From the NCBI GenBank assembly GCA_016649715.1, contig JAENXC010000003.1, forward strand, positions 124,001-188,000: a DNA stretch of 64,000 nucleotides, written 5' to 3'. Positions 1 through 64,000 of this stretch are shown one piece after another (within the stretch, counting starts at the first letter, position 1; each line of letters starts with the position of its first letter). The DNA comes from Flavobacteriaceae bacterium. Its GTDB lineage: Bacteria; Bacteroidota; Bacteroidia; Flavobacteriales; Flavobacteriaceae. A model generated the notes under the pieces. That model was given only the letters and a program-made list of their open reading frames with translations. It ran no database searches and was not told the DNA's origin. A program made the position numbers and the translations under genes.

Positions 1-56
1 ACCTTTTATATATTTTCAGTAAATTACAAATATTTGTTTATTTTTGCCTCCCGTTT

Positions 57-138
57 GCTCGAGTGGCGGAATTGGTAGACGCGCTGGATTCAAAATCCAG
101 TGTTTTAGGACGTGCGGGTTCGATTCCCGCCTCGAGTA
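57..138 (+). tRNA. tRNA-Leu, anticodon CAA
   Basis: A full cloverleaf can be folded. The acceptor strands are GCTCGAG (57-63) and CTCGAGT (131-137) with one G-T pair and discriminator A138. The D-arm carries GGTAGACGCG. The anticodon stem CTGGA/TCCAG holds loop TTCAAAA, giving anticodon CAA at 91-93. A long variable arm typical of Leu and a T-arm GCGGG/CCCGC with TTCGATT follow. The 3' CCA is not encoded. It reads UUG codons. A hairpin terminator follows directly. Confidence 0.96.
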
Positions 139-141
139 CAA

Positions 142-173
142 AAGCTTCAACTATATGTTGAGGCTTTTTTTAT
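142..173 (+). terminator. Rho-independent terminator after tRNA-Leu
   Basis: A stem AAGCTTCAAC / GTTGAGGCTT with loop TATAT is followed by a run of T. It lies 3 bases past the tRNA end and separates it from the permease gene. Confidence 0.85.
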
Positions 174-297
174 TTTATGGAGATTTTATTTCTTTATTCA
201 GATTTTAATTAAATTATATCTGCTTCCAAATTTTAACAGTATCTTTCCTATAAAGTTTTTTTGTGTAATTACCTTTAAGTTACTCAATCTAAAATTA

Positions 298-2028
298 ATG
301 TCGAAAAAACTAAACCAACTGGAAGCCACCGCCATTTGTGGCAATGATATTAGTTCTTCTTGTTTATATGTTTCGGCGCTCGCCATTTTCTATGCCGGTC
401 AATATGCTTGGATTTCGCTTTTAATGGTTGCGGGCGTTTTGTTCTTATTCAGAAAAATTTATGGCGAAGTGGTTGGCGCTTTACCTTTAAATGGTGGTGC
501 TTACAATGCCCTTCTAAACACTACAAAAAAATCCACAGCCTCGGTTGCAGCAGCTTTAACAGTGCTTTCTTATATGGCAACGGCAGTACTTTCTGCCAGT
601 GAAGCAGTTAAATATGCGCACAGTGTTTGGGATGCAATTCCCGTGTTTTATGTAACAATCGCGCTTTTGTTGGTATTTATGGGGTTAGTAATTATAGGAA
701 TAGGTGAATCTTCAAAAGTGGCGGTCTTTATTTTTCTTTTCCATCTTTTTTCATTGACTCTTCTCTGCGGGTTCTGTCTCTATTTTTTTTTCAGCAATGG
801 TTTTGAAACTTTGATTGCAAATTTTAAAATGCCTGTTGGCGGTAGTATAACGATGGCACTCTTTTTTGGCTTTTCAGCAGCAATGCTTGGTATTAGCGGA
901 TTTGAAAGTTCAGCAAATTACGTTGAGGAACAGCAGCCAGGCGTTTTCCCAAAAACCTTGCGCAATATGTGGATTGTGGTAAGCATTTTCAATCCACTTA
1001 TCGCCTTTCTTGCGCTGGGACTGCTTCCTCAGGAAGTGGTAAACAACAACCAGGACGCACTGCTCTCTTTTCTTGGCGAAACATCGGGCGGCCATTGGCT
1101 CTCCTTTTTAATTGGTATAGACGCGGCATTGGTTTTGAGCGGGGCAGTGCTTACCTCCTACGTTGGTGTGGGTGGACTGATGGAGCGCATGGCACTGGAT
1201 AGGGTGCTTCCGAGTTTTCTATTGATTAGAAACAAAAATAAAAGTCCCTACCTAATCTTTATATTATTCTTCGCACTCTGCACCTCCATTTTACTGGTAA
1301 CCCACGGAGATTTACCTTCATTGGCTGGAGTTTATACTATTGCCTTTCTTTCAGTGATGGTGCTTTTTGGAGTCGGAAACCTTTTATTGAAACTTAACAG
1401 AAAGCATCTGCCAAGGCCCGAGCGGGCTTCCTATTTGGCCGTTTTTATTGCAATTGCCTCGGTTATTGCCGCATTGTTGGGAAACATATTCTTGAATCCC
1501 GAGTTTTTGGCTACCTTTTTTGAATATCTAGTCCCAACACTTTTTGTGGTCTTTTTTATGCTTTATCATCACTATATATTGAAAGCTGCACTTCTCTTTA
1601 TAGATTATATTGCTCCCGATAATAGCAAATTTTTTAAGAACTGGAAACGCATTACCAAAAACAGGCTGCAGGAATTGACGGGCAAGCAATTTGTATTTTT
1701 CACAAATAACGACAACGTGGAAACAATTAACAAAGTGATGCTTTACATAAAGAACAACGAACCCACCAAAAGGCTGAAAATTGTGGCTGTACTCGATGAA
1801 GGAATGGTGGTCGCCAACAATCTAAAAAAAGATGTGGAAGTGCTTGACCGCGCTTATCCGGACATAAAAATTCAATTTGTGGAAGAGCCGGGTGTATTTG
1901 GCCCAGAAAAAATCAATGAACTATCAAAACGATGGCATATCCCCATCAACTTTATGTTTATTGGTGCGCCGGGAGAACGATTTCCGTATAGGGTGCAACA
2001 GCTTGGGGAAGTGCGAGTGATTATTTAA
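298..2028 (+). CDS. APC-family amino acid permease
   Basis: Predicted inner-membrane amino acid transporter of 576 residues with about 12 hydrophobic segments and a soluble C-terminal tail of roughly 120 residues. The stretch GFESSANYVEEQ near residue 205 is typical of the unwound TM6 region of the APC superfamily. The N-terminus (MSKKLNQLEATAICGNDISS) fits the family. The open frame extends upstream into the tRNA, but the ATG at 298 is chosen because the residues before it are AT-rich noise overlapping the tRNA and its terminator. The substrate cannot be named. The stop overlaps the convergent next gene by 4 bases. Confidence 0.88.
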   Translation: MSKKLNQLEATAICGNDISSSCLYVSALAIFYAGQYAWISLLMVAGVLFLFRKIYGEVVGALPLNGGAYNALLNTTKKSTASVAAALTVLSYMATAVLSASEAVKYAHSVWDAIPVFYVTIALLLVFMGLVIIGIGESSKVAVFIFLFHLFSLTLLCGFCLYFFFSNGFETLIANFKMPVGGSITMALFFGFSAAMLGISGFESSANYVEEQQPGVFPKTLRNMWIVVSIFNPLIAFLALGLLPQEVVNNNQDALLSFLGETSGGHWLSFLIGIDAALVLSGAVLTSYVGVGGLMERMALDRVLPSFLLIRNKNKSPYLIFILFFALCTSILLVTHGDLPSLAGVYTIAFLSVMVLFGVGNLLLKLNRKHLPRPERASYLAVFIAIASVIAALLGNIFLNPEFLATFFEYLVPTLFVVFFMLYHHYILKAALLFIDYIAPDNSKFFKNWKRITKNRLQELTGKQFVFFTNNDNVETINKVMLYIKNNEPTKRLKIVAVLDEGMVVANNLKKDVEVLDRAYPDIKIQFVEEPGVFGPEKINELSKRWHIPINFMFIGAPGERFPYRVQQLGEVRVII

Positions 2029-2732
2029 TTTTTAATAAATTTTTGAATACCTCTGCCCTCGGGAGAAACTATTTCCAAAAAATACATTCCTTTCGCAAGG
2101 GTGGCAATATCAATTGAACGATCTGCTGGAGGGTATTCCTTTATTCTTTTTCCCGAAACGGAATAAATTGTTATTTTTTCGATAATGGCTTTATTCGATT
2201 TTATGAAAAGTTGATCAGAGACTGGGTTTGGATATATTTGAATTTTTTCAGAATTGTTTTCAACTATTGATAATGGATCTCCCGCAATAAAGTCTAACCA
2301 AAAACCAGAGGGATTATTGGTGTAGTACATATGTCTTAAATTATCGGTGGAGTCCGTATAAAACAAATACGAATAATCATCTTCGATCGAAAAAAATTCG
2401 AAATAGAGAGTTTCAAAATCATTCAGAAACTGGGTTTCACAATTATTAAATGTTTGAATAAAATCTACTGGTCGTACTTTATCTTGATTAGCTACTACTT
2501 CGAATCTTCCTGAAAAGGAGTTGCATGCACCGTAACCTTCAAAGAAAAGATTTTGATTGATCGTCAAATACGGATAAATGGGTGGATCAATATCCTCTAC
2601 ATAAACTGCGCCTCCAAAATCCACCTCAATTTTGTAAAGATTCCACGTTTTAAATAGCTCTGGGTCTGGATTTTGGCCAAAAGCCTGAAACCCTATCAAA
2701 ATTCCAAATACTACTGATGTAATTTTCTTCAT
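2025..2732 (-). CDS. Secreted META-domain-like protein with T9SS sorting domain
   Basis: 235 residues from the ATG at 2732 (MKKITSVVFG), which gives a clean signal peptide ending FGQ; the frame upstream of it is not signal-like. The middle part has LFFEGYGACNSFSGRF, resembling the GCNxFxG core of META/HslJ domains. The last ~75 residues are a type A T9SS sorting domain (IQIYPNPVSDQL ... SGKRI ... LAKGMYFLEI ... KFIKN), so export through the outer membrane is expected. A PPADRS peptide in the sorting domain resembles the repeat-derived PADR peptides elsewhere in the window. Precise function is unknown. Confidence 0.82.
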   Translation of the reverse strand: MKKITSVVFGILIGFQAFGQNPDPELFKTWNLYKIEVDFGGAVYVEDIDPPIYPYLTINQNLFFEGYGACNSFSGRFEVVANQDKVRPVDFIQTFNNCETQFLNDFETLYFEFFSIEDDYSYLFYTDSTDNLRHMYYTNNPSGFWLDFIAGDPLSIVENNSEKIQIYPNPVSDQLFIKSNKAIIEKITIYSVSGKRIKEYPPADRSIDIATLAKGMYFLEIVSPEGRGIQKFIKN

Positions 2733-2762
2733 AACGGAAAAAATTAGAATTCTCCATAAATA

Positions 2763-2793
2763 TATGAAATCTTCCCCACAATCCTTATATTTG
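2763..2793 (+). promoter_or_regulatory. Bacteroidetes-type promoter for the HupE/UreJ gene
   Basis: TATG, a 19-base spacer and a perfect TATATTTG -7 box (2786-2793). The predicted start of transcription is about 20 bases before the ATG at 2821. The fit to TTTG-N19-TAnnTTTG has one mismatch in the -33 box. Confidence 0.6.
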
Positions 2794-2820
2794 GGCAAAC
2801 CTTGAAAACCCCTATCCCCA

Positions 2821-3399
2821 ATGTCTGATTTCTGGTTGTATTTTAACCTCGGCCTCCACCACGTTTTGGACTGGAAAGCCTATGACCACATTTTGTTTTT
2901 GGTTGTTCTTTGTGCCGCCTGTACTTTTTCTTCGTGGAAAAAATTACTGCTCTTGGTTACCTTGTTTACCGTTGGTCATACGCTTTCACTGCTTATGGCC
3001 AGTTACAACGTTATAAGTGTTTCAGGGAAAGTCATTGAGTTTTTGATTCCCGTTACTATTTTGGTCACCGCGCTTTTCAATCTTTTTACAGCCGGAAAAG
3101 AGAAAAAAGTAGAAAAAATGGGCATTTTTTACATAGTCACCATTTTCTTCGGATTGATTCACGGGTTGGGATTCGCATCATTCTTTACAGCATTGGATAG
3201 CGGTGGTGGCTTTATGCCATTGCTCGAATTCGCTCTTGGCATTGAAGCTGCACAAATTATAGCAGTCATCATCATTTTAATTATTGCCTTCATCTTTCAA
3301 ACCATTTTCCGCTTTAACAAACGCGATTGGGTGTTGGTAGTTTCATCACTGGTAATCGGTATGGTTATCCCGATGCTTATCAATAACTGGATTTTTTGA
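2821..3399 (+). CDS. HupE/UreJ-family membrane protein
   Basis: 192 residues with about six membrane spans. The HxxxD-like signature HHVLDWKAYDHILF at the N-terminus and the central FGLIHGLGFA are characteristic of HupE/UreJ-type proteins, some of which are secondary nickel or cobalt transporters. No hydrogenase or urease genes are nearby, so the substrate is open. It has its own promoter box upstream. The 164 bases after it hold an imperfect inverted AT-rich stretch (TTGAAGAGTTGA ... CTTCTCAACTC) and the promoter of the next gene. Confidence 0.87.
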   Translation: MSDFWLYFNLGLHHVLDWKAYDHILFLVVLCAACTFSSWKKLLLLVTLFTVGHTLSLLMASYNVISVSGKVIEFLIPVTILVTALFNLFTAGKEKKVEKMGIFYIVTIFFGLIHGLGFASFFTALDSGGGFMPLLEFALGIEAAQIIAVIIILIIAFIFQTIFRFNKRDWVLVVSSLVIGMVIPMLINNWIF

Positions 3400-3516
3400 A
3401 GAGTTGATAGTCTTTAGAAAATAATGGTTTGAAATGGTCTAAACTTTTAAACTTCTCAACTCATAAACCCATCTACACCCCAAATCCACTTTGGCAATAA
3501 CTTAACAACCTTTTTT

Positions 3517-3547
3517 TTGGCAGTGGCGTAACTTCCCAGTAATTTCG
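3517..3547 (+). promoter_or_regulatory. Promoter for deaminase/protease operon
   Basis: TTGG (3517-3520), exactly 19 bases, then TAATTTCG (3540-3547), which is 7 of 8 to TAnnTTTG. It is followed by the ATG at 3564, giving a very short leader. Confidence 0.6.
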
Positions 3548-3563
3548 CTGTCTATTTAAAAGT

Positions 3564-3998
3564 ATGAAGGACAGCAAACAACGCAAGTACGATATTGCCT
3601 ATCTACGGATGGCTCAAGAGTGGAGCAAACTTTCCTATTGCAAGCGCAGACAGGTTGGCGCACTTATTGTGAAAGACAAAATGATAATCAGCGACGGCTA
3701 CAACGGCACGCCCACAGGTTTTGAGAATATTTGCGAAGATGACGAAGGCTACACAAAATGGTACGTTCTTCACGCTGAAGCAAACGCAATATTGAAAGTA
3801 GCTTCAAGTACACAAGCCTGCCAAGGGGCGACACTTTATATCACAATGTCACCCTGTAGAGAATGCAGCAAATTGATACACCAAGCTGGCATAAAAAGAA
3901 TAGTTTATCAAAACGAATATAAAGACAACTCCGGCATCGCCTTTTTGGAAAAAGCGGGCGTGAGCATACAGCACATTTCAGATTTGGATTCAGAATAA
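3564..3998 (+). CDS. dCMP/cytidine deaminase-family zinc enzyme (ComEB-like)
   Basis: 144 residues. The zinc-dependent deaminase motifs are present: His70-Ala-Glu72 (HAEANAI) and Pro97-Cys98-x-x-Cys101 (PCREC), giving the zinc ligands and the catalytic Glu. The N-terminus CKRRQVGALIVKD and DGYNGTP are typical of deoxycytidylate deaminases, which make dUMP for dTTP synthesis, complementing dut at 16.5 kb. The stop codon overlaps the start of the downstream protease by one base (TAATG), so the two are translationally coupled. Confidence 0.9.
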   Translation: MKDSKQRKYDIAYLRMAQEWSKLSYCKRRQVGALIVKDKMIISDGYNGTPTGFENICEDDEGYTKWYVLHAEANAILKVASSTQACQGATLYITMSPCRECSKLIHQAGIKRIVYQNEYKDNSGIAFLEKAGVSIQHISDLDSE

Positions 3999-5632
3999 TG
4001 GAACAACAAGCTTCCACACCGAACAATACTACTAAAAAAAGGCTGCCATTGTTGCCACTTTGGATTGGCTTGGCGCTTGCCGTTGGCGTTTTTATTGGTT
4101 CCAAACTCAATTTTAACGATACTACCGAAAAAATCTTCGCCACAAATTCAAAAAAAGACAAGCTAAACCGGCTTATTGACTATATAGATTACGAATATGT
4201 GGACAATGTGAACACGGACAGCATCGTGGACGTTACCGTGAACGGAATTCTTCAAAACCTGGATCCACATTCGGTTTACATTCCTAAAAGTGAATACCAA
4301 CACAATGCAGACGATATGCGTGGCGCCTTCATTGGAATTGGAGTAAGTTTTTATGTTTATAAAGACACCATTGCTGTAATCCGGGCCATTGAAGGAGGTC
4401 CTGCAGAAAAAGCGGGAATAAAGGGTGGTGACCGACTTCTGTATGCCGATGGTAAAAAACTTTTTGGCGAATTGGTGCAGCGCGACAGCATTTCCAATTA
4501 TCTGAAAGGCGAAATAAACAGTAAAGTAGCTTTGGATGTTTACCGCCCCAGTGAAAATAAAACATTGGAAATAAAAGTGCGGAGAAAACAAGTGCCGCTG
4601 GTTAGTGTAGATGCTTCCTATAAAATGACGGACGATTTGGGTTATATAAAACTGAACCGTTTTTCCGAAACTACTTATAATGAGTTTGAAAGCGCCCTCG
4701 ATAAACTGAAAGATCAAGGCATCACAAAATTGGTTTTGGATCTTCGCAACAATCCCGGCGGCTATATTTCAACGGCGGAACGGGTGGTAGATGAATTTTT
4801 GGAAAAGGAAAAATTGGTGCTTATCACAAAAAATAAAAGTGGTGAAATCAACAAAACTTACGCCACGCGTCGAGGCGATTTTGAACACGGAAAACTCTAT
4901 GTTTTAATAAACGAAAACTCCGCTTCCGCCAGTGAAATTGTGGCAGGTGCTCTTCAAGACAACGACAAAGGAACAATAATCGGTAGAAGGTCTTTTGGAA
5001 AAGGACTCGTTCAGCGTGAAATGTCGCTCGGCGATGGAAGTGCCGTACGGCTAACTATTGCCCGCTATTACACCCCAACTGGCCGCTCCATTCAACGTCC
5101 ATACGGAAAAGGAAACGACACCTATTACAACGATTATGAAAAACGCTACCGCAATGGCGAATTGATTCACGAAGACAGTATTAAGGTTGCAGATTCTTTA
5201 AAATATGTCACTCCAAAAGGGAAAGTAGTTTACGGCGGCGGCGGAATTATCCCCGATGTTTTTGTACCAAAAGACACAAGCGTGGAAAACGAAACCCTGC
5301 AATATGTTTCGCGAAGTGGATTTATGAGTTATTTCATCTTTGAATATCTCGAAAAAAACAGAACTTTTTTTAAGGGAATGAAGTTTGACGATTTCAGAAA
5401 GAATTTTAAAGTTGAAGATAAACTTTCCAAGGAATTTATTGAATATGCCAGATTCAACGAAGCGCAGATAGACCTTTCAAAATATATTGAAGAGCTAAAA
5501 AGAACCCTGAAAGCGAACATTGCCCAACAGCTATTTGGTCCCAACGAATACGAAATAATCCTAAATGAAACGGACCCCATGCTTTTGAAGGTTTTGGAGC
5601 TGGAAGACAAAGATCATTTGAATAAGAAATAG
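3998..5632 (+). CDS. C-terminal processing protease, S41 family (CtpA-like)
   Basis: 544 residues. One N-terminal membrane span (about 17-36) anchors a periplasmic protease. A PDZ domain covers about 100-185 (GAFIGIGVSF ... GGPAEKAGIKGGDRLL). The S41 catalytic dyad is visible as Ser310 in NSASASE and Lys335 in RSFGKGLVQ, 25 residues apart as in the family. These proteases trim C-termini of periplasmic proteins in a PDZ-gated way. Coupled to the deaminase gene by a one-base overlap, an arrangement with no obvious functional link. Confidence 0.93.
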   Translation: MEQQASTPNNTTKKRLPLLPLWIGLALAVGVFIGSKLNFNDTTEKIFATNSKKDKLNRLIDYIDYEYVDNVNTDSIVDVTVNGILQNLDPHSVYIPKSEYQHNADDMRGAFIGIGVSFYVYKDTIAVIRAIEGGPAEKAGIKGGDRLLYADGKKLFGELVQRDSISNYLKGEINSKVALDVYRPSENKTLEIKVRRKQVPLVSVDASYKMTDDLGYIKLNRFSETTYNEFESALDKLKDQGITKLVLDLRNNPGGYISTAERVVDEFLEKEKLVLITKNKSGEINKTYATRRGDFEHGKLYVLINENSASASEIVAGALQDNDKGTIIGRRSFGKGLVQREMSLGDGSAVRLTIARYYTPTGRSIQRPYGKGNDTYYNDYEKRYRNGELIHEDSIKVADSLKYVTPKGKVVYGGGGIIPDVFVPKDTSVENETLQYVSRSGFMSYFIFEYLEKNRTFFKGMKFDDFRKNFKVEDKLSKEFIEYARFNEAQIDLSKYIEELKRTLKANIAQQLFGPNEYEIILNETDPMLLKVLELEDKDHLNKK

Positions 5633-5637
5633 GAAAG

Positions 5638-5835
5638 CTACTTTTTAGTTTTTGAAGCTATACTTTTTGAAATAAGCAAAATGCCAAGTGCCAAAATAGC
5701 GCACAATCCAGCCAAAATGCTTACTGCCGCAACAGAGCTGTCTCCTTTAAGCAAATGGTCAAAATCCAGTTTGGTCGCGTTGAAAACTATAAGTCCGGCG
5801 GCGCAGGCAATCAAAATGTAGATAAATATTTTCAT
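5638..5835 (-). CDS. Small two-span membrane protein, unknown function
   Basis: 65 residues from the ATG at 5835 (MKIFIYILIA), preferred over the upstream Met because the hydrophobic helix then starts at the N-terminus. Two hydrophobic segments (about 3-20 and 36-58) flank a polar loop KLDFDHLLKGDS, and the tail is Lys-rich. I do not recognise a named family. It is convergent with the protease gene, 5 bases apart. Confidence 0.68.
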   Translation of the reverse strand: MKIFIYILIACAAGLIVFNATKLDFDHLLKGDSSVAAVSILAGLCAILALGILLISKSIASKTKK

Positions 5836-5875
5836 TTGTATTTTTTTATGCCGATGAATTGAGAAAAAACACATT

Positions 5876-5914
5876 TCAACTCCTCAACTCCTCAACTTTT
5901 CAACTCCTCAACTA
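5876..5914 (-). repeat. Tandem AACTCCTC repeat abutting marC
   Basis: Four near-copies of CAACTCCT/CAACTTTT in a row. The 3' part (CCTCAACTAATT) contains the TAG stop of marC on the minus strand. No CRISPR-like spacers. Confidence 0.7.
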
Positions 5915-6493
5915 ATTAAACAATCCTTGAATATTTGAAGTGAAAAGCTTCACCGCAATAGCCAGCAAAATTACACCAAATATTTTTTGGATCACCGCAA
6001 TTCCATTCTTACCCAAAAACCGTTGCAATCTGCCTGAGGTCTTTAAGACCGCATAAATAATCACGATATTCACTATTATTGCCACAATAATATTTTCAAT
6101 GGAATACTCAGCTCGCAGTGAAAGTAAAGTTGTCAAGCTTCCCGGTCCTGCCAAAAGCGGAAACGCCAAGGGGAATATGGAAGCCAAATCTGGCGTAGTA
6201 TCTCCTTCTTTAAAAAGGGTAACGCCCAGTATCATTTCCAAAGCAATAAAGAAAAGTATTAAAGAACCCGCTACGGCAAATTCATTGACATTTACCCCAA
6301 TAAGATGCAGAATACTTTCGCCCAAAAAAAGAAAAACGATCATTACGACCGCCGCAATTATAGAAGCTTTTCCAGAATTGATGTGCCCAGCCTTTTCACG
6401 CAGACCAATAATAATAGGGATGCTCCCAATAATATCAATTACCGCAAAAAGCACCATGGTAGCAGTAGCTATTTCCTTAAAATTAAAATTCAT
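5912..6493 (-). CDS. MarC-family integral membrane protein
   Basis: 193 residues with six hydrophobic segments. FAVIDIIGSIPIIIGL near the N-terminus and FPLLAGPGSLTTLLSL in the second half are the hallmark MarC/NAAT repeats (the P-G-S turn in each half). The family was once linked to multiple antibiotic resistance, but its substrate is generally unclear. The last codons (Leu-Phe-Asn-stop) run into a tandem AACTCCTC repeat that supplies the stop codon, so the C-terminus may have been reset by the repeat. Confidence 0.92.
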   Translation of the reverse strand: MNFNFKEIATATMVLFAVIDIIGSIPIIIGLREKAGHINSGKASIIAAVVMIVFLFLGESILHLIGVNVNEFAVAGSLILFFIALEMILGVTLFKEGDTTPDLASIFPLAFPLLAGPGSLTTLLSLRAEYSIENIIVAIIVNIVIIYAVLKTSGRLQRFLGKNGIAVIQKIFGVILLAIAVKLFTSNIQGLFN

Positions 6494-6597
6494 ATTGGCT
6501 TCCTTTTTTTTGAGACTGCAAAATTAGGGGTATTGTTTGGGCTTTTGAAATAAACGTCTCTTTATAATTTAAGTTTTTTTGATTGTTTTTTAATTAT

Positions 6598-6640
6598 TGA
6601 GATTTATTTGGAATTTGGTGCTTGTTATTTGGAATTTATT
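6598..6640 (+). repeat. GGAATTTGG-type AT-rich repeat
   Basis: TTTGGAATTTGGTGCTT followed by another TTTGGAATTT. The same 17-mer recurs at about 11,908-11,924, marking a dispersed intergenic repeat. Confidence 0.6.
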
Positions 6641-6654
6641 CATTTGCAATTTTA

Positions 6655-6662
6655 TAGCTTTG
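6655..6662 (+). promoter_or_regulatory. -7 box very close to the DUF3109 start codon
   Basis: TAGCTTTG is a perfect TAnnTTTG box only 4 bases before the ATG at 6667. Transcription would begin at or next to the start codon, so the mRNA is probably leaderless. A -33 box is present only with a long spacer (TTTG at 6628-6631). Confidence 0.55.
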
Positions 6663-6666
6663 CGCC

Positions 6667-7230
6667 ATGTTCCAACTTGGCAAAACAATAGTTTCCGAAG
6701 ATTTAATTGAAAAAGATTTCGTGTGCAACCTCAACGCCTGTAAAGGTGCCTGCTGTATAGAAGGCGAAGCAGGAGCGCCCGTAACCGAAGAAGAAGTTGA
6801 AATCCTCAAAAAAATCTACCCAAAAGTAAAACCCTTTCTACGCCCTGAGGGTATTGCCGCCATTGAAAAACAAGGCACCCACATTAAAACCGACTTTGAC
6901 GAACTGGAAACCCCATTAGTAGAAGGCAAGGAATGTACCTACGTAACATTTACGGACAAAGGCATCGCAAGTTGTGGTATTGAAGATGCTTTTAACGCTG
7001 GCGCAATTGATTTCAGAAAACCTATTTCGTGTCATCTCTATCCCGTGCGCATTCAGGAATACAGTGAATTTTCAGCGGTAAACTATCACCGATGGCCCAT
7101 TTGTGACCCAGCCTGTGCTTTGGGAAAAGAACTGCAAGTGCCCGTTTATAAATTCGTAAAGACTGCCCTAATCCGTAAATTCGGCGAAAACTGGTATGCT
7201 GAACTTGAAAAGGTGGCTTCCGAAATGTAA
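6667..7230 (+). CDS. DUF3109 family cysteine-rich protein
   Basis: 187 residues, soluble. It has clustered cysteines near the N-terminus (CNLNACKGACC, about residues 20-30) and more at ECTYVTF, SCGIEDAF, SCHLYPVR and CDPACALG. This spacing resembles zinc or iron-sulphur binding proteins of the YkgJ type and matches the DUF3109 family common in Bacteroidetes. Function is unknown. Single gene with a -7 box immediately upstream. Confidence 0.85.
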   Translation: MFQLGKTIVSEDLIEKDFVCNLNACKGACCIEGEAGAPVTEEEVEILKKIYPKVKPFLRPEGIAAIEKQGTHIKTDFDELETPLVEGKECTYVTFTDKGIASCGIEDAFNAGAIDFRKPISCHLYPVRIQEYSEFSAVNYHRWPICDPACALGKELQVPVYKFVKTALIRKFGENWYAELEKVASEM

Positions 7231-7333
7231 TTCTTCACAACATTTATCACAGGATTCATTTATCTTATTTTCATAATGATTATATTAGTGTTCTAAATTC
7301 AACTGAATTATTCACTAACTAAAATCTTCGATT

Positions 7334-7936
7334 ATGAAAAAGTATGTATTGGCTCTTTTTGTTTTTTCAGCTTTGATCAGTTGTAAAGACAATCCAGTGA
7401 GCAAAAAAATTAGGGAAACAAAAGAAGCAGTTTCAAACACCACCAATGCAGTGGAGGAAATGACTAACATGCAGGACGACATAAAAGAGCTGCAGGAAAC
7501 CACTCCGCTTACCAACGAAGAATTGAAAAAATGGCTTCCCGATGAAGTGAACGGAATGAAACGCATCAGCTTTAAAGCAGGCCAAGCAGGAATGATGGGG
7601 ATTGCATCCATAGAAGCTACGTATGCCAACGCAGACAAATCAAAACAATTTTCCATTACCATTATTGACGGTGCAGGCCAAATGGGCGCAGCGGCAACCA
7701 CTGGCATTCGGATGGTGATGAGCCAGGATTTTGAGGAAGAGAGCGAAAACGGCTCCCGAAAGACCGTTACCAAAAATGGCACAAAGGCTATTGAGGAATA
7801 TCGTTCGGGAAGCAACTATAGCACAATTCAGCTTTTGGAAGACAACCGTTTTTATCTGGAGGCCAAAGGTACCAATATGGATATAGACGAAACTTGGGAT
7901 GCAATTGATGAACTGGATTTGGAAAAACTGGGCTAA
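7334..7936 (+). CDS. Putative lipoprotein, unknown function
   Basis: 200 residues. The signal peptide ends in a lipobox (ALISC, Cys at about 17), then comes a predicted coiled stretch (KKIRETKEAVSNTTNAVEEM) and a globular domain with GAGQMGAAATTGIRMVM. The sequence resembles the lipoproteins of unknown function common in marine flavobacteria; I cannot name a family. It is followed by a strong terminator, so it is monocistronic. Confidence 0.8.
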   Translation: MKKYVLALFVFSALISCKDNPVSKKIRETKEAVSNTTNAVEEMTNMQDDIKELQETTPLTNEELKKWLPDEVNGMKRISFKAGQAGMMGIASIEATYANADKSKQFSITIIDGAGQMGAAATTGIRMVMSQDFEEESENGSRKTVTKNGTKAIEEYRSGSNYSTIQLLEDNRFYLEAKGTNMDIDETWDAIDELDLEKLG

Positions 7937-7960
7937 ACAAACAACTTTTTAATTTTATTT

Positions 7961-7994
7961 AAGCCGAAAACCACTGTGTTTTCGGCTTTTTTCG
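7961..7994 (+). terminator. Rho-independent terminator
   Basis: Perfect stem AAGCCGAAAA / TTTTCGGCTT with loop CCACTGTG, followed by T-rich sequence. It ends the lipoprotein transcript. Confidence 0.9.
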
Positions 7995-8144
7995 TTTGTG
8001 TTACATATGTTATAGAGATTGTTACAATAGTCATACTGCTCGCTTGAAACTTACCATAGATTTGTTTCATATTAAATCACTCAATAGCAATTACTCCTCA
8101 ATTATAAAGTGAAATAAACAAGTATTAATTAAAAACAAGTAATC

Positions 8145-9869
8145 ATGAAAAATGTAATTACCTTTTTAATGTGCTCACTTTGTATCATCACAGGGATAGC
8201 ACAGTCAGATTTGAGCGGGAACCAAATTGTTATTCCCGAAAGAACACCAGCGCTGGAAGCTTTGTACCAAAAAGCAAAAGCTCTTGAACAGAACGGCACG
8301 GCGGCCGAGATAAACGCCAACCGTCTTGCCATAAAAAATGCTTGGCAGAAAATTGACCCTAAGGTTGCGGCTCTTTACAAGCCAATTGTAACAACCAATT
8401 ATCCACTTGGTGGAGACGGCAGCTATCGCCCCACTACCATACCAGAGCGCCCAGTGCAAACAAAATCTCCTGACGATTGGGACACCGATAAATTGTTGAG
8501 ATCCGGCTATATTGATGGATTGGATATGGATGTAACCACTGATGGCGATATCTATATTGCCGCTTTCGAAAACGTTACTGGAGGTGGTTCAGATTCAGAG
8601 CTTTATATATACCGCTCCACCGATGGCGGTAATACTTTTGTATTATGGCAAGATCAGCCCGTATCTAGTTCTTTTTTCGCAAAAATACAGACGATTACCA
8701 TTGACGGAACCGGCGATGAGTATTTGCTCGTTTATGCATCATTCCAAAATGGGGTTTTCCAAGCTATTAGATGGAATATGGCCACTGGAGTTATGGATTT
8801 TCAAACTGTTGCAGTCGATGTTACAGATTTTGGAGTAGACACCAACTTTCCTGGATCTACACCATCTCAACGTGTTTTTGCCACCTATCAAAAAACCACG
8901 AGCTGTACAGAAGTACATTCAGCCAGAAGTACTGCAGGAAGCTATGGATTTGATTGGGTAGATGAAATTTCCCTTGGAATTTGTGGTCAACAAGTGGAGT
9001 TTAGTTATGGGCTTAATAGGGGATGTTATACAACATTTACTGGAGCTAGTTCAGGAAACTTGTATGCGCAGGCAAATTCAAATTACAACGATCCTGGATC
9101 TTGGGGTTCAAATGAAATTGTGGCCTCTGGTGCAGCAACAGAATCCCTTAACCCAACCATCCGGGCAACGCGCAAGGCTTTTGCAACAGATGAGGTTTTA
9201 ATAATTGCCTCTTCACGTGCGGCTGGAAGTTCAGATCCATATATTGGGCAAGGGTACCGAAGAGAAAATGGTGCCGCATATGCTCCCGTTGCATACATAA
9301 GCGCAGGAAGTGACGCCAACGTTGCTCACATAGATACCTGGATGAGCACAGCCGGGCCAGTAGAAGTAATGGAAACTGCATACGTTCGCGATGATATCGA
9401 CAATTCTATAAATGATCAAAACCGTTCCTATCAATATGATGGTAATACCTTTGGTCCTTATGAAGGAGTGGGCGACTCAGGTGTTGACGTATTTGACGGA
9501 TTTCCATCAGCTATTGCAGAAACACATGACGGACTTCTCTGTATGGCTTTCGCGGCCACTAGTAGTGGCTGTACTTGGGGGTATGGATTGTATTTTGATG
9601 CCAAGAACGGTGTTACTGCAGGAATAGCGGACAACAACTTTGAAGGTTTCAAATTTTATCCAAACCCAGCCCAAGACATGTTGAACCTTTCAGCAAAAAA
9701 TGCAATTGAAAACGTTTCAATATTTTCATTATTGGGTCAAAAAGTTTTGAAAATCACGCCCAACCAAAATAAACCTTCAATCAATGTGGCTTCCCTAACA
9801 CCGGGAGTGTATGTTATGAAGGTAACTATTGAAGGTCAATCCGCCACATACAAAATCATTAAACAATAA
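8145..9869 (+). CDS. Large secreted protein with T9SS sorting domain
   Basis: 574 residues. A signal peptide (MKNVITFLMCSL ... GIAQ) is followed by a helical pro-region to about 70, then a beta-rich domain with YRSTDGGNTFVLW, which resembles BNR/sialidase-type Asp-box turns (S-x-D-G-G-x-T-F). The C-terminus from about 500 is a type A sorting domain (FKFYPNPAQDML ... LLGQKVL ... LTPGVYVMKV). It is predicted to be exported and anchored at or released from the cell surface. The single Asp box does not justify calling it a sialidase. A possible -7 box TAGATTTG lies at 8057-8064. Confidence 0.85.
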   Translation: MKNVITFLMCSLCIITGIAQSDLSGNQIVIPERTPALEALYQKAKALEQNGTAAEINANRLAIKNAWQKIDPKVAALYKPIVTTNYPLGGDGSYRPTTIPERPVQTKSPDDWDTDKLLRSGYIDGLDMDVTTDGDIYIAAFENVTGGGSDSELYIYRSTDGGNTFVLWQDQPVSSSFFAKIQTITIDGTGDEYLLVYASFQNGVFQAIRWNMATGVMDFQTVAVDVTDFGVDTNFPGSTPSQRVFATYQKTTSCTEVHSARSTAGSYGFDWVDEISLGICGQQVEFSYGLNRGCYTTFTGASSGNLYAQANSNYNDPGSWGSNEIVASGAATESLNPTIRATRKAFATDEVLIIASSRAAGSSDPYIGQGYRRENGAAYAPVAYISAGSDANVAHIDTWMSTAGPVEVMETAYVRDDIDNSINDQNRSYQYDGNTFGPYEGVGDSGVDVFDGFPSAIAETHDGLLCMAFAATSSGCTWGYGLYFDAKNGVTAGIADNNFEGFKFYPNPAQDMLNLSAKNAIENVSIFSLLGQKVLKITPNQNKPSINVASLTPGVYVMKVTIEGQSATYKIIKQ

Positions 9870-9895
9870 GAGGAGATTGTTTGATGTTGAAAAGA

Positions 9896-9925
9896 AGGGT
9901 TCGCTTTACGGCGGCCCTTTTTTTA
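9896..9925 (+). terminator. Probable terminator
   Basis: AGGGTT pairs with GGCCCT (two G-T pairs) around a short loop, followed by seven T. The upper stem is imperfect. Confidence 0.55.
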
Positions 9926-10024
9926 TTGAAATAGATTCCCGTAAAAAGAAAAGATTGCGGCTTTGTTTTTGATAAATATTTTCAGAACCCTAAAGCTATC
10001 GGGGCATTTCATTATATTTACAGC

Positions 10025-11806
10025 ATGCGCAAACTTTGTTTCATTTTCTTCTTTTTTACGGTCGCGGCGAGCTTTTCGCAGAGTGATGCTTTGGCTAATA
10101 ATTATTTTGAACAAGGCCAATTTGAAAAGGCTTTGAGCATTTATGAAAAACTGAGCCAACAAAACCCCTATCGTCTCGATTATTTTATGAGTATGGTGGA
10201 AGCCAACCAACAGCTCGAAAATTTTTCGAAAGCGGAACAATTGCTGAAAGAAAAATTGGGCGACGGCAGAAGTTTTCCGCAACTATATGTGGAACTTGGT
10301 TATAATTATTCACTTCAAAGCAAAACGGAATTGGCTACCGAAAACTTCAATAAGGCTATTGAATCTATAAATTTAAATCTAAACTTTGCCTATAACATTG
10401 GCGCCACTTTTGAAAAATACAGTCTGCTTGATGAAGCGATTTCTACATACGAAAAAGCGATGCTGCTGAGCGACAAAATGGATTTCAACATGCAACTGGC
10501 GCAGATTTATGGCGAACAGGGAAAGTTTGAAAAGATGTTTGACAGTTACCTTAATCTTATTGAAAAAAATTTAAGTTTCAAAGGGGTTGCACAACGTTAT
10601 TTCAGTCTCTACACCACTGAAGATCCCACCAACGAAGCGAATTTGGTTCTTAAAAAAATACTCCTACAACGGTCGCAGCAAAATCCAAACATTCTTTATA
10701 ACGAATTGCTCAGCTGGTTGTTCATTCAGCAAAAAGAATACAAAAAAGCATTCACCCAGGAAAAAGCAATCTACAAACGCGTGGGCGAAGACCTCAGCGG
10801 CATTACCGATTTGGCTTATATCGCCATTGCCGATGATGATTATGAAAGCGGAAGGGAAATAGTAAATTACTTAATCGACAATTCCTTCACACCGCAAAAC
10901 AGGCTTCAGGGCAATCAAATTTTGATGAAAATGGAGGTGAAAACCGCCACTTCAAAACAATACCCCGAAGTAGAAAAAGAGTTTGAAAATTTGTTGGATG
11001 AATTTGGACGAAACCCTGGAACCTACCAATTGCAAATAGACTACAACCATTTTTTAGCTTTTCAGGAAAACAAAAAAGAACTCGCCATTGAAAATTTGAA
11101 AGCCTTGGCAAAAGAAAAACTAACTTCCTATCAAGAAGCGAGGGTGAAAATGGAACTCGCAGATATTTTGGTTTTTGACGAAAAATTCAACGAAGCATTA
11201 ATCTATTATTCCCAAATCCAGAAAAGAGTGCAGAGCGATGTGCTGGCACAGGAAGCCCGTTTTAAAGTGGCGCGCACAAGCTACTTTAAAGGCGATTTTG
11301 AATGGGCGCAAGTACAGCTCGATGTGCTAAAAAAATCCACTTCACAATTAATGGCGAATGATGCCATGCAACTCAGCCTTTTGATCCGCGACAATTCCTT
11401 GGAAGATTCTACACAAACAGCACTTAAAAAATATGCTCGCGCCGACCTGTTGGAATTTCAGGATAAAGATGCAGATGCCATTTCCGTTTTAGAAGATATT
11501 TTGACTAACAACAAAGGTGAAAAAATTGAAGACGAAGCCCTTCTTAAACAAGGCGAACTTTATGAAAAAACGGGACAATACACTAAAGCCGAAGCCAATT
11601 ACCTCAAAATAATCGAGTTTTACAACGACGATATTTTGGCCGATGACGCCCATTTTCGCTTAGCAAAACTTTACGAAGAAAAATTGGGTCAACCCGAAAA
11701 AGCAAAGAAACAGTACGAAGAGATTATTTTTCACTTTGCGGACAGCATTTATTTTGTGGAAGCACGGAAGAAGTATAGGGCTTTACGAGGGGATGCTATA
11801 AATTAA
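10025..11806 (+). CDS. Tetratricopeptide repeat protein, periplasmic
   Basis: 593 residues. The signal peptide ends AASFSQ. The rest is a helical solenoid of TPR-like units (ANNYFEQGQFEKALSIYEKL at 20-39, later QGELYEKTGQYTKAEANYLK and FRLAKLYEEKLGQPEKAKKQ near the C-terminus). No enzymatic motif is seen. TPR solenoids act as scaffolds in envelope complexes. A TATATTTA -7-like box lies just upstream of the ATG. A second TPR protein lies at 22.3 kb. Confidence 0.85.
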   Translation: MRKLCFIFFFFTVAASFSQSDALANNYFEQGQFEKALSIYEKLSQQNPYRLDYFMSMVEANQQLENFSKAEQLLKEKLGDGRSFPQLYVELGYNYSLQSKTELATENFNKAIESINLNLNFAYNIGATFEKYSLLDEAISTYEKAMLLSDKMDFNMQLAQIYGEQGKFEKMFDSYLNLIEKNLSFKGVAQRYFSLYTTEDPTNEANLVLKKILLQRSQQNPNILYNELLSWLFIQQKEYKKAFTQEKAIYKRVGEDLSGITDLAYIAIADDDYESGREIVNYLIDNSFTPQNRLQGNQILMKMEVKTATSKQYPEVEKEFENLLDEFGRNPGTYQLQIDYNHFLAFQENKKELAIENLKALAKEKLTSYQEARVKMELADILVFDEKFNEALIYYSQIQKRVQSDVLAQEARFKVARTSYFKGDFEWAQVQLDVLKKSTSQLMANDAMQLSLLIRDNSLEDSTQTALKKYARADLLEFQDKDADAISVLEDILTNNKGEKIEDEALLKQGELYEKTGQYTKAEANYLKIIEFYNDDILADDAHFRLAKLYEEKLGQPEKAKKQYEEIIFHFADSIYFVEARKKYRALRGDAIN

Positions 11807-11811
11807 AAAAG

Positions 11812-11945
11812 CACCAAACTGAAAAGCACCAAAATTCAAATTCCAAATTCCAAAACCGCAGATGGAATATTCTTAAAATGCCTTTGGAATTTGAATTTTG
11901 GCCTTTATTTGGAATTTGGTGCTTAAAATTTTGGAATTTTAAAAT
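11812..11945 (+). repeat. AT-rich inverted repeat (GGAATTTGG family)
   Basis: Left arm GCACCAAAATTCAAATTCC and right arm containing GGAATTTGGTGC, with further AAATTCC / GGAATTT copies between them. It can form a long imperfect hairpin and fills the 140-bp gap between the TPR and DUF4286 genes. It shares a 17-mer with the repeat at about 6,607. Confidence 0.75.
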
Positions 11946-11946
11946 T

Positions 11947-12279
11947 ATGTACATCTACAACGTAACCATAAACATAGAAGAAACCATTCACGACCGCTGG
12001 CTGCATTGGATGAAGTCTGAACACATTCCCGCAATGCTCGCAACTGGAAAATTCAGAAAAGCATTACTGACGCGTGTAATTGTTGAGGAAGAAATGGGCG
12101 GCATTACATATTCCGTACAATACACAACTGACAGCAAAGAAACCCTTCAAAAATACTATTCCGAAAACGCTGCCGAACTCCGCGCCCAGAGCAAACCTTT
12201 TGAAGGAAAATTTGTAGCATTCCGCACCGAACTTGAAATAATTGGAGAAGCCCATAACGAACTTTTCCAAAAACAGTAA
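11947..12279 (+). CDS. DUF4286 family protein
   Basis: 110 residues from the ATG at 11947 (MYIYNVTINI); the frame upstream is repeat sequence. The form is a small ferredoxin-like alpha/beta domain (HDRWLHWMKSEHIPAM, GGITYSVQY, ALLTRVIVEEEMGG). DUF4286 proteins are common in Bacteroidetes and typically sit next to rsmA, as here. Function is unknown. It is separated from rsmA by a CTCTGTG inverted repeat. Confidence 0.88.
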   Translation: MYIYNVTINIEETIHDRWLHWMKSEHIPAMLATGKFRKALLTRVIVEEEMGGITYSVQYTTDSKETLQKYYSENAAELRAQSKPFEGKFVAFRTELEIIGEAHNELFQKQ

Positions 12280-12280
12280 A

Positions 12281-12342
12281 AACCTCTGTGTCCTCTGTGG
12301 CTCTGTGGTTTTTATTGCCACGAAGGCACAGAGGACACAGAG
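12281..12342 (+). repeat. CTCTGTGTCCTCTGTG inverted repeat
   Basis: Left arm CTCTGTGTCCTCTGTG and right arm CACAGAGGACACAGAG are perfect 16-base complements, extended by an imperfect GCTCTGTGG / CCACGAAGG part. It fills the gap between DUF4286 and rsmA. Repeats with this wording are widespread in environmental bacteria. Confidence 0.88.
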
Positions 12343-12354
12343 AAACAAAAGAAA

Positions 12355-13194
12355 ATGGTACAAAAAAAGCAAAATACAAACAAAACTTTTTCTAAACCCC
12401 ATCACGGAGAGGTTCGTGCCAAAAAACACCTCGGCCAGCATTTTCTGAAAGATGAAACCATTGCTGAAAAAATAGGCAACACACTAACCTTGGAAGGCTA
12501 TAAAAACGTTTTGGAAATTGGCCCCGGAATGGGTATGCTCACCAAATATTTAATCCAAAAAAATAGTGAAGTTATCGCGATGGACCTCGACCCAGAATCT
12601 ATTGCGTTTTTAAAAGAAAATTATCCTGACAAAAACCTCGAAATTCTGGAAGCAGATTTTTTAAAATACGACCTTTCGCAACTTTTCGGGGAAGAACAAT
12701 TCGGCATAACGGGCAATTTTCCGTATAACATTTCTACCCAAATTGTTTTTAAAATGCTGGAATGGAAAACCCAAATTCCTGAATTTACGGGAATGTTCCA
12801 AAAAGAAGTGGCGCAGCGTATTTGCGAAAAAGAAGGTAGCAAAACTTACGGAATCCTCTCGGTTTTGGCGCAGGCATTTTACGATGCCGAATATCTTTTT
12901 ACGGTGCCGCCTTCGGTTTTTAGTCCCCCTCCTAAAGTAGACAGCGGCGTTCTCCGATTGCGCAGAAAAAAAGATTTTTCGATTCCATGTGATGAAAAAA
13001 TGCTTTATAAAGTAGTGAAAATCGCTTTTCAACAACGAAGAAAAACCCTTCGCAACAGTTTAAAATCCTTCAATATTTCCGATAAAATAAAAGAAGATGC
13101 TATCTTTGGCCTGCGCCCGGAACAACTTTCGGTTTCACAATTTATAGCCCTTACCCAAAAACTGGAAAACGATGCAATTTCAACTGACAGATGA
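12355..13194 (+). CDS. rsmA: 16S rRNA (adenine1518/1519-N6) dimethyltransferase
   Basis: 279 residues. It dimethylates two adjacent adenines in helix 45 of 16S rRNA late in 30S assembly. Motifs: [11 protein letters not shown] at the N-terminus, SAM-binding [10 protein letters not shown] (about 55-64), acidic EADFLKYDL and catalytic NFPYNIS (N-[LF]-P-Y). The C-terminal helical domain has [12 protein letters not shown]. The start at 12355 gives a basic N-terminal extension of about 20 residues; a later start is possible. The last 23 bases overlap mgtE. Confidence 0.95.
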
Positions 13195-14524
13195 ATTTAT
13201 CGAGCAGGTTGAAGTGCTTATTGCCAAAAATGATGGCGATGGTTTAAAAGCACTCCTTCACGATTTACACTTTGCCGACGTAGCTGAAATTCTTCACGAG
13301 CTCGACACAGATGAGGCTACCTATATCGTAAAATTGCTGGACAGCGAAATTACCAGCGAAATATTGATAGAGCTGGATGACGATTTCCGTGAGCGCATTT
13401 TGGACCAGCTTACCCCTTCCGAAATTGCCGACGAGCTTGACGAAATGGACACCGATGATGCCGCAGATATCATCGCGGAACTGGATGACCACGTTCAAAA
13501 ACAGGTAATCAGCCACATTGAAGATGATGAACACGCCGCCGATATTGTGGACCTTTTGCGCTATGATGAAGACACTGCAGGTGGCTTGATGGCGAAGGAA
13601 TTGGTGCGTGTAAAGGAAACCTGGACCGTTGCCGGCTGTGTACGTGAAATGCGCCGTCAGGCCGAAAATGTGACCCGCGTCCATTCCATATACGTTACCG
13701 ATAAACAAGGGAAACTTAAAGGGCGACTTTCACTGAAAGATTTGCTAACCGCTCCCGGAAAAGCACACATAAGCGATGTTTACATCCCAAAAGTAGATTA
13801 CGTAACTGTACACACCGAAGCAGAGGAAGTTGCACGGATGATGCAGAAATACGATCTGGAAGCCATTCCCGTGGTTGACGATGAAGGGATTCTGGTTGGA
13901 AGAATTACCATTGATGATATTGTAGATTTCATAAAAGAAGAGGCAGAAAAAGATTACCAAATGGCTGCCGGTATTTCGGAAGACGTTGAAGCTGATGATA
14001 GCATCTGGCACCTCACACGCGCTCGTTTGCCTTGGCTTATTCTCGCCCTTATTGGTGGTTTTGTGAGTGTTAGCGTTTTAGGCACATTCTCGGGCGCTAT
14101 GAACGATCATAGAGAGCTTTTCTTTTTTGTGCCTCTTATTGCAGCTATGGCTGGAAACGTAGGTGTTCAATCATCAGCAATTGTACTTCAGGGTATTGCA
14201 AACAACAGTCTGAAAGGTTCGCTTTGGAAACGACTTATTAAAGAAATATTACTAAGTCTTCTAAACGGCTTCCTGCTTGCCACGATCTTAGTGGTAGGTG
14301 GCATGCTAGTTCTGGGCCTCACTTTTTTATTTGGAATTACCATTGCTATTTCATTAATATCTGTAATAATTACGGCTTCGCTAATTGGAACTTTCATGCC
14401 GATTCTTCTCGATAAATGGGGAATAGATCCCGCAATGGCTACCGGTCCGTTTATAACTACAAGCAACGATATTTTTGGGATTTTAATTTACTTCACCATT
14501 GCAAAAATAATCTTAGGCTTTTGA
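13172..14524 (+). CDS. mgtE: Magnesium transporter MgtE
   Basis: 450 residues: an MgtE N-domain (1-130, [15 protein letters not shown]), tandem CBS domains (about 135-255; [18 protein letters not shown] and [19 protein letters not shown]) and five membrane helices (about 285-450, with [18 protein letters not shown] forming the pore region). It is a Mg2+-gated channel of the inner membrane. The ATG lies 23 bases before the rsmA stop, so translation is probably coupled. Confidence 0.95.
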
Positions 14525-14916
14525 AATCTGAAATCTTCAAACAACGTTTCATCGTCCCGGCTTCGGCTATCGATGGGCTGAACCACGTAAATAACGTTAC
14601 CTATCTTCAATGGTGTCTCGATGCGGCGGAAGCACATTGGATTTCAAAAACTACTGAAGAACAGCGCGAACAAAATGTTTGGGTGGTTTTAAATCATTCT
14701 ATTTCCTATAAAAATCCTTCGTTTTTAGAGGAAGAACTTGAAACCCAAACGTGGATTGAAAGTTACGAAGGCGTGAAAAGTGAACGACAGTACAGAATAA
14801 TCCGTCCTTCAGATGGCAAAACCATTGTAGAGGCCAAAACTCTTTGGTGCTTTTTGGACGGCAAAACATTCCGACCCACAAAAATTACAAAAGAAATATC
14901 CAATCTTTTCATTTAA
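14521..14916 (+). CDS. Acyl-CoA thioesterase, 4HBT hotdog family
   Basis: 131 residues beginning at TTG 14521 ([15 protein letters not shown]), the only start that coincides with the end of mgtE (TTGA overlap); the open frame upstream is antisense-like sequence within mgtE. DGLNHVNNVTYLQW carries the Asp and His of the 4-hydroxybenzoyl-CoA thioesterase active site (D-x-x-x-H-x-N). Substrate is unknown. It shares the rsmA-mgtE transcript. Confidence 0.85.
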   Translation: MKSEIFKQRFIVPASAIDGLNHVNNVTYLQWCLDAAEAHWISKTTEEQREQNVWVVLNHSISYKNPSFLEEELETQTWIESYEGVKSERQYRIIRPSDGKTIVEAKTLWCFLDGKTFRPTKITKEISNLFI

Positions 14917-14986
14917 ACATGAAGGCCGTCAAGTAACCTTCAAAACTATTATTTTCAATACTTTTACGCTATAAAACTGCACCGCA

Positions 14987-16441
14987 TTGAGCGTTTTCAA
15001 AAAACTGTTTAAACAGACTTTTATTTACGGGCTGGCCACTGTGTTGCCGAGGATTTTAACGGTTATCCTCGTACCGCTTTATGTGAAAGTTTTGATGCCA
15101 GGGGAATACGGAATTTATTCCACCGTAATGGCTTTCCTTATTTTGGGCAATGTTTTGCTAAGCTACGGAATGGAAACTGCGTTTTTTCGGTTCATCACCA
15201 AAGATGCTTCACAGCAGAAAATCGTACAATCAACCACGCTTACTTCGCTTACGGTTTCGACACTTATTTTTTTGGGAATCACTTTGCTTTTCAAAAATTT
15301 CATTGCCGAGGTTTCCGAATTTAAACCCGAATACGTAACCTACGGACTTTTAATTTTAGCGTTAGATGCTTTGGTGGTACTGCCTTTCGTGTGGTTTCGT
15401 GCCAACGAAAAACCGATACGCTATGCTACCGTTAAAATTTTCAATGTTGTTATAAATCTTGCCTTCAACCTATTTTTCCTTTTACTGCTTCCGAAACTCG
15501 CAGAAAACAGTACTTACTGGAATTCCCTTTGGTTTCCCGAAAACAAATTAGCCTATGTTTTTATTGCGAATTTAATAGCGAGCGCCGTGACGCTTTTGGT
15601 GTTGCTTCCACTTTATGTGAAAATTGGTTTCGGTTTCAGCAAAACTATCTGGAAACAGATGATGAAATATGCCATTCCGGTGCTCGTTGCTGGAATTGCT
15701 TTCAGTATAAACGAAGCTTTTGACAAGATTCTTCTGAAATATTTGTTGCCCGAAAACATTGCCGAAATTCAAGTGGGGCTTTATTCGGCTTGCTACAAAT
15801 TGGGAATGTTTATGACGCTTTTCGTAATGGCTTTCCGCTTGGGGATTGAACCATTTTTTTTCAATCATTCCGCACACACAAATGCAAAAAATACTTACGC
15901 TACAATTACCAAATATTTTACGCTGTTCGGCTGTTTGATTCTTTTGGTAGTGGTTGTTTATATTGATATTTTCAAACGTATTTTAATCCCAAACAGTCAG
16001 TATTGGGAAGCGTTGAAAATAGTTCCGCTCATTCTTTTGGCAAATTTATTTTTAGGAATTTATCACAACCTTTCCGTTTGGTATAAGGTTACGGACCGAA
16101 CAAAATACGGCGCCTATATATCTGTTTTTGCGGCTATTGTTACGCTCGTGCTCAACTATGTCCTGATTCCGTATATGGGTTATATGGGTTCTGCCATTGC
16201 CACGCTCGCGGCTTACGGCAGTATGATGGTGCTTTCGTATCTTTACGGCCGCAAGTATTACGACGTGCCTTACGAAGTGAAAAAAATAAGCGGTTATTTA
16301 GTGATGGCCATCGGTTTTTCAGCGATTTCCTATTATGTTTTCAATGGAAATATTTGGGTGGGAACTGCGTTGTTATTAGTGTTTGCCGCAATTATGTTCT
16401 ATTCTGAAAAGAAGGAGTTTTTAAAAATCATCAAAAAATAA
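14987..16441 (+). CDS. Polysaccharide flippase (Wzx/MATE-like)
   Basis: 484 residues, about 14 hydrophobic segments. The N-terminus (KQTFIYGLATVLPRILTVIL) and PLYVKVLMPGEYGIYSTVM are typical of O-antigen/lipid-linked oligosaccharide flippases of the MOP superfamily. The start is TTG at 14987, with no ATG in a good position. It heads a cluster with dut and the sugar nucleotidyltransferase, consistent with a role in surface polysaccharide export. Confidence 0.88.
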   Translation: MSVFKKLFKQTFIYGLATVLPRILTVILVPLYVKVLMPGEYGIYSTVMAFLILGNVLLSYGMETAFFRFITKDASQQKIVQSTTLTSLTVSTLIFLGITLLFKNFIAEVSEFKPEYVTYGLLILALDALVVLPFVWFRANEKPIRYATVKIFNVVINLAFNLFFLLLLPKLAENSTYWNSLWFPENKLAYVFIANLIASAVTLLVLLPLYVKIGFGFSKTIWKQMMKYAIPVLVAGIAFSINEAFDKILLKYLLPENIAEIQVGLYSACYKLGMFMTLFVMAFRLGIEPFFFNHSAHTNAKNTYATITKYFTLFGCLILLVVVVYIDIFKRILIPNSQYWEALKIVPLILLANLFLGIYHNLSVWYKVTDRTKYGAYISVFAAIVTLVLNYVLIPYMGYMGSAIATLAAYGSMMVLSYLYGRKYYDVPYEVKKISGYLVMAIGFSAISYYVFNGNIWVGTALLLVFAAIMFYSEKKEFLKIIKK

Positions 16442-16446
16442 TTTGA

Positions 16447-16484
16447 ATGTCACGCTGAGCCCAGTCGAAGCGCCTCCGAAGACG
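16447..16484 (+). repeat. TGTCACGCTGAG...AGTCGAAG intergenic repeat
   Basis: TGTCACGCTGAGCCCAGTCGAAGCG, a short hairpin-forming repeat with GCTTCGACT-like symmetry, between the flippase and dut. It is related in wording to the GTCGAGCGCAGTCGAGAC repeat between hemB and hemF. Confidence 0.65.
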
Positions 16485-16501
16485 GATTATACAATTAAAC
16501 T

Positions 16502-16966
16502 ATGAATTCAAGCGATAAGATACATGCTTTCACAAGCATAAAAATAATCAACAAATCCAATCACCCTTTGCCTTCCTACGAAACCATCGCTTCCGCAGGA
16601 ATGGATTTGCACGCCTGTGTTAACGGGCCTTCAACATTAAAACCCTTGCAACGAGCCATCGTTAAAACTGGGCTTTTTATTGAATTGCCCATCGGTTATG
16701 AAGCTCAAGTGCGCCCACGAAGCGGTTTGGCAGCAAAAAAAGGAATCACCGTTCTGAATTCTCCCGGAACCATCGATGCCGATTACCGCGGTGAGATCGG
16801 CGTGATTTTAGTTAATCTTTCCAACGAAGATTTTACCATCGAGCACGGCGAGCGCATTGCACAATTGGTAATCGCAAAACACGAGCGTGCGGTTTGGGAA
16901 GAAGTGGATGAGCTGACTGACACTTCGCGCGGAGCTGGAGGTTTTGGGAGTACTGGGTCAAAATAA
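16502..16966 (+). CDS. dut: dUTP diphosphatase
   Basis: 154 residues. It hydrolyses dUTP to dUMP and PPi, keeping uracil out of DNA and feeding thymidylate synthesis. All five dUTPase motifs are visible: [39 protein letters not shown] and the C-terminal [10 protein letters not shown]. It functions as a trimer. The restriction-like cassette begins just downstream, after a 13-bp inverted repeat. Confidence 0.97.
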
Positions 16967-16968
16967 TA

Positions 16969-17011
16969 GGATTATTTCCAATATAATCCTTGCTCATCTT
17001 GGAAATAATCC
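16969..17011 (+). repeat. 13-bp perfect inverted repeat after dut
   Basis: GGATTATTTCCAA (16969-16981) and TTGGAAATAATCC (16999-17011) are perfect complements around 17 bases. There is no T-tract, so it is not a standard terminator. It lies at the left border of the AT-rich cassette and could be an operator or a border structure. Confidence 0.75.
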
Positions 17012-17057
17012 ATAGTTTCGTAAGTCACAGATTGTTAAAGAAATTGTTTATTACCTT

Positions 17058-17099
17058 TTTGAGAATCCCTTCACAGCGCAAATACATTTGATAGTTTTG
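17058..17099 (+). promoter_or_regulatory. Promoter region of the restriction-like cassette
   Basis: TTTG (17058-17061), 21 bases, then TACATTTG (17083-17090), a perfect TAnnTTTG. A second perfect box TAGTTTTG follows at 17092-17099. The leader to the methyltransferase ATG is about 90 bases and includes a 21-codon ORF. Confidence 0.55.
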
Positions 17100-17120
17100 T
17101 ACTAAATGCCTTTAACCATA

Positions 17121-17186
17121 ATGGAACCTAAAAAACTAATTTCAATTCTCGGCTTTTTTCCAAAGGAAAATGCATCTATGATTTAG
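17121..17186 (+). pseudogene. 21-codon ORF, possible N-terminal remnant of a methyltransferase
   Basis: ATG at 17121 encodes MEPKKLISILGFFPKENASM-I then TAG, ending 6 bases before the methyltransferase ATG. From memory, the wording L-x-x-LGF-x-PKEN-x-S resembles the N-termini of Eco57I-like N6 DNA methylases in Bacteroidetes, where it is normally followed by an (I/Y)-rich continuation. In another frame the next bases read IYDLEKHATFYNK and then stop. It could be a decayed 5' end, or a translated leader peptide. Confidence 0.45.
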
Positions 17187-17192
17187 AAAAAC

Positions 17193-20100
17193 ATGCAACA
17201 TTCTATAATAAATAATCTAGATATAATTGACTTTGCTGAAAATAGCGAAGTCTTTGATATTGATATATTTGATATTGCTAATTATGGTGCTGTTAAGGTA
17301 TATGGTAATGAAGGACAGCCTGCTCTCTTCCTAAAGGAAGTTGATTCATTTGATTTAGACACACTAAAAATAATTGCCAAAATTCAACACGATTGTTGGA
17401 ATTTTCAAAAGGTATTATTTTTATATGTTTACTCAAAATCGGAAATCAGAATTTACAATTGTTCAGAAAAGCCTTTTGTTTATTCAATTGATAATGAAAA
17501 TATTAATTTTGAAAATGAACTTCATAATCTTGAACTTTACTCTTGTAAAGAATCAGATAAATCAAAATTAGCAACTCTCAATACCCTCTTTTCAAGAATA
17601 GCTATTGATACTGGCTTTATTTGGTCAGCAACGGAGGCAAAAGAAATAAGAGATAAATTAAATCTTCAAAATAGAGTAGATAAATATTTGATTAAGAGTT
17701 TAATCAATGTTTCAAAGAAATTACAGAATGAGGGTTTAGAAGATAAAGACATTATTCACAAATTAATGATGCGGTCTTTATTTTTACTCTATTTACAAGA
17801 CAAAGGTGCAACTACAAAAGATTTTTATAATGGATTTTTTGAAGGTGCTGATTCTTATTTTAAAATTCTTGAAAGTCCACAAGCAACCTATTCTTTATTT
17901 GAAAGACTCTCCAATGATTTTAATGGAAGTTTATTCAGTATTAGCGATAATGAGAAAGATATCGTTAATACGGAGCACTTAGACTTAATAAGAAGATGCT
18001 TTATCAATGGATATGAAGAAAACGAACAGACCATTCTTTTTGAAGATTGGAGGTTATTTGATTTTAAAATTATTAGAATAGAATTGCTAAGTGAAATCTA
18101 TGAAAACTTCTTATCTGAATTAGATAAAAAAGGCAAGAAAGATTCAGGCACATTTTATACGCCACCATCATTAGTAGAATTAATTTTAAATGAAAAGTTA
18201 CCTGTAAAAAATAATGAGTCAAACTACAGTATAAAAACGTTAGACCCAAGTTGTGGTTCGGGAATTTTTTTAGTACAAAGTTTTAAAAGATTAGTAAAAC
18301 GCTACGAAAATAAGCACAACGAAAAGCTTAGTGATTTCAATATTTTAGAAAAAATTTTAAAAGAAAATATTTTCGGAATTGAAATAGACCAAAAATCAAT
18401 TAAAGTTGCTGCTTTTAGTTTGTATTTAGCATTATTAGATAATCTTGACCCCAGAACGGGTTGGTGGAATGGAAAAATTAAATTTCCTTATTTAATAAAC
18501 GATCCCGACGATAAATCTTTAGAAGCACAGGGCTCTAATCTCTTTAAAAGAGATACTATTTCAAATTTTGAAATATCGCAGTTGCAAAACTTTGATTTAG
18601 TAATAGGTAATCCTCCCTTTGGAAAATTACTTTCAGAAACAAAGGATGTAGAAAACAAACAAAAATACATTCGAGAATACTGTAATAAAGAAAATTTTGC
18701 TAAAGAAATGGTTTTACCATTTCTGCATAAAGCTACATTACTAGCTTCTAAAGGTCAAATAGCGCTAATCTTCAATACTAAAGTTCTTACCAATACAGGA
18801 GGAACATATCAAAACTTTAGAAGATGGTTATTCAATGAAAATTATGTTGAAAAAATTTACAATTTTTCAATTTTAAGAAATGTTTCAGAGAGCGAAGGTG
18901 GTTCACTTTTTGGTTCTGCAGTTGGACCGATAAGTATTATTTTTTATCAAAAAGACAAACCAAACCATTCAAAAGATACAATTACATATTATGCGCCTAA
19001 AACTTACGTTAAAAACGATGTATTAGAAGGCATTGTAATTGATTCTTCGGACGTAAAGCATTTACCTAGAACAGAATGTGAAAAACCAGACACTAAAATT
19101 TGGAAGATTGCAATGTGGGGAAGCTATTATGATTTTGTACTGATTGATAAAATAGAGAGTAAATATGATAACTTAAAAAATCACTTTAAAGAATCTAATA
19201 TTGAATATAGAACAGGTTTAAATGGAGATTTGGAGAATCCAGATTTTATTCCCGAGTCAATAGTAAAAACTAGTAGTATAGAAAGATATATTACTCCTAT
19301 CTCAGCAATAGAGCCTAACACTAAATATTTTAGAAAAATAGATGAAGATCTTTTTATACCACCTTATGTTGCTATAAAAAAGGGGCAAAAAGACAAGTTG
19401 ATAACTGCTTCTTTAATATCTCACAATGCTTATTGCATGAGCGGTGCTTATATAATCAATAATAATATTACAAAAGAAGAAAAAAAAGGAATAGTAGCTT
19501 TTATTAACTCAAAATTCTCAGTCTATTTTTTATTCCTAATATCATCTTCTTGGGGAATAGAAAGAGAGCAAATAATGTCAAATGAATTTTTATTCCTTCC
19601 TTATTTTTTTAACGACGCCAAAACCTTGAATAGAATTAGTTCATTTTTTGATAAAATAGTATCAATAAAAGAATCAGATGCTTTAATAAAAGAATATTCA
19701 AATTTTGAGTTTAAAATAAACGAAGTAATAATAAATCAAATTCTAAACTTATCAGAAGATGAAAAAATAATCATCGATGACACATTAAATTATAGTTTAG
19801 ATTTATTTGAAAAGAAAAAGAAATCTGATGCAGTGAAATCAGTTATAGACAACAATACTTACACAAATCGGCTAATAAAAGATCTTAATGATTGGCTAAG
19901 TGACGTTAATCTAAAAGCATCTGCAACGCATTATGAAATTAACAACAACTGTCCTTTATATTTGGTGAAATTAACATTTGGAACTCAACATAATGAAACA
20001 AAAATTTCAGAAGAAAATATTTACAATGAACTTAAAACCTTAGACAGAAAACTTTGGGAAGAAGAAAGCAGTAATTTATATTTTAGAAAAAAAATAAATT

Positions 20101-20219
20101 ATTACGATGGGAATGATGTTTATATAATTAAACCAAACCAAAGAAGGTTTTGGAGTCAAACCGCTGCTATGGAAGATAGTAAAACATTGCTAATTGAAAT
20201 AGGGCAAGGGAATGGCTAA
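17193..20219 (+). CDS. N6-adenine DNA methyltransferase, Eco57I/type IIG-like
   Basis: 1008 residues. It has a helical region (about 130-300), then SGTFYTPPSLVELIL (about 320), SAM-binding motif I LDPSCGSGIFLVQSF (about 350) and catalytic motif IV NPPFG (about 475), the NPPF form of N6-adenine methyltransferases. The C-terminal half (ending about residue 870) fits a target-recognition region, followed by an extra tail. No clear PD-(D/E)xK motif is seen in the first 130 residues, unlike single-chain type IIG enzymes; the nuclease may be the next gene. Codon use and base composition are much more AT-rich than the neighbours, indicating transfer. Confidence 0.85.
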   Translation: MQHSIINNLDIIDFAENSEVFDIDIFDIANYGAVKVYGNEGQPALFLKEVDSFDLDTLKIIAKIQHDCWNFQKVLFLYVYSKSEIRIYNCSEKPFVYSIDNENINFENELHNLELYSCKESDKSKLATLNTLFSRIAIDTGFIWSATEAKEIRDKLNLQNRVDKYLIKSLINVSKKLQNEGLEDKDIIHKLMMRSLFLLYLQDKGATTKDFYNGFFEGADSYFKILESPQATYSLFERLSNDFNGSLFSISDNEKDIVNTEHLDLIRRCFINGYEENEQTILFEDWRLFDFKIIRIELLSEIYENFLSELDKKGKKDSGTFYTPPSLVELILNEKLPVKNNESNYSIKTLDPSCGSGIFLVQSFKRLVKRYENKHNEKLSDFNILEKILKENIFGIEIDQKSIKVAAFSLYLALLDNLDPRTGWWNGKIKFPYLINDPDDKSLEAQGSNLFKRDTISNFEISQLQNFDLVIGNPPFGKLLSETKDVENKQKYIREYCNKENFAKEMVLPFLHKATLLASKGQIALIFNTKVLTNTGGTYQNFRRWLFNENYVEKIYNFSILRNVSESEGGSLFGSAVGPISIIFYQKDKPNHSKDTITYYAPKTYVKNDVLEGIVIDSSDVKHLPRTECEKPDTKIWKIAMWGSYYDFVLIDKIESKYDNLKNHFKESNIEYRTGLNGDLENPDFIPESIVKTSSIERYITPISAIEPNTKYFRKIDEDLFIPPYVAIKKGQKDKLITASLISHNAYCMSGAYIINNNITKEEKKGIVAFINSKFSVYFLFLISSSWGIEREQIMSNEFLFLPYFFNDAKTLNRISSFFDKIVSIKESDALIKEYSNFEFKINEVIINQILNLSEDEKIIIDDTLNYSLDLFEKKKKSDAVKSVIDNNTYTNRLIKDLNDWLSDVNLKASATHYEINNNCPLYLVKLTFGTQHNETKISEENIYNELKTLDRKLWEEESSNLYFRKKINYYDGNDVYIIKPNQRRFWSQTAAMEDSKTLLIEIGQGNG

Positions 20220-20859
20220 AAGCACAGTTTTAATAAATAGCATAAATTCAAGTTTTGAACATAAGTGTTTGAATATTTTAGCCAAATCCTATATTACATC
20301 TTTAACTTTAAAAAAGTATTCTAAAGATTGGGAGGAAAAAACCTTTTCATCACACTTAGTGAGTTTAATGAAAGAATGTGAGATTGCTTTAAAATATAAT
20401 CTTACTATAACTAAAGAAGAAGAGCTTGAAGATGATAAAATTGATAATGGTTTAAAATCTCCTAAAGAAGCAAACCCTATAGATATTAGATTTCATAATA
20501 TTTGGAATGATCTGAGGTTAGATTATAATGTTGAAGCTAAAAATGTTTCACTTTCTGAATGGAAAAAATCTAGAGGAAGCAAAGTAAATGCATCTCAACA
20601 ACAAACAGAATATATCACTAAAGGAATTGATCGGTGGATAACTGGTCATTTTAAGGAAAAGAGAGGCTGTATGTTAGGCTATTTAGTTAATGGAAAATTA
20701 GAAGATGTGATTTCAAAAATTAACACGAAAATTGAGTCTCAAAAAAGAACAAAAGAAACTATAAAAATAACAGCATCAACTCTATATGATATTCAAATAT
20801 TTGAGTCAATTCATTCTAACAGGAAATTAAAGCATTTGTTTTTTGACTTTATAAATTAA
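20212..20859 (+). CDS. Putative restriction endonuclease subunit, PD-(D/E)xK-like
   Basis: 215 residues, overlapping the methyltransferase gene by 8 bases, so co-translated. The segment PIDIRFHNIWNDLRLDYNVEAKN (about 85-107, shown here by its key residues P85-I-D and E-A-K) matches the P-D-x(n)-(E/D)-x-K pattern of restriction nucleases: an Asp before a beta-hairpin and an E-x-K on the next strand. ITGHFKEKRGCMLGYLVNG later may complete the fold. I do not recognise a named family. Function as the nuclease partner is inference from motif and operon position. Confidence 0.6.
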   Translation: MAKSTVLINSINSSFEHKCLNILAKSYITSLTLKKYSKDWEEKTFSSHLVSLMKECEIALKYNLTITKEEELEDDKIDNGLKSPKEANPIDIRFHNIWNDLRLDYNVEAKNVSLSEWKKSRGSKVNASQQQTEYITKGIDRWITGHFKEKRGCMLGYLVNGKLEDVISKINTKIESQKRTKETIKITASTLYDIQIFESIHSNRKLKHLFFDFIN

Positions 20860-20864
20860 TAATT

Positions 20865-21117
20865 ATGGATATTCTAGAAACCAAAATTTTGAAAGCAATA
20901 GAAAACAATAGAAAACAATAAACTAAATCCAGCAATTTTAGGAGAAAGAAAATGGTACAACTATTTTATTTCTGTTTCAGAGTTAGTTTGGGAAAGGAAT
21001 TTATGGGATGGTTATAATATTAATGTTTATAGTGACCCTAATAAAACCGAAAATTTGGGTAATTATTGGTTAGGATTTGATTATTGTTCAAAGCCATTTT
21101 TGAAAAGTCAATACTAA
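20865..21117 (+). pseudogene. Third cassette gene, frameshifted by a 10-bp tandem duplication
   Basis: ATG at 20865, 5 bases after the preceding stop, opens a frame that ends at codon 19. The sequence GAAAACAATA occurs twice in tandem (20901-20920). Deleting one copy restores an uninterrupted 80-codon ORF ending TAA at 21115-21117 (MDILETKILK ... NNKLNPAILGERKWYNYF ... FLKSQY). The predicted protein is Trp/Tyr-rich and unrecognised. The rest, 21118-21189, is AT-rich, stays open in the same frame up to the nucleotidyltransferase ATG, and shows no feature I can name. Confidence 0.75.
20901..20920 (+). repeat. 10-bp perfect tandem duplication
   Basis: Two exact copies of GAAAACAATA, followed by a partial third (AACTAAAT does not continue it). 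Ten is not a multiple of three, so it shifts the frame of the third cassette gene. It could be a replication-slippage product and therefore reversible. Confidence 0.92.
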
Positions 21118-21189
21118 TGGGTTAATCCTCCACGAACAGTAAAAAAATTAGTTCAAAAAGAAACTGTTTTAATAAAAAACATTCATTCA

Positions 21190-22206
21190 ATGAAAATAAT
21201 AGTCCCAATGGCAGGCCGCGGAAGTCGCCTTCGCCCACATACACTAAACATTCCAAAACCATTAATCCCCGTGGCGGGAAAACCCATCGTGCACCGTTTG
21301 GTGGAAGACATCGTAAGTGTTTTGAATGAAGAAATCGATGAAATCGCTTTTATTCTTGGCGACCCTGCTTTTTTTGGTGAAGATGTAGTTGAAAGTTTAA
21401 AAGAACTCGCAACAAATTTAGGCGCAAAACCCACCATATACCGTCAATTGGATCCAAAAGGAACCGGCCACGCCATTATGTGCGCCAAAGATTCACTTTC
21501 AGGACCAGCTGTAATTGCTTATGCAGATACTTTGATTCGTGCGGATTTCGATTTGGACAAAGAAGCAGACGCTGTAATCTGGACCAAAAAAGTGAAAAAT
21601 CCGGAAGCTTATGGCGTGGTAAACCTCAACGAAAAAAATGAAATAATCGAGCTGGTTGAAAAACCAAAAGAATATGTAAGTGACCAAGCCGTTATAGGTA
21701 TTTACTATTTTAAGGATGTTTCGCAATTGAAAAAGGAATTGCAATACGTGCTGGACAACAATATCATCAACGGTGGCGAATACCAAATAAACGACGGCAT
21801 CAAAAGGATGATGGCAGCCGGAAAAATTTTCAAAACCGGAACGGTCGATGAATGGATGGACTGCGGCAACAAGGAAGTTACCGTGGAAACCAACCAGAAA
21901 ATGTTGGGCTTTCTTTTCGATGCAAATAGACCTTTGATTTCTGAAAATATCAGCAACGAAAATTCCAAAATTATTGATCCGTGTTTCATTGGTAAAAATG
22001 TAATTTTAAAAAACAGCACCATTGGCCCTTATGCTTCCATTGGCGAGGGCACGGTAATTGAGAACAGCACGGTAAAAAACAGTATCATCCAAACCAATTC
22101 AAAAATCAAAAACGCAATTTTAGACAACGCAATGATTGGCAATTATGCTACTTTTGATGGCAAGTTCACTAACGTGAGTATTGGGGATTATTCGGAATTG
22201 AAATAA
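21190..22206 (+). CDS. Sugar-phosphate nucleotidyltransferase
   Basis: 338 residues. The N-terminal nucleotidyltransferase fold begins MKIIVPMAGRGSRLRPHT, with the G-x-G-x-R-x-x-P-x-T phosphate loop, and has KPLIPVAGKPI and an ADTLI metal site. The C-terminus (about 240-338) has hexapeptide repeats (STIGPYASIGEGTVIENSTV) forming a left-handed beta-helix, as in GlmU or mannose/glucose-1-phosphate transferases. It makes an NDP-sugar, probably for surface polysaccharide; the exact sugar is unknown. The start is fixed by the conserved N-terminus. It is likely to have been separated from dut by the upstream cassette. Confidence 0.9.
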   Translation: MKIIVPMAGRGSRLRPHTLNIPKPLIPVAGKPIVHRLVEDIVSVLNEEIDEIAFILGDPAFFGEDVVESLKELATNLGAKPTIYRQLDPKGTGHAIMCAKDSLSGPAVIAYADTLIRADFDLDKEADAVIWTKKVKNPEAYGVVNLNEKNEIIELVEKPKEYVSDQAVIGIYYFKDVSQLKKELQYVLDNNIINGGEYQINDGIKRMMAAGKIFKTGTVDEWMDCGNKEVTVETNQKMLGFLFDANRPLISENISNENSKIIDPCFIGKNVILKNSTIGPYASIGEGTVIENSTVKNSIIQTNSKIKNAILDNAMIGNYATFDGKFTNVSIGDYSELK

Positions 22207-22228
22207 TAACAAAGGTTTCGACTTTAGT

Positions 22229-22260
22229 TAATCTTGAGCCTGCAGAAAGGCTCGACCAGA
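22229..22260 (+). repeat. GAGCCTGCAGAAAGGCTC hairpin repeat
   Basis: GAGCC-TGCAGAAA-GGCTC hairpin followed by GACCAGACA, in the short gap between the nucleotidyltransferase and TPR genes. It resembles the GTCGA-type repeat wording at 16.45 and 55.45 kb. Confidence 0.5.
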
Positions 22261-22268
22261 CATTTAAA

Positions 22269-23666
22269 TTGAAAACAAATCTTTTATATACTTTCCTGCT
22301 TTTTTTCGGAATTCTTCTTCCGAAGCAACTCTGTGCCCAAGAAATAAAACCTGCCCGTCCGGCTGGCGGGAACGATTCCATCCATCACCCAATGGACCAA
22401 TTGGGTGATGTTACCGATGCCTTTCAAGAAAACTTTTTTGAAGCCCTGAAACAAAAAGCAATTGAAAATTATGAATTGGCGCTCACAGCGCTGAACAAAG
22501 CCGAAAAAGCCGCTAAAAGCCCCGAAAACAAAGCGGTGGTTTATTTTGAAATGGGTAAGAATTATTCTTACTTGAAAAACTATGCCCAAGCCGAAGAGAA
22601 TTTCAACAAGGTTTTAAAAAGCGAAGGCGACAGGCCCGATGTTTTGGAACAGCTTTACGAAGTTTTCTATCAACAAAAAGATTACGAAAAGTCTATTCCC
22701 CTTGTGCAAAAACTGATTCCCTTTGATGAGGATTACAAAGAAGACTTGGCCAATCTTTATACGCTTACACAACAGTACGACAAAGCTTTGGAACTACTCG
22801 ATGAATTAGATGGAGTCTGGGGCGAAAGCGATACCCGAAATGCACTGCGGGCACAAATTTATCGGGTAACTGGAAACACCAAAGCTGCCATTGAAAACCT
22901 TGAACAGAAGATTGACAACAACCCAAAAAACGAGAAAGAAAATCTAAATTTGATCTTTCTTTACAGCGAACAGGGCAATAAAGAAAAAGCCTTTGAAGCC
23001 GCAAAAAATCTGCTGAAAAACAATCCAAAATCCAAGTTAGTGCATTTGGCACTGTACAAATTTTATTTGGAAGAAGGCAACGCCCCCGAAGCGATAAAAT
23101 CCATGAAAATTGTATTTTCTTCGGAAGAAATTGACAAGGAATCCAAATATAAAGTTCTCGGTGATTTTATTCAGTTTGTGAATGAAAACCCACAATATGA
23201 AAACGAACTGGCAGAAATTGTCAATCAATTTTCAGTTGAAAATGGGCGGGTTTATGAAAAACTCGGCGACTATTACGCTGCGAAGGGAAGAAAGGAAGAT
23301 GCCTTGAACGCTTACGAAAAGGGAATAGCTGGGGACCCTGACAATTACAACCTTTTAAAAAACACACTTTTGTTCCAGATTGAATTCCAAAAATATGAAG
23401 CCGCCGCAAAATTGAGCTCTGAAGGATTGGAAATCTTTCCAGCACAGGCACTTTTATATTTACTAAACGGTGTTGCCAACAACGGAATTCAAAAAAGCGA
23501 CGCAGCAATTGAAAGTTTGGAAACCGGACTCGATTTTATTTTGGAAGACCCAAAAATGGAGCAAGATTTTTACAAACAACTCAGCCTTGCGTACACCACA
23601 AAAGGCGATACCAAAAAGGCTAATATGTATTCCGATAAAGCAGCCGCAACCAAAATACCCAATTAA
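22269..23666 (+). CDS. TPR-repeat exported protein
   Basis: 465 residues, TTG start at 22269 giving the signal peptide KTNLLYTFLLFFGILLPKQLCAQ. TPR units fill the rest (AVVYFEMGKNYSYLKNYAQA, DYYAAKGRKEDALNAYEKGI, LSLAYTTKGDTKKANMYSDK). Right after the signal peptide, residues 28-35 are PARPAGGN, encoded by a GC-rich palindromic repeat (22350-22373) also found elsewhere in the window. It is followed at 5 bases by a DUF4292 lipoprotein in one operon. Confidence 0.86.
   Translation: MKTNLLYTFLLFFGILLPKQLCAQEIKPARPAGGNDSIHHPMDQLGDVTDAFQENFFEALKQKAIENYELALTALNKAEKAAKSPENKAVVYFEMGKNYSYLKNYAQAEENFNKVLKSEGDRPDVLEQLYEVFYQQKDYEKSIPLVQKLIPFDEDYKEDLANLYTLTQQYDKALELLDELDGVWGESDTRNALRAQIYRVTGNTKAAIENLEQKIDNNPKNEKENLNLIFLYSEQGNKEKAFEAAKNLLKNNPKSKLVHLALYKFYLEEGNAPEAIKSMKIVFSSEEIDKESKYKVLGDFIQFVNENPQYENELAEIVNQFSVENGRVYEKLGDYYAAKGRKEDALNAYEKGIAGDPDNYNLLKNTLLFQIEFQKYEAAAKLSSEGLEIFPAQALLYLLNGVANNGIQKSDAAIESLETGLDFILEDPKMEQDFYKQLSLAYTTKGDTKKANMYSDKAAATKIPN
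22350..22373 (+). repeat. CCTGCC/GGCGGG palindromic element inside TPR gene
   Basis: CCTGCCCGTCCGGCTGGCGG forms a hairpin (CCCGTC pairs with GGCGGG) and is read in frame as PARPAGG. Same family as copies at 35.2, 35.44, 35.53, 40.29 and 43.18 kb. Confidence 0.8.
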
Positions 23667-23671
23667 GATTT

Positions 23672-24436
23672 ATGAAGTTAAAGCCTATTTATATTTTAAT
23701 GCTTTTATTTTTGGCTTCCTGCGGTGGCGCCAAAAATATTGCGAACCTCGAACACACTTCGGCAAAAGAAGTGATTTCGGCGCATAAAGCCGCAACGCCG
23801 GAATTTAAAACCTTGGCAGGCCGCGTGCAATTGGTTTACGAAACCGATGAAAAACTGCAGAGCATAACCGTAAGCCTTCGGATGGAAAAAGATAAAAATA
23901 TATGGATAAAAGCTTCCGTTTTGGGCATTACCATTGCGAAGGTTTTAATTACACCCACGAGTGTGAGTTATTACGAAACTATCGGAAGAACCTATTTTCA
24001 AGGTGATTTCGCTCTTTTAGGAGAATGGATTGGCACACCGATAAACTTTCAACAAGCGCAAAACATGCTTTTGGGGCAGTCCATTTTCACGCTTAATCCC
24101 TCAGAATATTCGGCGGAAGTTTTTCAGAATAAATTCAAAATACAGCCCAAGCAACAACCTCAAAATTTTATACATTCGCTATTTATAAATCCGGACAATT
24201 TCAAAATTGCTTCTGAAACGTTAGCACAACCTAATGACGACCGTTTGTTGAGCATCCGCTACGGCGTTTATCAAAAACTTGACGGACAGTTTTACCCTTC
24301 AACCATAATGATAAATACTTCGGAAAAAGGGTCGGCAACTAGAATTGAACTCAATTATAAAAAAATAGATTTGAACGTAGATGTGAGTTTTCCGTTTGAT
24401 GTTCCCGAAGGTTACGAAGAAATCCAACTTAATTAA
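23672..24436 (+). CDS. DUF4292 lipoprotein
   Basis: 254 residues. The signal peptide ends in lipobox LASC (Cys17). The body matches DUF4292 (AGRVQLVYETDEKLQSI ... IWIKASVLGITIAKVLIT ... YFQGDFALLGEWIG), an outer-membrane-associated, LolA/B-like fold found in Bacteroidetes. It sits between a TPR protein and an EnvC-like protein in one transcript; the last stop directly precedes the next ATG. The exact role is unknown, with envelope or lipoprotein handling as a reasonable inference. Confidence 0.88.
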   Translation: MKLKPIYILMLLFLASCGGAKNIANLEHTSAKEVISAHKAATPEFKTLAGRVQLVYETDEKLQSITVSLRMEKDKNIWIKASVLGITIAKVLITPTSVSYYETIGRTYFQGDFALLGEWIGTPINFQQAQNMLLGQSIFTLNPSEYSAEVFQNKFKIQPKQQPQNFIHSLFINPDNFKIASETLAQPNDDRLLSIRYGVYQKLDGQFYPSTIMINTSEKGSATRIELNYKKIDLNVDVSFPFDVPEGYEEIQLN

Positions 24437-25735
24437 ATGAAGCATTTCCGCACATTTCTTTTTTTATTCGTCTGTTTGATTACAGCTTCAAATGTTTTTT
24501 CCCAAGTGGACAAACAGAAAGAACTGGAGGAAAAACGCCAGGCTATTTTGGAGGAGATAAAACAGATAAATTCACTTCTTTTCAAAACAAAAAAAGAGGA
24601 AAAATCTGTGCTTTCGCAAGTTGAGGATATAAACCAGCGCATTTCAGCTTCCGAAAATTTAATTCGGGTTACCAATCAACAAGCCAATTTGCTCACACGA
24701 AATATCAACGAAAATATCAACAAAATAAGTTCCCTTCGCGATGAGTTGAAAGTAATGAAAGCGGATTATGCCGCAATGATCCAAAAATCCTATAAAAGCA
24801 AAAACCAGCAGAGCCGGATTATGTTTTTGCTCTCTTCGGAAGACTTTTTACAGGCTTACAAGCGTATTCAATATATGAAGCAGTATGCCAAGTTCAGAAA
24901 AAAACAGGGTGAGGGAATCAAAGCGAAAACGGAAGAACTTCAAAAATTAAATGCTGACCTCATTGGACAAAAGAAAACCAAACAAAAACTGATTGCCGAA
25001 AATGAAGTGGCAAAAAGTAAACTCACCGAAGAGCGTAAAGACCAACAAGCGCTGGTGGCAACATTGAAAAAGGACGAGGGCAAATTTACCTCACAAATAA
25101 GGACCAAACAACAACAGGCAGACGAAATAGACCGACAGATAGACGCATTGATTAAGGCCGCCATTGAAGAAGCTAACAGAATAGCGAGAGCAAAAGCAGC
25201 AGCTGAGGCAGCGGCGGCAAAGGCAAATGGTACAACAGTAACAACGTCCACAAAGAACGTAATTACCGAACCAACAAAGACAGAGGAATTTGCATTAACG
25301 GCAGAAGACAGAGCGCTGGCTGCCAGTTTTACGAACAACAAAGGGAAACTTCCCTGGCCTGTTGAAAAAGGAATGGTTGTAAAAAGCTTTGGAACCCATC
25401 AGCATCCGCAATTTCCCAACGTTACCACCAACAGCAGTGGCGTGGAGATAGCCACAGAAGATAACGCCGATGTGCGCTCCATTTTTGAAGGACAGGTGTT
25501 GTCTATTCAATTTATAAAAGGAGCCAACAAAGTGGTTATTATTCAACACGGGGATTATTTATCTGTCTATAGTAATTTGGCTACAGTATCAGTTAAAAAA
25601 GGCGATAAGGTTTCAACCAAACAAAAAATAGGAACCGTTGCAAAAAGCCCAACCGAAGGAAGAACTGTTTTGAAGTTCTATATTTATCAGAACAAGACAA
25701 AAATAAATCCGGCAGATTGGATTTATAGAATGTAA
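24437..25735 (+). CDS. EnvC-like murein hydrolase activator (degenerate LytM domain)
   Basis: 432 residues. A signal peptide (ends NVFSQ), a long coiled coil (about 20-260) with an Ala-rich hinge, and a C-terminal M23/LytM-fold domain (about 295-432, GMVVKSFGTHQHPQF). The zinc ligands are not intact: the usual H-x-G-x-D is NSSGVEI and the HxH motif is LKFYIY. This matches EnvC, whose LytM domain is inactive and activates amidases. It therefore probably regulates septal peptidoglycan splitting and is not itself a peptidase. It ends the operon at a strong terminator. Confidence 0.88.
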   Translation: MKHFRTFLFLFVCLITASNVFSQVDKQKELEEKRQAILEEIKQINSLLFKTKKEEKSVLSQVEDINQRISASENLIRVTNQQANLLTRNINENINKISSLRDELKVMKADYAAMIQKSYKSKNQQSRIMFLLSSEDFLQAYKRIQYMKQYAKFRKKQGEGIKAKTEELQKLNADLIGQKKTKQKLIAENEVAKSKLTEERKDQQALVATLKKDEGKFTSQIRTKQQQADEIDRQIDALIKAAIEEANRIARAKAAAEAAAAKANGTTVTTSTKNVITEPTKTEEFALTAEDRALAASFTNNKGKLPWPVEKGMVVKSFGTHQHPQFPNVTTNSSGVEIATEDNADVRSIFEGQVLSIQFIKGANKVVIIQHGDYLSVYSNLATVSVKKGDKVSTKQKIGTVAKSPTEGRTVLKFYIYQNKTKINPADWIYRM

Positions 25736-25740
25736 AAAAA

Positions 25741-25764
25741 GGGAGCCGTTTTGGCTCCCTTTTT
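25741..25764 (+). terminator. Rho-independent terminator
   Basis: GGGAGCC-GTTT-TGGCTCCC followed by five T, on a run of A on the other side, so it can work in both directions between two convergent genes. Confidence 0.92.
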
Positions 25765-25785
25765 CAATTGTATGAATGCAATAGA

Positions 25786-28700
25786 TTATTGTACGACCAA
25801 TTTTTTGGTGGCAACGTTATCTCCCGCCTTTATTGTTACAAAGTAGATTCCCGTGGAATAATTTGAAACATTGAGAACGGCTTGGGTTTTTCCTGCCATT
25901 TCGTTTTCAGAAATGTATTGTAAACGTTGGCCCAAGCTATTGAACATTGCAATGGAAACAGCTCCCTGAGCTACATTTTTCAGATTGATATACACTTCAT
26001 TTGAAGCGGGATTTGGATACATTACGATATTGGTAAAATCTTCTTTCACAATACCCAAAACACCGCTAACGTTGATGTTGTCTATAAAAGTACTATTTCC
26101 ATAACCGTTGATATTCACAAAATGAAATTGTACATTTTCACCCAAATAGGGAGCCAAATCAATATTCTCTGTACGCCAATCGGCAGCGGAATTTGGAGTC
26201 CAATTGCTGGTTTGATAACCTGAGACCGTGGATAGATCCAAACCTTCCTTATAATATATTTGAGTGAAAGTTGCGCCACAATCAATGGATACATCTACCC
26301 TAAAAGCATCGGAATAACTTGTTGAATATTGTGCTTTTGCCAAATCGAAGTCCAATTGGGCTGAAGAGGCGGAAGTTAAATCAACAAATAAAGTTTCCAA
26401 AGAATCTTCTTCACCAGCTGCGTTGTATGCAAAATTATCCAGATATGCAGTCACGGTTGGTGTTCCACTACTTCCCGTTACATTAGTTCTCTCTACCCAA
26501 GTATCTTGATTATCAGGATTAAGCACGTTCCATCCCGGAGGTGGCATTCCATTAACGTCAAATGGCTCCACAAAATCCAATGGCTCAGCATCAATGGCGG
26601 CAAAGAAAGTAAGGACATCCGAATTGTTTGAGGAATTTTGGTCACCAACTAAGTTAACAGATACCGTAAGCGTGTAATTTCCAGAAGTTGAAATCACCAA
26701 TGGAGCGGTAAAATTGTACACGGCCTGTTGCCCAGAGGTCAAAGTTCCAGTAAAAGTTTCGGTCACTATTGGATCACTGTCCAATTGATAGCTTACGTCA
26801 AAATTACTTTGTGGGTCAACACCTGTATTTCTAATCACTACCGAAACGATCGCGGGACCTGGATTACATACTAAATTGAAATCGCTGGGTTGGTTGTTGG
26901 TCTCGATTGAAACATCATTCGTTAAGGAGCAATTAAGCAATCCGCCACTGTAAAAAACTGCGATACTTCTTCTTCCTTTCCAATCATCAGTCGCGTTTTT
27001 CGCCACAGCAGAAAACCACATCTGTGCCGTTGGATCTGCAATGGGCACGGTAATACTATTGGTAGTGGAATTACCTGCTACTTCCATATATTTAGTTCCC
27101 AAAATATATAAATCATATGATTCAGCACCTGCAACGGCGTTCCAAGAAAAGTTTGCTTGATCGGGACAAACTTGGGTTACCTGTACGTTGGAAACCAAAG
27201 GTGCAATAGAGAAAGTTTCATCACTAACATCTTGATTTGAACCGTTACTTACACGAATTAAAGCTTTGCCCGTTACTGAGTTTGGCACACTCCAGCCATA
27301 GTTGGTAGTAGTGCTTGGAACAGTTGCAATGGCATTCCAGCTAGTTCCGTTATTCACTGAATATTCAAGTACAAAATTTGATGTGTTGTTCACCGGCACT
27401 GCATCCCAATGTATGGATTCCGTTTCGTTGGGAACGAAACTCTCTCCAGCATTTGGATAAGTAACCGTTATATTGTCTGAAATAATTTCATAAACCACAT
27501 AATATTCTTGTGGACCTACCGGAACATTGAAACCTTTTATATTAACATTATAATTTCCGGAAGCCGGGTTATTGATAAGCACCTGCTCCATATTGTTAAG
27601 GTGATCGGGCCCGTTAGTGGCCGGAAGATTCAAATTTACAGGATTCGGTGTAGAATCCAATATATAAGGAAGATGCATCGTACTTCCCGGATCGGTAACC
27701 ACCAAATCCAAATCATTTACTAAAGCAGGGTTTGCTCCGGGAGATGCGGGGCTATCGCTCCAATAAACCATAAACCGAACCTGTTTAGTCCCAGATGGCA
27801 CATTGATGCTGTGGTCGTTTGAACCAGCTTGTGAAATAGTACTTGAAAGAAAACGATTGTCCTCAATAAGTTTTACGGCACGAAGACCATTCACTATCCC
27901 CCATCCAAATTTAAAATCGGGACCCACATTTCCGGCATCGTTTGCGGTGTTTAGCAAAGTGGCCTTTATAAGTGCTGATGGGGGTAAAACGTTTCCATTC
28001 GCTTCGGAATACGCTTGATAAAGCTGGGCAGAAACTCCTGCAATACCTGGAGAAGCCCCAGAAGTACCACCAAAAGTTTGATAGGTATTGTTTTCTGAAG
28101 TTGAAATTTGGTTTTGGCCATTGGCGGCAATATCCGGCTTAATCCTACCATCGTGGGCAGGACCGCGACTGCTCGAATTTACAAGCGATCCATCAAAATA
28201 AACATTTGCAGTTGCAATAACGTTTTTTCCCTGTTTGTGGCCTCCGGTAATGTTACCCCATTGAGTGCCAGCTCCATAACCACAATCGTTTCCATTGGAA
28301 TTTCCGGCAGAAAAAGTATGTTGTAAATTGGGAAGGGTATACACTTGCGTATCAACCGTTTGTGTAATGGTAGTATATCCATCGTTACAACCGTTACTGT
28401 AGGATGAATTTGTTATAACAACATCACCACTATTAATAAGCGAGACTGTTGGAGAATCTAAAAAGTTACTTGTATAATTTACTACGTGTAGCATAGCTCC
28501 GGCAGCCATCCCCCTGTTGGAAGGGTTTAGGTTTCCGGCACCAGCCATAATGCCTGAAACGCCATCACCGTGAGTCTGGCCTGAGCCACTGGCCTGTGAA
28601 TTGTCTATCCTTCCCTTAAAATCTATGTGCGGCCCCACAATACCATCATCACGGCACAACACGCCAATGTTCAGCCCTGTATAATTCCTTCCGGCTGAAG

Positions 28701-29388
28701 TTTGAGTGTCCAAATTGCTGGAACGGTGCAGACTTCGCCCGCGGATATCATCAGGAGTGGAAGGGGCAACAATAAGTTCAACCCATTTCACAAAAGATAG
28801 ATTGGAAAGGTCTTCCAAACAATTATTAGGTATGGAAAGGTCTATATTGTTAGACCCTTTATATTCATGTTTCACGGCAATTTGCTTTTCGGCAAGTTGT
28901 TGGATTACATAACTGGCATCCACATTTTTGTGAAATTGAAGGGTTACCAATATATTATCGCCATCCTTTGCCCAATAATCATAGGGCGGATTTTTAAGTG
29001 CTGTGGAAAGCTTTGCATTACCATTCACGGGAACAATGGTGCGGACACCGTTGTTTTTTAAGAAATTGACAGAAGTGTTCTTCGGAAAATAAAAAAGATA
29101 TGTTTTCTGCGGAATATATTCCAACAATTCCAGATTGTTCTGTTTGAACAAATCCTGAACTTGCTGTGTTGGCGTTTCATAAAATTGAACCCAGCCTATA
29201 AAGCCATTGCCCAATTTAGAAGATTCGGGCATTTGGGTCCATTGAAAGGTAGCAATATTTTCAGGCATCGAGTAGGTTTCACCCTGAAAACGGATGTCAT
29301 TTGTATTTTGGGCAAACGTTATCGAGAAAACGAACAGCAGCACCAAAAAACATAAGCTTTGAATTTTAGAAAAAGTAATCTTTAGCAT
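25786..29388 (-). CDS. Subtilisin-like (S8) serine protease with T9SS sorting domain
   Basis: 1200 residues. Signal peptide to about 27, a propeptide-like region to about 230, and an S8 domain with Asp248 (CRDDGIVG), His273 (QTHGDGVSGI), oxyanion Asn363 (SAGNSNG) and Ser443 (FGGTSGASPG). A fibronectin/CARDB-like beta region follows (about 640-950), then a T9SS sorting domain at about 1110-1200 (FTNIVMYPNPASNEV ... STGIYFVTI). The GTSG form differs from the usual GTSMA but the triad is complete. An extracellular protease exported by the type IX system. A perfect TATATTTG -7 box lies at 29449-29456 on this strand. Confidence 0.9.
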   Translation of the reverse strand: MLKITFSKIQSLCFLVLLFVFSITFAQNTNDIRFQGETYSMPENIATFQWTQMPESSKLGNGFIGWVQFYETPTQQVQDLFKQNNLELLEYIPQKTYLFYFPKNTSVNFLKNNGVRTIVPVNGNAKLSTALKNPPYDYWAKDGDNILVTLQFHKNVDASYVIQQLAEKQIAVKHEYKGSNNIDLSIPNNCLEDLSNLSFVKWVELIVAPSTPDDIRGRSLHRSSNLDTQTSAGRNYTGLNIGVLCRDDGIVGPHIDFKGRIDNSQASGSGQTHGDGVSGIMAGAGNLNPSNRGMAAGAMLHVVNYTSNFLDSPTVSLINSGDVVITNSSYSNGCNDGYTTITQTVDTQVYTLPNLQHTFSAGNSNGNDCGYGAGTQWGNITGGHKQGKNVIATANVYFDGSLVNSSSRGPAHDGRIKPDIAANGQNQISTSENNTYQTFGGTSGASPGIAGVSAQLYQAYSEANGNVLPPSALIKATLLNTANDAGNVGPDFKFGWGIVNGLRAVKLIEDNRFLSSTISQAGSNDHSINVPSGTKQVRFMVYWSDSPASPGANPALVNDLDLVVTDPGSTMHLPYILDSTPNPVNLNLPATNGPDHLNNMEQVLINNPASGNYNVNIKGFNVPVGPQEYYVVYEIISDNITVTYPNAGESFVPNETESIHWDAVPVNNTSNFVLEYSVNNGTSWNAIATVPSTTTNYGWSVPNSVTGKALIRVSNGSNQDVSDETFSIAPLVSNVQVTQVCPDQANFSWNAVAGAESYDLYILGTKYMEVAGNSTTNSITVPIADPTAQMWFSAVAKNATDDWKGRRSIAVFYSGGLLNCSLTNDVSIETNNQPSDFNLVCNPGPAIVSVVIRNTGVDPQSNFDVSYQLDSDPIVTETFTGTLTSGQQAVYNFTAPLVISTSGNYTLTVSVNLVGDQNSSNNSDVLTFFAAIDAEPLDFVEPFDVNGMPPPGWNVLNPDNQDTWVERTNVTGSSGTPTVTAYLDNFAYNAAGEEDSLETLFVDLTSASSAQLDFDLAKAQYSTSYSDAFRVDVSIDCGATFTQIYYKEGLDLSTVSGYQTSNWTPNSAADWRTENIDLAPYLGENVQFHFVNINGYGNSTFIDNINVSGVLGIVKEDFTNIVMYPNPASNEVYINLKNVAQGAVSIAMFNSLGQRLQYISENEMAGKTQAVLNVSNYSTGIYFVTIKAGDNVATKKLVVQ

Positions 29389-29568
29389 AATTGATTTTTA
29401 TTTGTGTTGTGGGTTAAAAAAAATGACTTGAAAATCGCCAAATCTTCTCAAATATATTTATTTGAAACCATAAACAGCATATTCCACATTTAAAAAAAGG
29501 ATATTTAACAAATTCCCTTTTTTTTAGGAAGCAACAGAAAATCAATAATTTAGAAATAAAAATATAGG

Positions 29569-30078
29569 TTACACAAATAAAGCCTTTAATTCAGTGGCAT
29601 CTTTGGGTTTCATTTTTCCGGCCAGCACTAAGCTTAATTGTTTTCTGCGAAGCGCAGCATCAAAACGTTTTTTCTCAAGTTCTGTTTCTGGAATAAGTTC
29701 GGGAACGCGAACGGGTTTACCCAATTCATCAACCGCCACAAAAGTATAAATAGCTTCATTGGAAAGACTTTTTTCACCGCTTTCACGGTCTTCAATAAAA
29801 ACGTCCATAAACACTTCCATAGAACTGTTGAACGAACGCGAAACTTTTGCTTCAACCGTTACCACACTTCCCAACGGAATCATTTTGTTGAACGCCACGT
29901 GGTTCACGGAAGCGGTAACCACAATCCTTCTGCTGTGGCGACGTGCGGCAATACTGGCTGCACGGTCCATTCTTGCAAGTAGTTCGCCACCAAACATGTT
30001 CCCTATCGGGTTTGTATCGCTGGGCAGGACCATGTCCGTATAAATGGTTTGTGATTCACTTGGGGTTTTTGGTTGCAT
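29569..30078 (-). CDS. Acyl-CoA thioesterase, hotdog fold
   Basis: 169 residues from the second Met (MQPKTPSESQ); a start 18 bases upstream at 30096 is also possible. Features: TDMVLPSDTNPIGNMFGGEL, RMDRAASIAARRHS and the TASVNHVAFNKMIPLG segment are classic for the YciA/BACH-type acyl-CoA thioesterases; the Asn in PIGNM and Asp in RMDRA are the active residues. It hydrolyses acyl-CoA to free acid and CoA in the cytosol. Monocistronic. The 180 bases between it and the S8 gene show only the promoter box of that gene. Confidence 0.88.
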   Translation of the reverse strand: MQPKTPSESQTIYTDMVLPSDTNPIGNMFGGELLARMDRAASIAARRHSRRIVVTASVNHVAFNKMIPLGSVVTVEAKVSRSFNSSMEVFMDVFIEDRESGEKSLSNEAIYTFVAVDELGKPVRVPELIPETELEKKRFDAALRRKQLSLVLAGKMKPKDATELKALFV

Positions 30079-30141
30079 CTCGAAAAATTTTTGCAAAGAT
30101 ACCCAAGAAAGAAGAAAGAGTAGAGAAAAAAGAACAGAGAA

Positions 30142-30166
30142 AAAGCCCCAATCCGCCGCGGTGAAG
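30142..30166 (+). repeat. Partial AAAGCCCC...CCGCCGCGG repeat
   Basis: AAAAGCCCCAATCCGCCGCG matches the left part of the repeat at 38.92 kb (AAAGCCCCCTAACCCGCCGC). It lies just upstream of the thioesterase. Confidence 0.55.
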
Positions 30167-30211
30167 AATAATGAAAAAATTCGTTCAAGATTTGCACGTG
30201 ATAAATCGCGA

Positions 30212-30262
30212 GCCTACTGAACACTGCGTACTGAAAACTGATTACTGAAAACTAATTCACTG
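30212..30262 (-). repeat. ACTGAAAACTGATT tandem repeat overlapping a stop codon
   Basis: Near-copies of CTACTGAACACTG / TACTGAAAACTG / TTACTGAAAACT follow one another. The right end (AATTCACTGAATC) includes the TGA stop of the HU/SPOR gene read on the minus strand. Confidence 0.7.
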
Positions 30263-31195
30263 AATCTCCTGCACCAACAGCCAGGCATCGGCATTTTCGG
30301 TCTTTTGTATATCGCGAAGTTTTTTTAAGGCTTCCATTCTGTCTTCAAAACTAGCGTACAGAACTTGATGGAGGCCATAACGGGAAACATCCATTTTTAA
30401 AGGAGAAAAACCTTTTTCCCGAAGCTGCTCCACTTTTTTATCAGCGTTCGCTTCCATGCGGTAAGCGCCAGCAACAATGTGATACATTCCTGTGTGCTTG
30501 GGAAGTTGCAAACTTAGCACCGGCAGTGGATTTTCTATTACAAACGTAGCTTCCTGAATTTGGTTTTCAACCAGCGAATTGGCTTTTTGTCTTTCGGCGT
30601 AATTGAATTTTTGAACCTGACCCTCATAAAGTTTCAAACTTCCGAAACCTATAGCAGAAAGAGCGATTACAGCAATTGCGGCGTATTTAAGGTATGGTCT
30701 TGCTGCCCTTCTTTCGGGTGTGAAAAGTATTGGTGCTTTTTCCTCTAAAGCTTGAACGGTTTCTTTGTAAACCTCGCGGCTTATTTTTGGAGAAACAAAC
30801 GAAGAAAGCCCAAAGGCTGAAGTACTGAAATTTTGTTGGTGAAGTGGTTCAAACTGAAGCGATTTTTCTTCGTTTAGTGAAAATTCGCCTATGTTTTTAA
30901 AGGAAATAGTTTTCCCTTCTAAAAGATCTTTTGAAATTTGAGCTGTGAAATTTCGTATTCTTTGCAGGGCGGTTTCATAACTACATCTTTCTACCGAAGC
31001 CACGTAATTTGCAAACAAACCATCATTGGCCTGCAACTGTTTGTTGAACGAAACAATTTTTGAAGGTGGATGGAAGGTATTTGTGAAATTGTCAATCTGT
31101 GCAGATTTATGACGGGTCAAAAACGCGCCAAACCCAGGAATAATAACGCATTCGTATCGGTAAAGCAGGTCAGAAATGTAGGTTGTAAGTTGCAT
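30257..31195 (-). CDS. HU/CCDC81-like and SPOR domain membrane protein
   Basis: 312 residues from ATG 31195 (MQLTTYISDLLYRYECVIIP). N-terminal HU-like domain (about 1-140, VIIPGFGAFLTRHKSA), a single membrane helix near 180-200 (YAAIAVIALSAIGFGSL) and a C-terminal SPOR domain (about 238-312, YHIVAGAYRMEANADKKVEQ). SPOR domains bind denuded glycan at the division site, so a septal role is inferred. The stop TGA lies in a tandem ACTGAAAACTG repeat, so the C-terminus may have been reshaped by it. Divergent from dprA. Confidence 0.87.
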   Translation of the reverse strand: MQLTTYISDLLYRYECVIIPGFGAFLTRHKSAQIDNFTNTFHPPSKIVSFNKQLQANDGLFANYVASVERCSYETALQRIRNFTAQISKDLLEGKTISFKNIGEFSLNEEKSLQFEPLHQQNFSTSAFGLSSFVSPKISREVYKETVQALEEKAPILFTPERRAARPYLKYAAIAVIALSAIGFGSLKLYEGQVQKFNYAERQKANSLVENQIQEATFVIENPLPVLSLQLPKHTGMYHIVAGAYRMEANADKKVEQLREKGFSPLKMDVSRYGLHQVLYASFEDRMEALKKLRDIQKTENADAWLLVQEIQ

Positions 31196-31306
31196 AGAAA
31201 CAAAATTACCCTTTTTTGAAAGCAATCCAATTTTTGTTTTTGTAACTTATTAACAACTTAAAAAGTTGTATTTTTAAAACTTCTCCCCAGCTTCAATTTT
31301 CGAACT

Positions 31307-32410
31307 ATGCTTTCAAAAAACGAACTGCGCTATACACTTGCTTTGCAGCGAATTCCAAATCTGGGAGATATTTCAGCAAAAAAATTGCTGCGAAAAATGG
31401 GTTCTGCCGAAGCAATCTTCAAAGAGAAAAAAAGTAATCTCGCCAAGATTGACGGCATCGGACTTTTACGGTTGAAGGACGTTAATCTAAAACAACAATT
31501 GGAAGAAGCCGATGAAGAACTGGAATTTATTGAAAAAAACAATATTGAGTACAGCTATTTTCAAGACAAAACCTATCCCGAAAAACTAAAACACTGCATA
31601 GATGGCCCCATACTTTTCTTCCAGCGTGGAAATATAGATTTGGTAGGGAAAAAAATAATCAGCATAGTGGGCACACGGAAAATTACAAGCTATGGCAATG
31701 CTTTTTGCCAAAGTCTTATTGAAGAGCTCGCCCCTTTAAATCCCGTAATTGTTTCGGGTTTGGCATATGGCGTTGACATCTGTGCCCACAAAGCCGCAAT
31801 TGAAAACAACCTCCAAAACATTGCTTGCTTGGCGCATGGACTAAACCAAATGTACCCAAAAGACCATAAAAGATACGTTCGAAAAATTGAGGAAAACGGC
31901 GGATTTATAAGTGAATTTTGGAGTAGTGACGCTTTCGATAGAAATAATTTTTTAAAACGAAACCGCATCATCGCCGGTCTTTCCGAAGCAACCATCGTTA
32001 TTGAATCTGCCGAAAAAGGCGGAAGTTTGGTAACGGCAGATATTGCAAACTCCTACAATCGCGAAGTTTTTGCCGTTCCCGGCAGAGCTACAGACAGCCA
32101 AAGCCGCGGCTGCAACAACTTGATAAAACAGCAAAAAGCACAGTTGCTCACTAGCGCAGCGGATATAATTTATATGCTCGACTGGGAGCTAAAAGAAAAC
32201 CAAAAGCCTAAACAGACCCAACTTTTCGTTGAATTAGATGAAGAAGAAAAAATAGTCTTCCGTTTTTTAAAGGAAAAGGAAAAAGAACTGCTGGACACCA
32301 TTGCTTTGGAATGTAACATTCCAGCCTATAAAGCCGCCAGCATTTTGATGAATATGGAATTGAAAGGAGTTGTTAGGCCGTTACCGGGGAAGTTGTTTCA
32401 GTTGGTTTAA
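31307..32410 (+). CDS. dprA: DNA-processing protein DprA
   Basis: 367 residues. The N-terminal SAM-like/HhH part (LGDISAKKLLRKMGSAEAIF) is followed by the Rossmann-like core with GTRKITSYGN, VSGLAYGVDICAHKAAI and FPGRATDSQSRGCN-type motifs (here VPGRATDSQSRGC). The C-terminal winged-helix follows. DprA binds incoming single-stranded DNA and loads RecA; recA is 4 kb away but on the other strand. The stop overlaps trpS by 3-4 bases at a convergent join. Confidence 0.95.
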   Translation: MLSKNELRYTLALQRIPNLGDISAKKLLRKMGSAEAIFKEKKSNLAKIDGIGLLRLKDVNLKQQLEEADEELEFIEKNNIEYSYFQDKTYPEKLKHCIDGPILFFQRGNIDLVGKKIISIVGTRKITSYGNAFCQSLIEELAPLNPVIVSGLAYGVDICAHKAAIENNLQNIACLAHGLNQMYPKDHKRYVRKIEENGGFISEFWSSDAFDRNNFLKRNRIIAGLSEATIVIESAEKGGSLVTADIANSYNREVFAVPGRATDSQSRGCNNLIKQQKAQLLTSAADIIYMLDWELKENQKPKQTQLFVELDEEEKIVFRFLKEKEKELLDTIALECNIPAYKAASILMNMELKGVVRPLPGKLFQLV

Positions 32411-33375
32411 TAGCCAATCTTTCCACGAACCCTTTTCAAAACCTCATCTGCAACTTTCCGCGCCTTTTCAGCACCAGTGGCCAAGGCTGCGTCAATCTCA
32501 GGAAGGTTTTCCATAAAATAATTATAGCGAGTGCGTTCTTCTGAAAATTTTTCGGTTATCAATTCAAACAAAGCTTGTTTTGCATGGCCATAACCGTAGT
32601 TTCCACCTTCGTAATTTTTTCGCATTCGCGCCACTTCAGCTTTGGAACCCAATATTTTATAGAGCGCAAAAACATTGCAAGTGTCCGGATTTTTTGGTTC
32701 TTCAAGCGGCGTGCTATCTGTTTCAATTCCCATTACCTGTTTCCGAAGTTGCTTGTCGTCCAAAAAGATATTGATAATATTTCCTTTGGATTTACTCATT
32801 TTTGCTCCGTCCGTCCCGGGAACGTACATGGTTTCTTCCTGCACTTTGCCAACGGGCATCACAAAAGTTTCACCCATCTGCGCGTGGAAACGGGAAGCGA
32901 CATCGCGCGTAATTTCAATATGTTGCATTTGGTCTTTCCCAACGGGAACAATTTCGGCATCATACAATAATATGTCCGCCGCCATAAGCATTGGGTAGCT
33001 AAAAAGTCCGGCGTTCACGTCTTCCAAACGATCTGCTTTATCCTTAAATGAATGTGCTAACGTTAATCTTTGGAAAGGGAAAAAACAACTCAAATACCAC
33101 GAAAGTTCCGCTGTTTGAGGCACATCGCTTTGGCGGTAAAAAACCACCCGTTCAATATCCAACCCAAATGCCAACCAAGTTGCAGCAACACTATAGGTAT
33201 TTGCGCGAAGCGTTTCGGGGTTTTTAATCTGGGTCAACGAGTGCATGTCTGCTATAAAAAGGAAGGAATCATTTTTAGGGTCGTTGGCCATTTCAATGGC
33301 GGGAACGATTGCGCCCAAAAGATTTCCGAGGTGTGGTGTGCCTGTGCTTTGTATTCCTGTGAGTATTCTGGACAT
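32407..33375 (-). CDS. trpS: Tryptophan--tRNA ligase
   Basis: 322 residues from ATG 33375 (MSRILTGIQSTGTPHLGNLL); the frame upstream is not conserved. Class I synthetase signatures: PHLGN in the HIGH position, and KMSKS (GAKMSKSKGN, about 194). PVGKDQMQHIEITRDVA is the conserved tryptophan/ATP binding stretch. Charges tRNA-Trp in the cytosol. It has no operon partner. Confidence 0.97.
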   Translation of the reverse strand: MSRILTGIQSTGTPHLGNLLGAIVPAIEMANDPKNDSFLFIADMHSLTQIKNPETLRANTYSVAATWLAFGLDIERVVFYRQSDVPQTAELSWYLSCFFPFQRLTLAHSFKDKADRLEDVNAGLFSYPMLMAADILLYDAEIVPVGKDQMQHIEITRDVASRFHAQMGETFVMPVGKVQEETMYVPGTDGAKMSKSKGNIINIFLDDKQLRKQVMGIETDSTPLEEPKNPDTCNVFALYKILGSKAEVARMRKNYEGGNYGYGHAKQALFELITEKFSEERTRYNYFMENLPEIDAALATGAEKARKVADEVLKRVRGKIGY

Positions 33376-33490
33376 ATGTATTGCCGTATTTTGACTGCGC
33401 TCAATATAAACTGTGGCAGGCATCTCTTTAATGAAACTAAATTTTTCAGCAAAGGTACTTTTTTTGATTTATTCACATCGTTCAAATGAG

Positions 33491-33498
33491 TACTTTTG
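33491..33498 (+). promoter_or_regulatory. -7 box for plsC-like gene
   Basis: TACTTTTG, a perfect TAnnTTTG, ends 7 bases before the ATG at 33506. The mRNA leader would be extremely short. The -33 box is poor (TTTA at 33468-33471). Confidence 0.5.
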
Positions 33499-33505
33499 AA
33501 TCTTG

Positions 33506-34246
33506 ATGAAATTACTAAAGCAAATATTTGCGGCGTTTTACCGTATTTGGTTTTATTTGATTGTAACACTCGCAACAATCTTACTTTTTCCTTTTCTAAT
33601 AATCAGTATTCTTAAACATTCTTGGTATCCGTTCTTTTTTAAGGTTGCACGAACTTGGTCTGCATTTATAATTTTCGGAATTGGTTGTTACCCAATCATA
33701 AAACGTGAAATCCATTATGAAAAAGGCAAAAGCTATATGTTCGTGGCCAACCACACCTCAATGACAGATATTATGTTGATGTTTTATGCAACCAAAAACC
33801 CGTTCGTTTTTGTTGGAAAAAAAGAACTGGCAAGGTTTCCGCTGTTTGGATATATCTATAAACGTACCTGTATTTTGGTGGACCGCGGAAACAACAAAAG
33901 CCGTGTGGAGGCTTTCCGAAGAGCTGAAAAACGTTTGAACGAGGGATTGAGCGTCTGCATTTTTCCCGAAGGTGGCGTGCCCGAAGATCTTTCGCTTTTG
34001 CTGGACGAATTTAAGGATGGGGCGTTCCGGCTTTCCATAGAGCATCAAATTCCCATTGCTCCAATGACTTTTCACGATAACAAAAAAAGGTTTCCGTATT
34101 CATTTTTTAGAGGTGGTCCAGGGAAAATGCGGGTTAAGGTGCATAAGCTTATTCCGACAGAAAATATGACTTTGGAAAAAAGAAAGGAACTGAAAAAAGA
34201 AACCCGAGAAATAATTTTAAGGGAATTGTTAAAGCCTACAGTTTAG
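33506..34246 (+). CDS. plsC: 1-acyl-sn-glycerol-3-phosphate acyltransferase (PlsC-like)
   Basis: 246 residues from the ATG at 33506 (a TTG directly upstream is unlikely to be used). Two N-terminal hydrophobic helices, then the acyltransferase motifs NHTSMTD (H-x4-D), LVDRGN-like block and FPEGGV. It transfers an acyl chain to lysophosphatidate at the inner membrane face. Single gene ending at a bidirectional terminator. Confidence 0.92.
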   Translation: MKLLKQIFAAFYRIWFYLIVTLATILLFPFLIISILKHSWYPFFFKVARTWSAFIIFGIGCYPIIKREIHYEKGKSYMFVANHTSMTDIMLMFYATKNPFVFVGKKELARFPLFGYIYKRTCILVDRGNNKSRVEAFRRAEKRLNEGLSVCIFPEGGVPEDLSLLLDEFKDGAFRLSIEHQIPIAPMTFHDNKKRFPYSFFRGGPGKMRVKVHKLIPTENMTLEKRKELKKETREIILRELLKPTV

Positions 34247-34252
34247 TGCATA

Positions 34253-34285
34253 AAAAAACCGTCCTATGGCGAAGAACGGTTTTTG
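34253..34285 (+). terminator. Bidirectional terminator
   Basis: AAAAACCGTTC-type stem: AAAACCGTCCT pairs with GAACGGTTTTT around ATGGCGAA, between two convergent genes. Confidence 0.85.
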
Positions 34286-34334
34286 CATTCATTTTGTTTG
34301 AAGTATAATCAAACACATTCAACTAAAAACTAAC

Positions 34335-35960
34335 CTAAAACTTGAAACTCAATCCGCTGTAAACCCCTAAATAATAAGGTTTGAAATTTACAGAGGAATC
34401 AGTATAAGGGTTGAGCTGGTATTTAAACATTGGCTCAATATTAAACGTAAATTTTTTGGACAGTTTGTAGTCCAGACCCAGCCCAACATTAGTTGAAAAA
34501 CTTACAGAGGAAAGGTTATTTGCCTCTCCCAGTACTTCAGTAAAATTATCAGCTTTTACTGAAATTTCATTGTTGCCCAAAAATAAAGTGCTCACCCCAC
34601 CAATCACATTTACGCCAATTTTATTGTTGATTACGGCGTATTTCAGTTCCAAAGGCACTTCGTAATAATTTATATTCTGGATAAGCCTAGCATCACCTTC
34701 CGTGGACTTAGGCATTATTGCACCAAATCCATTGGAAGAATTTGCATTTGCAAACGATCCTTTATCGGCAACGGTCACCACCATATCACTTCCGCCATAA
34801 TCAACGGAACGCAACGCCACTGAAACTGGGCCTGTGCCAACCTCAATACCCGTAGTGCTATAACTCAAATCTACATTGTTAACACCCGCGCGAACGCTCA
34901 GACGATTGCTCAAAGCATAACTCACCTGCACCCCGTAGCTCATATTCACATCGCCCTTTTGTGGATTGTCAGAAAAACTTGGATCTATGGACGAACCATT
35001 GCCAAAGCTGCTGTAATAAACCGGAGCCACATTTGGAGCTACGTTCCAGCGATGTTCGGGTTTTTGTTTCTTTTTCTTTTCAGCAACTACCTCTTCATCT
35101 GTTTCTGCAATGGCGTCAAAAATTGATTTTTTGTTTTCAGAATCTTTCTGAACTTCTTCCTCGGTTTTAACTAAATTCTTTTCGGAATTATTTACTTTCC
35201 TGTCAATAGGCACGGTTTCAGATTTTTCATTTACAACAACACCGTCTTTGTTTTGTTTGAAAATTTCCTTGTCTTTTTTTATGATACTTTCGTTCGCTTC
35301 TTTTTCGTTTTTGCCAGAATTGATTTTGTTAGAGGAATTTTTCGAAGCTGCAGCAATTCCTTCGTCCAAATTGTTTTTTGAAGTGTTTTTTTCAATCAAC
35401 TCTTTTTGTGAATTCTGTTTCACTTTGGAAGAATTCTCCTGCCTGTCGGCAGGCACGGTTTCAGAATTGGTTGAAGCTATTACCGTATTATTCCCTTTTT
35501 CGGAAGCATTTTTGAAAACTTTATCCGAAGACCTGTCTGCCGGTGAGGTAGGTTTCGTTTCGCCTTTATTTTTTGAAGTATTGTCATTGGAAGCATCAGA
35601 ATTCTCCGTGGATTCATTTTGAAGTGATTTTTCTTCCGAAGCTACTTGCGAATTATTCGTTTGATTTTCAATTTCAGAGTTGTTTTCGTGAAGTTGTTTT
35701 TCGGCTTGCTTCACATTTTCATTGGTAATTGAAGGCGTACCAGTATCGGAAGCATTGTAAAGTGAATTGCCAACAGTCAACATTAAAGCTATCAACGCAG
35801 CAACACCGCTAAGTTTTATCCACAGCGGGATGACCTTGCGTTCTTTTTTCTCCTTTTTCAGCTCGGCTTGGATGTTTTCCCAAACGCGCGGCGAAGGAGT
35901 GGCTTCAAGATTTTTGAAACCTTCGTTAAAAATGTTGTCTATGTTTTTCTTTTCTTTCAT
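34335..35960 (-). CDS. Predicted trans-envelope protein: cytoplasmic tail, TM helix, linker and beta-barrel
   Basis: 541 residues from ATG 35960 (MKEKKNIDNIFNEGFKNLEA); the upstream frame has no support. Layout: a short cytoplasmic domain (1-48, SPRVWENIQAELKKEK), a membrane helix (about 49-66), a low-complexity Ser/Asn/Lys/Glu linker (about 70-320) and a C-terminal outer-membrane beta-barrel (about 330-541, ends YYLGVYSGLSFKF). It lies 87 bases after an ECF sigma gene on the same strand, so it may be its anti-sigma partner or sensor. The linker carries three repeat-derived P-A-D-R type peptides. Confidence 0.75.
   Translation of the reverse strand: MKEKKNIDNIFNEGFKNLEATPSPRVWENIQAELKKEKKERKVIPLWIKLSGVAALIALMLTVGNSLYNASDTGTPSITNENVKQAEKQLHENNSEIENQTNNSQVASEEKSLQNESTENSDASNDNTSKNKGETKPTSPADRSSDKVFKNASEKGNNTVIASTNSETVPADRQENSSKVKQNSQKELIEKNTSKNNLDEGIAAASKNSSNKINSGKNEKEANESIIKKDKEIFKQNKDGVVVNEKSETVPIDRKVNNSEKNLVKTEEEVQKDSENKKSIFDAIAETDEEVVAEKKKKQKPEHRWNVAPNVAPVYYSSFGNGSSIDPSFSDNPQKGDVNMSYGVQVSYALSNRLSVRAGVNNVDLSYSTTGIEVGTGPVSVALRSVDYGGSDMVVTVADKGSFANANSSNGFGAIMPKSTEGDARLIQNINYYEVPLELKYAVINNKIGVNVIGGVSTLFLGNNEISVKADNFTEVLGEANNLSSVSFSTNVGLGLDYKLSKKFTFNIEPMFKYQLNPYTDSSVNFKPYYLGVYSGLSFKF
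35199..35220 (-). repeat. GTGCC...GACAGG element in linker
   Basis: Reads VPIDRKVN in frame on the minus strand. It is a diverged copy of the family whose clear copy lies at 35438-35455. Confidence 0.55.
35438..35455 (-). repeat. CCTGCCTGTCGGCAGGCA palindrome in linker
   Basis: Near-perfect palindrome (CCTGCC / GGCAGG) read in frame as VPADRQ. Typical of the CCTGCC-family repeat. Confidence 0.8.
35530..35555 (-). repeat. CCTGTCTGCCGGTGAGGTAG palindromic element in linker
   Basis: GACCTGTCTGCCGGTGAGGT is read as TSPADRSS on the minus strand. Same family as the previous copy. Confidence 0.7.
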
Positions 35961-36047
35961 TATTACCCTTAAAAAGGGAAACTTTTTCAAAAAACCCCTA
36001 CCTAAAAGTAGGGGCATTTTATTCAATCTAAACAATCATACAATGCT

Positions 36048-36587
36048 TTAAGTGTTATCGTTTTTAGCATTATAGTCTTCAATCTTATTTTTCAGAATCA
36101 TTCTGGCACGCGCCAGATTTGATTTAGACGTTCCATCGCTGATTCCTAACATTTCTGCTATCTCTTTATGCTGATAGCCGTCCATAACATACATACTGAA
36201 AACCAATCTGTACCTATCCGGCAGTTCCTGCACAATTTTCAGCAGAAAATCCAATGGGATTTCCTCATTTTCAATTTCAACTTCTGCTTCATCTTCAATC
36301 TGACCTTCGCCAACAATTTCAAAGGTGCGCTGCTTTCTATATTTTTGAAGGACTGTGTTCACGGTTACCCGTTTCATCCAGCCTTCAAAAGAACCTTTGC
36401 CTTTATACTGCTCAACTTTATTAAAAATGGTTATAAAAGCGTCCTGCAAATTATCCTCAGCCTCGTTAAAATTAGGCGAATAGCGAAGGCATATAGCAAA
36501 AAGGACCCTGTTGTACTGTTTGTACAATTCGCCCTGTGCCTTTGCATCCTGATGTTTGCATTTTATTATGAGCTCGTCTAAAGTCAA
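36048..36587 (-). CDS. ECF-type RNA polymerase sigma factor
   Basis: 179 residues. Region 2 (about 20-90: LYKQYNRVLFAICLRYSPN, EDNLQDAFITIFNK, GSFEGWMKRVTVNTVL) and region 4 (about 125-175: LPDRYRLVFSMYVMDGYQHK, EIAEMLGISDGTSKSNLARA) are clear. An acidic linker (DEAEVEIENEE) separates them. It directs transcription of a small regulon, perhaps including the beta-barrel gene 87 bases downstream. Nothing is resolved in the 129 bases between it and recA. Confidence 0.95.
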   Translation of the reverse strand: MTLDELIIKCKHQDAKAQGELYKQYNRVLFAICLRYSPNFNEAEDNLQDAFITIFNKVEQYKGKGSFEGWMKRVTVNTVLQKYRKQRTFEIVGEGQIEDEAEVEIENEEIPLDFLLKIVQELPDRYRLVFSMYVMDGYQHKEIAEMLGISDGTSKSNLARARMILKNKIEDYNAKNDNT

Positions 36588-36716
36588 ACGCGGTACCGTG
36601 AGTTATTGTTCTGTTGTAAATACCTCCGTTATTGAAAGAGGGCAACCGTAATAATCAAGGTTCCTACGCTTTGTAGATACCCGTATATCAAAAGGGTTGC
36701 GTGGTTCGCTGAAAAA

Positions 36717-37730
36717 TTATTTGCTTACCGCAGTAATGGCATCCTTGATTTTCTTTTCCAGTTCGTCCATCAATTCCGGGTTGTCCAATAATAGTGCTTT
36801 AACGGCATCGCGGCCCTGCCCCAGTTTTGTGTCGTCATAGCTGAACCATGATCCCGATTTTTTGATGATTTCATAATCAACCCCAAGGTCTATGATTTCA
36901 CCAACTTTAGAGATTCCTTCGCCATACATAATGTCGAATTCTGCCATTTTGAAAGGTGGCGCAATTTTGTTTTTCACCACTTTTACGCGGGTTTTGTTTC
37001 CCGTGGCGTTGCTGTCGGAATCTTTTATTTGTGTGGAACGGCGGATGTCCAAACGCACGGAAGCATAAAACTTTAAAGCGTTTCCACCTGTTGTGGTTTC
37101 TGGATTTCCGAACATCACGCCAATTTTTTCGCGCAATTGATTAATGAAGATCACGGTACATTTTGTTTTGCTGATGGAGCCTGTAAGTTTTCGCAAAGCT
37201 TGGCTCATCAAACGCGCGTGAAGTCCCATTTTGCTATCGCCCATTTCGCCTTCTATTTCGCTTTTTGGGGTCAATGCTGCAACGGAGTCAATGACCACAA
37301 TGTCAATGGCTCCACTACGGATTAAGTTATCGACGATTTCCAGAGCTTGCTCGCCGTTGTCCGGTTGTGAAATGATAAGGTTTTCAACATCTACGCCAAG
37401 TTTTTCGGCATAGCCACGGTCAAAAGCGTGTTCGGCATCAATAAAAGCGGCAATGCCTCCTTTTTTTTGCGCCTCAGCCATTGCATGAAGCGTAAGTGTA
37501 GTTTTACCCGAAGATTCCGGGCCGTAGATTTCAATAACCCTGCCGCGCGGATAACCGCCCACGCCGAGGGCAACGTCAAGTCCCAAAGAACCTGTGGGGA
37601 TCACTTCCACATCTTCAACGGCTCTATCGCCCATTTTCATCACGGTTCCCTTGCCGTAGGTTTTGTCAAGTTTATCTAAAGTTAGCTTTAAAGCTTTTAG
37701 TTTTGCGTCTTTTTCAGTGCTCATTTTCAT
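36717..37730 (-). CDS. recA: Recombinase RecA
   Basis: 337 residues. Walker [11 protein letters not shown] (about 66-73), Walker [22 protein letters not shown]-like and [16 protein letters not shown] (Gly/Asn DNA-binding L2 follows) are all present. Filament formation, strand exchange and LexA cleavage in SOS. Start at 37730 (MKM...), with 37724 an alternative. It has its own promoter. Confidence 0.98.
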
Positions 37731-37757
37731 TATGTTTTATGATGGAATTTTAAGTAG

Positions 37758-37789
37758 CTAAGATACTATTTCTTTGTGCTTAGGACAAA
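37758..37789 (-). promoter_or_regulatory. recA promoter
   Basis: On the minus strand TTTG (37786-37789), 20 bases, TATCTTAG (37758-37765), 7 of 8 to TAnnTTTG. It lies about 28 bases before the recA ATG. No LexA-like palindrome is obvious. Confidence 0.6.
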
Positions 37790-37813
37790 AGTAAAATATG
37801 GGGAGAAAGGATT

Positions 37814-37845
37814 TTTGTTAACAATAAATATAATGATTAATTTTG
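37814..37845 (+). promoter_or_regulatory. trhO promoter
   Basis: TTTG (37814-37817), 20 bases, TAATTTTG (37838-37845), perfect to TAnnTTTG. Divergent from recA. Confidence 0.65.
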
Positions 37846-37891
37846 CCGAATCTTAAAAAAAATCAATTCTTTTCACCTAAAAAAGTATAGC

Positions 37892-38929
37892 ATGCAACTG
37901 TACAATAAATTAAGTGCAAAGGAAAGGGAAACACTTTTAGAACAGGCCGGCGAGGAACGGCTTACCCTTTCTTTTTATCAATACGCCAAAATTGGCAATC
38001 CGCATCTTTTCAGAAATCATTTGTTTATTGCTTGGTACGAGCAGGATGTTTTAGGCCGAATTTATGTGGCCCATGAAGGAATCAACGCTCAACTTTCCGT
38101 TCCGGCGAAACGTTTTAAGGAATTCAAGGAGTTTTTGGACGGGATTTATTTTCTGAAAGACGTCCGGTTGAATATCGCCATTGAACAGGATTTAAAATCA
38201 TTTTTAAAACTGAAAGTGAAAGTCCGCGATAAAATTGTTGCCGACGGGTTGAATGACGAAACTTTCGACGTTACCAACAAAGGAATTCACGTGGACGCCC
38301 TAAAATTCAACGAACTTATTGAAGATCCAAACGTTGTTTTGGTAGATATGCGAAACCATTACGAAAGTGAAATTGGCCATTTCAAAAACGCGGTAACGCC
38401 AGATGTTGACACTTTTCGTGACTCCTTGGATATTATTGAAAATGATTTAAAGGACCATAAAGAAGACAAAAAATTGGTAATGTACTGCACTGGCGGAATC
38501 CGTTGCGAAAAAGCCAGCGCATACTACAAACACAAAGGTTTTAAAAATGTGTTTCAGCTTGAGGGCGGCATTATTGAATATGCCAGACAGGTTGAAAACC
38601 AAGGTTTGGAAAATAAATTCATCGGGAAAAATTTCGTCTTTGACCATCGCCGTGGCGAACGGATTACCGAAGACGTTATTAGCCACTGCCATCAATGCGG
38701 CAAAGCTTGCGATACACACACCAACTGCGCCAACGAAGCCTGCCACTTACTTTTTATTCAATGCGAAAAATGTGCCTTGGCGATGGAGAACTGTTGTTCC
38801 GACGAATGTGTTGAAATAATCCACTTGCCCGAAGAAGAGCAAAAAAGACTTCGCCAAGGCATCCCGAATAGCAATAAAATTTTTAAAAAGGGACGGTCTG
38901 AAAAGTTGAAGTTTAAGAAAGCCCCCTAA
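37892..38929 (+). CDS. trhO: tRNA uridine(34) hydroxylase TrhO (rhodanese-like)
   Basis: 345 residues. An acylphosphatase-like N-terminal domain (GRIYVAHEGINAQLSVP) precedes a rhodanese domain with active Cys199 in MYCTGGIRCEKA. The C-terminal ~70 residues hold a cysteine/histidine cluster (SHCHQCGKACDTHTNC, CEKCALAMENCC). TrhO makes 5-hydroxyuridine at tRNA position 34. The final codons (Ala-Pro-stop) fall inside a repeat at 38921, so the native C-terminus may have been a little different. Confidence 0.93.
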   Translation: MQLYNKLSAKERETLLEQAGEERLTLSFYQYAKIGNPHLFRNHLFIAWYEQDVLGRIYVAHEGINAQLSVPAKRFKEFKEFLDGIYFLKDVRLNIAIEQDLKSFLKLKVKVRDKIVADGLNDETFDVTNKGIHVDALKFNELIEDPNVVLVDMRNHYESEIGHFKNAVTPDVDTFRDSLDIIENDLKDHKEDKKLVMYCTGGIRCEKASAYYKHKGFKNVFQLEGGIIEYARQVENQGLENKFIGKNFVFDHRRGERITEDVISHCHQCGKACDTHTNCANEACHLLFIQCEKCALAMENCCSDECVEIIHLPEEEQKRLRQGIPNSNKIFKKGRSEKLKFKKAP

Positions 38930-38990
38930 CCCGCCGCGGAGGGGAACTCACTGTGCTCTCTCCCCTCCTTTGGAGGGGTCGGGGGAGGAT
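38921..38990 (+). repeat. CCCCTCC...GGAGGGG composite repeat, overlapping the trhO stop
   Basis: GCCCCCTAACCCGCCGCGG then CCCCTCCTTTGGAGGGG then TCGGGGGAGG. The TAA of trhO is within its first part (CCCCC-TAA). The same CCTCCTTTGGAGGGG core is read inside hemC at 62.33 kb. Confidence 0.85.
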
Positions 38991-39108
38991 TTTAAAAATC
39001 TAAAATCGTCAATCTAAAATCGAAAATTTTATTGGTATCTTTACTGATTAAATTTTTTGTTTAATTTTCGTCCCTCTTCACTTGGAAAAGGGCTTTATGT
39101 ATAAAAAT

Positions 39109-40380
39109 ATGGGCTGTAACAGCTGTGCCACAAGCACCAACGGACAGCCAAAGGGATGCAAGAATAATGGTACTTGCGGAACCGATGGCTGCAACAAACT
39201 TACGGTGTTCGACTGGCTTTCAAATATGCAACTTCCCGCAAATATGGAACCGTTCAATGCGGCGGAAGTGCGCTTTAAAAACGGAAGAAAGGAGTTCTTC
39301 CAAAATCCCGAAAACCTCACTTTAAGCATTGGCGATGTAATTGCAACAGAAGCTTCGCCGGGTCACGATATTGGTATTGTAACGCTTACCGGAGAACTGG
39401 TTCGCGTGCAAATGAAGAAGAAAAAAATTCCGTTAAAAGTGGAAGCACTGCCGAAAATCTACCGAAAAGCTTCGCAAAAAGACATTGATATTTGGCAAGG
39501 CGTTCGCGATAAAGAGGCCGATGTTCAAAAGCGTTCACGCGAAATCGCCATTCGCCACGGACTTCAAATGAAAATTAGCGATGTGGAATTTCAGGGCGAT
39601 GCCTCCAAAGTTATATTTTATTACACCGCCGAAGAAAGGGTTGATTTTAGGGAATTGATAAAGGAATTCGCACGAACTTTCAGCACACGTATAGAAATGA
39701 AACAAGTTGGTTTCCGTCAGGAAGCAGCACGTTTGGGAGGAATCGGGAGTTGTGGCCGCGAACTTTGCTGTTCTACTTGGTTGACCGATTTTCGTTCTGT
39801 GAACACTTCCGCAGCACGATATCAGCAACTTTCGTTGAATCCTCAAAAGCTCGCTGGACAATGCGGAAAATTGAAATGTTGCCTGAATTATGAATTGGAT
39901 ACTTATTTGGAAGCTTTGGAATCTTTCCCCAGTACAGAAACAAAACTTCTGACTGAAAAAGGGACTGCTACTTGTCAAAAAATAGATATTTTTAAAGGTT
40001 TGCTTTGGTATGCCTACGAAAAGGAATTTATGAATTGGCACGAACTGACCGCTGAAAAAGCCAATGAAATAATAGAACTAAACAAAAAAGGCAAAAAACC
40101 GATAGCGCTTGAAGAATACATTATTGAGGTATCAAAACCCGAAAAAGAACCCTATAGCAACGTGGTTGGCCAAGACAGTTTAACGCGTTTTGACAGGCCC
40201 AAACAAAGCACAAAAAAACGTCGGAACAAAAACCGGAACAAAGCAAGCGAGGTGAAAACAGAAGCAGGTAGAAATCCACAGCAAAAAAAAACTGCCTCGC
40301 CGGCTGGCAGGTCTGGAAACAGACCGGCAAAAAAAACCGGAAACCCAAACAGGAACCCCAAGCTACCAAAAAATGAATAA
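39109..40380 (+). CDS. PSP1-domain regulatory protein (RicT/YaaT-like)
   Basis: 423 residues from ATG 39109 (MGCNSCATSTNGQPKGCKNN); the earlier TTG and ATG in frame are less conserved. The N-terminus is Cys-rich (C-x2-C, C-x4-C, C-x4-C), PSP1 domain at about 50-300 with CGRELCCSTWLTDF and QCGKLKCCLNYELD, the FeS-liganding cysteines of RicT-type proteins. The tail (about 340-423) is basic and disordered, and includes TASPAGRSGN from a palindromic repeat. It overlaps gldH by 8 bases. Confidence 0.9.
   Translation: MGCNSCATSTNGQPKGCKNNGTCGTDGCNKLTVFDWLSNMQLPANMEPFNAAEVRFKNGRKEFFQNPENLTLSIGDVIATEASPGHDIGIVTLTGELVRVQMKKKKIPLKVEALPKIYRKASQKDIDIWQGVRDKEADVQKRSREIAIRHGLQMKISDVEFQGDASKVIFYYTAEERVDFRELIKEFARTFSTRIEMKQVGFRQEAARLGGIGSCGRELCCSTWLTDFRSVNTSAARYQQLSLNPQKLAGQCGKLKCCLNYELDTYLEALESFPSTETKLLTEKGTATCQKIDIFKGLLWYAYEKEFMNWHELTAEKANEIIELNKKGKKPIALEEYIIEVSKPEKEPYSNVVGQDSLTRFDRPKQSTKKRRNKNRNKASEVKTEAGRNPQQKKTASPAGRSGNRPAKKTGNPNRNPKLPKNE
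40292..40316 (+). repeat. CTGCCTCGCCGGCTGGCAGG palindrome inside PSP1 gene
   Basis: Reads TASPAGRSG in frame in the disordered tail. Same family as the copy at 22350. Confidence 0.8.
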
Positions 40381-40858
40381 GATATTGGCATTTTTTTTGT
40401 TCGCGGCTTTGCTCGTTTCTTGCCATTCCAAAACGGTTTTCAGTGAAACGAGGGCGATGGATGGCTATTGGGGCGCAGAAGAAGTAGTGGACTTTAAACT
40501 CCCACAATTGGATTCACTTAAAAAATACAATCTGTTTATAAACATCAGAAACACAAACGAGTATAAATTCAACAATCTATTTTTGATAGTTTCAATGAAT
40601 TTTCCCCACGGCAAAACCGTTACCGACACGCTGGAATACCGAATGGCAAACCCAGACGGCTCGTGGATAGGCCAGGGAATTGGCGATGTGAAGGAAAACA
40701 AACTGTGGTACAAAGAGCACGTACAGTTTTTTGAAACTGGAAATTACACCATAGACATAGCCCAAGCCATGCGCAATAACGGTGCCGTGCAGGGCGTTAC
40801 AAAACTCGAAGGCATTACCGATGTTGGTTTCAGTGTTGAAGAAGCTACCAAACAGTAA
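40373..40858 (+). CDS. gldH: Gliding motility lipoprotein GldH
   Basis: 161 residues. The signal peptide ends with lipobox LLVSC (Cys17). The body is beta-rich (KYNLFINIRNTNEYKFNNLF, GDVKENKLWYKE), matching GldH. GldH is one of the proteins needed for flavobacterial gliding motility. It starts 8 bases before the stop of the PSP1 gene and is followed by PBP1A, a gldH-PBP1A order that fits the envelope theme. Confidence 0.93.
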   Translation: MNKILAFFLFAALLVSCHSKTVFSETRAMDGYWGAEEVVDFKLPQLDSLKKYNLFINIRNTNEYKFNNLFLIVSMNFPHGKTVTDTLEYRMANPDGSWIGQGIGDVKENKLWYKEHVQFFETGNYTIDIAQAMRNNGAVQGVTKLEGITDVGFSVEEATKQ

Positions 40859-40863
40859 AAAAT

Positions 40864-43176
40864 ATGGCAACAACAAAAGCATCCCCAAAAAGCAAAAACC
40901 AGAATGATTTAAGTCATCATATCAAAACCTTTTGGAAAATTTTCGCAGGGTTTATATTGGTCGTTATTCTGTTTTTTCTATTGGCCTCATGGGGCGTTTT
41001 CGGAAGTCTCCCCGATGAAACCAGCCTTGAAAATCCCGAAAAAAACCTTGCCACCGAAATCATTTCTTCGGACGGAAAAACCCTTGGAAAATTTTACAAA
41101 GAAAATAGGACTCCCGTTCCGTTCGATTCATTGCCGGACCCTTTGGTAAACGCTTTAATTGCAACCGAAGATGCCCGTTTTTACGAACATTCCGGTATAG
41201 ACGGTAGAGGGACACTGCGTGCAATTGCATTTTTGGGCACGCGTGGCGGTGCAAGCACCATCAGCCAGCAGTTGGCAAAATTGTTTTTTACAGACCAAAC
41301 AGCATCAAACAAAATAGAAAGGGGACTTCAAAAAATAAAGGAGTGGATCATCGCCATACGTTTGGAAAGACGCTACACAAAAGAGGAAATTATCACAATG
41401 TATTTTAATGAATACGATTTTCTTAACCAAGCCGTAGGTATTGAAAGCGCAGCAAATATTTATTTTGACAAATCTCCTGCACAATTGTCCACTGCAGAAG
41501 CTGCAATGCTAGTTGGAATGTTCAAAAATTCCTCTCTTTTTAATCCCAACCGAAGACCAGAACTGGTCCGCAACAGAAGAAACGTGGTTTTGTCCCAAAT
41601 GGAGAAGTACGATTTCATTTCTGAAAAAGTGATGGATTCATTACAGGCACTTCCTTTGAACTTAAAATTTACACCGCAGGGCCACGATGAGGGAATTGCA
41701 ACCTATTTCCGTGAATACGCCCGTACTTTTATGGAGGATTGGATAAAGGAGCACCCAAAACCGGACGGCAGTAAATACAATATCTACCAAGACGGATTGA
41801 AAGTATATGTAACCATCGATAGCAAAATGCAGGAATATGCCGAAGCAGCCGTTAAAAAACATATGGCCCATCTGCAAGTAGCTTTTGACGAACAAAACAA
41901 AAAAAATAAAACTGCACCTTTTCGGGATATTACGGTAGAAGAAACCCAAGGCATCCTAAATTCCGCAATTCGAAAAAGCGACCGTTGGAGACAAATGAAA
42001 AGGGCGGGGATAGACGAAGATGAAATAATAAAAAGTTTCAAAAAGAAAGTACCCATGCGTGTTTTTTCTTGGAAAGGCGATATCGATACTATAATGACAC
42101 CGTTGGATTCCATACGTTATCATAAATCTTTCTTACAAGCCGCAATGATGTCCATGACTCCACAAACTGGCGAAGTAAAAGCTTGGGTGGGCGGAATAGA
42201 CTACAAACACTATAAATATGATATGGTAAAAAAAGGAAGACGTCAAATTGGCTCCACTTTTAAACCTTTTGTTTACGCAACAGCCATAGACCAAATGCAT
42301 ATGTCTCCCTGCGATACTTTGCCAAACACTATTTATACAATTCCTGCTGGCAAATACGGGCTTCAACAGCCTTGGACTCCAAAAAATGCCGGTGGCACCT
42401 ATGGCGGAATGGTTACCTTAAAATATGCACTTGCAAATTCCATAAATACTATTACCGCAAGATTGATAGACCGCGTGGGCCCGGAACCTGTGATAGATTT
42501 GGTAAAGAAAATGGGGGTTAATACTGATAACATGCCCGCAGTGCCTTCCATTGCACTCGGAACGCCAGACGTTTCAGTATATGAAATGGTTGGTGCATAT
42601 AGCACTTTCGCAAATGAAGGGGTTTATGTTGAACCAATTTTAATTCAACGAATTGAAGATAAAAACGGAACTGTACTTTATCAAAACGTTCCCAAAACGA
42701 AAGACGTTATCAGCAATGAAACAGCTTATGTAACAGTAAGTTTATTGGAAGGTGTTACCCAATCTGGCTCTGGTAGCCGTTTGCGTGGTACGGGTCGGGA
42801 AGGGTCGGCTGTTTATAAAAATGCTGTAACTGGATATCCATATAATTTCACAAACCCTATTGCCGGAAAAACCGGAACAACCCAAAACAATAGTGATGGT
42901 TGGTTTATGGGAATGGTCCCCAATTTGGTTACAGGGGTTTGGGTTGGCGGCGACGACCGCGCAACCCACTTCGGCTCCACTGCTTATGGGCAAGGTGCAA
43001 CAATGGCGCTACCCATTTGGGGAATGTATATGAAAAGCTGTTATGCCGATAAAGATTTAGATGTTTCAACCGGAAACTTTAAGCGACCTGCAAATCTTTC
43101 CATTGAAACCGATTGTTCCAAATGGCGCTTAGGTAACCCGGATATTGAAGAAATTCCAGACGAGTTTGATTTTTAG
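40864..43176 (+). CDS. mrcA: Penicillin-binding protein 1A, bifunctional
   Basis: 770 residues. TM anchor at about 25-45. Glycosyltransferase domain with catalytic Glu102 (TEDARFYEHSG) and GGASTISQQLAKLFF. Transpeptidase domain with Ser464 in GSTFKPF (S-x-x-K), SIN at about 531 (ANSINTITARL) and KTGTT (about 670). It polymerises and cross-links peptidoglycan in the periplasm. It lies 5 bases after gldH. A repeat cluster and a terminator follow. Confidence 0.97.
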   Translation: MATTKASPKSKNQNDLSHHIKTFWKIFAGFILVVILFFLLASWGVFGSLPDETSLENPEKNLATEIISSDGKTLGKFYKENRTPVPFDSLPDPLVNALIATEDARFYEHSGIDGRGTLRAIAFLGTRGGASTISQQLAKLFFTDQTASNKIERGLQKIKEWIIAIRLERRYTKEEIITMYFNEYDFLNQAVGIESAANIYFDKSPAQLSTAEAAMLVGMFKNSSLFNPNRRPELVRNRRNVVLSQMEKYDFISEKVMDSLQALPLNLKFTPQGHDEGIATYFREYARTFMEDWIKEHPKPDGSKYNIYQDGLKVYVTIDSKMQEYAEAAVKKHMAHLQVAFDEQNKKNKTAPFRDITVEETQGILNSAIRKSDRWRQMKRAGIDEDEIIKSFKKKVPMRVFSWKGDIDTIMTPLDSIRYHKSFLQAAMMSMTPQTGEVKAWVGGIDYKHYKYDMVKKGRRQIGSTFKPFVYATAIDQMHMSPCDTLPNTIYTIPAGKYGLQQPWTPKNAGGTYGGMVTLKYALANSINTITARLIDRVGPEPVIDLVKKMGVNTDNMPAVPSIALGTPDVSVYEMVGAYSTFANEGVYVEPILIQRIEDKNGTVLYQNVPKTKDVISNETAYVTVSLLEGVTQSGSGSRLRGTGREGSAVYKNAVTGYPYNFTNPIAGKTGTTQNNSDGWFMGMVPNLVTGVWVGGDDRATHFGSTAYGQGATMALPIWGMYMKSCYADKDLDVSTGNFKRPANLSIETDCSKWRLGNPDIEEIPDEFDF

Positions 43177-43183
43177 TCCCACC

Positions 43184-43236
43184 CCTGCCTACTTGGCAGA
43201 ATGGTAGGCAGGCCTAGCCCCTCCCAATAGGAGGGG
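43184..43236 (+). repeat. Two repeat families adjacent, between mrcA and scoA
   Basis: CCTGCCTACTTGGCAG...GTAGGCAGG (43184-43212) is an inverted repeat of the CCTGCC family; CCCCTCCCAATAGGAGGGG (43218-43236) belongs to the CCTCC family. Together they fill the start of the intergenic region. Confidence 0.8.
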
Positions 43237-43239
43237 AAC

Positions 43240-43277
43240 AAACCTCATAGTTCTTTACGACTTATGAGGTTTTTTTA
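43240..43277 (+). terminator. Terminator of mrcA operon
   Basis: AAACCTCATA pairs with TATGAGGTTT around GTTCTTTACGACT, followed by a T run. Confidence 0.85.
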
Positions 43278-43314
43278 TAAAATGAATTTTTGTAATTTTA
43301 AGAAAAATTAAAAA

Positions 43315-44013
43315 ATGATAAAAAAGACAGTTGCAAACGTTCGCGAAGCCTGTGATGGCATTGCAGACGGAATGACCTTTATGCTAGGCGGCTTTGGGCT
43401 TTGTGGCATTCCAGAAAATATTATTTCAGAATTGGTTCGGAGAAATATCCAAAACGTTACCTGTATTTCAAACAACGCGGGCGTCGATGATTTTGGGCTT
43501 GGCCTGTTGTTGAAAAAGCATCAAATAAAGAAAATGATTTCCTCTTATGTAGGCGAAAACGCCGAGTTTGAGAGGCAAATGCTAAGCGGCGAAATGGAGG
43601 TTGAACTGGTTCCTCAGGGAACATTGGCGCAACGTTGTGAATCCGCCCGAAGTGGGATTCCAGCCTTTTTCACCCCAGCTGGTTACGGAACCGAAGTTGC
43701 CGAAGGAAAAGAAACCCGAGAATTCCACGGAAAAATGTACGTAATGGAAAAAGCCTTTGAAGCAGATTTCTCCTTCGTAAAAGCTTGGAAAGGAGACGAA
43801 GCCGGAAACCTCATCTTTAAGGGAACAGCACGAAATTTCAACCCAGCTATGTGCGGTGCCGGAAAAATTACCGTCGCGGAAGTTGAAGAACTTGTTCCCG
43901 CTGGGAAATTGGATCCGAACCAAATTCATATTCCGGGAATTTTTATCCAAAGGATTTTTCAAGGAGAAAAATATGAAAAGCGCATTGAGCAGTTAACTGT
44001 TAGAAAAAAATGA
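43315..44013 (+). CDS. scoA: 3-oxoacid CoA-transferase subunit A
   Basis: 232 residues. [19 protein letters not shown] and [18 protein letters not shown] are typical of the alpha subunit of succinyl-CoA:3-ketoacid CoA-transferase; [22 protein letters not shown] is also conserved. With scoB it moves CoA between succinyl-CoA and acetoacetate. The TGA stop (44011-44013) is the first three bases of an AT-rich inverted repeat, and a four-helix-bundle gene now separates it from scoB. Confidence 0.94.
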
Positions 44014-44047
44014 TTTGAAAATATGTGGATTTGAAAATTTGATAATG
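44011..44047 (+). repeat. Left inverted repeat flanking the four-helix-bundle gene
   Basis: TGATTTGAAAATATGTGGAT then TTGAAAATTTGATAATG: two direct GATTTGAAAAT units, with a counterpart in opposite orientation at 44469-44510. It begins with the scoA stop codon. Confidence 0.7.
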
Positions 44048-44070
44048 CAGAATTGCTAATACTTTAAATT

Positions 44071-44427
44071 ATGAGAAATGATAAAGACAATTTAATTGTG
44101 GATAAAACCTTTGCTTTCACATTGGAAATTATTGACTATACCGAGGAATTACGGAAATTACATAAATATGAAATGGCTTCCCAACTATTCAAAAGTGGGA
44201 CCTCCGTTGAGGCAAACACGAAAGAAGCACAAAATGCTGAAAGCCCTGCCGACTTCATTCACAAATTTAAAATAGCGGCCAAAGAAGCAGATGAAACCGA
44301 ATTTTGGTTGAAACTATGTGTTGCTTCCAAACATTATCCAAACCCTTCGGAATTAATGCTATCAGAATTAGGGTCAATCATAAAAATTATTTCAAAAATC
44401 ATTAGTTCAAGCAAAAATAAATCTTGA
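44071..44427 (+). CDS. Four-helix-bundle protein (23S rRNA IVP family)
   Basis: 118 residues, all alpha. FAFTLEIIDYTEELRKLHKY, YEMASQLFKSGTSVEANTKE, FIHKFKIAAKEADETEFWLK and LIIKISKIISS-like helices match the TIGR02436 / S23 'intervening sequence protein' family (SGTSV.AN..EA and A.KE..ET.FWL are the hallmarks). Known members lie in 23S rRNA IVS insertions or as accessory (Avd) proteins of diversity-generating retroelements. Here it is between scoA and scoB, bounded by inverted repeats, with no reverse transcriptase nearby. Confidence 0.88.
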   Translation: MRNDKDNLIVDKTFAFTLEIIDYTEELRKLHKYEMASQLFKSGTSVEANTKEAQNAESPADFIHKFKIAAKEADETEFWLKLCVASKHYPNPSELMLSELGSIIKIISKIISSSKNKS

Positions 44428-44468
44428 CAAAACCATTACTCATAGACAAAATTTTTAACGTAAAACTT

Positions 44469-44510
44469 CCATTTTCAAATCATAAAATTACCAAATTTTC
44501 AAATTAAATT
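44469..44510 (-). repeat. Right inverted repeat flanking the four-helix-bundle gene
   Basis: CATTTTCAAATCATAAAATT then ACCAAATTTTCAAATTAAATT. Read on the minus strand it gives AATTTGAAAATTTGGTAATT and ATGATTTGAAAATG, matching the left repeat. It ends at the scoB start codon. Confidence 0.7.
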
Positions 44511-45167
44511 ATGGCACTTTCAAAAGAACAAATAGCACAACGCATTGCAAAAGAAGTAAAAGACGGCTACTACGTTAACTTGGGTATCGGAATTCCAACC
44601 TTGGTCGCCAACTTTGTGAACCATGATATAAATGTAGAATTCCAAAGTGAAAACGGAATTCTCGGGATGGGTCCTTTTCCATTTGAAGGCGAAGCAGATC
44701 CAGATTTAATTAATGCAGGAAAGCAAACAATCACCGCTTTGCCCGGCGCATCCTTCTTTGACTCGGCGATGAGTTTTGGGATGATTCGAGGGCAACACGT
44801 TGATTTAACTATACTCGGGGCGATGGAAGTTTCACAAAATGGCGACATAGCCAACTGGAAAATCCCTGGAAAAATGGTAAAAGGAATGGGTGGCGCCATG
44901 GACTTGGTTGCTTCCGCAGAAAATATAATTGTAGCGATGATGCACACGAACCGAGAAGGCGAATCCAAGCTTTTAAAAGAATGTAGCTTGCCTTTAACTG
45001 GAGTAAAATGCGTTAAAAAAATTGTAACCAACCTTGCAGTTCTCGAAATTATTGATGGAAAATTTCATCTTCTCGAGCGGGCCCCGGGAGTTTCAGTTGA
45101 AGAAATTCAAAAAGCTACCGAGGGAGATTTGGTTGTAATTGGAGACATTATGGAGATGAAATTTTAA
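44511..45167 (+). CDS. scoB: 3-oxoacid CoA-transferase subunit B
   Basis: 218 residues. The catalytic Glu lies in QSENGILGMGP (about 45), with GYYVNLGIGIPTLV at the N-terminus and GQHVDLTILGAMEVSQNGDI typical of beta subunits. It completes the CoA-transferase with scoA. The ATG directly abuts the right inverted repeat. A hairpin terminator follows. Confidence 0.95.
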   Translation: MALSKEQIAQRIAKEVKDGYYVNLGIGIPTLVANFVNHDINVEFQSENGILGMGPFPFEGEADPDLINAGKQTITALPGASFFDSAMSFGMIRGQHVDLTILGAMEVSQNGDIANWKIPGKMVKGMGGAMDLVASAENIIVAMMHTNREGESKLLKECSLPLTGVKCVKKIVTNLAVLEIIDGKFHLLERAPGVSVEEIQKATEGDLVVIGDIMEMKF

Positions 45168-45192
45168 GAATAGAACGATTCTCAAACTTTAT

Positions 45193-45216
45193 AAAACCAT
45201 GATTTTCATGGTTTTC
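45193..45216 (+). terminator. Terminator after scoB
   Basis: AAAACCATGA-TTT-TCATGGTTTT stem followed by CTTA; strong stem, short T tail. Confidence 0.75.
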
Positions 45217-45353
45217 TTATGTTAAAAAAACTCCGAGAAAGGAGTCAAATGTTAAAATTTAGTGTATTTCATCGAATTTATATGCATTTTGTCGTTCTAT
45301 TCAAATATTAGTTCTCATATTCGCAGACCCAAATCTTACCAACTTAACCTCAT

Positions 45354-45443
45354 ATGGAAAAAGTAATTAGATCAATTAAAAGCACTAAAGAATTGTTGCT
45401 AAACGTGCTTTTCATTTTTAAGAAAGTGTTTTTAATGATCTGA
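45354..45443 (+). CDS. Possible 29-residue small protein
   Basis: ATG at 45354 to TGA at 45443: MEKVIRSIKSTKELLLNVLF followed by IFKKVFLMI. It has a basic N-terminus and a hydrophobic C-terminal half, like a small membrane peptide. The surrounding 387-bp gap (45168-45555) otherwise holds a terminator on each side and a small hairpin ACTCC-GAGAAA-GGAGT (about 45,229-45,244). No promoter box is convincing. Could be a leader peptide, small membrane protein or chance ORF. Confidence 0.35.
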   Translation: MEKVIRSIKSTKELLLNVLFIFKKVFLMI

Positions 45444-45498
45444 TCTTTTTTATGGTTGTTTTACGCCCCAAATCTGTCATAAACAACAGATAAAGATT

Positions 45499-45533
45499 AA
45501 ACCCGTTCTTCGTGAGGTTAGAACGGGTTTTTT
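45499..45533 (+). terminator. Strong terminator (AACCCGTTCT stem)
   Basis: AAACCCGTTCT / AGAACGGGTTT around TCGTGAGGTT, then seven T. It ends the small unit in the 45.2-45.5 kb gap and may serve the convergent ABC gene as well. Confidence 0.9.
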
Positions 45534-45555
45534 TATTGCTTATTTTTTAAGATTT

Positions 45556-47244
45556 TTAAATCCCCTTCGGAATTGCCGAGATTAGTTTCTTGGAATATTC
45601 CGTTTGCGGATTTTCGTAGATTTCATCGGCATCGCCCAATTCCTCGATTTTTCCATTATTCATCACCAAAAGTTGGTCTGACATATATTTTACCACCGCC
45701 AAATCGTGCGATATAAATATATAGGTGAACCCGAAATCATTCTTCAATTCATTGAGCAAGTTCAAAACTTGCGCCTGCACCGAAATATCCAAAGCCGAAA
45801 CCGATTCATCACAAATAACCAGTTTCGGTTCTACGGCAATGGTTCTCGCTATTCCAACCCTTTGGCGCTGACCCCCGGAAAGCTCGTGCGGGTAGCGGTA
45901 GAAATAGCTTTCGTCCAAGCCTACTTTTTCAAGTAGTGAAAGCACCCGATCTTTTCTTTCCCTTTTAGTTTTTCCCAAGCCGTGAACTTCCATAGGTTCC
46001 ATCAATGCCTGGCCAATCATTAAACGAGGGTTCAATGATGAATATGGGTCCTGAAAAATAATCTGTATTTCCTTCCGAAGATTTCTAATTTCACCTTTGG
46101 AAAGTTTAGTGAGTTCCTTTCCTCTGTACTTTATGCTTCCGGAAGTTGCTTTTTCCAGCTGAAGAATCGTTCTTCCCAAGGTAGATTTTCCGCAGCCAGA
46201 TTCACCAACAAGTCCCAAAGTTTCACCTTCAAAAACCGAAAAACTAACTTCGTCCACCGCTTTTACAATTTCCTTTTTTGCAAATATTCCCATATTGCTG
46301 AAATAGTATTTTTTCAGATTTACAATTTCCAAAATTGGTTTTTGGGTATATATCTGTTTGTGCCTTTTTACCCGTTCTGCTGGTTTTACTTCTCGTGGCT
46401 TGAAACTTTTATCGGCAATGGAGGCAATTGTGGGCAATTTCGCCAAACGTACATTCAACGAGGGCCGAGATGCCAAAAGCGCCTTCGTATATTCTGCTTT
46501 CGGGCTTTTGAAGATTTCCGTGGTAGTAGCAGTTTCAACAATATCACCTTTATACATTACCACTACTCTATCAGCGATTTCCGAAACCAAACTTAAATCG
46601 TGCGAGATGAAGAGCATCGCCATTTTTGTTTCTTGTTGGATTGATTTTAAAAGCGAAATAATTTCCTTTTGAACCGTTACGTCAAGCGCTGTGGTGGGTT
46701 CGTCCGCAATGAGCAGTTTGGGTTTGCAGGCAATGGCCATCGCAATCATAACCCGCTGCATTTGTCCGCCACTAATTTGGTGCGGATAACTGTTGAAAAT
46801 GTTAGAAGGACGCGGCAATTTTACTTTTTTGAACAATGAAATGGTTTCCTTTTTCGCATCGGAAGAATTCATTTTTAAGTGAAGCTGAAGTATTTCTGAT
46901 ACTTGAAAACCACATCTCAACGATGGGTTTAGGGCGCTCATCGGCTCCTGAAAAATCATGGCTATTTCGCTACCTCTAATTTTTCTGAATTGTTTTTCCT
47001 CTGTTTTCAACAAGTTCTTTTCTTCAAAGAAAATATTTCCGGACAATTTTGCTTGCTTTTTTGGCAGCAGACCCATTATGGAAAGTGAAGTAACAGACTT
47101 TCCCGAACCAGATTCGCCGACTATCCCCAAAATTTCGTTTTCATAAACTTCAAAGGAGATGGAATGCAAAACCTCAACGCTACTTTCCTTATTTCCAAAG
47201 GAAACCGAAAGCTTTTCAACAGATAATAAAGGCTTGTTTTTCAT
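45556..47244 (-). CDS. Oligopeptide-type ABC transporter, fused double ATPase
   Basis: 562 residues with two complete ATPase modules (DppD/DppF-like fused as in GsiA/YejF). Walker [11 protein letters not shown] (about 40) and [11 protein letters not shown] (about 350). Signature: [12 protein letters not shown] and [12 protein letters not shown]; Walker [13 protein letters not shown] and [12 protein letters not shown]. The C-terminal segments of each carry the oligopeptide transporter helix ([16 protein letters not shown]). No permease or binding protein is in this window, so they are encoded elsewhere. Confidence 0.93.
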
Positions 47245-47385
47245 CTATTCAAAGATAGGATAATCGGCGGGATATTTTTTTTAATGCAATTCATCGAATA
47301 AAATTTTATAATCGCAATTATTGTCGTTCTTTTAATTGTTTTTTATAAAACATCAAACCTTTTTACTCACTAAATCTTAATTATT

Positions 47386-50300
47386 ATGAAAAAAATTAGC
47401 AAGTTCGTTTTTCTGTTTTCGTTAATGCTCTTTGGGTTTTCGGCGGTAGTTTCCGCCCAAAACAAAAATGACGAAAAGAAAAACGTTATTCAGCCCCCAA
47501 GTTTAGTAATTTTTGACGCTTCACAATCGTATTCGCTTCAAAATTCCTCTCAAATTTTTAAAGAAGTTTTAAACCCATCTTCCCAAACTTCTTTCACAAC
47601 GCTAAAACAAGAACAAGACCCTTTGGGGTTTACACACCTAAAAATGCAGCAATATTTTAAAGGTGTTAAAGTTGAATTTGCTACCGTAACGTTAAGCAGT
47701 AAAAATGGAACGGTACAATCTTTAAATTCTGCCTATTCACCAATTGCGGAGGATTTCAACACAACACCATCCATAAGTAATTCGCAAGCTCTAAATAGTG
47801 CGATTGCCCATGTGGGCGCTTCCAAATATTTGTGGCAGAACACTGCGGAAGCTGCATTGGTTGATAACTATAAAAAACCAACTGGAGATTTGGTAATTAT
47901 TCCCGCCATTGAAAATATTTCTGGAACAACCCGACTTGCTTATAAATTTGACATTTACGCCACTGCTCCACTTTACAGGGCCGATGTATATGTTGATGCC
48001 AAAACCGGCCAGTTCATTATGGAAAACAAAAGAATCCATGATGCAAATGTGCCTGCTACGGGAACAAGCCTTTACAACGGCAACGTTTCCTTTACTGCGG
48101 ACAATGCATCGGGCCCATACCGTTTGCGCCAAACGGCAGACGGAGGTGGAATCCAAACTTTTGATTTGAACAACAGCACCAATTATAACAGTGCTGTTGA
48201 CATAACCAGCAGCTCTACCAATTTTACCTCAAACCCAACTGGAGTTCAGGCGCATTTCGGTGCAGAACGTACCTATAAATACTATTCACAGAAATATGGA
48301 AGAAACTCCTACAACAACACAGGTGGGGTCATTAAATCTTACGTTAGCTATTCCACCAATTATGTGAATGCCTTCTGGGACGGAACCCGAATGACTTATG
48401 GCGATGGCGATGGGTCTCAATATGGACCATTGGTTTCACTGGACATTTGCGGTCACGAAATTAGCCACGGGGTTACCGAATATTCTGCAAACCTTGTTTA
48501 CAGCTACCAATCGGGAGCTTTGAACGAATCATTTTCAGATATCTTCGGAGAATCTATTGAAAAGTTTGCATCCGGGACCAATGACTGGTTAATGGGCGAT
48601 GACATTGGCGCAGGCGGAAGCGGCGGCGCGTTGCGCTCTATGAGCAATCCGAACGCTTTTGGAGATCCTGACACCTATCAAGGAACCAATTGGTATGCAG
48701 GCTCTGGAGATTCTGGAGGAGTACACACAAATTCAGGAGTCCAAAACTTTTGGTTTTATGTTTTGAGCGTAGGTAAAAGTGGTACTAACGATAAAGGCGA
48801 CACCTATAATGTTACCGGAATCGGGATGGACAAAGCAGGTGCTATCGCCTACAGAAACCTTACTGTTTACTTGAACTCAAACTCACAATACAGTGATGCC
48901 AGAAACGGCGCAATTCAAGCCGCGAAAGATTTATACGGTGCAGGTAGTGCCGAAGAAATTGCAACTACAAATGCTTGGTACGCCGTTGGAGTTGGAGCTG
49001 CTTATGGCGGTGGCGGAAGCGACTATTGTGCTTCACAAGGTAACAACGTGAATGACGAATACATAAGCCGCGTGCAGTTGAACACTATCAACAATGCTTC
49101 CGGGGCTCAGAAATATTCAGATTTTACAAATATTTCAACTTCTTTAAGTGAAGGTTCAACCTATACCATTACCGTTACCCCAACCTGGACTGGCAGTACC
49201 TACAATGAAGGCTATGCAGTTTGGATTGACTATAACGGCGACAAGGATTTTGGCGATGCAGGCGAATTGGTTTGGTCTAAGGCCGCTTCAAAAAACACTC
49301 CAAACAGCGGAACATTTACCGTGCCATCTGGAACTGTGGGCGGAGCAACCAGAATGCGCGTTTCCATGAAATACAATGGAATCCCAACGTCTTGTGAAAC
49401 GTTCAGTTATGGTGAAGTTGAAGATTATACTATCAACCTTGGTGGTGCAGGGCCAGATACAGAGGCTCCAACGGCTCCTTCAAACTTAGTAGCTTCAAAC
49501 GTAACGCAAACAACGCTTTCGCTTTCTTGGAACGCTTCTACAGATAATGTGGGTGTAACAGGTTATGACGTTTTCCAAGGCAGTACAAATTTGGGTAGTG
49601 TTACAGGAACTGCAGCAAGTATTACTGGCCTTTCCCCTGCAACTGCTTACACTTTTAAAGTGCGTGCACACGATGCTGCTGGCAATAATTCTGGTTTTAG
49701 TAATACCGTAAATGTTACCACGCTTTCAAACTCGGTCACTTATTGTACTTCAAAAGGAAATAGCACAAACGATGAATATATAAATAAAGTTCAACTTGGT
49801 GGTATTAACAATCTTTCGGGCAATAATGGTGGTTATGCAGATTTCACAAGTATTTCAACAACACTGTCAAAAGGAAGTAGCAATACCATTACCATTACTC
49901 CAAAATGGAGTGGCACGGTTTATTATGAAGCGTATAGAGTGTGGATAGACTATAATCAAGATGGCGATTTCAACGATTCTGGGGAACAAGTTTATACACG
50001 TTCAAAAACTAAGGCTACATCTGTGTCGGGAAGTTTTACTGTTCCCACATCAGCACTTAGTGGCGCGACCAGAATGCGAGTTTCAATGAAATATAACGCC
50101 AATTCTACCTCATGTGAAACTTTCAGTTATGGCGAAGTGGAAGACTACACAGTTATAATTGGAAGCGGTGCCTCACAAGGATTTGCTGAAGGCAACAGCC
50201 TTGCATCTTCAGAAATGACCCTATATCCAAACCCAGCAAAACATACTTTGAATATTGCATTGCTTGATGCAACGGGCAAAAATTATGTAATCTATAATGT

Positions 50301-50430
50301 TATGGGACAAATTGTGGGCAAAGGCACTTTCAACGAAACATTAGATATTTCAACATTGCAAAGCGGTGTTTATATGCTTGAAGTAAATACGGAAGCAAAC
50401 AAAATAATGAAACGTTTTGTAAAAGAATAG
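47386..50430 (+). CDS. M4 (thermolysin-like) metalloprotease with T9SS sorting domain
   Basis: 1014 residues. Signal peptide to about 26, FTP propeptide region (about 60-200), then the peptidase: His357-Glu358-x-x-His361 (HEISH) and Glu381 (ALNESFSD) as zinc ligands, and GGVHTNSGVQNFWFY. Then a GEVED domain (about 540-690), a fibronectin type III domain (about 695-780), a second GEVED domain (about 785-925), and a T9SS sorting domain (YPNPAKHTLNI ... LQSGVYMLEVN). Secreted through the type IX system. Confidence 0.94.
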   Translation: MKKISKFVFLFSLMLFGFSAVVSAQNKNDEKKNVIQPPSLVIFDASQSYSLQNSSQIFKEVLNPSSQTSFTTLKQEQDPLGFTHLKMQQYFKGVKVEFATVTLSSKNGTVQSLNSAYSPIAEDFNTTPSISNSQALNSAIAHVGASKYLWQNTAEAALVDNYKKPTGDLVIIPAIENISGTTRLAYKFDIYATAPLYRADVYVDAKTGQFIMENKRIHDANVPATGTSLYNGNVSFTADNASGPYRLRQTADGGGIQTFDLNNSTNYNSAVDITSSSTNFTSNPTGVQAHFGAERTYKYYSQKYGRNSYNNTGGVIKSYVSYSTNYVNAFWDGTRMTYGDGDGSQYGPLVSLDICGHEISHGVTEYSANLVYSYQSGALNESFSDIFGESIEKFASGTNDWLMGDDIGAGGSGGALRSMSNPNAFGDPDTYQGTNWYAGSGDSGGVHTNSGVQNFWFYVLSVGKSGTNDKGDTYNVTGIGMDKAGAIAYRNLTVYLNSNSQYSDARNGAIQAAKDLYGAGSAEEIATTNAWYAVGVGAAYGGGGSDYCASQGNNVNDEYISRVQLNTINNASGAQKYSDFTNISTSLSEGSTYTITVTPTWTGSTYNEGYAVWIDYNGDKDFGDAGELVWSKAASKNTPNSGTFTVPSGTVGGATRMRVSMKYNGIPTSCETFSYGEVEDYTINLGGAGPDTEAPTAPSNLVASNVTQTTLSLSWNASTDNVGVTGYDVFQGSTNLGSVTGTAASITGLSPATAYTFKVRAHDAAGNNSGFSNTVNVTTLSNSVTYCTSKGNSTNDEYINKVQLGGINNLSGNNGGYADFTSISTTLSKGSSNTITITPKWSGTVYYEAYRVWIDYNQDGDFNDSGEQVYTRSKTKATSVSGSFTVPTSALSGATRMRVSMKYNANSTSCETFSYGEVEDYTVIIGSGASQGFAEGNSLASSEMTLYPNPAKHTLNIALLDATGKNYVIYNVMGQIVGKGTFNETLDISTLQSGVYMLEVNTEANKIMKRFVKE

Positions 50431-50450
50431 TTAGTTAGTATTGATAACCA

Positions 50451-50488
50451 AAGAGGCCCGTTTCAGTTTTGAAACGGGCCTCTTCTTT
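50451..50488 (+). terminator. Bidirectional terminator
   Basis: AAGAGGCCCGTTTC / GAAACGGGCCTCTT around AGTTTT, a 14-bp perfect stem between two convergent genes, followed by T-rich DNA. Confidence 0.94.
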
Positions 50489-50503
50489 TAAAATATTTAA
50501 AAT

Positions 50504-50908
50504 TTATAAAGGATCTCCCACTTTAATATCACATCTATGCCCTGGCTGGCCGTGTGGTGGATTTACTCCATTCCCAGAAATTGAAGCTGGAACTGAATTG
50601 GTTTTGTTAAGCGTTGGTGTTGAGTTAGAACTCTCCGCAGCACCGTTCAAAGGCGCTCCCACAGGGATATCACATCTATGTCCCGGTTGTCCGTGTGCTG
50701 GGTTCATAGCCAAATCTCCACTTGCGCTTGTAGTGTTTGTAGTTGGCGCTACATTTTGAAGGGCTTGCTTTTTCTGTTCAAGCGTAGCCTCTTGCACTGT
50801 GTTTGGGGTATCCACTACTTTTTCTTTATCCTTACAGGAAATAAAAAATAGAGCCGCAGCAAATAAAACTATTAAAAACGATTTTGAATTGAATCTTGGA
50901 ATTGTCAT
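50504..50908 (-). CDS. Lipoprotein with duplicated HGQPGHRCDI motif
   Basis: 134 residues from ATG 50908 (MTIPRFNSKSFLIVLF). Signal peptide with lipobox FFISC (Cys at about 24). A variable Ser/Thr/Asn-rich region follows, then two copies of P-A/P-HGQPGHRCDI-P/K-VG-x-PL, the first around residue 73-90 and the second at the C-terminus. The motif is conserved to a His-x4-His-x-Cys pattern, suggesting metal or haem coordination or a structural turn. Similar short lipoproteins occur in flavobacteria. Function unknown. Confidence 0.8.
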   Translation of the reverse strand: MTIPRFNSKSFLIVLFAAALFFISCKDKEKVVDTPNTVQEATLEQKKQALQNVAPTTNTTSASGDLAMNPAHGQPGHRCDIPVGAPLNGAAESSNSTPTLNKTNSVPASISGNGVNPPHGQPGHRCDIKVGDPL

Positions 50909-50993
50909 AGAAGTAGCTATTTTATTATGACCGCTAAATCTACTAAAAATTAAATAGAAAACCACATTAAGAGATTTCTTCCTAAGAAAAAAA

Positions 50994-51707
50994 CTACACA
51001 GAAAGGATTTCGTCCTCACTTAAAATTTCCTCATTCCGAAGGCGCAAAAGAATCTGGGCCACTGTAATCGTGTCCTTTTCGCAATAAATAATGATTCTGT
51101 CAATATCTTTTTCCTCGTAAAAAACACTGCGCACTTGGCTGCCATCAATATCATCTTTCGGGGAAGGAATTCCCAAGACGTGCGCCATCAATTTAAGTGA
51201 AGTGAAGGTTTTGTAATCGCCGAACTTCCAAAGTTCCAACGTGTCCAAATGCGGAACTTCCCAAGGTTTTTTCCCGAAAAGATCTAGTTTGAAGGGAATG
51301 TCAATTCTGTTAATAATCATCCTTCGGGCAATGTAAGGGAAGTCGAATTCCTTCCCATTATGTGCACAAAGCACGTGATGTGGTTTGTTGAAGTGTGTCT
51401 CCAAAAGACTTTTGAAATCTTTCAGAATTTTAATCTCATCGCCGTGAAAACTGGTTACGCGAAAATTCCGAACATCACCTTTCAGCACAAAATAGCCCAC
51501 CGAAATACAGACAATTTTCCCAAACTCTGCCCAAATACCAGCACGTTCATAGAATTCTTCGGCAGAAACCTCATCTTTCCTTTGATATTGGCTTTTCAGT
51601 TCCCAAAGTGTTTTTGATGTGTCGTCAAGTTCATCAAAATTTTCGTGCTGCGGAACGGTTTCGATATCCAAAAACAGGATATGTTCCAAGTTTATTCGCT
51701 TGATCAT
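50994..51707 (-). CDS. 3'-5' exonuclease, PolB-type DEDDy
   Basis: 237 residues. The DEDDy exonuclease motifs can be followed: LFLDIETVP (ExoI, D14 and E16), CAHNGKEFDFPYIARRM (ExoII), and YCEKDTITVAQI (ExoIII, Y-x3-D form). It belongs to the family of stand-alone exonucleases related to the proofreading domain of DNA polymerase B. The role in DNA repair is inferred. Overlaps neither neighbour. Confidence 0.9.
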   Translation of the reverse strand: MIKRINLEHILFLDIETVPQHENFDELDDTSKTLWELKSQYQRKDEVSAEEFYERAGIWAEFGKIVCISVGYFVLKGDVRNFRVTSFHGDEIKILKDFKSLLETHFNKPHHVLCAHNGKEFDFPYIARRMIINRIDIPFKLDLFGKKPWEVPHLDTLELWKFGDYKTFTSLKLMAHVLGIPSPKDDIDGSQVRSVFYEEKDIDRIIIYCEKDTITVAQILLRLRNEEILSEDEILSV

Positions 51708-51751
51708 AATTTGAAAATTTCAATCGGGGAGAACTTTAAAAATACGAAAAA

Positions 51752-52900
51752 TTATTGATTTTCACCAAGCATCTTATAGGCTTCTTCCACATAAACATAA
51801 AAATCAGAACTAAATGGCAAATCAGTTTTATTGCCACGTTGTTCTCCCAACCGTACAATAATCACATTATCCTCTGGAACTACAATAACATACTGCCCGA
51901 GAATTCCACGCATCACAAAAATCTTCTTTCCCAAAAAATCACTCAACCAAAATCCGTAACCATACTCAGAACTTTCGGCAAATCGCGGTGTAATGGATTT
52001 CGCTACAAAAGCAGAATCCAAGATTTGTTGTCCGTTCCACTTCCCGTAATCTTTATACAGCTTCCCAAACCGTGCAAAATCCCTCGCATTGCTACCAATA
52101 CAACAATACGCTTTTACCAATCTGTGCTTTCCATCATCTACCTGCCAAACTGCAGGATTTTCTGCACCCATTGGTTGCCAAAAACTTTCGTATAAATAAT
52201 CCACCAACTGTTTCTTCGTTGCTTTTTGAATCACCATCGCCAAAAGTTCCGTATTCCCACTTAAATATTTGTAGCGTACCCCAGGCGTATCAACTACTTT
52301 CATTTTCAAAATAGTTTTGGCTAAATCGCCATCATAGTATGCCCGCGCGGTCATTCCAAACGGATTGGAATACGATTCATCCCAATCCATCCCCGAAGCC
52401 ATAGAGGAAAGATCACCTACTGTCAAACCTGTTCCTGCATACTGCGGATAAAAATCGCCAACCGGTTGGTCCAGACTTTTTATAAATCCATCATCAATAG
52501 CTTTTCCCAACAAAGCAGAAGTAACACTTTTCGCCATTGAAAAGGAATTGGTCTGCGAGTTTTTTCCGAAGCCATCAAAATACTTTTCAAACCAAATACT
52601 GTCATTTTTAATAATCAAAAAAGCAACCGTTCCCAAGGTATCGTTCATTTCGGAAAGTGATTTTGTCGCTTCAACAGTGTTGTAATCTTTATGGATGGGC
52701 CAAGGCTGAGGGTCAGTACTGGCAGGGATTTTTTCGGTTTCAAAAAATTTAAAATCGTCAATATAGGCCGTGTTATGCCCGTGAAGATAAACCACCCAAA
52801 CCCCTTTCAAAATATAGCCATAGCCTGTGATGTAAAGACCAACCACCGCAACTATCAGCAGCACAAAAACCCACTTGAAAAATTTCTTAAGTCTTTTCAC
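51752..52900 (-). CDS. Serine hydrolase, beta-lactamase/class C fold
   Basis: 382 residues. One N-terminal membrane helix (about 9-27, FVLLIVAVVGLYITGYGYI) anchors it. Active site Ser-x-x-Lys in SMAKSVTSALLG (about 122), Y-x-N-like YKYLSGNTE and the third motif region MRGILGQY. Such proteins act as esterases or peptidases on cell wall or small molecules, not necessarily beta-lactams. It is followed by ogt in the same direction (adjacent, no gap). Confidence 0.88.
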   Translation of the reverse strand: MKRLKKFFKWVFVLLIVAVVGLYITGYGYILKGVWVVYLHGHNTAYIDDFKFFETEKIPASTDPQPWPIHKDYNTVEATKSLSEMNDTLGTVAFLIIKNDSIWFEKYFDGFGKNSQTNSFSMAKSVTSALLGKAIDDGFIKSLDQPVGDFYPQYAGTGLTVGDLSSMASGMDWDESYSNPFGMTARAYYDGDLAKTILKMKVVDTPGVRYKYLSGNTELLAMVIQKATKKQLVDYLYESFWQPMGAENPAVWQVDDGKHRLVKAYCCIGSNARDFARFGKLYKDYGKWNGQQILDSAFVAKSITPRFAESSEYGYGFWLSDFLGKKIFVMRGILGQYVIVVPEDNVIIVRLGEQRGNKTDLPFSSDFYVYVEEAYKMLGENQ

Positions 52901-53377
52901 CTAAAACAAAGTTTGTTGCGTTGAAGGATTCTCGTGCTCCAACAACCATTTTTTTCGATGCAATCCACCAGCATAACCAGTAAGCGAACCATCACTACCA
53001 ATAACCCTGTGACAGGGAATGATTATTGAAATTGGATTCTTCCCATTGGCCGATGCCGCAGCGCGAATCACTTTTGGGTCGCCGAGTAGGTTCGCCATTT
53101 GTTGATAGCTCACGGTTTTCCCAAAAGGTATTTCCTGCAATTGCTCCCAAACCCTTTTCTGAAAATCAGTGCCTTTCGGCGCAAGTTTTAAGTTGAACTC
53201 TCTCCGCTTCCCTTCAAAATATTCCTGAAGTTGCATTGCCGCAACTTTCAATTCCTCTGGAACTTTCGCTGAAACCTCAGCCACTTCAGAATCTCTAAAA
53301 AGCACTGCTGAAAGCCCATCAGCATTTCCTTTAAGTTCCAAAATACCAAGAGGTGTATGTATAAAAGCAGTTTGCAT
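52901..53377 (-). CDS. ogt: Methylated-DNA--protein-cysteine methyltransferase
   Basis: 158 residues from ATG 53377 (MQTAFIHTPLGILELKGN); the frame upstream is not conserved. Catalytic Cys is in IIIPCHRVIGSDGSLTGYAG (P-C-H-R-V), with the Asn hinge and DNA-binding helix preceding (VRAAASANGKNP). Repairs O6-methylguanine by suicide transfer. Upstream hairpin 53439-53468 is a terminator. Confidence 0.95.
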   Translation of the reverse strand: MQTAFIHTPLGILELKGNADGLSAVLFRDSEVAEVSAKVPEELKVAAMQLQEYFEGKRREFNLKLAPKGTDFQKRVWEQLQEIPFGKTVSYQQMANLLGDPKVIRAAASANGKNPISIIIPCHRVIGSDGSLTGYAGGLHRKKWLLEHENPSTQQTLF

Positions 53378-53438
53378 TTTTCTGGACTTTCCCTCAAATG
53401 TAAGATTTTTGGAAACAAAGAACCTTACGTGCAGATCA

Positions 53439-53468
53439 AAAAAAAACCGCCACATCGGGCGGTTTTTT
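53439..53468 (-). terminator. Terminator between two minus-strand genes
   Basis: AAAACCGCC-ACATC-GGGCGGTTTT with T tracts on both sides; ends the transcript of the 53.5 kb gene on the minus strand. Confidence 0.85.
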
Positions 53469-53479
53469 ATAACTATAAC

Positions 53480-53950
53480 TTACGAAGCTTTCAAGAGCGG
53501 ACGCAACGTGCTTTCCCAACGTTTGGCATCCTGAAGACATACAAAAGGGTCCTTTGACAGTTCATCATCGGCCGTTTCGATATAAAATGGGATTTCTCGC
53601 TTTCCTGTTTTTTCTACCAATTCCAGCCCCACCCAGTCCAGCGTCTTTTCAGTATTCTTGATACTTTTGGCACGGCAATCCTTCAAATCTTCCAGGTTCA
53701 CGATTTTGAAATCTACCGACGGATTCTTTTTTGAAGTATAAACCAACTTTTTTGAAGCTTCATCAACGCCAATAACCAGATTGCCGATGACGTCTATATT
53801 CTTCAACTGTATTCCATTGGTTTGCGAAAGTTGAATAACAGATTTCTTTACTTTTTTGTCTTTGCCAGACGCGCTCATAATTAAATAAGCTACTGGCACT
53901 AACATTAATAGCGTAATAATAATTCCCACAAGGGTTGCACTTAATTCCAT
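53480..53950 (-). CDS. Membrane-anchored protein, unknown function
   Basis: 156 residues. One N-terminal membrane helix (about 5-27, LVGIIITLLMLVPVAYLIM), then a soluble beta-rich domain (IQLKNIDVIGNLVIGVDEAS, FKIVNLEDLKDCRAKS, DWVGLELVEKT). No motif that I can name. Single gene, upstream of the haem cluster's end. I cannot suggest a function. Confidence 0.7.
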   Translation of the reverse strand: MELSATLVGIIITLLMLVPVAYLIMSASGKDKKVKKSVIQLSQTNGIQLKNIDVIGNLVIGVDEASKKLVYTSKKNPSVDFKIVNLEDLKDCRAKSIKNTEKTLDWVGLELVEKTGKREIPFYIETADDELSKDPFVCLQDAKRWESTLRPLLKAS

Positions 53951-54035
53951 AATGAATAACTTTTAAGATGAATAATTTTGAATGAATAAGGGTTTGAAAA
54001 TCAATTCAAACACAGCAAAAAAACCATCAAAAAAA

Positions 54036-54392
54036 TCACCAAAAAAAGTGGAAAGGAAACAAATGCCGGAAGATGAGCTCCCGTTTGTCTTTTAAGGAAT
54101 AAGAAGAATTGTATAATGAAGAAACGTGAACAAAGGAAAAATTCTGATTGGAACAGAAGGTTCCATAAAACCCCAAACCTGTATATTCGTTTTGTGAAAC
54201 TGTCTGCGAAACCTCGCCAATAGAAATTTCATGGAAGACAAAAGGTTTGTGGTCATCCTTCTGCAGCTCAGAAACAATAGCGCTTCTGCTCTTATCTGAA
54301 AAACCTTCGCTAGCAAAAGCCACGTTCCCGAAAACCAACAAAATGGCAATCGAAACCAGTAAGCTACTTATATGTTTTTCAACATGTTTCAC
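54036..54392 (-). CDS. Small exported protein, unknown function
   Basis: 118 residues from GTG 54392 (VKHVEKHISSLLVSIAILLV), which gives a signal peptide ending AFASEG; a longer start at 54431 (MRFSNS) would put 13 residues in front of it. The mature part is small and ends LIFRHLFPFHFFW, an aromatic C-terminus I associate with short flavobacterial membrane proteins. No family assigned. It sits right after hemB on the same strand. Confidence 0.55.
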   Translation of the reverse strand: MKHVEKHISSLLVSIAILLVFGNVAFASEGFSDKSRSAIVSELQKDDHKPFVFHEISIGEVSQTVSQNEYTGLGFYGTFCSNQNFSFVHVSSLYNSSYSLKDKRELIFRHLFPFHFFW

Positions 54393-54438
54393 GCAGCAAA
54401 TGTATATCAAATTTGAATTCGAAAATCGCAAAAATTTA

Positions 54439-55428
54439 TTAATTAATCAACTTCGCAACATCTTTCGCAAAATAGCTAGCAATCATTGAAGCTCCTGCTC
54501 TTTTTAGGGCCGTAATCTGTTCCATCATAACCGCATCGTGATCCAACCACCCTCTTTCTGCTGCAGCTTTCAGCATAGCATATTCACCACTCACTTGATA
54601 AACGGCAACGGGAACATTCACCGCATCTTTTATTTCACGCACAATATCCAAATAGCAAAGCCCAGGCTTCACCATCACAATATCAGCGCCTTCGTCAATA
54701 TCCATCAAGGTTTCGCGGATGGCCTCCTCGCAATTGCCATAATCCATTTGGTAGGTTTTTTTGTCCTTCGGAATATCTTTGGAATCCACTGGCGCAGAAT
54801 CCAATGCATCACGGAAAGGGCCATAGAACGCAGAGGCATATTTGGCACTGTAAGCCATAATTCCAGTATCAAAAAAACCTTCATCTTCAAGCAACGATCG
54901 TATTTCAAAAATGCGTCCGTCCATCATATCGCTCGGCGCAACAACATCAGCACCCGCTTTTGCATGACTCAGTGACATTTCAGCCAAAATGGCGTTTGTG
55001 TCATCGTTTAAAACTTTTCCTCCGGAAATAATTCCGTCGTGCCCATAGACTGAAAAAGGGTCCAAGGCCACATCGGTCATTACTATCATTTCGGGTACTG
55101 CATTTTTCACTGCTTTTATAGCGCGTTGCATCAATCCGTCGGGGTTCAGGGCTTCTTTCCCGCTGTTGTCCTTCAGTTTATCGTCCACTTTCACAAAAAG
55201 CAAAACTGACTTCAAGCCAAGTTTCCAAAGCTCTTTCACTTCATTTTGAAGCAAATCCAAACTGAATCTGTAATAATTTGGCATCGAAGCTATTTCCTCT
55301 TTCACGCCTTTTCCCTCCACCACAAAAAGTGGCACGATAAAATCGTTTGGGCTGATAATGGTTTCACGAACCAGACTTCTCATACTTTCATTGATCCGCA
55401 ATCTTCGGTTTCTTCTTAATGGATACAT
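54439..55428 (-). CDS. hemB: Porphobilinogen synthase
   Basis: 329 residues. Condenses two 5-aminolevulinate into porphobilinogen in the cytosol. Conserved stretches: YPLRRNRRLR at the N-terminus, VMTDVALDPFSVYGHDGI, catalytic SAKYASAFYGPFRDA and the Schiff-base Lys in MVKPGLCYLDIV, plus PVAVYQVSGEYAML. The Cys triad of zinc forms is replaced by Asp-rich (DVALDPF), indicating a Mg-type enzyme. Last gene of the haem cluster. Confidence 0.97.
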   Translation of the reverse strand: MYPLRRNRRLRINESMRSLVRETIISPNDFIVPLFVVEGKGVKEEIASMPNYYRFSLDLLQNEVKELWKLGLKSVLLFVKVDDKLKDNSGKEALNPDGLMQRAIKAVKNAVPEMIVMTDVALDPFSVYGHDGIISGGKVLNDDTNAILAEMSLSHAKAGADVVAPSDMMDGRIFEIRSLLEDEGFFDTGIMAYSAKYASAFYGPFRDALDSAPVDSKDIPKDKKTYQMDYGNCEEAIRETLMDIDEGADIVMVKPGLCYLDIVREIKDAVNVPVAVYQVSGEYAMLKAAAERGWLDHDAVMMEQITALKRAGASMIASYFAKDVAKLIN

Positions 55429-55445
55429 AATCTTAAAAATTTTAT

Positions 55446-55520
55446 CAGGTCGAGCGCAGTCGAGACCTATTTATTATTCAATAATTTCAAATAACCTCTC
55501 GACTGTGCTCGAGGGGACAT
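55446..55520 (+). repeat. GTCGAG inverted repeat between hemF and hemB
   Basis: TCGAGCGCAGTCGAGA (55450-55465) and TCTCGACTGTGCTCGA (55498-55513) are complementary over 16 bases with one G-T pair, giving a long hairpin with an AT-rich loop. Similar wording occurs at 16.45 kb. It may act as a processing or termination signal between hemF and hemB. Confidence 0.85.
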
Positions 55521-55524
55521 TTAT

Positions 55525-56427
55525 CTAAACCCAATTTCTAGGATTTTTTAAAACTTCAACTAATTTTTCTTCTTCACTTCCTTTTTCTGGATGATAATCA
55601 TATTTCCATTGCACAACTGGGGGAAGGCTCATCAAAATACTTTCAATCCGTCCATTAGTTTTTAGGCCGAAAAGCGTTCCTTTATCGTGAACGAGATTGA
55701 ACTCAACATAACGTCCACGGCGGATTTCCTGCCAAGTTCGGTTTGCTTCGGAATAGGGAATATCTTTTCTTTTTTGAACAATGGGAAGGTAGCACTCCAA
55801 AAAACTATTGCCAACCTCAGTGACAAAATTGTACCAATTCTGCATCGTCATCAAATCTGTAACTTTCAAATAATCGAAAAACAGGCCTCCAATTCCTCGG
55901 GACTCATCGCGATGGGTGTTCCAAAAATATTCATCGCACCGTTTTTTATAGGTTTCGTAAAAGTCAGGATTATGTTTATCGCAAACCGTTTTGCAGACTT
56001 GATGAAAATGTTTTGCATCTTCCTCAAAAAGATAATAAGGCGTTAAGTCTTGGCCGCCGCCAAACCAACTATCCACAATATTGCCATCGGCATCATACAT
56101 TTCAAAATAACGCCAGTTGGCGTGAACCGTCGGCACCATCGGACTTTTTGGGTGAAGTACTAAACTGAGGCCACACGCAAAGAAGTCAGCATCTTTTACA
56201 CCAAAATACTGCTGCATGCTTTCGGGCAATCTTCCGTGAACTTCACTGATATTCACGCCGCCTTTTTCAAAAACGTTGCCGTTTTCAATCGCGCGGGTTT
56301 GTCCGCCGCCGCCTTCTTCGCGTGTCCATTTATCTTCTCTAAACTTTGCCTTTCCGTCAATTTCTTCCAAAGCGGAAGTGATTTCGTTTTGGAGATTTTT
56401 TATGTATTTAACAAATTGCTCTTTCAT
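55525..56427 (-). CDS. hemF: Oxygen-dependent coproporphyrinogen-III oxidase
   Basis: 300 residues. Oxidative decarboxylation of coproporphyrinogen III to protoporphyrinogen IX, needing O2. Motifs: GGVNISEVHGRLP, SLVLHPKSPMVPTVHANWRYFE, WFGGGQDLTPYY and RGRYVEFNLVHDKGT(L). It suits an aerobic organism. It overlaps the upstream EI24-like gene by 4 bases. Confidence 0.97.
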   Translation of the reverse strand: MKEQFVKYIKNLQNEITSALEEIDGKAKFREDKWTREEGGGGQTRAIENGNVFEKGGVNISEVHGRLPESMQQYFGVKDADFFACGLSLVLHPKSPMVPTVHANWRYFEMYDADGNIVDSWFGGGQDLTPYYLFEEDAKHFHQVCKTVCDKHNPDFYETYKKRCDEYFWNTHRDESRGIGGLFFDYLKVTDLMTMQNWYNFVTEVGNSFLECYLPIVQKRKDIPYSEANRTWQEIRRGRYVEFNLVHDKGTLFGLKTNGRIESILMSLPPVVQWKYDYHPEKGSEEEKLVEVLKNPRNWV

Positions 56428-57185
56428 TTTAAATTTCCTTTTACTGTCTTCGTGTTTTCCAAAACCCTCAACGTCTCGGTACTCGCCGCCGTTACTGAAA
56501 GTGGTAAAACCAAAATGATTCCCACGATCGGAATCAACAACATTAGCATAAAAACCATGCCGTTGCCAATGGCCAAGCCACGGTTTCTACGCACAAATTG
56601 GATGCTTTCAGCATATTTATAATGCCGCTCTAACGTATAATCCATGTTTCCAAAACCTGCGTAATAACTCTGCACCAAAAACAAAAGTACCGAAGAAATA
56701 ATTCCCACAACAGGTATGAAACCTATCAAAATAATTGGAATGGTCAGCAATAGTTCCATCAATAAATTCCGAATGTTTATCCGAACACCACGCCAAAGCT
56801 GCTCTGCATTTGAAGTATTTCTGTGCGAATGGGTTGCTCCGTAAAAATACTTTTCAATTTTTTCTGAAACGGGACTCATAAAAGGCGCGCTCAACGCCAT
56901 CACAATATGGCGATAGAGAATCAGTCCCACGGCAATTATTATAAGCGCTCCAATAAATTCACTAATGGTTCTGAAGGTTTCTGAACCCCATTCCCAAAAC
57001 CATATTTTTGAAATGAAAGCCCCAAGATTATCACTCAATCCCCAAGCCGAAAAACCAATTAGGGCGGCGGTAAAAAAACTAATGGCCATAGGCACCCCAA
57101 AATACTTCCAAAGCCCTAGTTTGTTGATGAGCTTGAATGTTCCTGTGTATGCTTTTACACCTTTTAGAATGTTTTTAATCATCAT
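56424..57185 (-). CDS. EI24/CysZ-like membrane protein
   Basis: 253 residues with four to five membrane spans (FGVPMAISFFTAALIGFSAW, GALIIIAVGLILY, LLMELLLTIPIILIGFIP, NGMVFMLMLLIPIVGIILVL). ALSAPFMSPVSEKIEKYFYG fits the EI24 domain shared by CysZ sulphate permeases. In haem clusters of flavobacteria it often appears; its role there is unknown. The start overlaps nothing; the stop overlaps hemF by 4 bases. Confidence 0.83.
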   Translation of the reverse strand: MMIKNILKGVKAYTGTFKLINKLGLWKYFGVPMAISFFTAALIGFSAWGLSDNLGAFISKIWFWEWGSETFRTISEFIGALIIIAVGLILYRHIVMALSAPFMSPVSEKIEKYFYGATHSHRNTSNAEQLWRGVRINIRNLLMELLLTIPIILIGFIPVVGIISSVLLFLVQSYYAGFGNMDYTLERHYKYAESIQFVRRNRGLAIGNGMVFMLMLLIPIVGIILVLPLSVTAASTETLRVLENTKTVKGNLK

Positions 57186-57194
57186 TTGAATTCT

Positions 57195-57260
57195 AAACCT
57201 AACAGGTTTTACTTGTCCGCCGAAGCTATTTCAGCGTAGGAGGAAAACCTGTTAGGTTTC
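57195..57260 (+). repeat. AAACCTAACAGGTTTT inverted repeat, intergenic
   Basis: AAACCTAACAGGTTTT and AAAACCTGTTAGGTTT flank a GC-rich core (GTCCGCCGAAGCTATTTCAG), forming a palindromic element of about 66 bases. The AACCTG-type core also occurs in hemC (62.03 kb) and after hemE (58.79 kb). Confidence 0.87.
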
Positions 57261-57266
57261 TTTTCT

Positions 57267-57749
57267 TCATTGAATATAAACTAAATCGTTTTTAAGTTTC
57301 TCAACTTCTTCAGTTTTTTCAATCTTCACCGCTTCAAAAGCTTTCTGTTTCAAAAACAAAATGATTTCCGCTTCGTTATTATCCTTCACTTCTTCAAAAA
57401 GTGCAATTCCCATTTTATTATTGTGCAAATCCATCGCATGTTCCAAAGCTTCGTTTGGCGAAAACTCCTCGTGCCAATCTGTAAATTTCTTCGCCCAAAC
57501 CTTTACTTTTACTTCATCCAGCTTCCACTTTAAACATTTTCGGATTATCAAAATAACCCACAACGCATGTCTAAAAGCGTTTGCGGGATTGCTCAAATGA
57601 TGCTTGCTGCCGTATTCTTTCTGCGCGATATTCATACATTTCCTAGTCGCAAAAATTGTGGGAAGGGCGTAGAGCGGATTTTTAAGAAAAAGGACGAGCA
57701 ACCCAAAAAGTTGCTTAAAATCAAGATTCTTTATAATCCGCCAAAACAT
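57267..57749 (-). CDS. DUF6973-like protein
   Basis: 160 residues. NPANAFRHALWVILIIRK and WHEEFSPNEALEHAMDLHNN contain the His residues of the DUF6973/phospholipase-like family (N-A-F-R-H-A-L-W and D-x-H-N-N). One hydrophobic stretch near the N-terminus may anchor it. It is directly adjacent to hemE (one-base spacing) and probably co-transcribed, but a haem link is not evident. Confidence 0.72.
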   Translation of the reverse strand: MFWRIIKNLDFKQLFGLLVLFLKNPLYALPTIFATRKCMNIAQKEYGSKHHLSNPANAFRHALWVILIIRKCLKWKLDEVKVKVWAKKFTDWHEEFSPNEALEHAMDLHNNKMGIALFEEVKDNNEAEIILFLKQKAFEAVKIEKTEEVEKLKNDLVYIQ

Positions 57750-58778
57750 CTAATCTTGTTTGTACTCTTTAACCGCTTCAATGAAAGCGCCCGCATTTTC
57801 CAATGGAATGTTTGGCAGAATTCCGTGGCCCAAGTTCACAATATATCGGTCTTTCCCAAATTCATCAATCATCTGTTTTACCATCTTTTTTATTTCTGAA
57901 GGTGGGCTCAGCAATCGAACTGGGTCAAGATTTCCTTGAAGGGTGATTTTTCCCCCGGTTAAATAACGAGCGTTTTTAGGCGAACAAGTCCAATCTACAC
58001 CCAAAGCCGAAGCGCCGCTTTTCGCCATCGTGTCCAAAGCAAACCAACAACCTTTTCCGAAAGCAATTACAGGTGTTTCATCTTTCAAAGCATCAATGAT
58101 TTGCTGCATATATTTCCAACTGAATTCCTGATAATCGGTTGGTGAAAGCATGCCGCCCCAACTGTCAAAAACCTGAACGGCGTTTACACCAGCTTTAACT
58201 TTTTCCTTCAAATATAAAATCGTGGTATCGGTTATTTTTTGAAGTAACGCGTGTGCGGCAACTGGTTGGGTGAAACAAAATCCTTTTGCTATATCAAAAT
58301 TTTTGGAGCCTTGGCCCTGCACGCAATAACACAAAATAGTCCACGGACTGCCAGCAAAACCGATCAACGGAACTTCATCATTTAGTTTTTCTTTGGCCAT
58401 TTTTATGGCTTCCATAACATAACCGAGGGTTTCGTCAATGTCTGGCACGATCACGCGTTCCAAATCTTTCATGGACCGAATGGGGTCTGGCACCCAAGGG
58501 CCAATTCCTGGTTTCATCTCTACGTGAATATTCATTGCTTGGGGAATTACCAAAATGTCGCTGAACAAAATAGCGGCATCCATCCCGAATCTCCGGATGG
58601 GTTGTACAGTGATTTCACTGGCAAGTTCGGGTGTTTGGCAGCGGGTAAAAAAGTCGTATTTTGCTTTAATTTCCTGAAATTCGGGCAAGTATCTTCCGGC
58701 TTGGCGCATCATCCAAACTGGAGGTCTCTCTACGGTTTCGCCGCGAAGGGCTTTTAAAAATAAATCGTTTTTAATCAT
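57750..58778 (-). CDS. hemE: Uroporphyrinogen decarboxylase
   Basis: 342 residues. Decarboxylates the four acetate side chains of uroporphyrinogen III. N-terminal [15 protein letters not shown] is the family signature, with [26 protein letters not shown] and [11 protein letters not shown]. It follows hemD in the cluster, 35 bases downstream with a short repeat in between. Confidence 0.97.
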
Positions 58779-58787
58779 AAGTTATCG

Positions 58788-58806
58788 TTCCAAACCTGAT
58801 AGGTTT
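58788..58806 (+). repeat. AAACCTGATAGGTTT short palindrome
   Basis: AAACCTGATAGGTTTATAG between hemD and hemE. Diverged copy of the AACCTGTCAGGTT family. Confidence 0.6.
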
Positions 58807-58813
58807 ATAGTTT

Positions 58814-59485
58814 TTACTTTTTCAATATTTTCACCGCTTTAGCAATTACACTTTCTACGGTTGTGGCGTTTGAAATTACTACGTTTTCTGTATATTTTTT
58901 CGCTTCTTGAGCGGTTGTGGTTCCTATGCAAACTGCTTTCGTCATTCCCGCGAAGGCTGGAATATTATTGTTATTTGTATTTCCTTCAACAAAACTTCGT
59001 ACCCCACTTGGGCTGAAAAACAAAACTGCATCAAAATTTCTCTCAAATTTTTTTGGATTCAAAGTTGTTTTGTAAACTTCAATTTCTTCAAAAGCTATAT
59101 TGTTTTCTTTCAATATTGAAGGAATTTCATCGCTTCTAATATTTCCACAGAAAAAGTGAAAGGAATCGTTTTTGTGATTTTTCACTAAATAGTCAGCCAA
59201 TTCAGAAGCATATTCGGTCATTTTAATCACTTTTTGGCCGTTTTCTTCCAAAAGTGATTTTGTCTTTTCACCAACGCAAAAGCAACTCATAACTCCTAAC
59301 TCATAACTCATAACTGCCTTCACAGCATTTTGGCTTGTAAAAATTGCATTTCCAATATTTGAAGGAACTTCAAAAGAAACGAATTCAATTTTTATGGCGT
59401 TGTATTCCACTAGCGAAATACTCGCATTCAACAGTAACGATCTTTGATTTTCAGATAATTTTTTAGTTGATAGAACCGCCAACAT
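58814..59485 (-). CDS. hemD: Uroporphyrinogen-III synthase with two repeat insertions
   Basis: 223 residues. Family features are weak as usual: VLSTKKLSENQRSLLLNAS at the N-terminus, FTSQNAVKAV (about 45-55), CFCVGEKTKSLLEENG, LFFSPSGVRSFVEG and AVCIGTTTAQEAKKY. It cyclises hydroxymethylbilane to uroporphyrinogen III. Two low-homology peptides, MSYELGVMS (about 57-67) and IPAFAGMT (about 173-181), are encoded by short repeats (59284-59315 and 58940-58966). The start overlaps trkA by 23 bases, so translation is coupled to it. Confidence 0.9.
   Translation of the reverse strand: MLAVLSTKKLSENQRSLLLNASISLVEYNAIKIEFVSFEVPSNIGNAIFTSQNAVKAVMSYELGVMSCFCVGEKTKSLLEENGQKVIKMTEYASELADYLVKNHKNDSFHFFCGNIRSDEIPSILKENNIAFEEIEVYKTTLNPKKFERNFDAVLFFSPSGVRSFVEGNTNNNNIPAFAGMTKAVCIGTTTAQEAKKYTENVVISNATTVESVIAKAVKILKK
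58940..58966 (-). repeat. TCATTCCCGCGAAGGCTGGAAT repeat inside hemD
   Basis: The widespread ATTCC-x-GC-GAAGGC-GGAAT palindrome, read in frame on the minus strand as NIPAFAGMT. Confidence 0.85.
59284..59315 (-). repeat. ACTCATAACTCCTAACTCAT tandem repeat inside hemD
   Basis: Four ACTCATAACT/ACTCCTAACT near-copies, read in frame on the minus strand as VMSYELGVMSC. Confidence 0.85.
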
Positions 59486-60167
59486 AATTTTTTAAATACT
59501 TTTTAATGTCAATGTCTTTTCCAAAGACCACTAAAACATCACTGCTCTGGAAAGTCATGTCTGGGGTGGGAAGACCAACTACTTCCTTCTTTTCAACACC
59601 TCTTCCCAACAAGTTGGTGTGTTGCTTTTTACGGATTACTGTGATGATATTTAAGTTGAATTTCTTTCTGAAATCTGATTCTTGAATGGTTTTTCCAACC
59701 AATGATTTACAAACCTCAACTTCTGAAACCAAGTATTCGTCATCAATTTCAAAGTTGTCAATACTTCCCTTTAAATTGATTTTCTTTGTAAACCTTTCGG
59801 CGTATTCCTGCTCGGGATGGATAATCTGATCCACGCCCATCGCCTCTAAAATGGTGTCTTCCAAAGCGGATGAGGAGCGGGAGATTATTTTTGCCTTTGT
59901 CAATTTTTTTACAATTGCCGTACTCATTATAGCAGCTCCGTTTTTTTCACCAATTGCTATAATTGCCATATCGGCATTGTTCAACGGCAAGGATTGATAG
60001 GCGTTTTCATTGGTGGCGTCTATGGCCACGGCATGTGCCACTTTATTCTTTATCTGCTCAATTTTTTCGAGGTCGTGGTCGGCAACGATTACCTCATTAC
60101 CCGTATTTGAAAGATGGATGGCAAGTGACATTCCAAAATTCCCAAGACCTATAACAACTATCTTCAT
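59463..60167 (-). CDS. trkA: Potassium channel regulatory protein TrkA/KtrA
   Basis: 234 residues. RCK N-terminal domain with dinucleotide-binding GLGNFGMSLA and acidic VADHD, then TrkA-C domain (about 140-230). It gates TrkH/KtrB by binding NAD(H) or ATP/ADP. It lies 28 bases after trkH. The end overlaps hemD by 23 bases, linking potassium uptake to the haem operon. Confidence 0.95.
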   Translation of the reverse strand: MKIVVIGLGNFGMSLAIHLSNTGNEVIVADHDLEKIEQIKNKVAHAVAIDATNENAYQSLPLNNADMAIIAIGEKNGAAIMSTAIVKKLTKAKIISRSSSALEDTILEAMGVDQIIHPEQEYAERFTKKINLKGSIDNFEIDDEYLVSEVEVCKSLVGKTIQESDFRKKFNLNIITVIRKKQHTNLLGRGVEKKEVVGLPTPDMTFQSSDVLVVFGKDIDIKKYLKNYVGGSIN

Positions 60168-60195
60168 ACGCTTCTTTTTTAAAAAATCGGTATTC

Positions 60196-61947
60196 TTAGT
60201 TTATCAAAATATTTTCTTCGGGATAAGTATATTCAGTTTTCCCAACGCTTTTCAAAAGCCCGATCATCAGGTTCAGCAAACCAATTCTTCCAAAAAACAT
60301 CAAAAATATAACTACATATTTGCTGTATTCAGAGAGTTGGGAGGTTATGCCCATTGAAAGTCCAACCGTTGAGAAGGCCGAAAATGCTTCAAAAGCAATC
60401 TGTATCAGTGAAAATTCGGGATTAAAAATAAGCAATAACAAAATACCAGTGCCAATGCTTGCCAATGAGATTGAAATAATAGCAAAGGCGCGGTGTACGG
60501 CTTCAATGGCAATTCTTCGGGTGCCAATCTCGATATATTTTTTGTCGCGCGCAATGGCAAAAATATTAAGGGTTGCCAATGCAAAAGTGGTGGTTTTGAT
60601 TCCGCCTCCTGTTGATGCGGGCGAAGCCCCAACCCACATTAGTAAAATCATAAAAAGAAGTCCCGGAATGGTAAAGTTAGCCATATCCACGGTGTTGAAA
60701 CCTGCGGTGCGCGATGTTACCGAAGAGAACATTGCGGTGGTAAACTTTCCGAAGGCTGTGGTGTGGGGCAATAGGTTTGTTTGTTGTTCTGAAAAAAGGA
60801 AAAATATGGTTCCCGCGGCAATTAAAATTACCGTTGTATAAAGCACGATTTTGGTATTTAAATTGATTACCCTCGAAATAAATACGCGATCTTTTTTACT
60901 GAAAATATTAGTGATGAATTTTTTAAAATATTGAACAACATTATAAGCGATATGATAGCCAAGACCACCGAAAACAATGAGCCCCATCACAATCCACTGC
61001 ATATAATAGTTGAAGCGCAAACCGCTGTCATAAAGCCCGTTTGAGGACAAAGAAAATCCTGCATTACAGTAGGCCGAAATAGCGTGGAAAATAGCGAAAA
61101 AACCTCTGTGTTTAAAGGATTCTATATGAGCAAGGGAATGATAAATAAAAACCGCCCCGATGCCTTCCAAAATTATAGAAAACACCACAATCTGCATCAC
61201 GGTGCGCATTACGCTGTTCAGTTTTTCGTGGCCCAAAATATCCTTCATATAAAGACTTTCTTTAAAGGAAGCCCCACTTTTGAAGAAATAGGCGAAGAAC
61301 GAAGTGAACGTCAGCATTCCCAATCCACCAATCTGGAACAAAATCATAATGATTGTTTGTCCAAAAGGTGTGAAATCCTTTGCTGTATCCATCACGATTA
61401 GGCCAGTAACTGAAGTAGCGCTCGTGGCGGTAAAAAGGGCATCGGTAAAAGAAATATCGTTTGTGGTGGCGCTTGGCAACATAAGCAGAAAAGTGCCAGC
61501 AAGGGCTATAATGGCGAAACTACCAACGAAAAGGATGGCAGGGTTAAAATAAAGACTGTATATTTTCCGAAGCAGAAACGTGAGTCGAATGAAGAAATAA
61601 AACAGCAAACCGTATTCAATAACGTAGCGCGCATTGAAGAAAGTTTCAACCACAGAGGTTTCGTAGTTCGCCAAAACCATTATTACTTCCAGCACAATGA
61701 GCAATAGCAAGATGGCCAGGTTTATCCTGCTACTCAGTGAGATGTCTTTGTCTTTTTTATAGGTGGAATATTTATAAAAGTTGAAGAGTATCAACGCCAA
61801 CAGCAACGAGGGGAGAACGATAAGTTTATACTGACGGAAATCCTTGAAATTTTCAAAACCGAAGTCGAAAATCAAAAATGCGAGCAGGCCAAGGTCCAAA
61901 AACCAAACCAAGATATTTGTTGGGCTTGTTTTTTTCCAAAGACTCAT
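60196..61947 (-). CDS. trkH: Potassium uptake protein TrkH/KtrB
   Basis: 583 residues, an integral membrane protein with extra N-terminal spans and four M-P-M pore units; pore glycines at ATSVTGLIV, SAYCNAGFS, SRTAGFNTV and FSTVGLSMG (each T-x-G/N-x-G form). The conserved GGGIKTTTFA follows the third pore. Partner of trkA. The start overlaps hemC by 4 bases (ATGA), so it is translated from the same mRNA as hemC. Confidence 0.95.
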   Translation of the reverse strand: MSLWKKTSPTNILVWFLDLGLLAFLIFDFGFENFKDFRQYKLIVLPSLLLALILFNFYKYSTYKKDKDISLSSRINLAILLLLIVLEVIMVLANYETSVVETFFNARYVIEYGLLFYFFIRLTFLLRKIYSLYFNPAILFVGSFAIIALAGTFLLMLPSATTNDISFTDALFTATSATSVTGLIVMDTAKDFTPFGQTIIMILFQIGGLGMLTFTSFFAYFFKSGASFKESLYMKDILGHEKLNSVMRTVMQIVVFSIILEGIGAVFIYHSLAHIESFKHRGFFAIFHAISAYCNAGFSLSSNGLYDSGLRFNYYMQWIVMGLIVFGGLGYHIAYNVVQYFKKFITNIFSKKDRVFISRVINLNTKIVLYTTVILIAAGTIFFLFSEQQTNLLPHTTAFGKFTTAMFSSVTSRTAGFNTVDMANFTIPGLLFMILLMWVGASPASTGGGIKTTTFALATLNIFAIARDKKYIEIGTRRIAIEAVHRAFAIISISLASIGTGILLLLIFNPEFSLIQIAFEAFSAFSTVGLSMGITSQLSEYSKYVVIFLMFFGRIGLLNLMIGLLKSVGKTEYTYPEENILIN

Positions 61948-62891
61948 TGCATTTGTTTTTTTATGGAAAGCATCAGTTCGCGGCCACCGTTTTCGAGGAT
62001 TTCGTTGGCGCAGTTTTTTCCAAAATTCAGACCTGACAGGTTTTGCAATAGGACACGTTTTTCAATCTCTAGTTTTTCTTTTCCGTCCAAAGAGAAAAGA
62101 CAGCCTTTAAAAAGAATTTCATTGCCAATTATTTCTGCAAAAGCACCAATTGGTGCTGTACAACCACCTTCCAAAGTTCGTAAAAATTCGCGTTCAATAC
62201 GCGTGCAAATTTCTGAAGAAGTATCGTTCAGTTTTGAAGTGGCTTCTTTGCAAAAATCATCATTTTCCAAAGCAACAATAACCATTGCGCCCTGTGCAGG
62301 TGCAGGAATCATCCAGCTTAAAGCCTCCCCAACCCCTCCAAAGGAAGGGCTTTTTATTTTTGCGCTATTCATAAATCCTAAACGTTCCAATCCCGCTTTC
62401 GCGAAAATTGCGCCCTGCCAATCATTATCTTTCAGTTTTTGAAGGCGTGTGTTTACATTTCCACGTAAATCTACCACTTTATGATTTGGATAACGATGAA
62501 GCCATTGTGCTTTTCTGCGCAAACTTCCTGTTGCTATCGTGCAAGACTTTTTAAAATCTATTTCGCCATTTGTTACCAAAATATCTTCGGAAGAACCACG
62601 CTCCAAAACAGCCGTTTGAACAATGCCGTTGGGCAAAAGCGTGGGCACGTCTTTCATACTGTGAACGGCTATGTCCACAATACCTTTAATCATTGCAACA
62701 TCCAAGGTTTTAGTGAAAATTCCAGTAATACCCATTTCGTAAAGCGGTTTGTCTAAAACCAGGTCGCCTTCAGATTTTACGGGAACAAGTTGGGTGGTAT
62801 ATCCCAAATTTTCAAGTTTGGATTTTACGGTGTTGGCTTGCCAAAGCGCAAGTTCACTGTCGCGGGTACCAATTCGGATTGTTTTTTTCAA
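61944..62891 (-). CDS. hemC: Hydroxymethylbilane synthase with two in-frame repeat insertions
   Basis: 315 residues. Polymerises four porphobilinogen units using the dipyrromethane cofactor bound to the Cys in EGGCTAPIGAF (about 241). GTRDSELALWQAN and MKDVPTLLP are N-terminal signatures, and GSLRRKAQWL and WMIPAPAQGAM are conserved. KSPSFGGVGEAL (about 180-191) just before WMIPAP, and NLSGL (about 283-288), are encoded by repeats found elsewhere. Overlaps trkH by 4 bases; 2 bases from hemA. Confidence 0.96.
   Translation of the reverse strand: MKKTIRIGTRDSELALWQANTVKSKLENLGYTTQLVPVKSEGDLVLDKPLYEMGITGIFTKTLDVAMIKGIVDIAVHSMKDVPTLLPNGIVQTAVLERGSSEDILVTNGEIDFKKSCTIATGSLRRKAQWLHRYPNHKVVDLRGNVNTRLQKLKDNDWQGAIFAKAGLERLGFMNSAKIKSPSFGGVGEALSWMIPAPAQGAMVIVALENDDFCKEATSKLNDTSSEICTRIEREFLRTLEGGCTAPIGAFAEIIGNEILFKGCLFSLDGKEKLEIEKRVLLQNLSGLNFGKNCANEILENGGRELMLSIKKQMQ
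62028..62046 (-). repeat. AACCTGTCAGGTCTG palindrome inside hemC
   Basis: CAAAACCTGTCAGGTCTG on the minus strand, core AACCTGTCAGGT palindromic, read as QNLSGLN. Relatives are at 57195-57260 and 58788-58806. Confidence 0.75.
62321..62355 (-). repeat. CCTTCCTTTGGAGGGGTTGGG repeat inside hemC
   Basis: On the minus strand AGCCCTTCCTTTGGAGGGGT then TGGGGAGGCTT; core CCTCC/GGAGG. Read in frame as SPSFGGVGEA. Same family as the intergenic copy at 38921-38990. Confidence 0.88.
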
Positions 62892-62893
62892 GG

Positions 62894-64000
62894 TTAGGCG
62901 GTTTCAAGTTGAAAAACCCTTCGGATGAGTTCTATACTTTCGGCGGAGCCTTCTTCGCCCTTTAAATGGTTTGCGAAATGTGTAGTTATTTTTTGAATAA
63001 TGCGGTCGCTGATTATCTCGGCCTGTTCTTCATTGAAACCATTAATTTTTTTGCGTTGATTATCAATTTCCCCAGCTTTAATTTCAGCCAGTTTACTCTT
63101 TAAAGCTTTAATGGTTGGGGCAAATTTTCGGTTGTCCGCCCATTGGTTAAATTCCTTCTCAATTTCAACAATGATTTTTTTCGCCAAAGGAAGTTGCGAC
63201 GCGCGCTGTTCCAAGGTTTGGTCCGTTACTGCTGAAAGATCGTCTAAATGTACAAGCGTTACTAATTCATTTTCCAAAACGTCCCCAGAAACGTTTTTCG
63301 GGATGGAAAGATCTAAAATAAGCAACGGTCTTTTTAGATATAAAAGTTCTTTCGAAATAGTGGGTTGCTGCGCTCCGGTTGCCACAATTAACACATCAGC
63401 TTGGGCAATCTCACTTTGGATGTCTGCATAATCCTTAACTACCAAATTGAATTTTCCAGCAACTTTTTCAGCCTTCTCCTTGGTTCGGTTTATAAGCGTT
63501 ATGTGCTCGTTTTTGGTGTGTTTTATTAGGTTTTCGCAAGTATTCCTTCCTATTTTTCCTGTTCCGAAAAGCAACAGATTTTTTTCAGAAATGTGCGGGA
63601 CGCGCGCCATAATGTATTGCACCGCCGCAAAACTTACTGATGTTGCTCCGGAAGAAATTCCCGTTTCATTCTTTATGCGTTTGCTGGCCTGAATAACGGC
63701 ATTTGCAAGCCGCTCCATAAACGGATTAATAATGTTGTGTTTTTTTGACTCGCGGAAAGCATTGCGCAACTGACTGATGATTTCAAAATCGCCCAAAATC
63801 TGGCTGTCTAGACCCGTCCCCACATTAAAGAGATGCGAAACGGCATCGTTGTTTTTATAAACATAAGCCACTTTTTCGAACTCTTCCACCGTGCCGTTAG
63901 TGTGTTGGCAAAGCAATTTTATAAGTTGAAATGGGTGCTGCGCAAAACCGTAAAGTTCAGTCCGGTTACAAGTGGATATTACAGAAAGTGAAGGAATTCG
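62894..64000 (-). CDS. hemA: Glutamyl-tRNA reductase (5' end beyond window)
   Basis: 369 codons in the window; the frame stays open to the right edge, so the N-terminus is missing. The active-site STCNRTELYG lies near 63,960-63,930. Further features: GLDSQILGDFEIISQLRNAF, the NADPH-binding FGTGKIGRNTCENLIKH and the C-terminal dimerisation helix. Reduces Glu-tRNA to glutamate-1-semialdehyde, first step of the C5 haem pathway. First gene of the haem cluster. Confidence 0.97.
   Translation of the reverse strand, partial: RIPSLSVISTCNRTELYGFAQHPFQLIKLLCQHTNGTVEEFEKVAYVYKNNDAVSHLFNVGTGLDSQILGDFEIISQLRNAFRESKKHNIINPFMERLANAVIQASKRIKNETGISSGATSVSFAAVQYIMARVPHISEKNLLLFGTGKIGRNTCENLIKHTKNEHITLINRTKEKAEKVAGKFNLVVKDYADIQSEIAQADVLIVATGAQQPTISKELLYLKRPLLILDLSIPKNVSGDVLENELVTLVHLDDLSAVTDQTLEQRASQLPLAKKIIVEIEKEFNQWADNRKFAPTIKALKSKLAEIKAGEIDNQRKKINGFNEEQAEIISDRIIQKITTHFANHLKGEEGSAESIELIRRVFQLETA

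Follow-up and report, generated by a model that had tools for sequence, protein, structure and literature searches.

The closest described relatives of the locus reported here are the intervening sequences (IVSs) of 23S rRNA genes. The Coxiella IVS holds an S23p open reading frame (ORF), has a 28-bp terminal stem and contains heptameric repeats; tandem copies of the heptamer GACAGAT, variable in number, precede the ORF, and RNase III cleaves the element in vitro (PMC4990558). A Xanthomonas protein of the same IVP family is described as a homopentamer, and in the available part of this account the IVP/S23p proteins are described as having no known function (PMC4990558). Short tandem repeats of comparable unit length have been studied in their own right. 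In Xanthomonas, arrays of GGGAATC lie mainly in intergenic regions near stop codons, with four units preferred, and form convergent pairs (70 cases in Xcc and 75 in Xac), and in Nostoc the GGGGA(T/C)T heptamers form few inverted pairs (PMC4692102). As far as the available part of that study goes, both kinds of repeat are treated as quadruplex-forming and as generally not associated with mobile elements (PMC4692102). In the open-licence literature, no paper was found that recognisably describes operon junctions holding IVP genes between matched arrays.

The window (the whole stretch of DNA that was analysed, 64,000 nucleotides from a member of the Flavobacteriaceae) contains such a junction. 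The first-pass annotation had claimed that scoA and scoB are separated by an IVP-family gene of 118 residues, and the coordinates together with matches to TIGR02429, TIGR02428 and PF05635 bear this out (Table 1). The two host genes lie 497 nt apart with only this ORF inside, and the location of the unit is between them and not inside a 23S rRNA gene. The scoA stop codon occupies 44011-44013. The 5' arm begins immediately after it, and the 3' arm, which reads TTTGAAAA TTTGGTAA TTTTATGA TTTGAAAA inward on the minus strand (44503-44472), stops 7 nt short of the scoB ATG. The repeats had also been described as opposite in orientation and as touching both the scoA stop and the scoB start; their orientation and the contact with scoA stand, but the contact with scoB does not. 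Complementary terminal sequences flank the IVP ORF as in the definition of a 23S rRNA IVS, the inverted arms being delimited by a repeat finder at 44013-44047 and 44470-44504 (35 nt each, 77% complementary). The division of both arms into octamers is our own parsing, re-checked against the sequence, and it agrees with identity peaks at lags 8 and 16 (0.460 and 0.470) at the ends of 13 scoA|scoB inserts collected family-wide. We regard the sco segment as probably a small mobile element of the intervening kind, in which two convergent arrays of about four 7-8-nt units enclose a sense-oriented IVP gene.

Table 1. Features of the scoA|scoB junction and of a gene-less palindrome elsewhere in the window
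Feature	Position	Strand	Basis
scoA, 3-oxoacid CoA-transferase subunit A, upstream host gene	43315..44013	+	TIGR02429, 255 bits
5' arm, four octamers TTTGAAAA TATGTGGA TTTGAAAA TTTGATAA	44014..44045	+	sequence, repeat finder
IVP-family four-helix-bundle protein gene, 118 aa, sole gene of the unit	44071..44427	+	PF05635 5.9e-19, TIGR02436 1.9e-24
3' arm, four octamers, inverted relative to the 5' arm	44472..44503	-	sequence, repeat finder
scoB, 3-oxoacid CoA-transferase subunit B, downstream host gene	44511..45167	+	TIGR02428, 331 bits
Gene-less palindrome of CCAAATTC-type octamers	11807..11943		match to the flanks on either side of IVP copy L014, a locus of this genome

The repeats had initially been named by their sequence. 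ATTTGAAAAT occurs five times in the window, four of them at the sco unit, against 2.25 expected in all; because five of 100 shuffles reach the same count, the motif by itself is weak evidence. The inverted repeats are real, and what they consist of are tandem arrays of 7-8-nt units. The double motif GATTTGAAAAT is found once in the window and in 0 of 100 shuffles. Across the whole genome it occurs once at two mismatches or fewer, and the backwards-read control pattern five times.

In profile searches the 118-residue ORF scored 68.7 bits against PF05635 (cut-off 33.8) and 86 bits against TIGR02436 (cut-off 24). PF05635 was its only Pfam match; no transposase, nuclease or reverse transcriptase domain was detected in it. 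The sco protein matches PDB entry 2rld (3.7e-20) and the family alignment matches 2gsc (2.9e-36), and both of these solved relatives were deposited with five chains. Matches to cholera/enterotoxin-type B chains in PDB (E 0.017-0.43) were taken as chance. PF05635 resembles Avd (PMC10053308), which raises the reading that the unit is part of an Avd-like diversity-generating retroelement moved by a reverse transcriptase. This is scarcely credible here: no match to PF00078 (reverse transcriptase) was obtained in the genome studied or, in all, in 19 of the 28 genomes of its genus (apparently Aequorivita), while every one of the 28 carries 5-21 IVP genes among the matches listed, and the three genes next to the unit encode a penicillin-binding protein, an ABC transporter and a metalloprotease. 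No match to a Y1 transposase was found in nine of the 28 genus genomes, all of them IVP-bearing. Since IVP-bearing genomes exist in which one or the other was not found, residence of the units requires neither enzyme, and its dependence on either is not supported; past movement of the units may have used a reverse transcriptase or a Y1 transposase.

Comparison of coding sequences indicates that the IVP protein is under purifying selection. At the sco junction, the IVP genes of genomes G000 and G012 differ by a dN of 0.098 at a saturated dS of 2.06, and scoA of the same pair gives a dN of 0.020 and a dS of 1.29. The IVP ORFs at sufC|sufD have a median dN/dS of 0.056 (eight usable pairs from six ORFs, one short), and the one pair at paaC|paaD gives 0.082; the script pattern used recovered the ORF in only six of nine and four of seven IVP inserts at these two sites. 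Some copies are broken, in that several places in the genus listing carry stops, including an internal stop in the suf-site copy of G012. Selection of this kind suggests that the protein is probably functional.

The genome studied holds 12 IVP genes. A search for the same flanking repeats at the other copies had been proposed; the literal sco repeat is not common to the 11 other copies, but the architecture is, with short units that differ from copy to copy and face each other as mirror images across the gene. One of these copies (L007) has an arm score of only 10. For the genus, 101 loci were gathered among the matches listed (12 from this genome, 29 delivered and 60 fetched), a sample that favours high-scoring IVPs. 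An arm match of at least 12 within the copy was found at 85 of the 98 loci scored (L057 and L061, where the gene was not located, and L116, with a short flank, were left out), and a score under 12 at the other 13. Mismatched arm pairs reach this level in 6.1% of cases, and arms compared in direct orientation do so at 25 of 98 loci. The arms at these loci are tandem arrays of 7-8-nt units. Identity at lag 7 is 0.404/0.393 in the flanks as against 0.253/0.262 in controls 700 bp away (96 loci, three of 99 having been dropped), and a clear lag-7 array was seen in 76 of 192 arms and in 4 of 192 controls, with a median of 4.6 units and with four or five units in 50 of the 76. The remaining 116 arms are without a clear lag-7 array, and the octamer arms fall among these. 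Read inward, the arms are C-poor and G-rich, G exceeding C in 71 of the 85 copies with a clear arm match. Chance repeats were rejected as the source of the arms on the double-motif shuffles, the arm match within copies and the lag-7 periodicity relative to controls. Copies of one transposon with fixed ends were also rejected, given the single occurrence of the GATTTGAAAAT double motif in this genome and the differing units of copies within this genome.

The same build is found outside the genus. The best 80 of 584 loci from a bacterial genome scan come mostly from Bacteroidota, and also cover Cloacimonadota, Patescibacteria, Geobacter, Clostridia, Luteimonas and others. Within these best 80 of 584, arms are matched at 55 of the 78 loci scored (L216 and L244 were dropped), or at 54 of 77 once one Aequorivita locus is removed, compared with 4.1% for mismatched pairs and 20 of 78 in direct orientation. 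Lag-7 identity in this same best 80 of 584 is 0.395/0.396 against 0.257 in controls, and a clear lag-7 array is present in 56 of 144 arms (control 5 of 144; median 4.5 units). Further copies in four of the outside genomes have matched arms at 21 of 27 located loci (L318 of 28 was dropped), where four of the 21 repeat loci scored earlier and two of the six misses (L325 and L327) are one and the same gene. In Luteimonas the IVP gene is flanked by the unit GGGAATC, and its neighbours, named from their protein ends, are presumably accB- and accC-like genes.

For comparison, a second kind of locus was analysed, centred on the GxxExxY gene (TIGR04256), which is present in 26 of the 28 genus genomes. 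At the loci L273-L302 a single small gene is enclosed by arrays of CACAGAGG-type units in inverted orientation, and the periodicity of these arrays peaks at lags 9 and 2. The arm match is at least 12 in 20 of the 25 loci scored (L292, L293, L296, L297 and L298 of the 30 were left out as interrupted or truncated); mismatched pairs also score high, with a mean of 11.2, because the loci share units.

Among IVP loci, the sharing of units was compared with the identity of the proteins. For loci at different junctions, the arm on one side was set against the arm on the other side, which keeps shared flanks from contributing to a match. At different sites, units are shared by six of seven pairs with at least 75% protein identity, by 34 of 61 pairs at 65-75% and by 7 of 77 at 55-65%. 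In the two lowest classes, 45-55% and below 45%, the counts are 3 of 317 and 7 of 4094. Pairs at least 65% identical at different sites have units in common in 40 of 68 cases, whereas none of the 59 same-junction pairs below 65% identity shares them. These locus pairs are not independent of one another; a Mantel test over 39 sites gave r = 0.164, a value reached by one of 5000 permutations. An exception is the pair L058/L059, which sits at different sites and has different units at about 72-73% protein identity. Because close IVPs at different sites share units and distant ones at the same site do not, the unit sequence of the arms follows the IVP subfamily and not the insertion site. The simplest reason for this link would be that IVP most likely recognises its own arm units; co-inheritance of a compact unit is a weaker alternative reason.

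Variation at the host junctions was surveyed in relatives. An empty scoA|scoB junction, which the first-pass annotation had proposed to seek, was found in 19 of the 28 genus genomes, where the genes overlap at TAATG; two genomes (G000 and G012) hold an IVP gene, and seven hold shorter inserts of 86-150 nt. Four of the shorter inserts (G022, G004, G024 and G005) match GxxExxY arms, with best scores of 56.5, 60.0, 46.0 and 74.5 against shuffled maxima of 24.5, 26.0, 30.0 and 26.0. Across the family, 110 of 123 matching genomes were examined: 57 junctions are empty (gap of at most 30 nt), 12 hold an IVP gene (this genome included), one holds an IVP fragment, 34 have gaps of 31-260 nt of mixed kinds and six have other long inserts. 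By eye, the inserts of G032 and G091 resemble broken IVPs. The earlier concern that all relatives might carry the same gene at this place is not realised, with IVP at 2 of 28 junctions in the genus and 12 of 110 in the family. The sco unit has the inverted ends and the empty sites in relatives by which insertion sequences and MITEs are defined. The empty alleles differ among themselves at the scoA end; an insertion breakpoint is not placeable on them and a target-site duplication is not definable.

The 13 scoA|scoB IVPs (the 12 and that of G012) all fall within one 20-row clade of a 191-row tree. This clustering needs two changes, compared with a shuffled mean of 12.7 (0 of 500 shuffles). In the same tree the protein of the A. 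aurantiaca locus L270 is identical to that of L100. The distances among these 13 IVPs show no significant correlation with those of scoB (r = 0.155, 822 of 5000, n = 13), and simple vertical descent at this junction finds no support in this weak correlation among 13 loci. Given that these IVPs form one clade and that their distances do not track scoB, the site has been re-used by one IVP subfamily, through descent with losses, re-insertion or exchange. In the genus tree, whose resolution is poor, with stars on 10 of its 25 inner branches, G012 is nested with starred support among genomes with empty junctions. Related IVPs in 12 of the 110 family genomes, and the purifying selection on the protein, could also be accommodated if IVP had long belonged to the operon and acted there in regulation or assembly, its arrays serving as control sites and its patchiness reflecting loss. 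Such a host gene is distinctly unlikely, as matched arms recur at unrelated junctions, gene-less palindromes exist and only 2 of 28 genus genomes have an IVP at this junction.

Two further junctions were followed through the genus. At paaC|paaD, the 27 readable genomes (G017 was left out because of a contig end) comprise seven with an IVP gene, eight with gene-less heptamer palindromes and 12 others; these labels were given by eye, and the paaD start is misassigned behind IVP inserts. Intergenic repeats of the TTCCCGCG..CGGGAA- and CCCTGAGCGCAGTCGAAGGG-types are present at this junction in G002, G014, G020, G019, G012, G025 and G016, where IVP units are absent. Beside paa genes, four loci (L055, L058, L099 and L102) have a second IVP match about 300-400 nt past the first, giving two IVP units in one operon. 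At sufC|sufD, an insert of about 460-490 nt is present in nine of 28 genomes, and one 209-nt remnant retains its arms; the downstream start was misassigned in many genomes at first pass, and 14 of the 28 gaps were redone. The close genomes G007 and G015, with terminal branches of 0.012 and 0.0014, differ at this junction (31 versus 482 nt). A difference of this kind fits a cassette at the DNA level, for which a host or phage enzyme would act on the array ends, or homologous recombination in the flanking genes would swap units, and in which the sense bias of the IVP genes would reflect their need for a host promoter. The nested position of G012 and the lack of a significant correlation between IVP and scoB distances fit such a cassette as well; however, no transposase is linked to the unit and Y1 was not found in the nine IVP-bearing genomes named above, which leaves this reading possible but doubtful.

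REPIN/RAYT and MITE-type systems comprise gene-less palindromic derivatives beside a gene-bearing form. A palindrome of this description in the window (Table 1) lies directly after the stop of the ORF 10025-11806; the next mechanical ORF starts inside it at 11878, and an in-frame ATG stands beyond it at 11947. Its summed alignment score with the flanks of IVP copy L014 is 67.5, that with the next IVP locus 42.0, and the shuffled maxima for the two flanks are 16.5 and 17.5. Solo arrays are present too. A solo octamer array of CAACTCCT at 5876-5913 meets the stop end of the minus-strand ORF 5912-6493, and the same unit is common to the flanks of four congener IVP copies (L093, L066, L063 and L104). 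A solo heptamer array, AACTCAT, lies at 59284-59315 within the minus-strand ORF 58814-59485 (223 aa).

IVP genes are sense to both neighbours at 84 of the 87 genus loci with two confident neighbours (of 99 loci, three without both neighbours and nine with a neighbour of less than 100 aa were left out). Counted as one locus per site, 37 of the 40 distinct genus sites have both neighbours, and 33 of these are sense to both and one is antisense to a co-directional pair. In the outside set, the IVP gene is sense in 60 of the 62 cases whose neighbours are co-directional and lie within 300 bp (best 80 of 584, five of the 80 dropped). Antisense orientation to both neighbours was found for three IVP genes only, L049, L219 and L224. 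The sense bias is not specific to IVP, since GxxExxY genes show one too: 18 of 23 loci are sense to both neighbours and none is antisense to a co-directional pair (seven of 30 were left out). Junctions within the genes of one complex that carry an IVP gene are scoA|scoB, paaC|paaD, sufC|sufD, nqrD|nqrE and sdhA|sdhB. In a phage region of Flavobacterium columnare, a four helix bundle gene lies between those for guanylate kinase and a nucleotidyltransferase (PMC5524665), and this site may be another such junction.

Sense orientation and placement between a stop and a start are also what an mRNA intervening sequence would have: the arms would pair in the operon transcript, RNase III would cut the stem and the IVP message would be removed, as in 23S rRNA IVSs, for which the Coxiella element offers a precedent. 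The two sco arms do pair in the minimum-energy RNA fold of the segment; however, this fold is not more stable than those of shuffled sequences (z = 0.10) and many arms are imperfect. Arm mismatches that keep G.U pairing on the sense RNA are not in excess either, with 63 versus 78 in the genus and 54 versus 90, in the reverse direction (p = 0.003), outside it (best 80 of 584). Selection for a sense-RNA hairpin is not supported by this count, and removal from the messenger in this manner seems on balance unlikely. Over 85 genus loci and 56 others, the arm mismatches are skewed to A on the 5' arm opposite G on the 3' arm when the latter is read inward, significantly so in the second set.

For the small mobile intervening element that we favour, sequence comparison shows the architecture, its generality, the link between unit and subfamily, the empty and gene-less alleles, the sense orientation and the purifying selection. 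The initial claim that the segment is a mobile unit, about 500 bp long and with the gene of the four-helix-bundle protein as its sole gene, fits the empty and filled junctions, units shared across sites and gene-less relatives. In the proposed mechanism, IVP would recognise the units of its own arms, and protein and arms would have to change together. Arms and protein together could bring the two ends of the unit into contact and carry it to new junctions, and insertion between a stop and a start would let the host operon tolerate it. Speculatively, four to five units per arm would fit a five-chain IVP ring. Excision of the unit at the RNA level may also occur. The element would be like a 23S rRNA IVS whose home is in operon messages. 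A broader picture is put forward more tentatively, as one we lean slightly against. Bacterial operon junctions might be colonised by a large class of tiny elements, each made of a small protein and an array of short units that evolve together as partners (a protein-to-repeat code), each IVP subfamily reading its own 7-8-mer and GxxExxY proteins reading 9-mers. The heptamer repeats of Xanthomonas, and perhaps those of Nostoc, would be special cases, as would 23S rRNA IVSs, and gene-less palindromes would be non-autonomous dependants.

These data point to repeat-flanked IVP units at gene junctions as a widespread, little-described kind of tiny mobile element. If this is true, it suggests concretely what IVP/S23p proteins could do outside rRNA, namely act as partners of their own repeat arrays, and it gives a source to short tandem repeats so far studied as free-standing. 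Junctions between the subunit genes of one complex could then be landing sites, with a possible effect on subunit balance, and the proposed protein-repeat code opens a direct binding test.

Set against known systems, the sco unit is most like the Coxiella 23S rRNA IVS, which has one IVP-family ORF, a similar size and complementary ends and lies within a host RNA (PMC4990558). Unlike that element, as far as its available description goes, the units reported here have a protein-coding operon junction as host, many copies per genome, copy-specific units and arrays on both sides. The Xanthomonas GGGAATC repeats share convergent heptamer arrays near stop codons, and the flanks of the Luteimonas IVP use the very same unit, but the Xanthomonas and Nostoc repeats are described, in the available part of the source, without an IVP gene (PMC4692102). 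The Avd protein of diversity-generating retroelements is related to IVP (PMC10053308), whereas no reverse transcriptase is linked to the sco unit, as judged from this genome and the three nearest genes. GxxExxY loci form a parallel element class in which one small gene also lies within inverted short-unit arrays, but with another protein family and CACAGAGG-type units. Gene-less palindromes alongside a gene-bearing unit recall REPIN/RAYT and MITE palindromes; in contrast to REPIN/RAYT, the sco unit has no Y1 transposase (its ORF matches PF05635 only), its arms are tandem arrays and its units vary between copies. The sco segment is thus probably an IVS-like mobile unit that resides at an operon junction and whose IVP probably recognises its own array.
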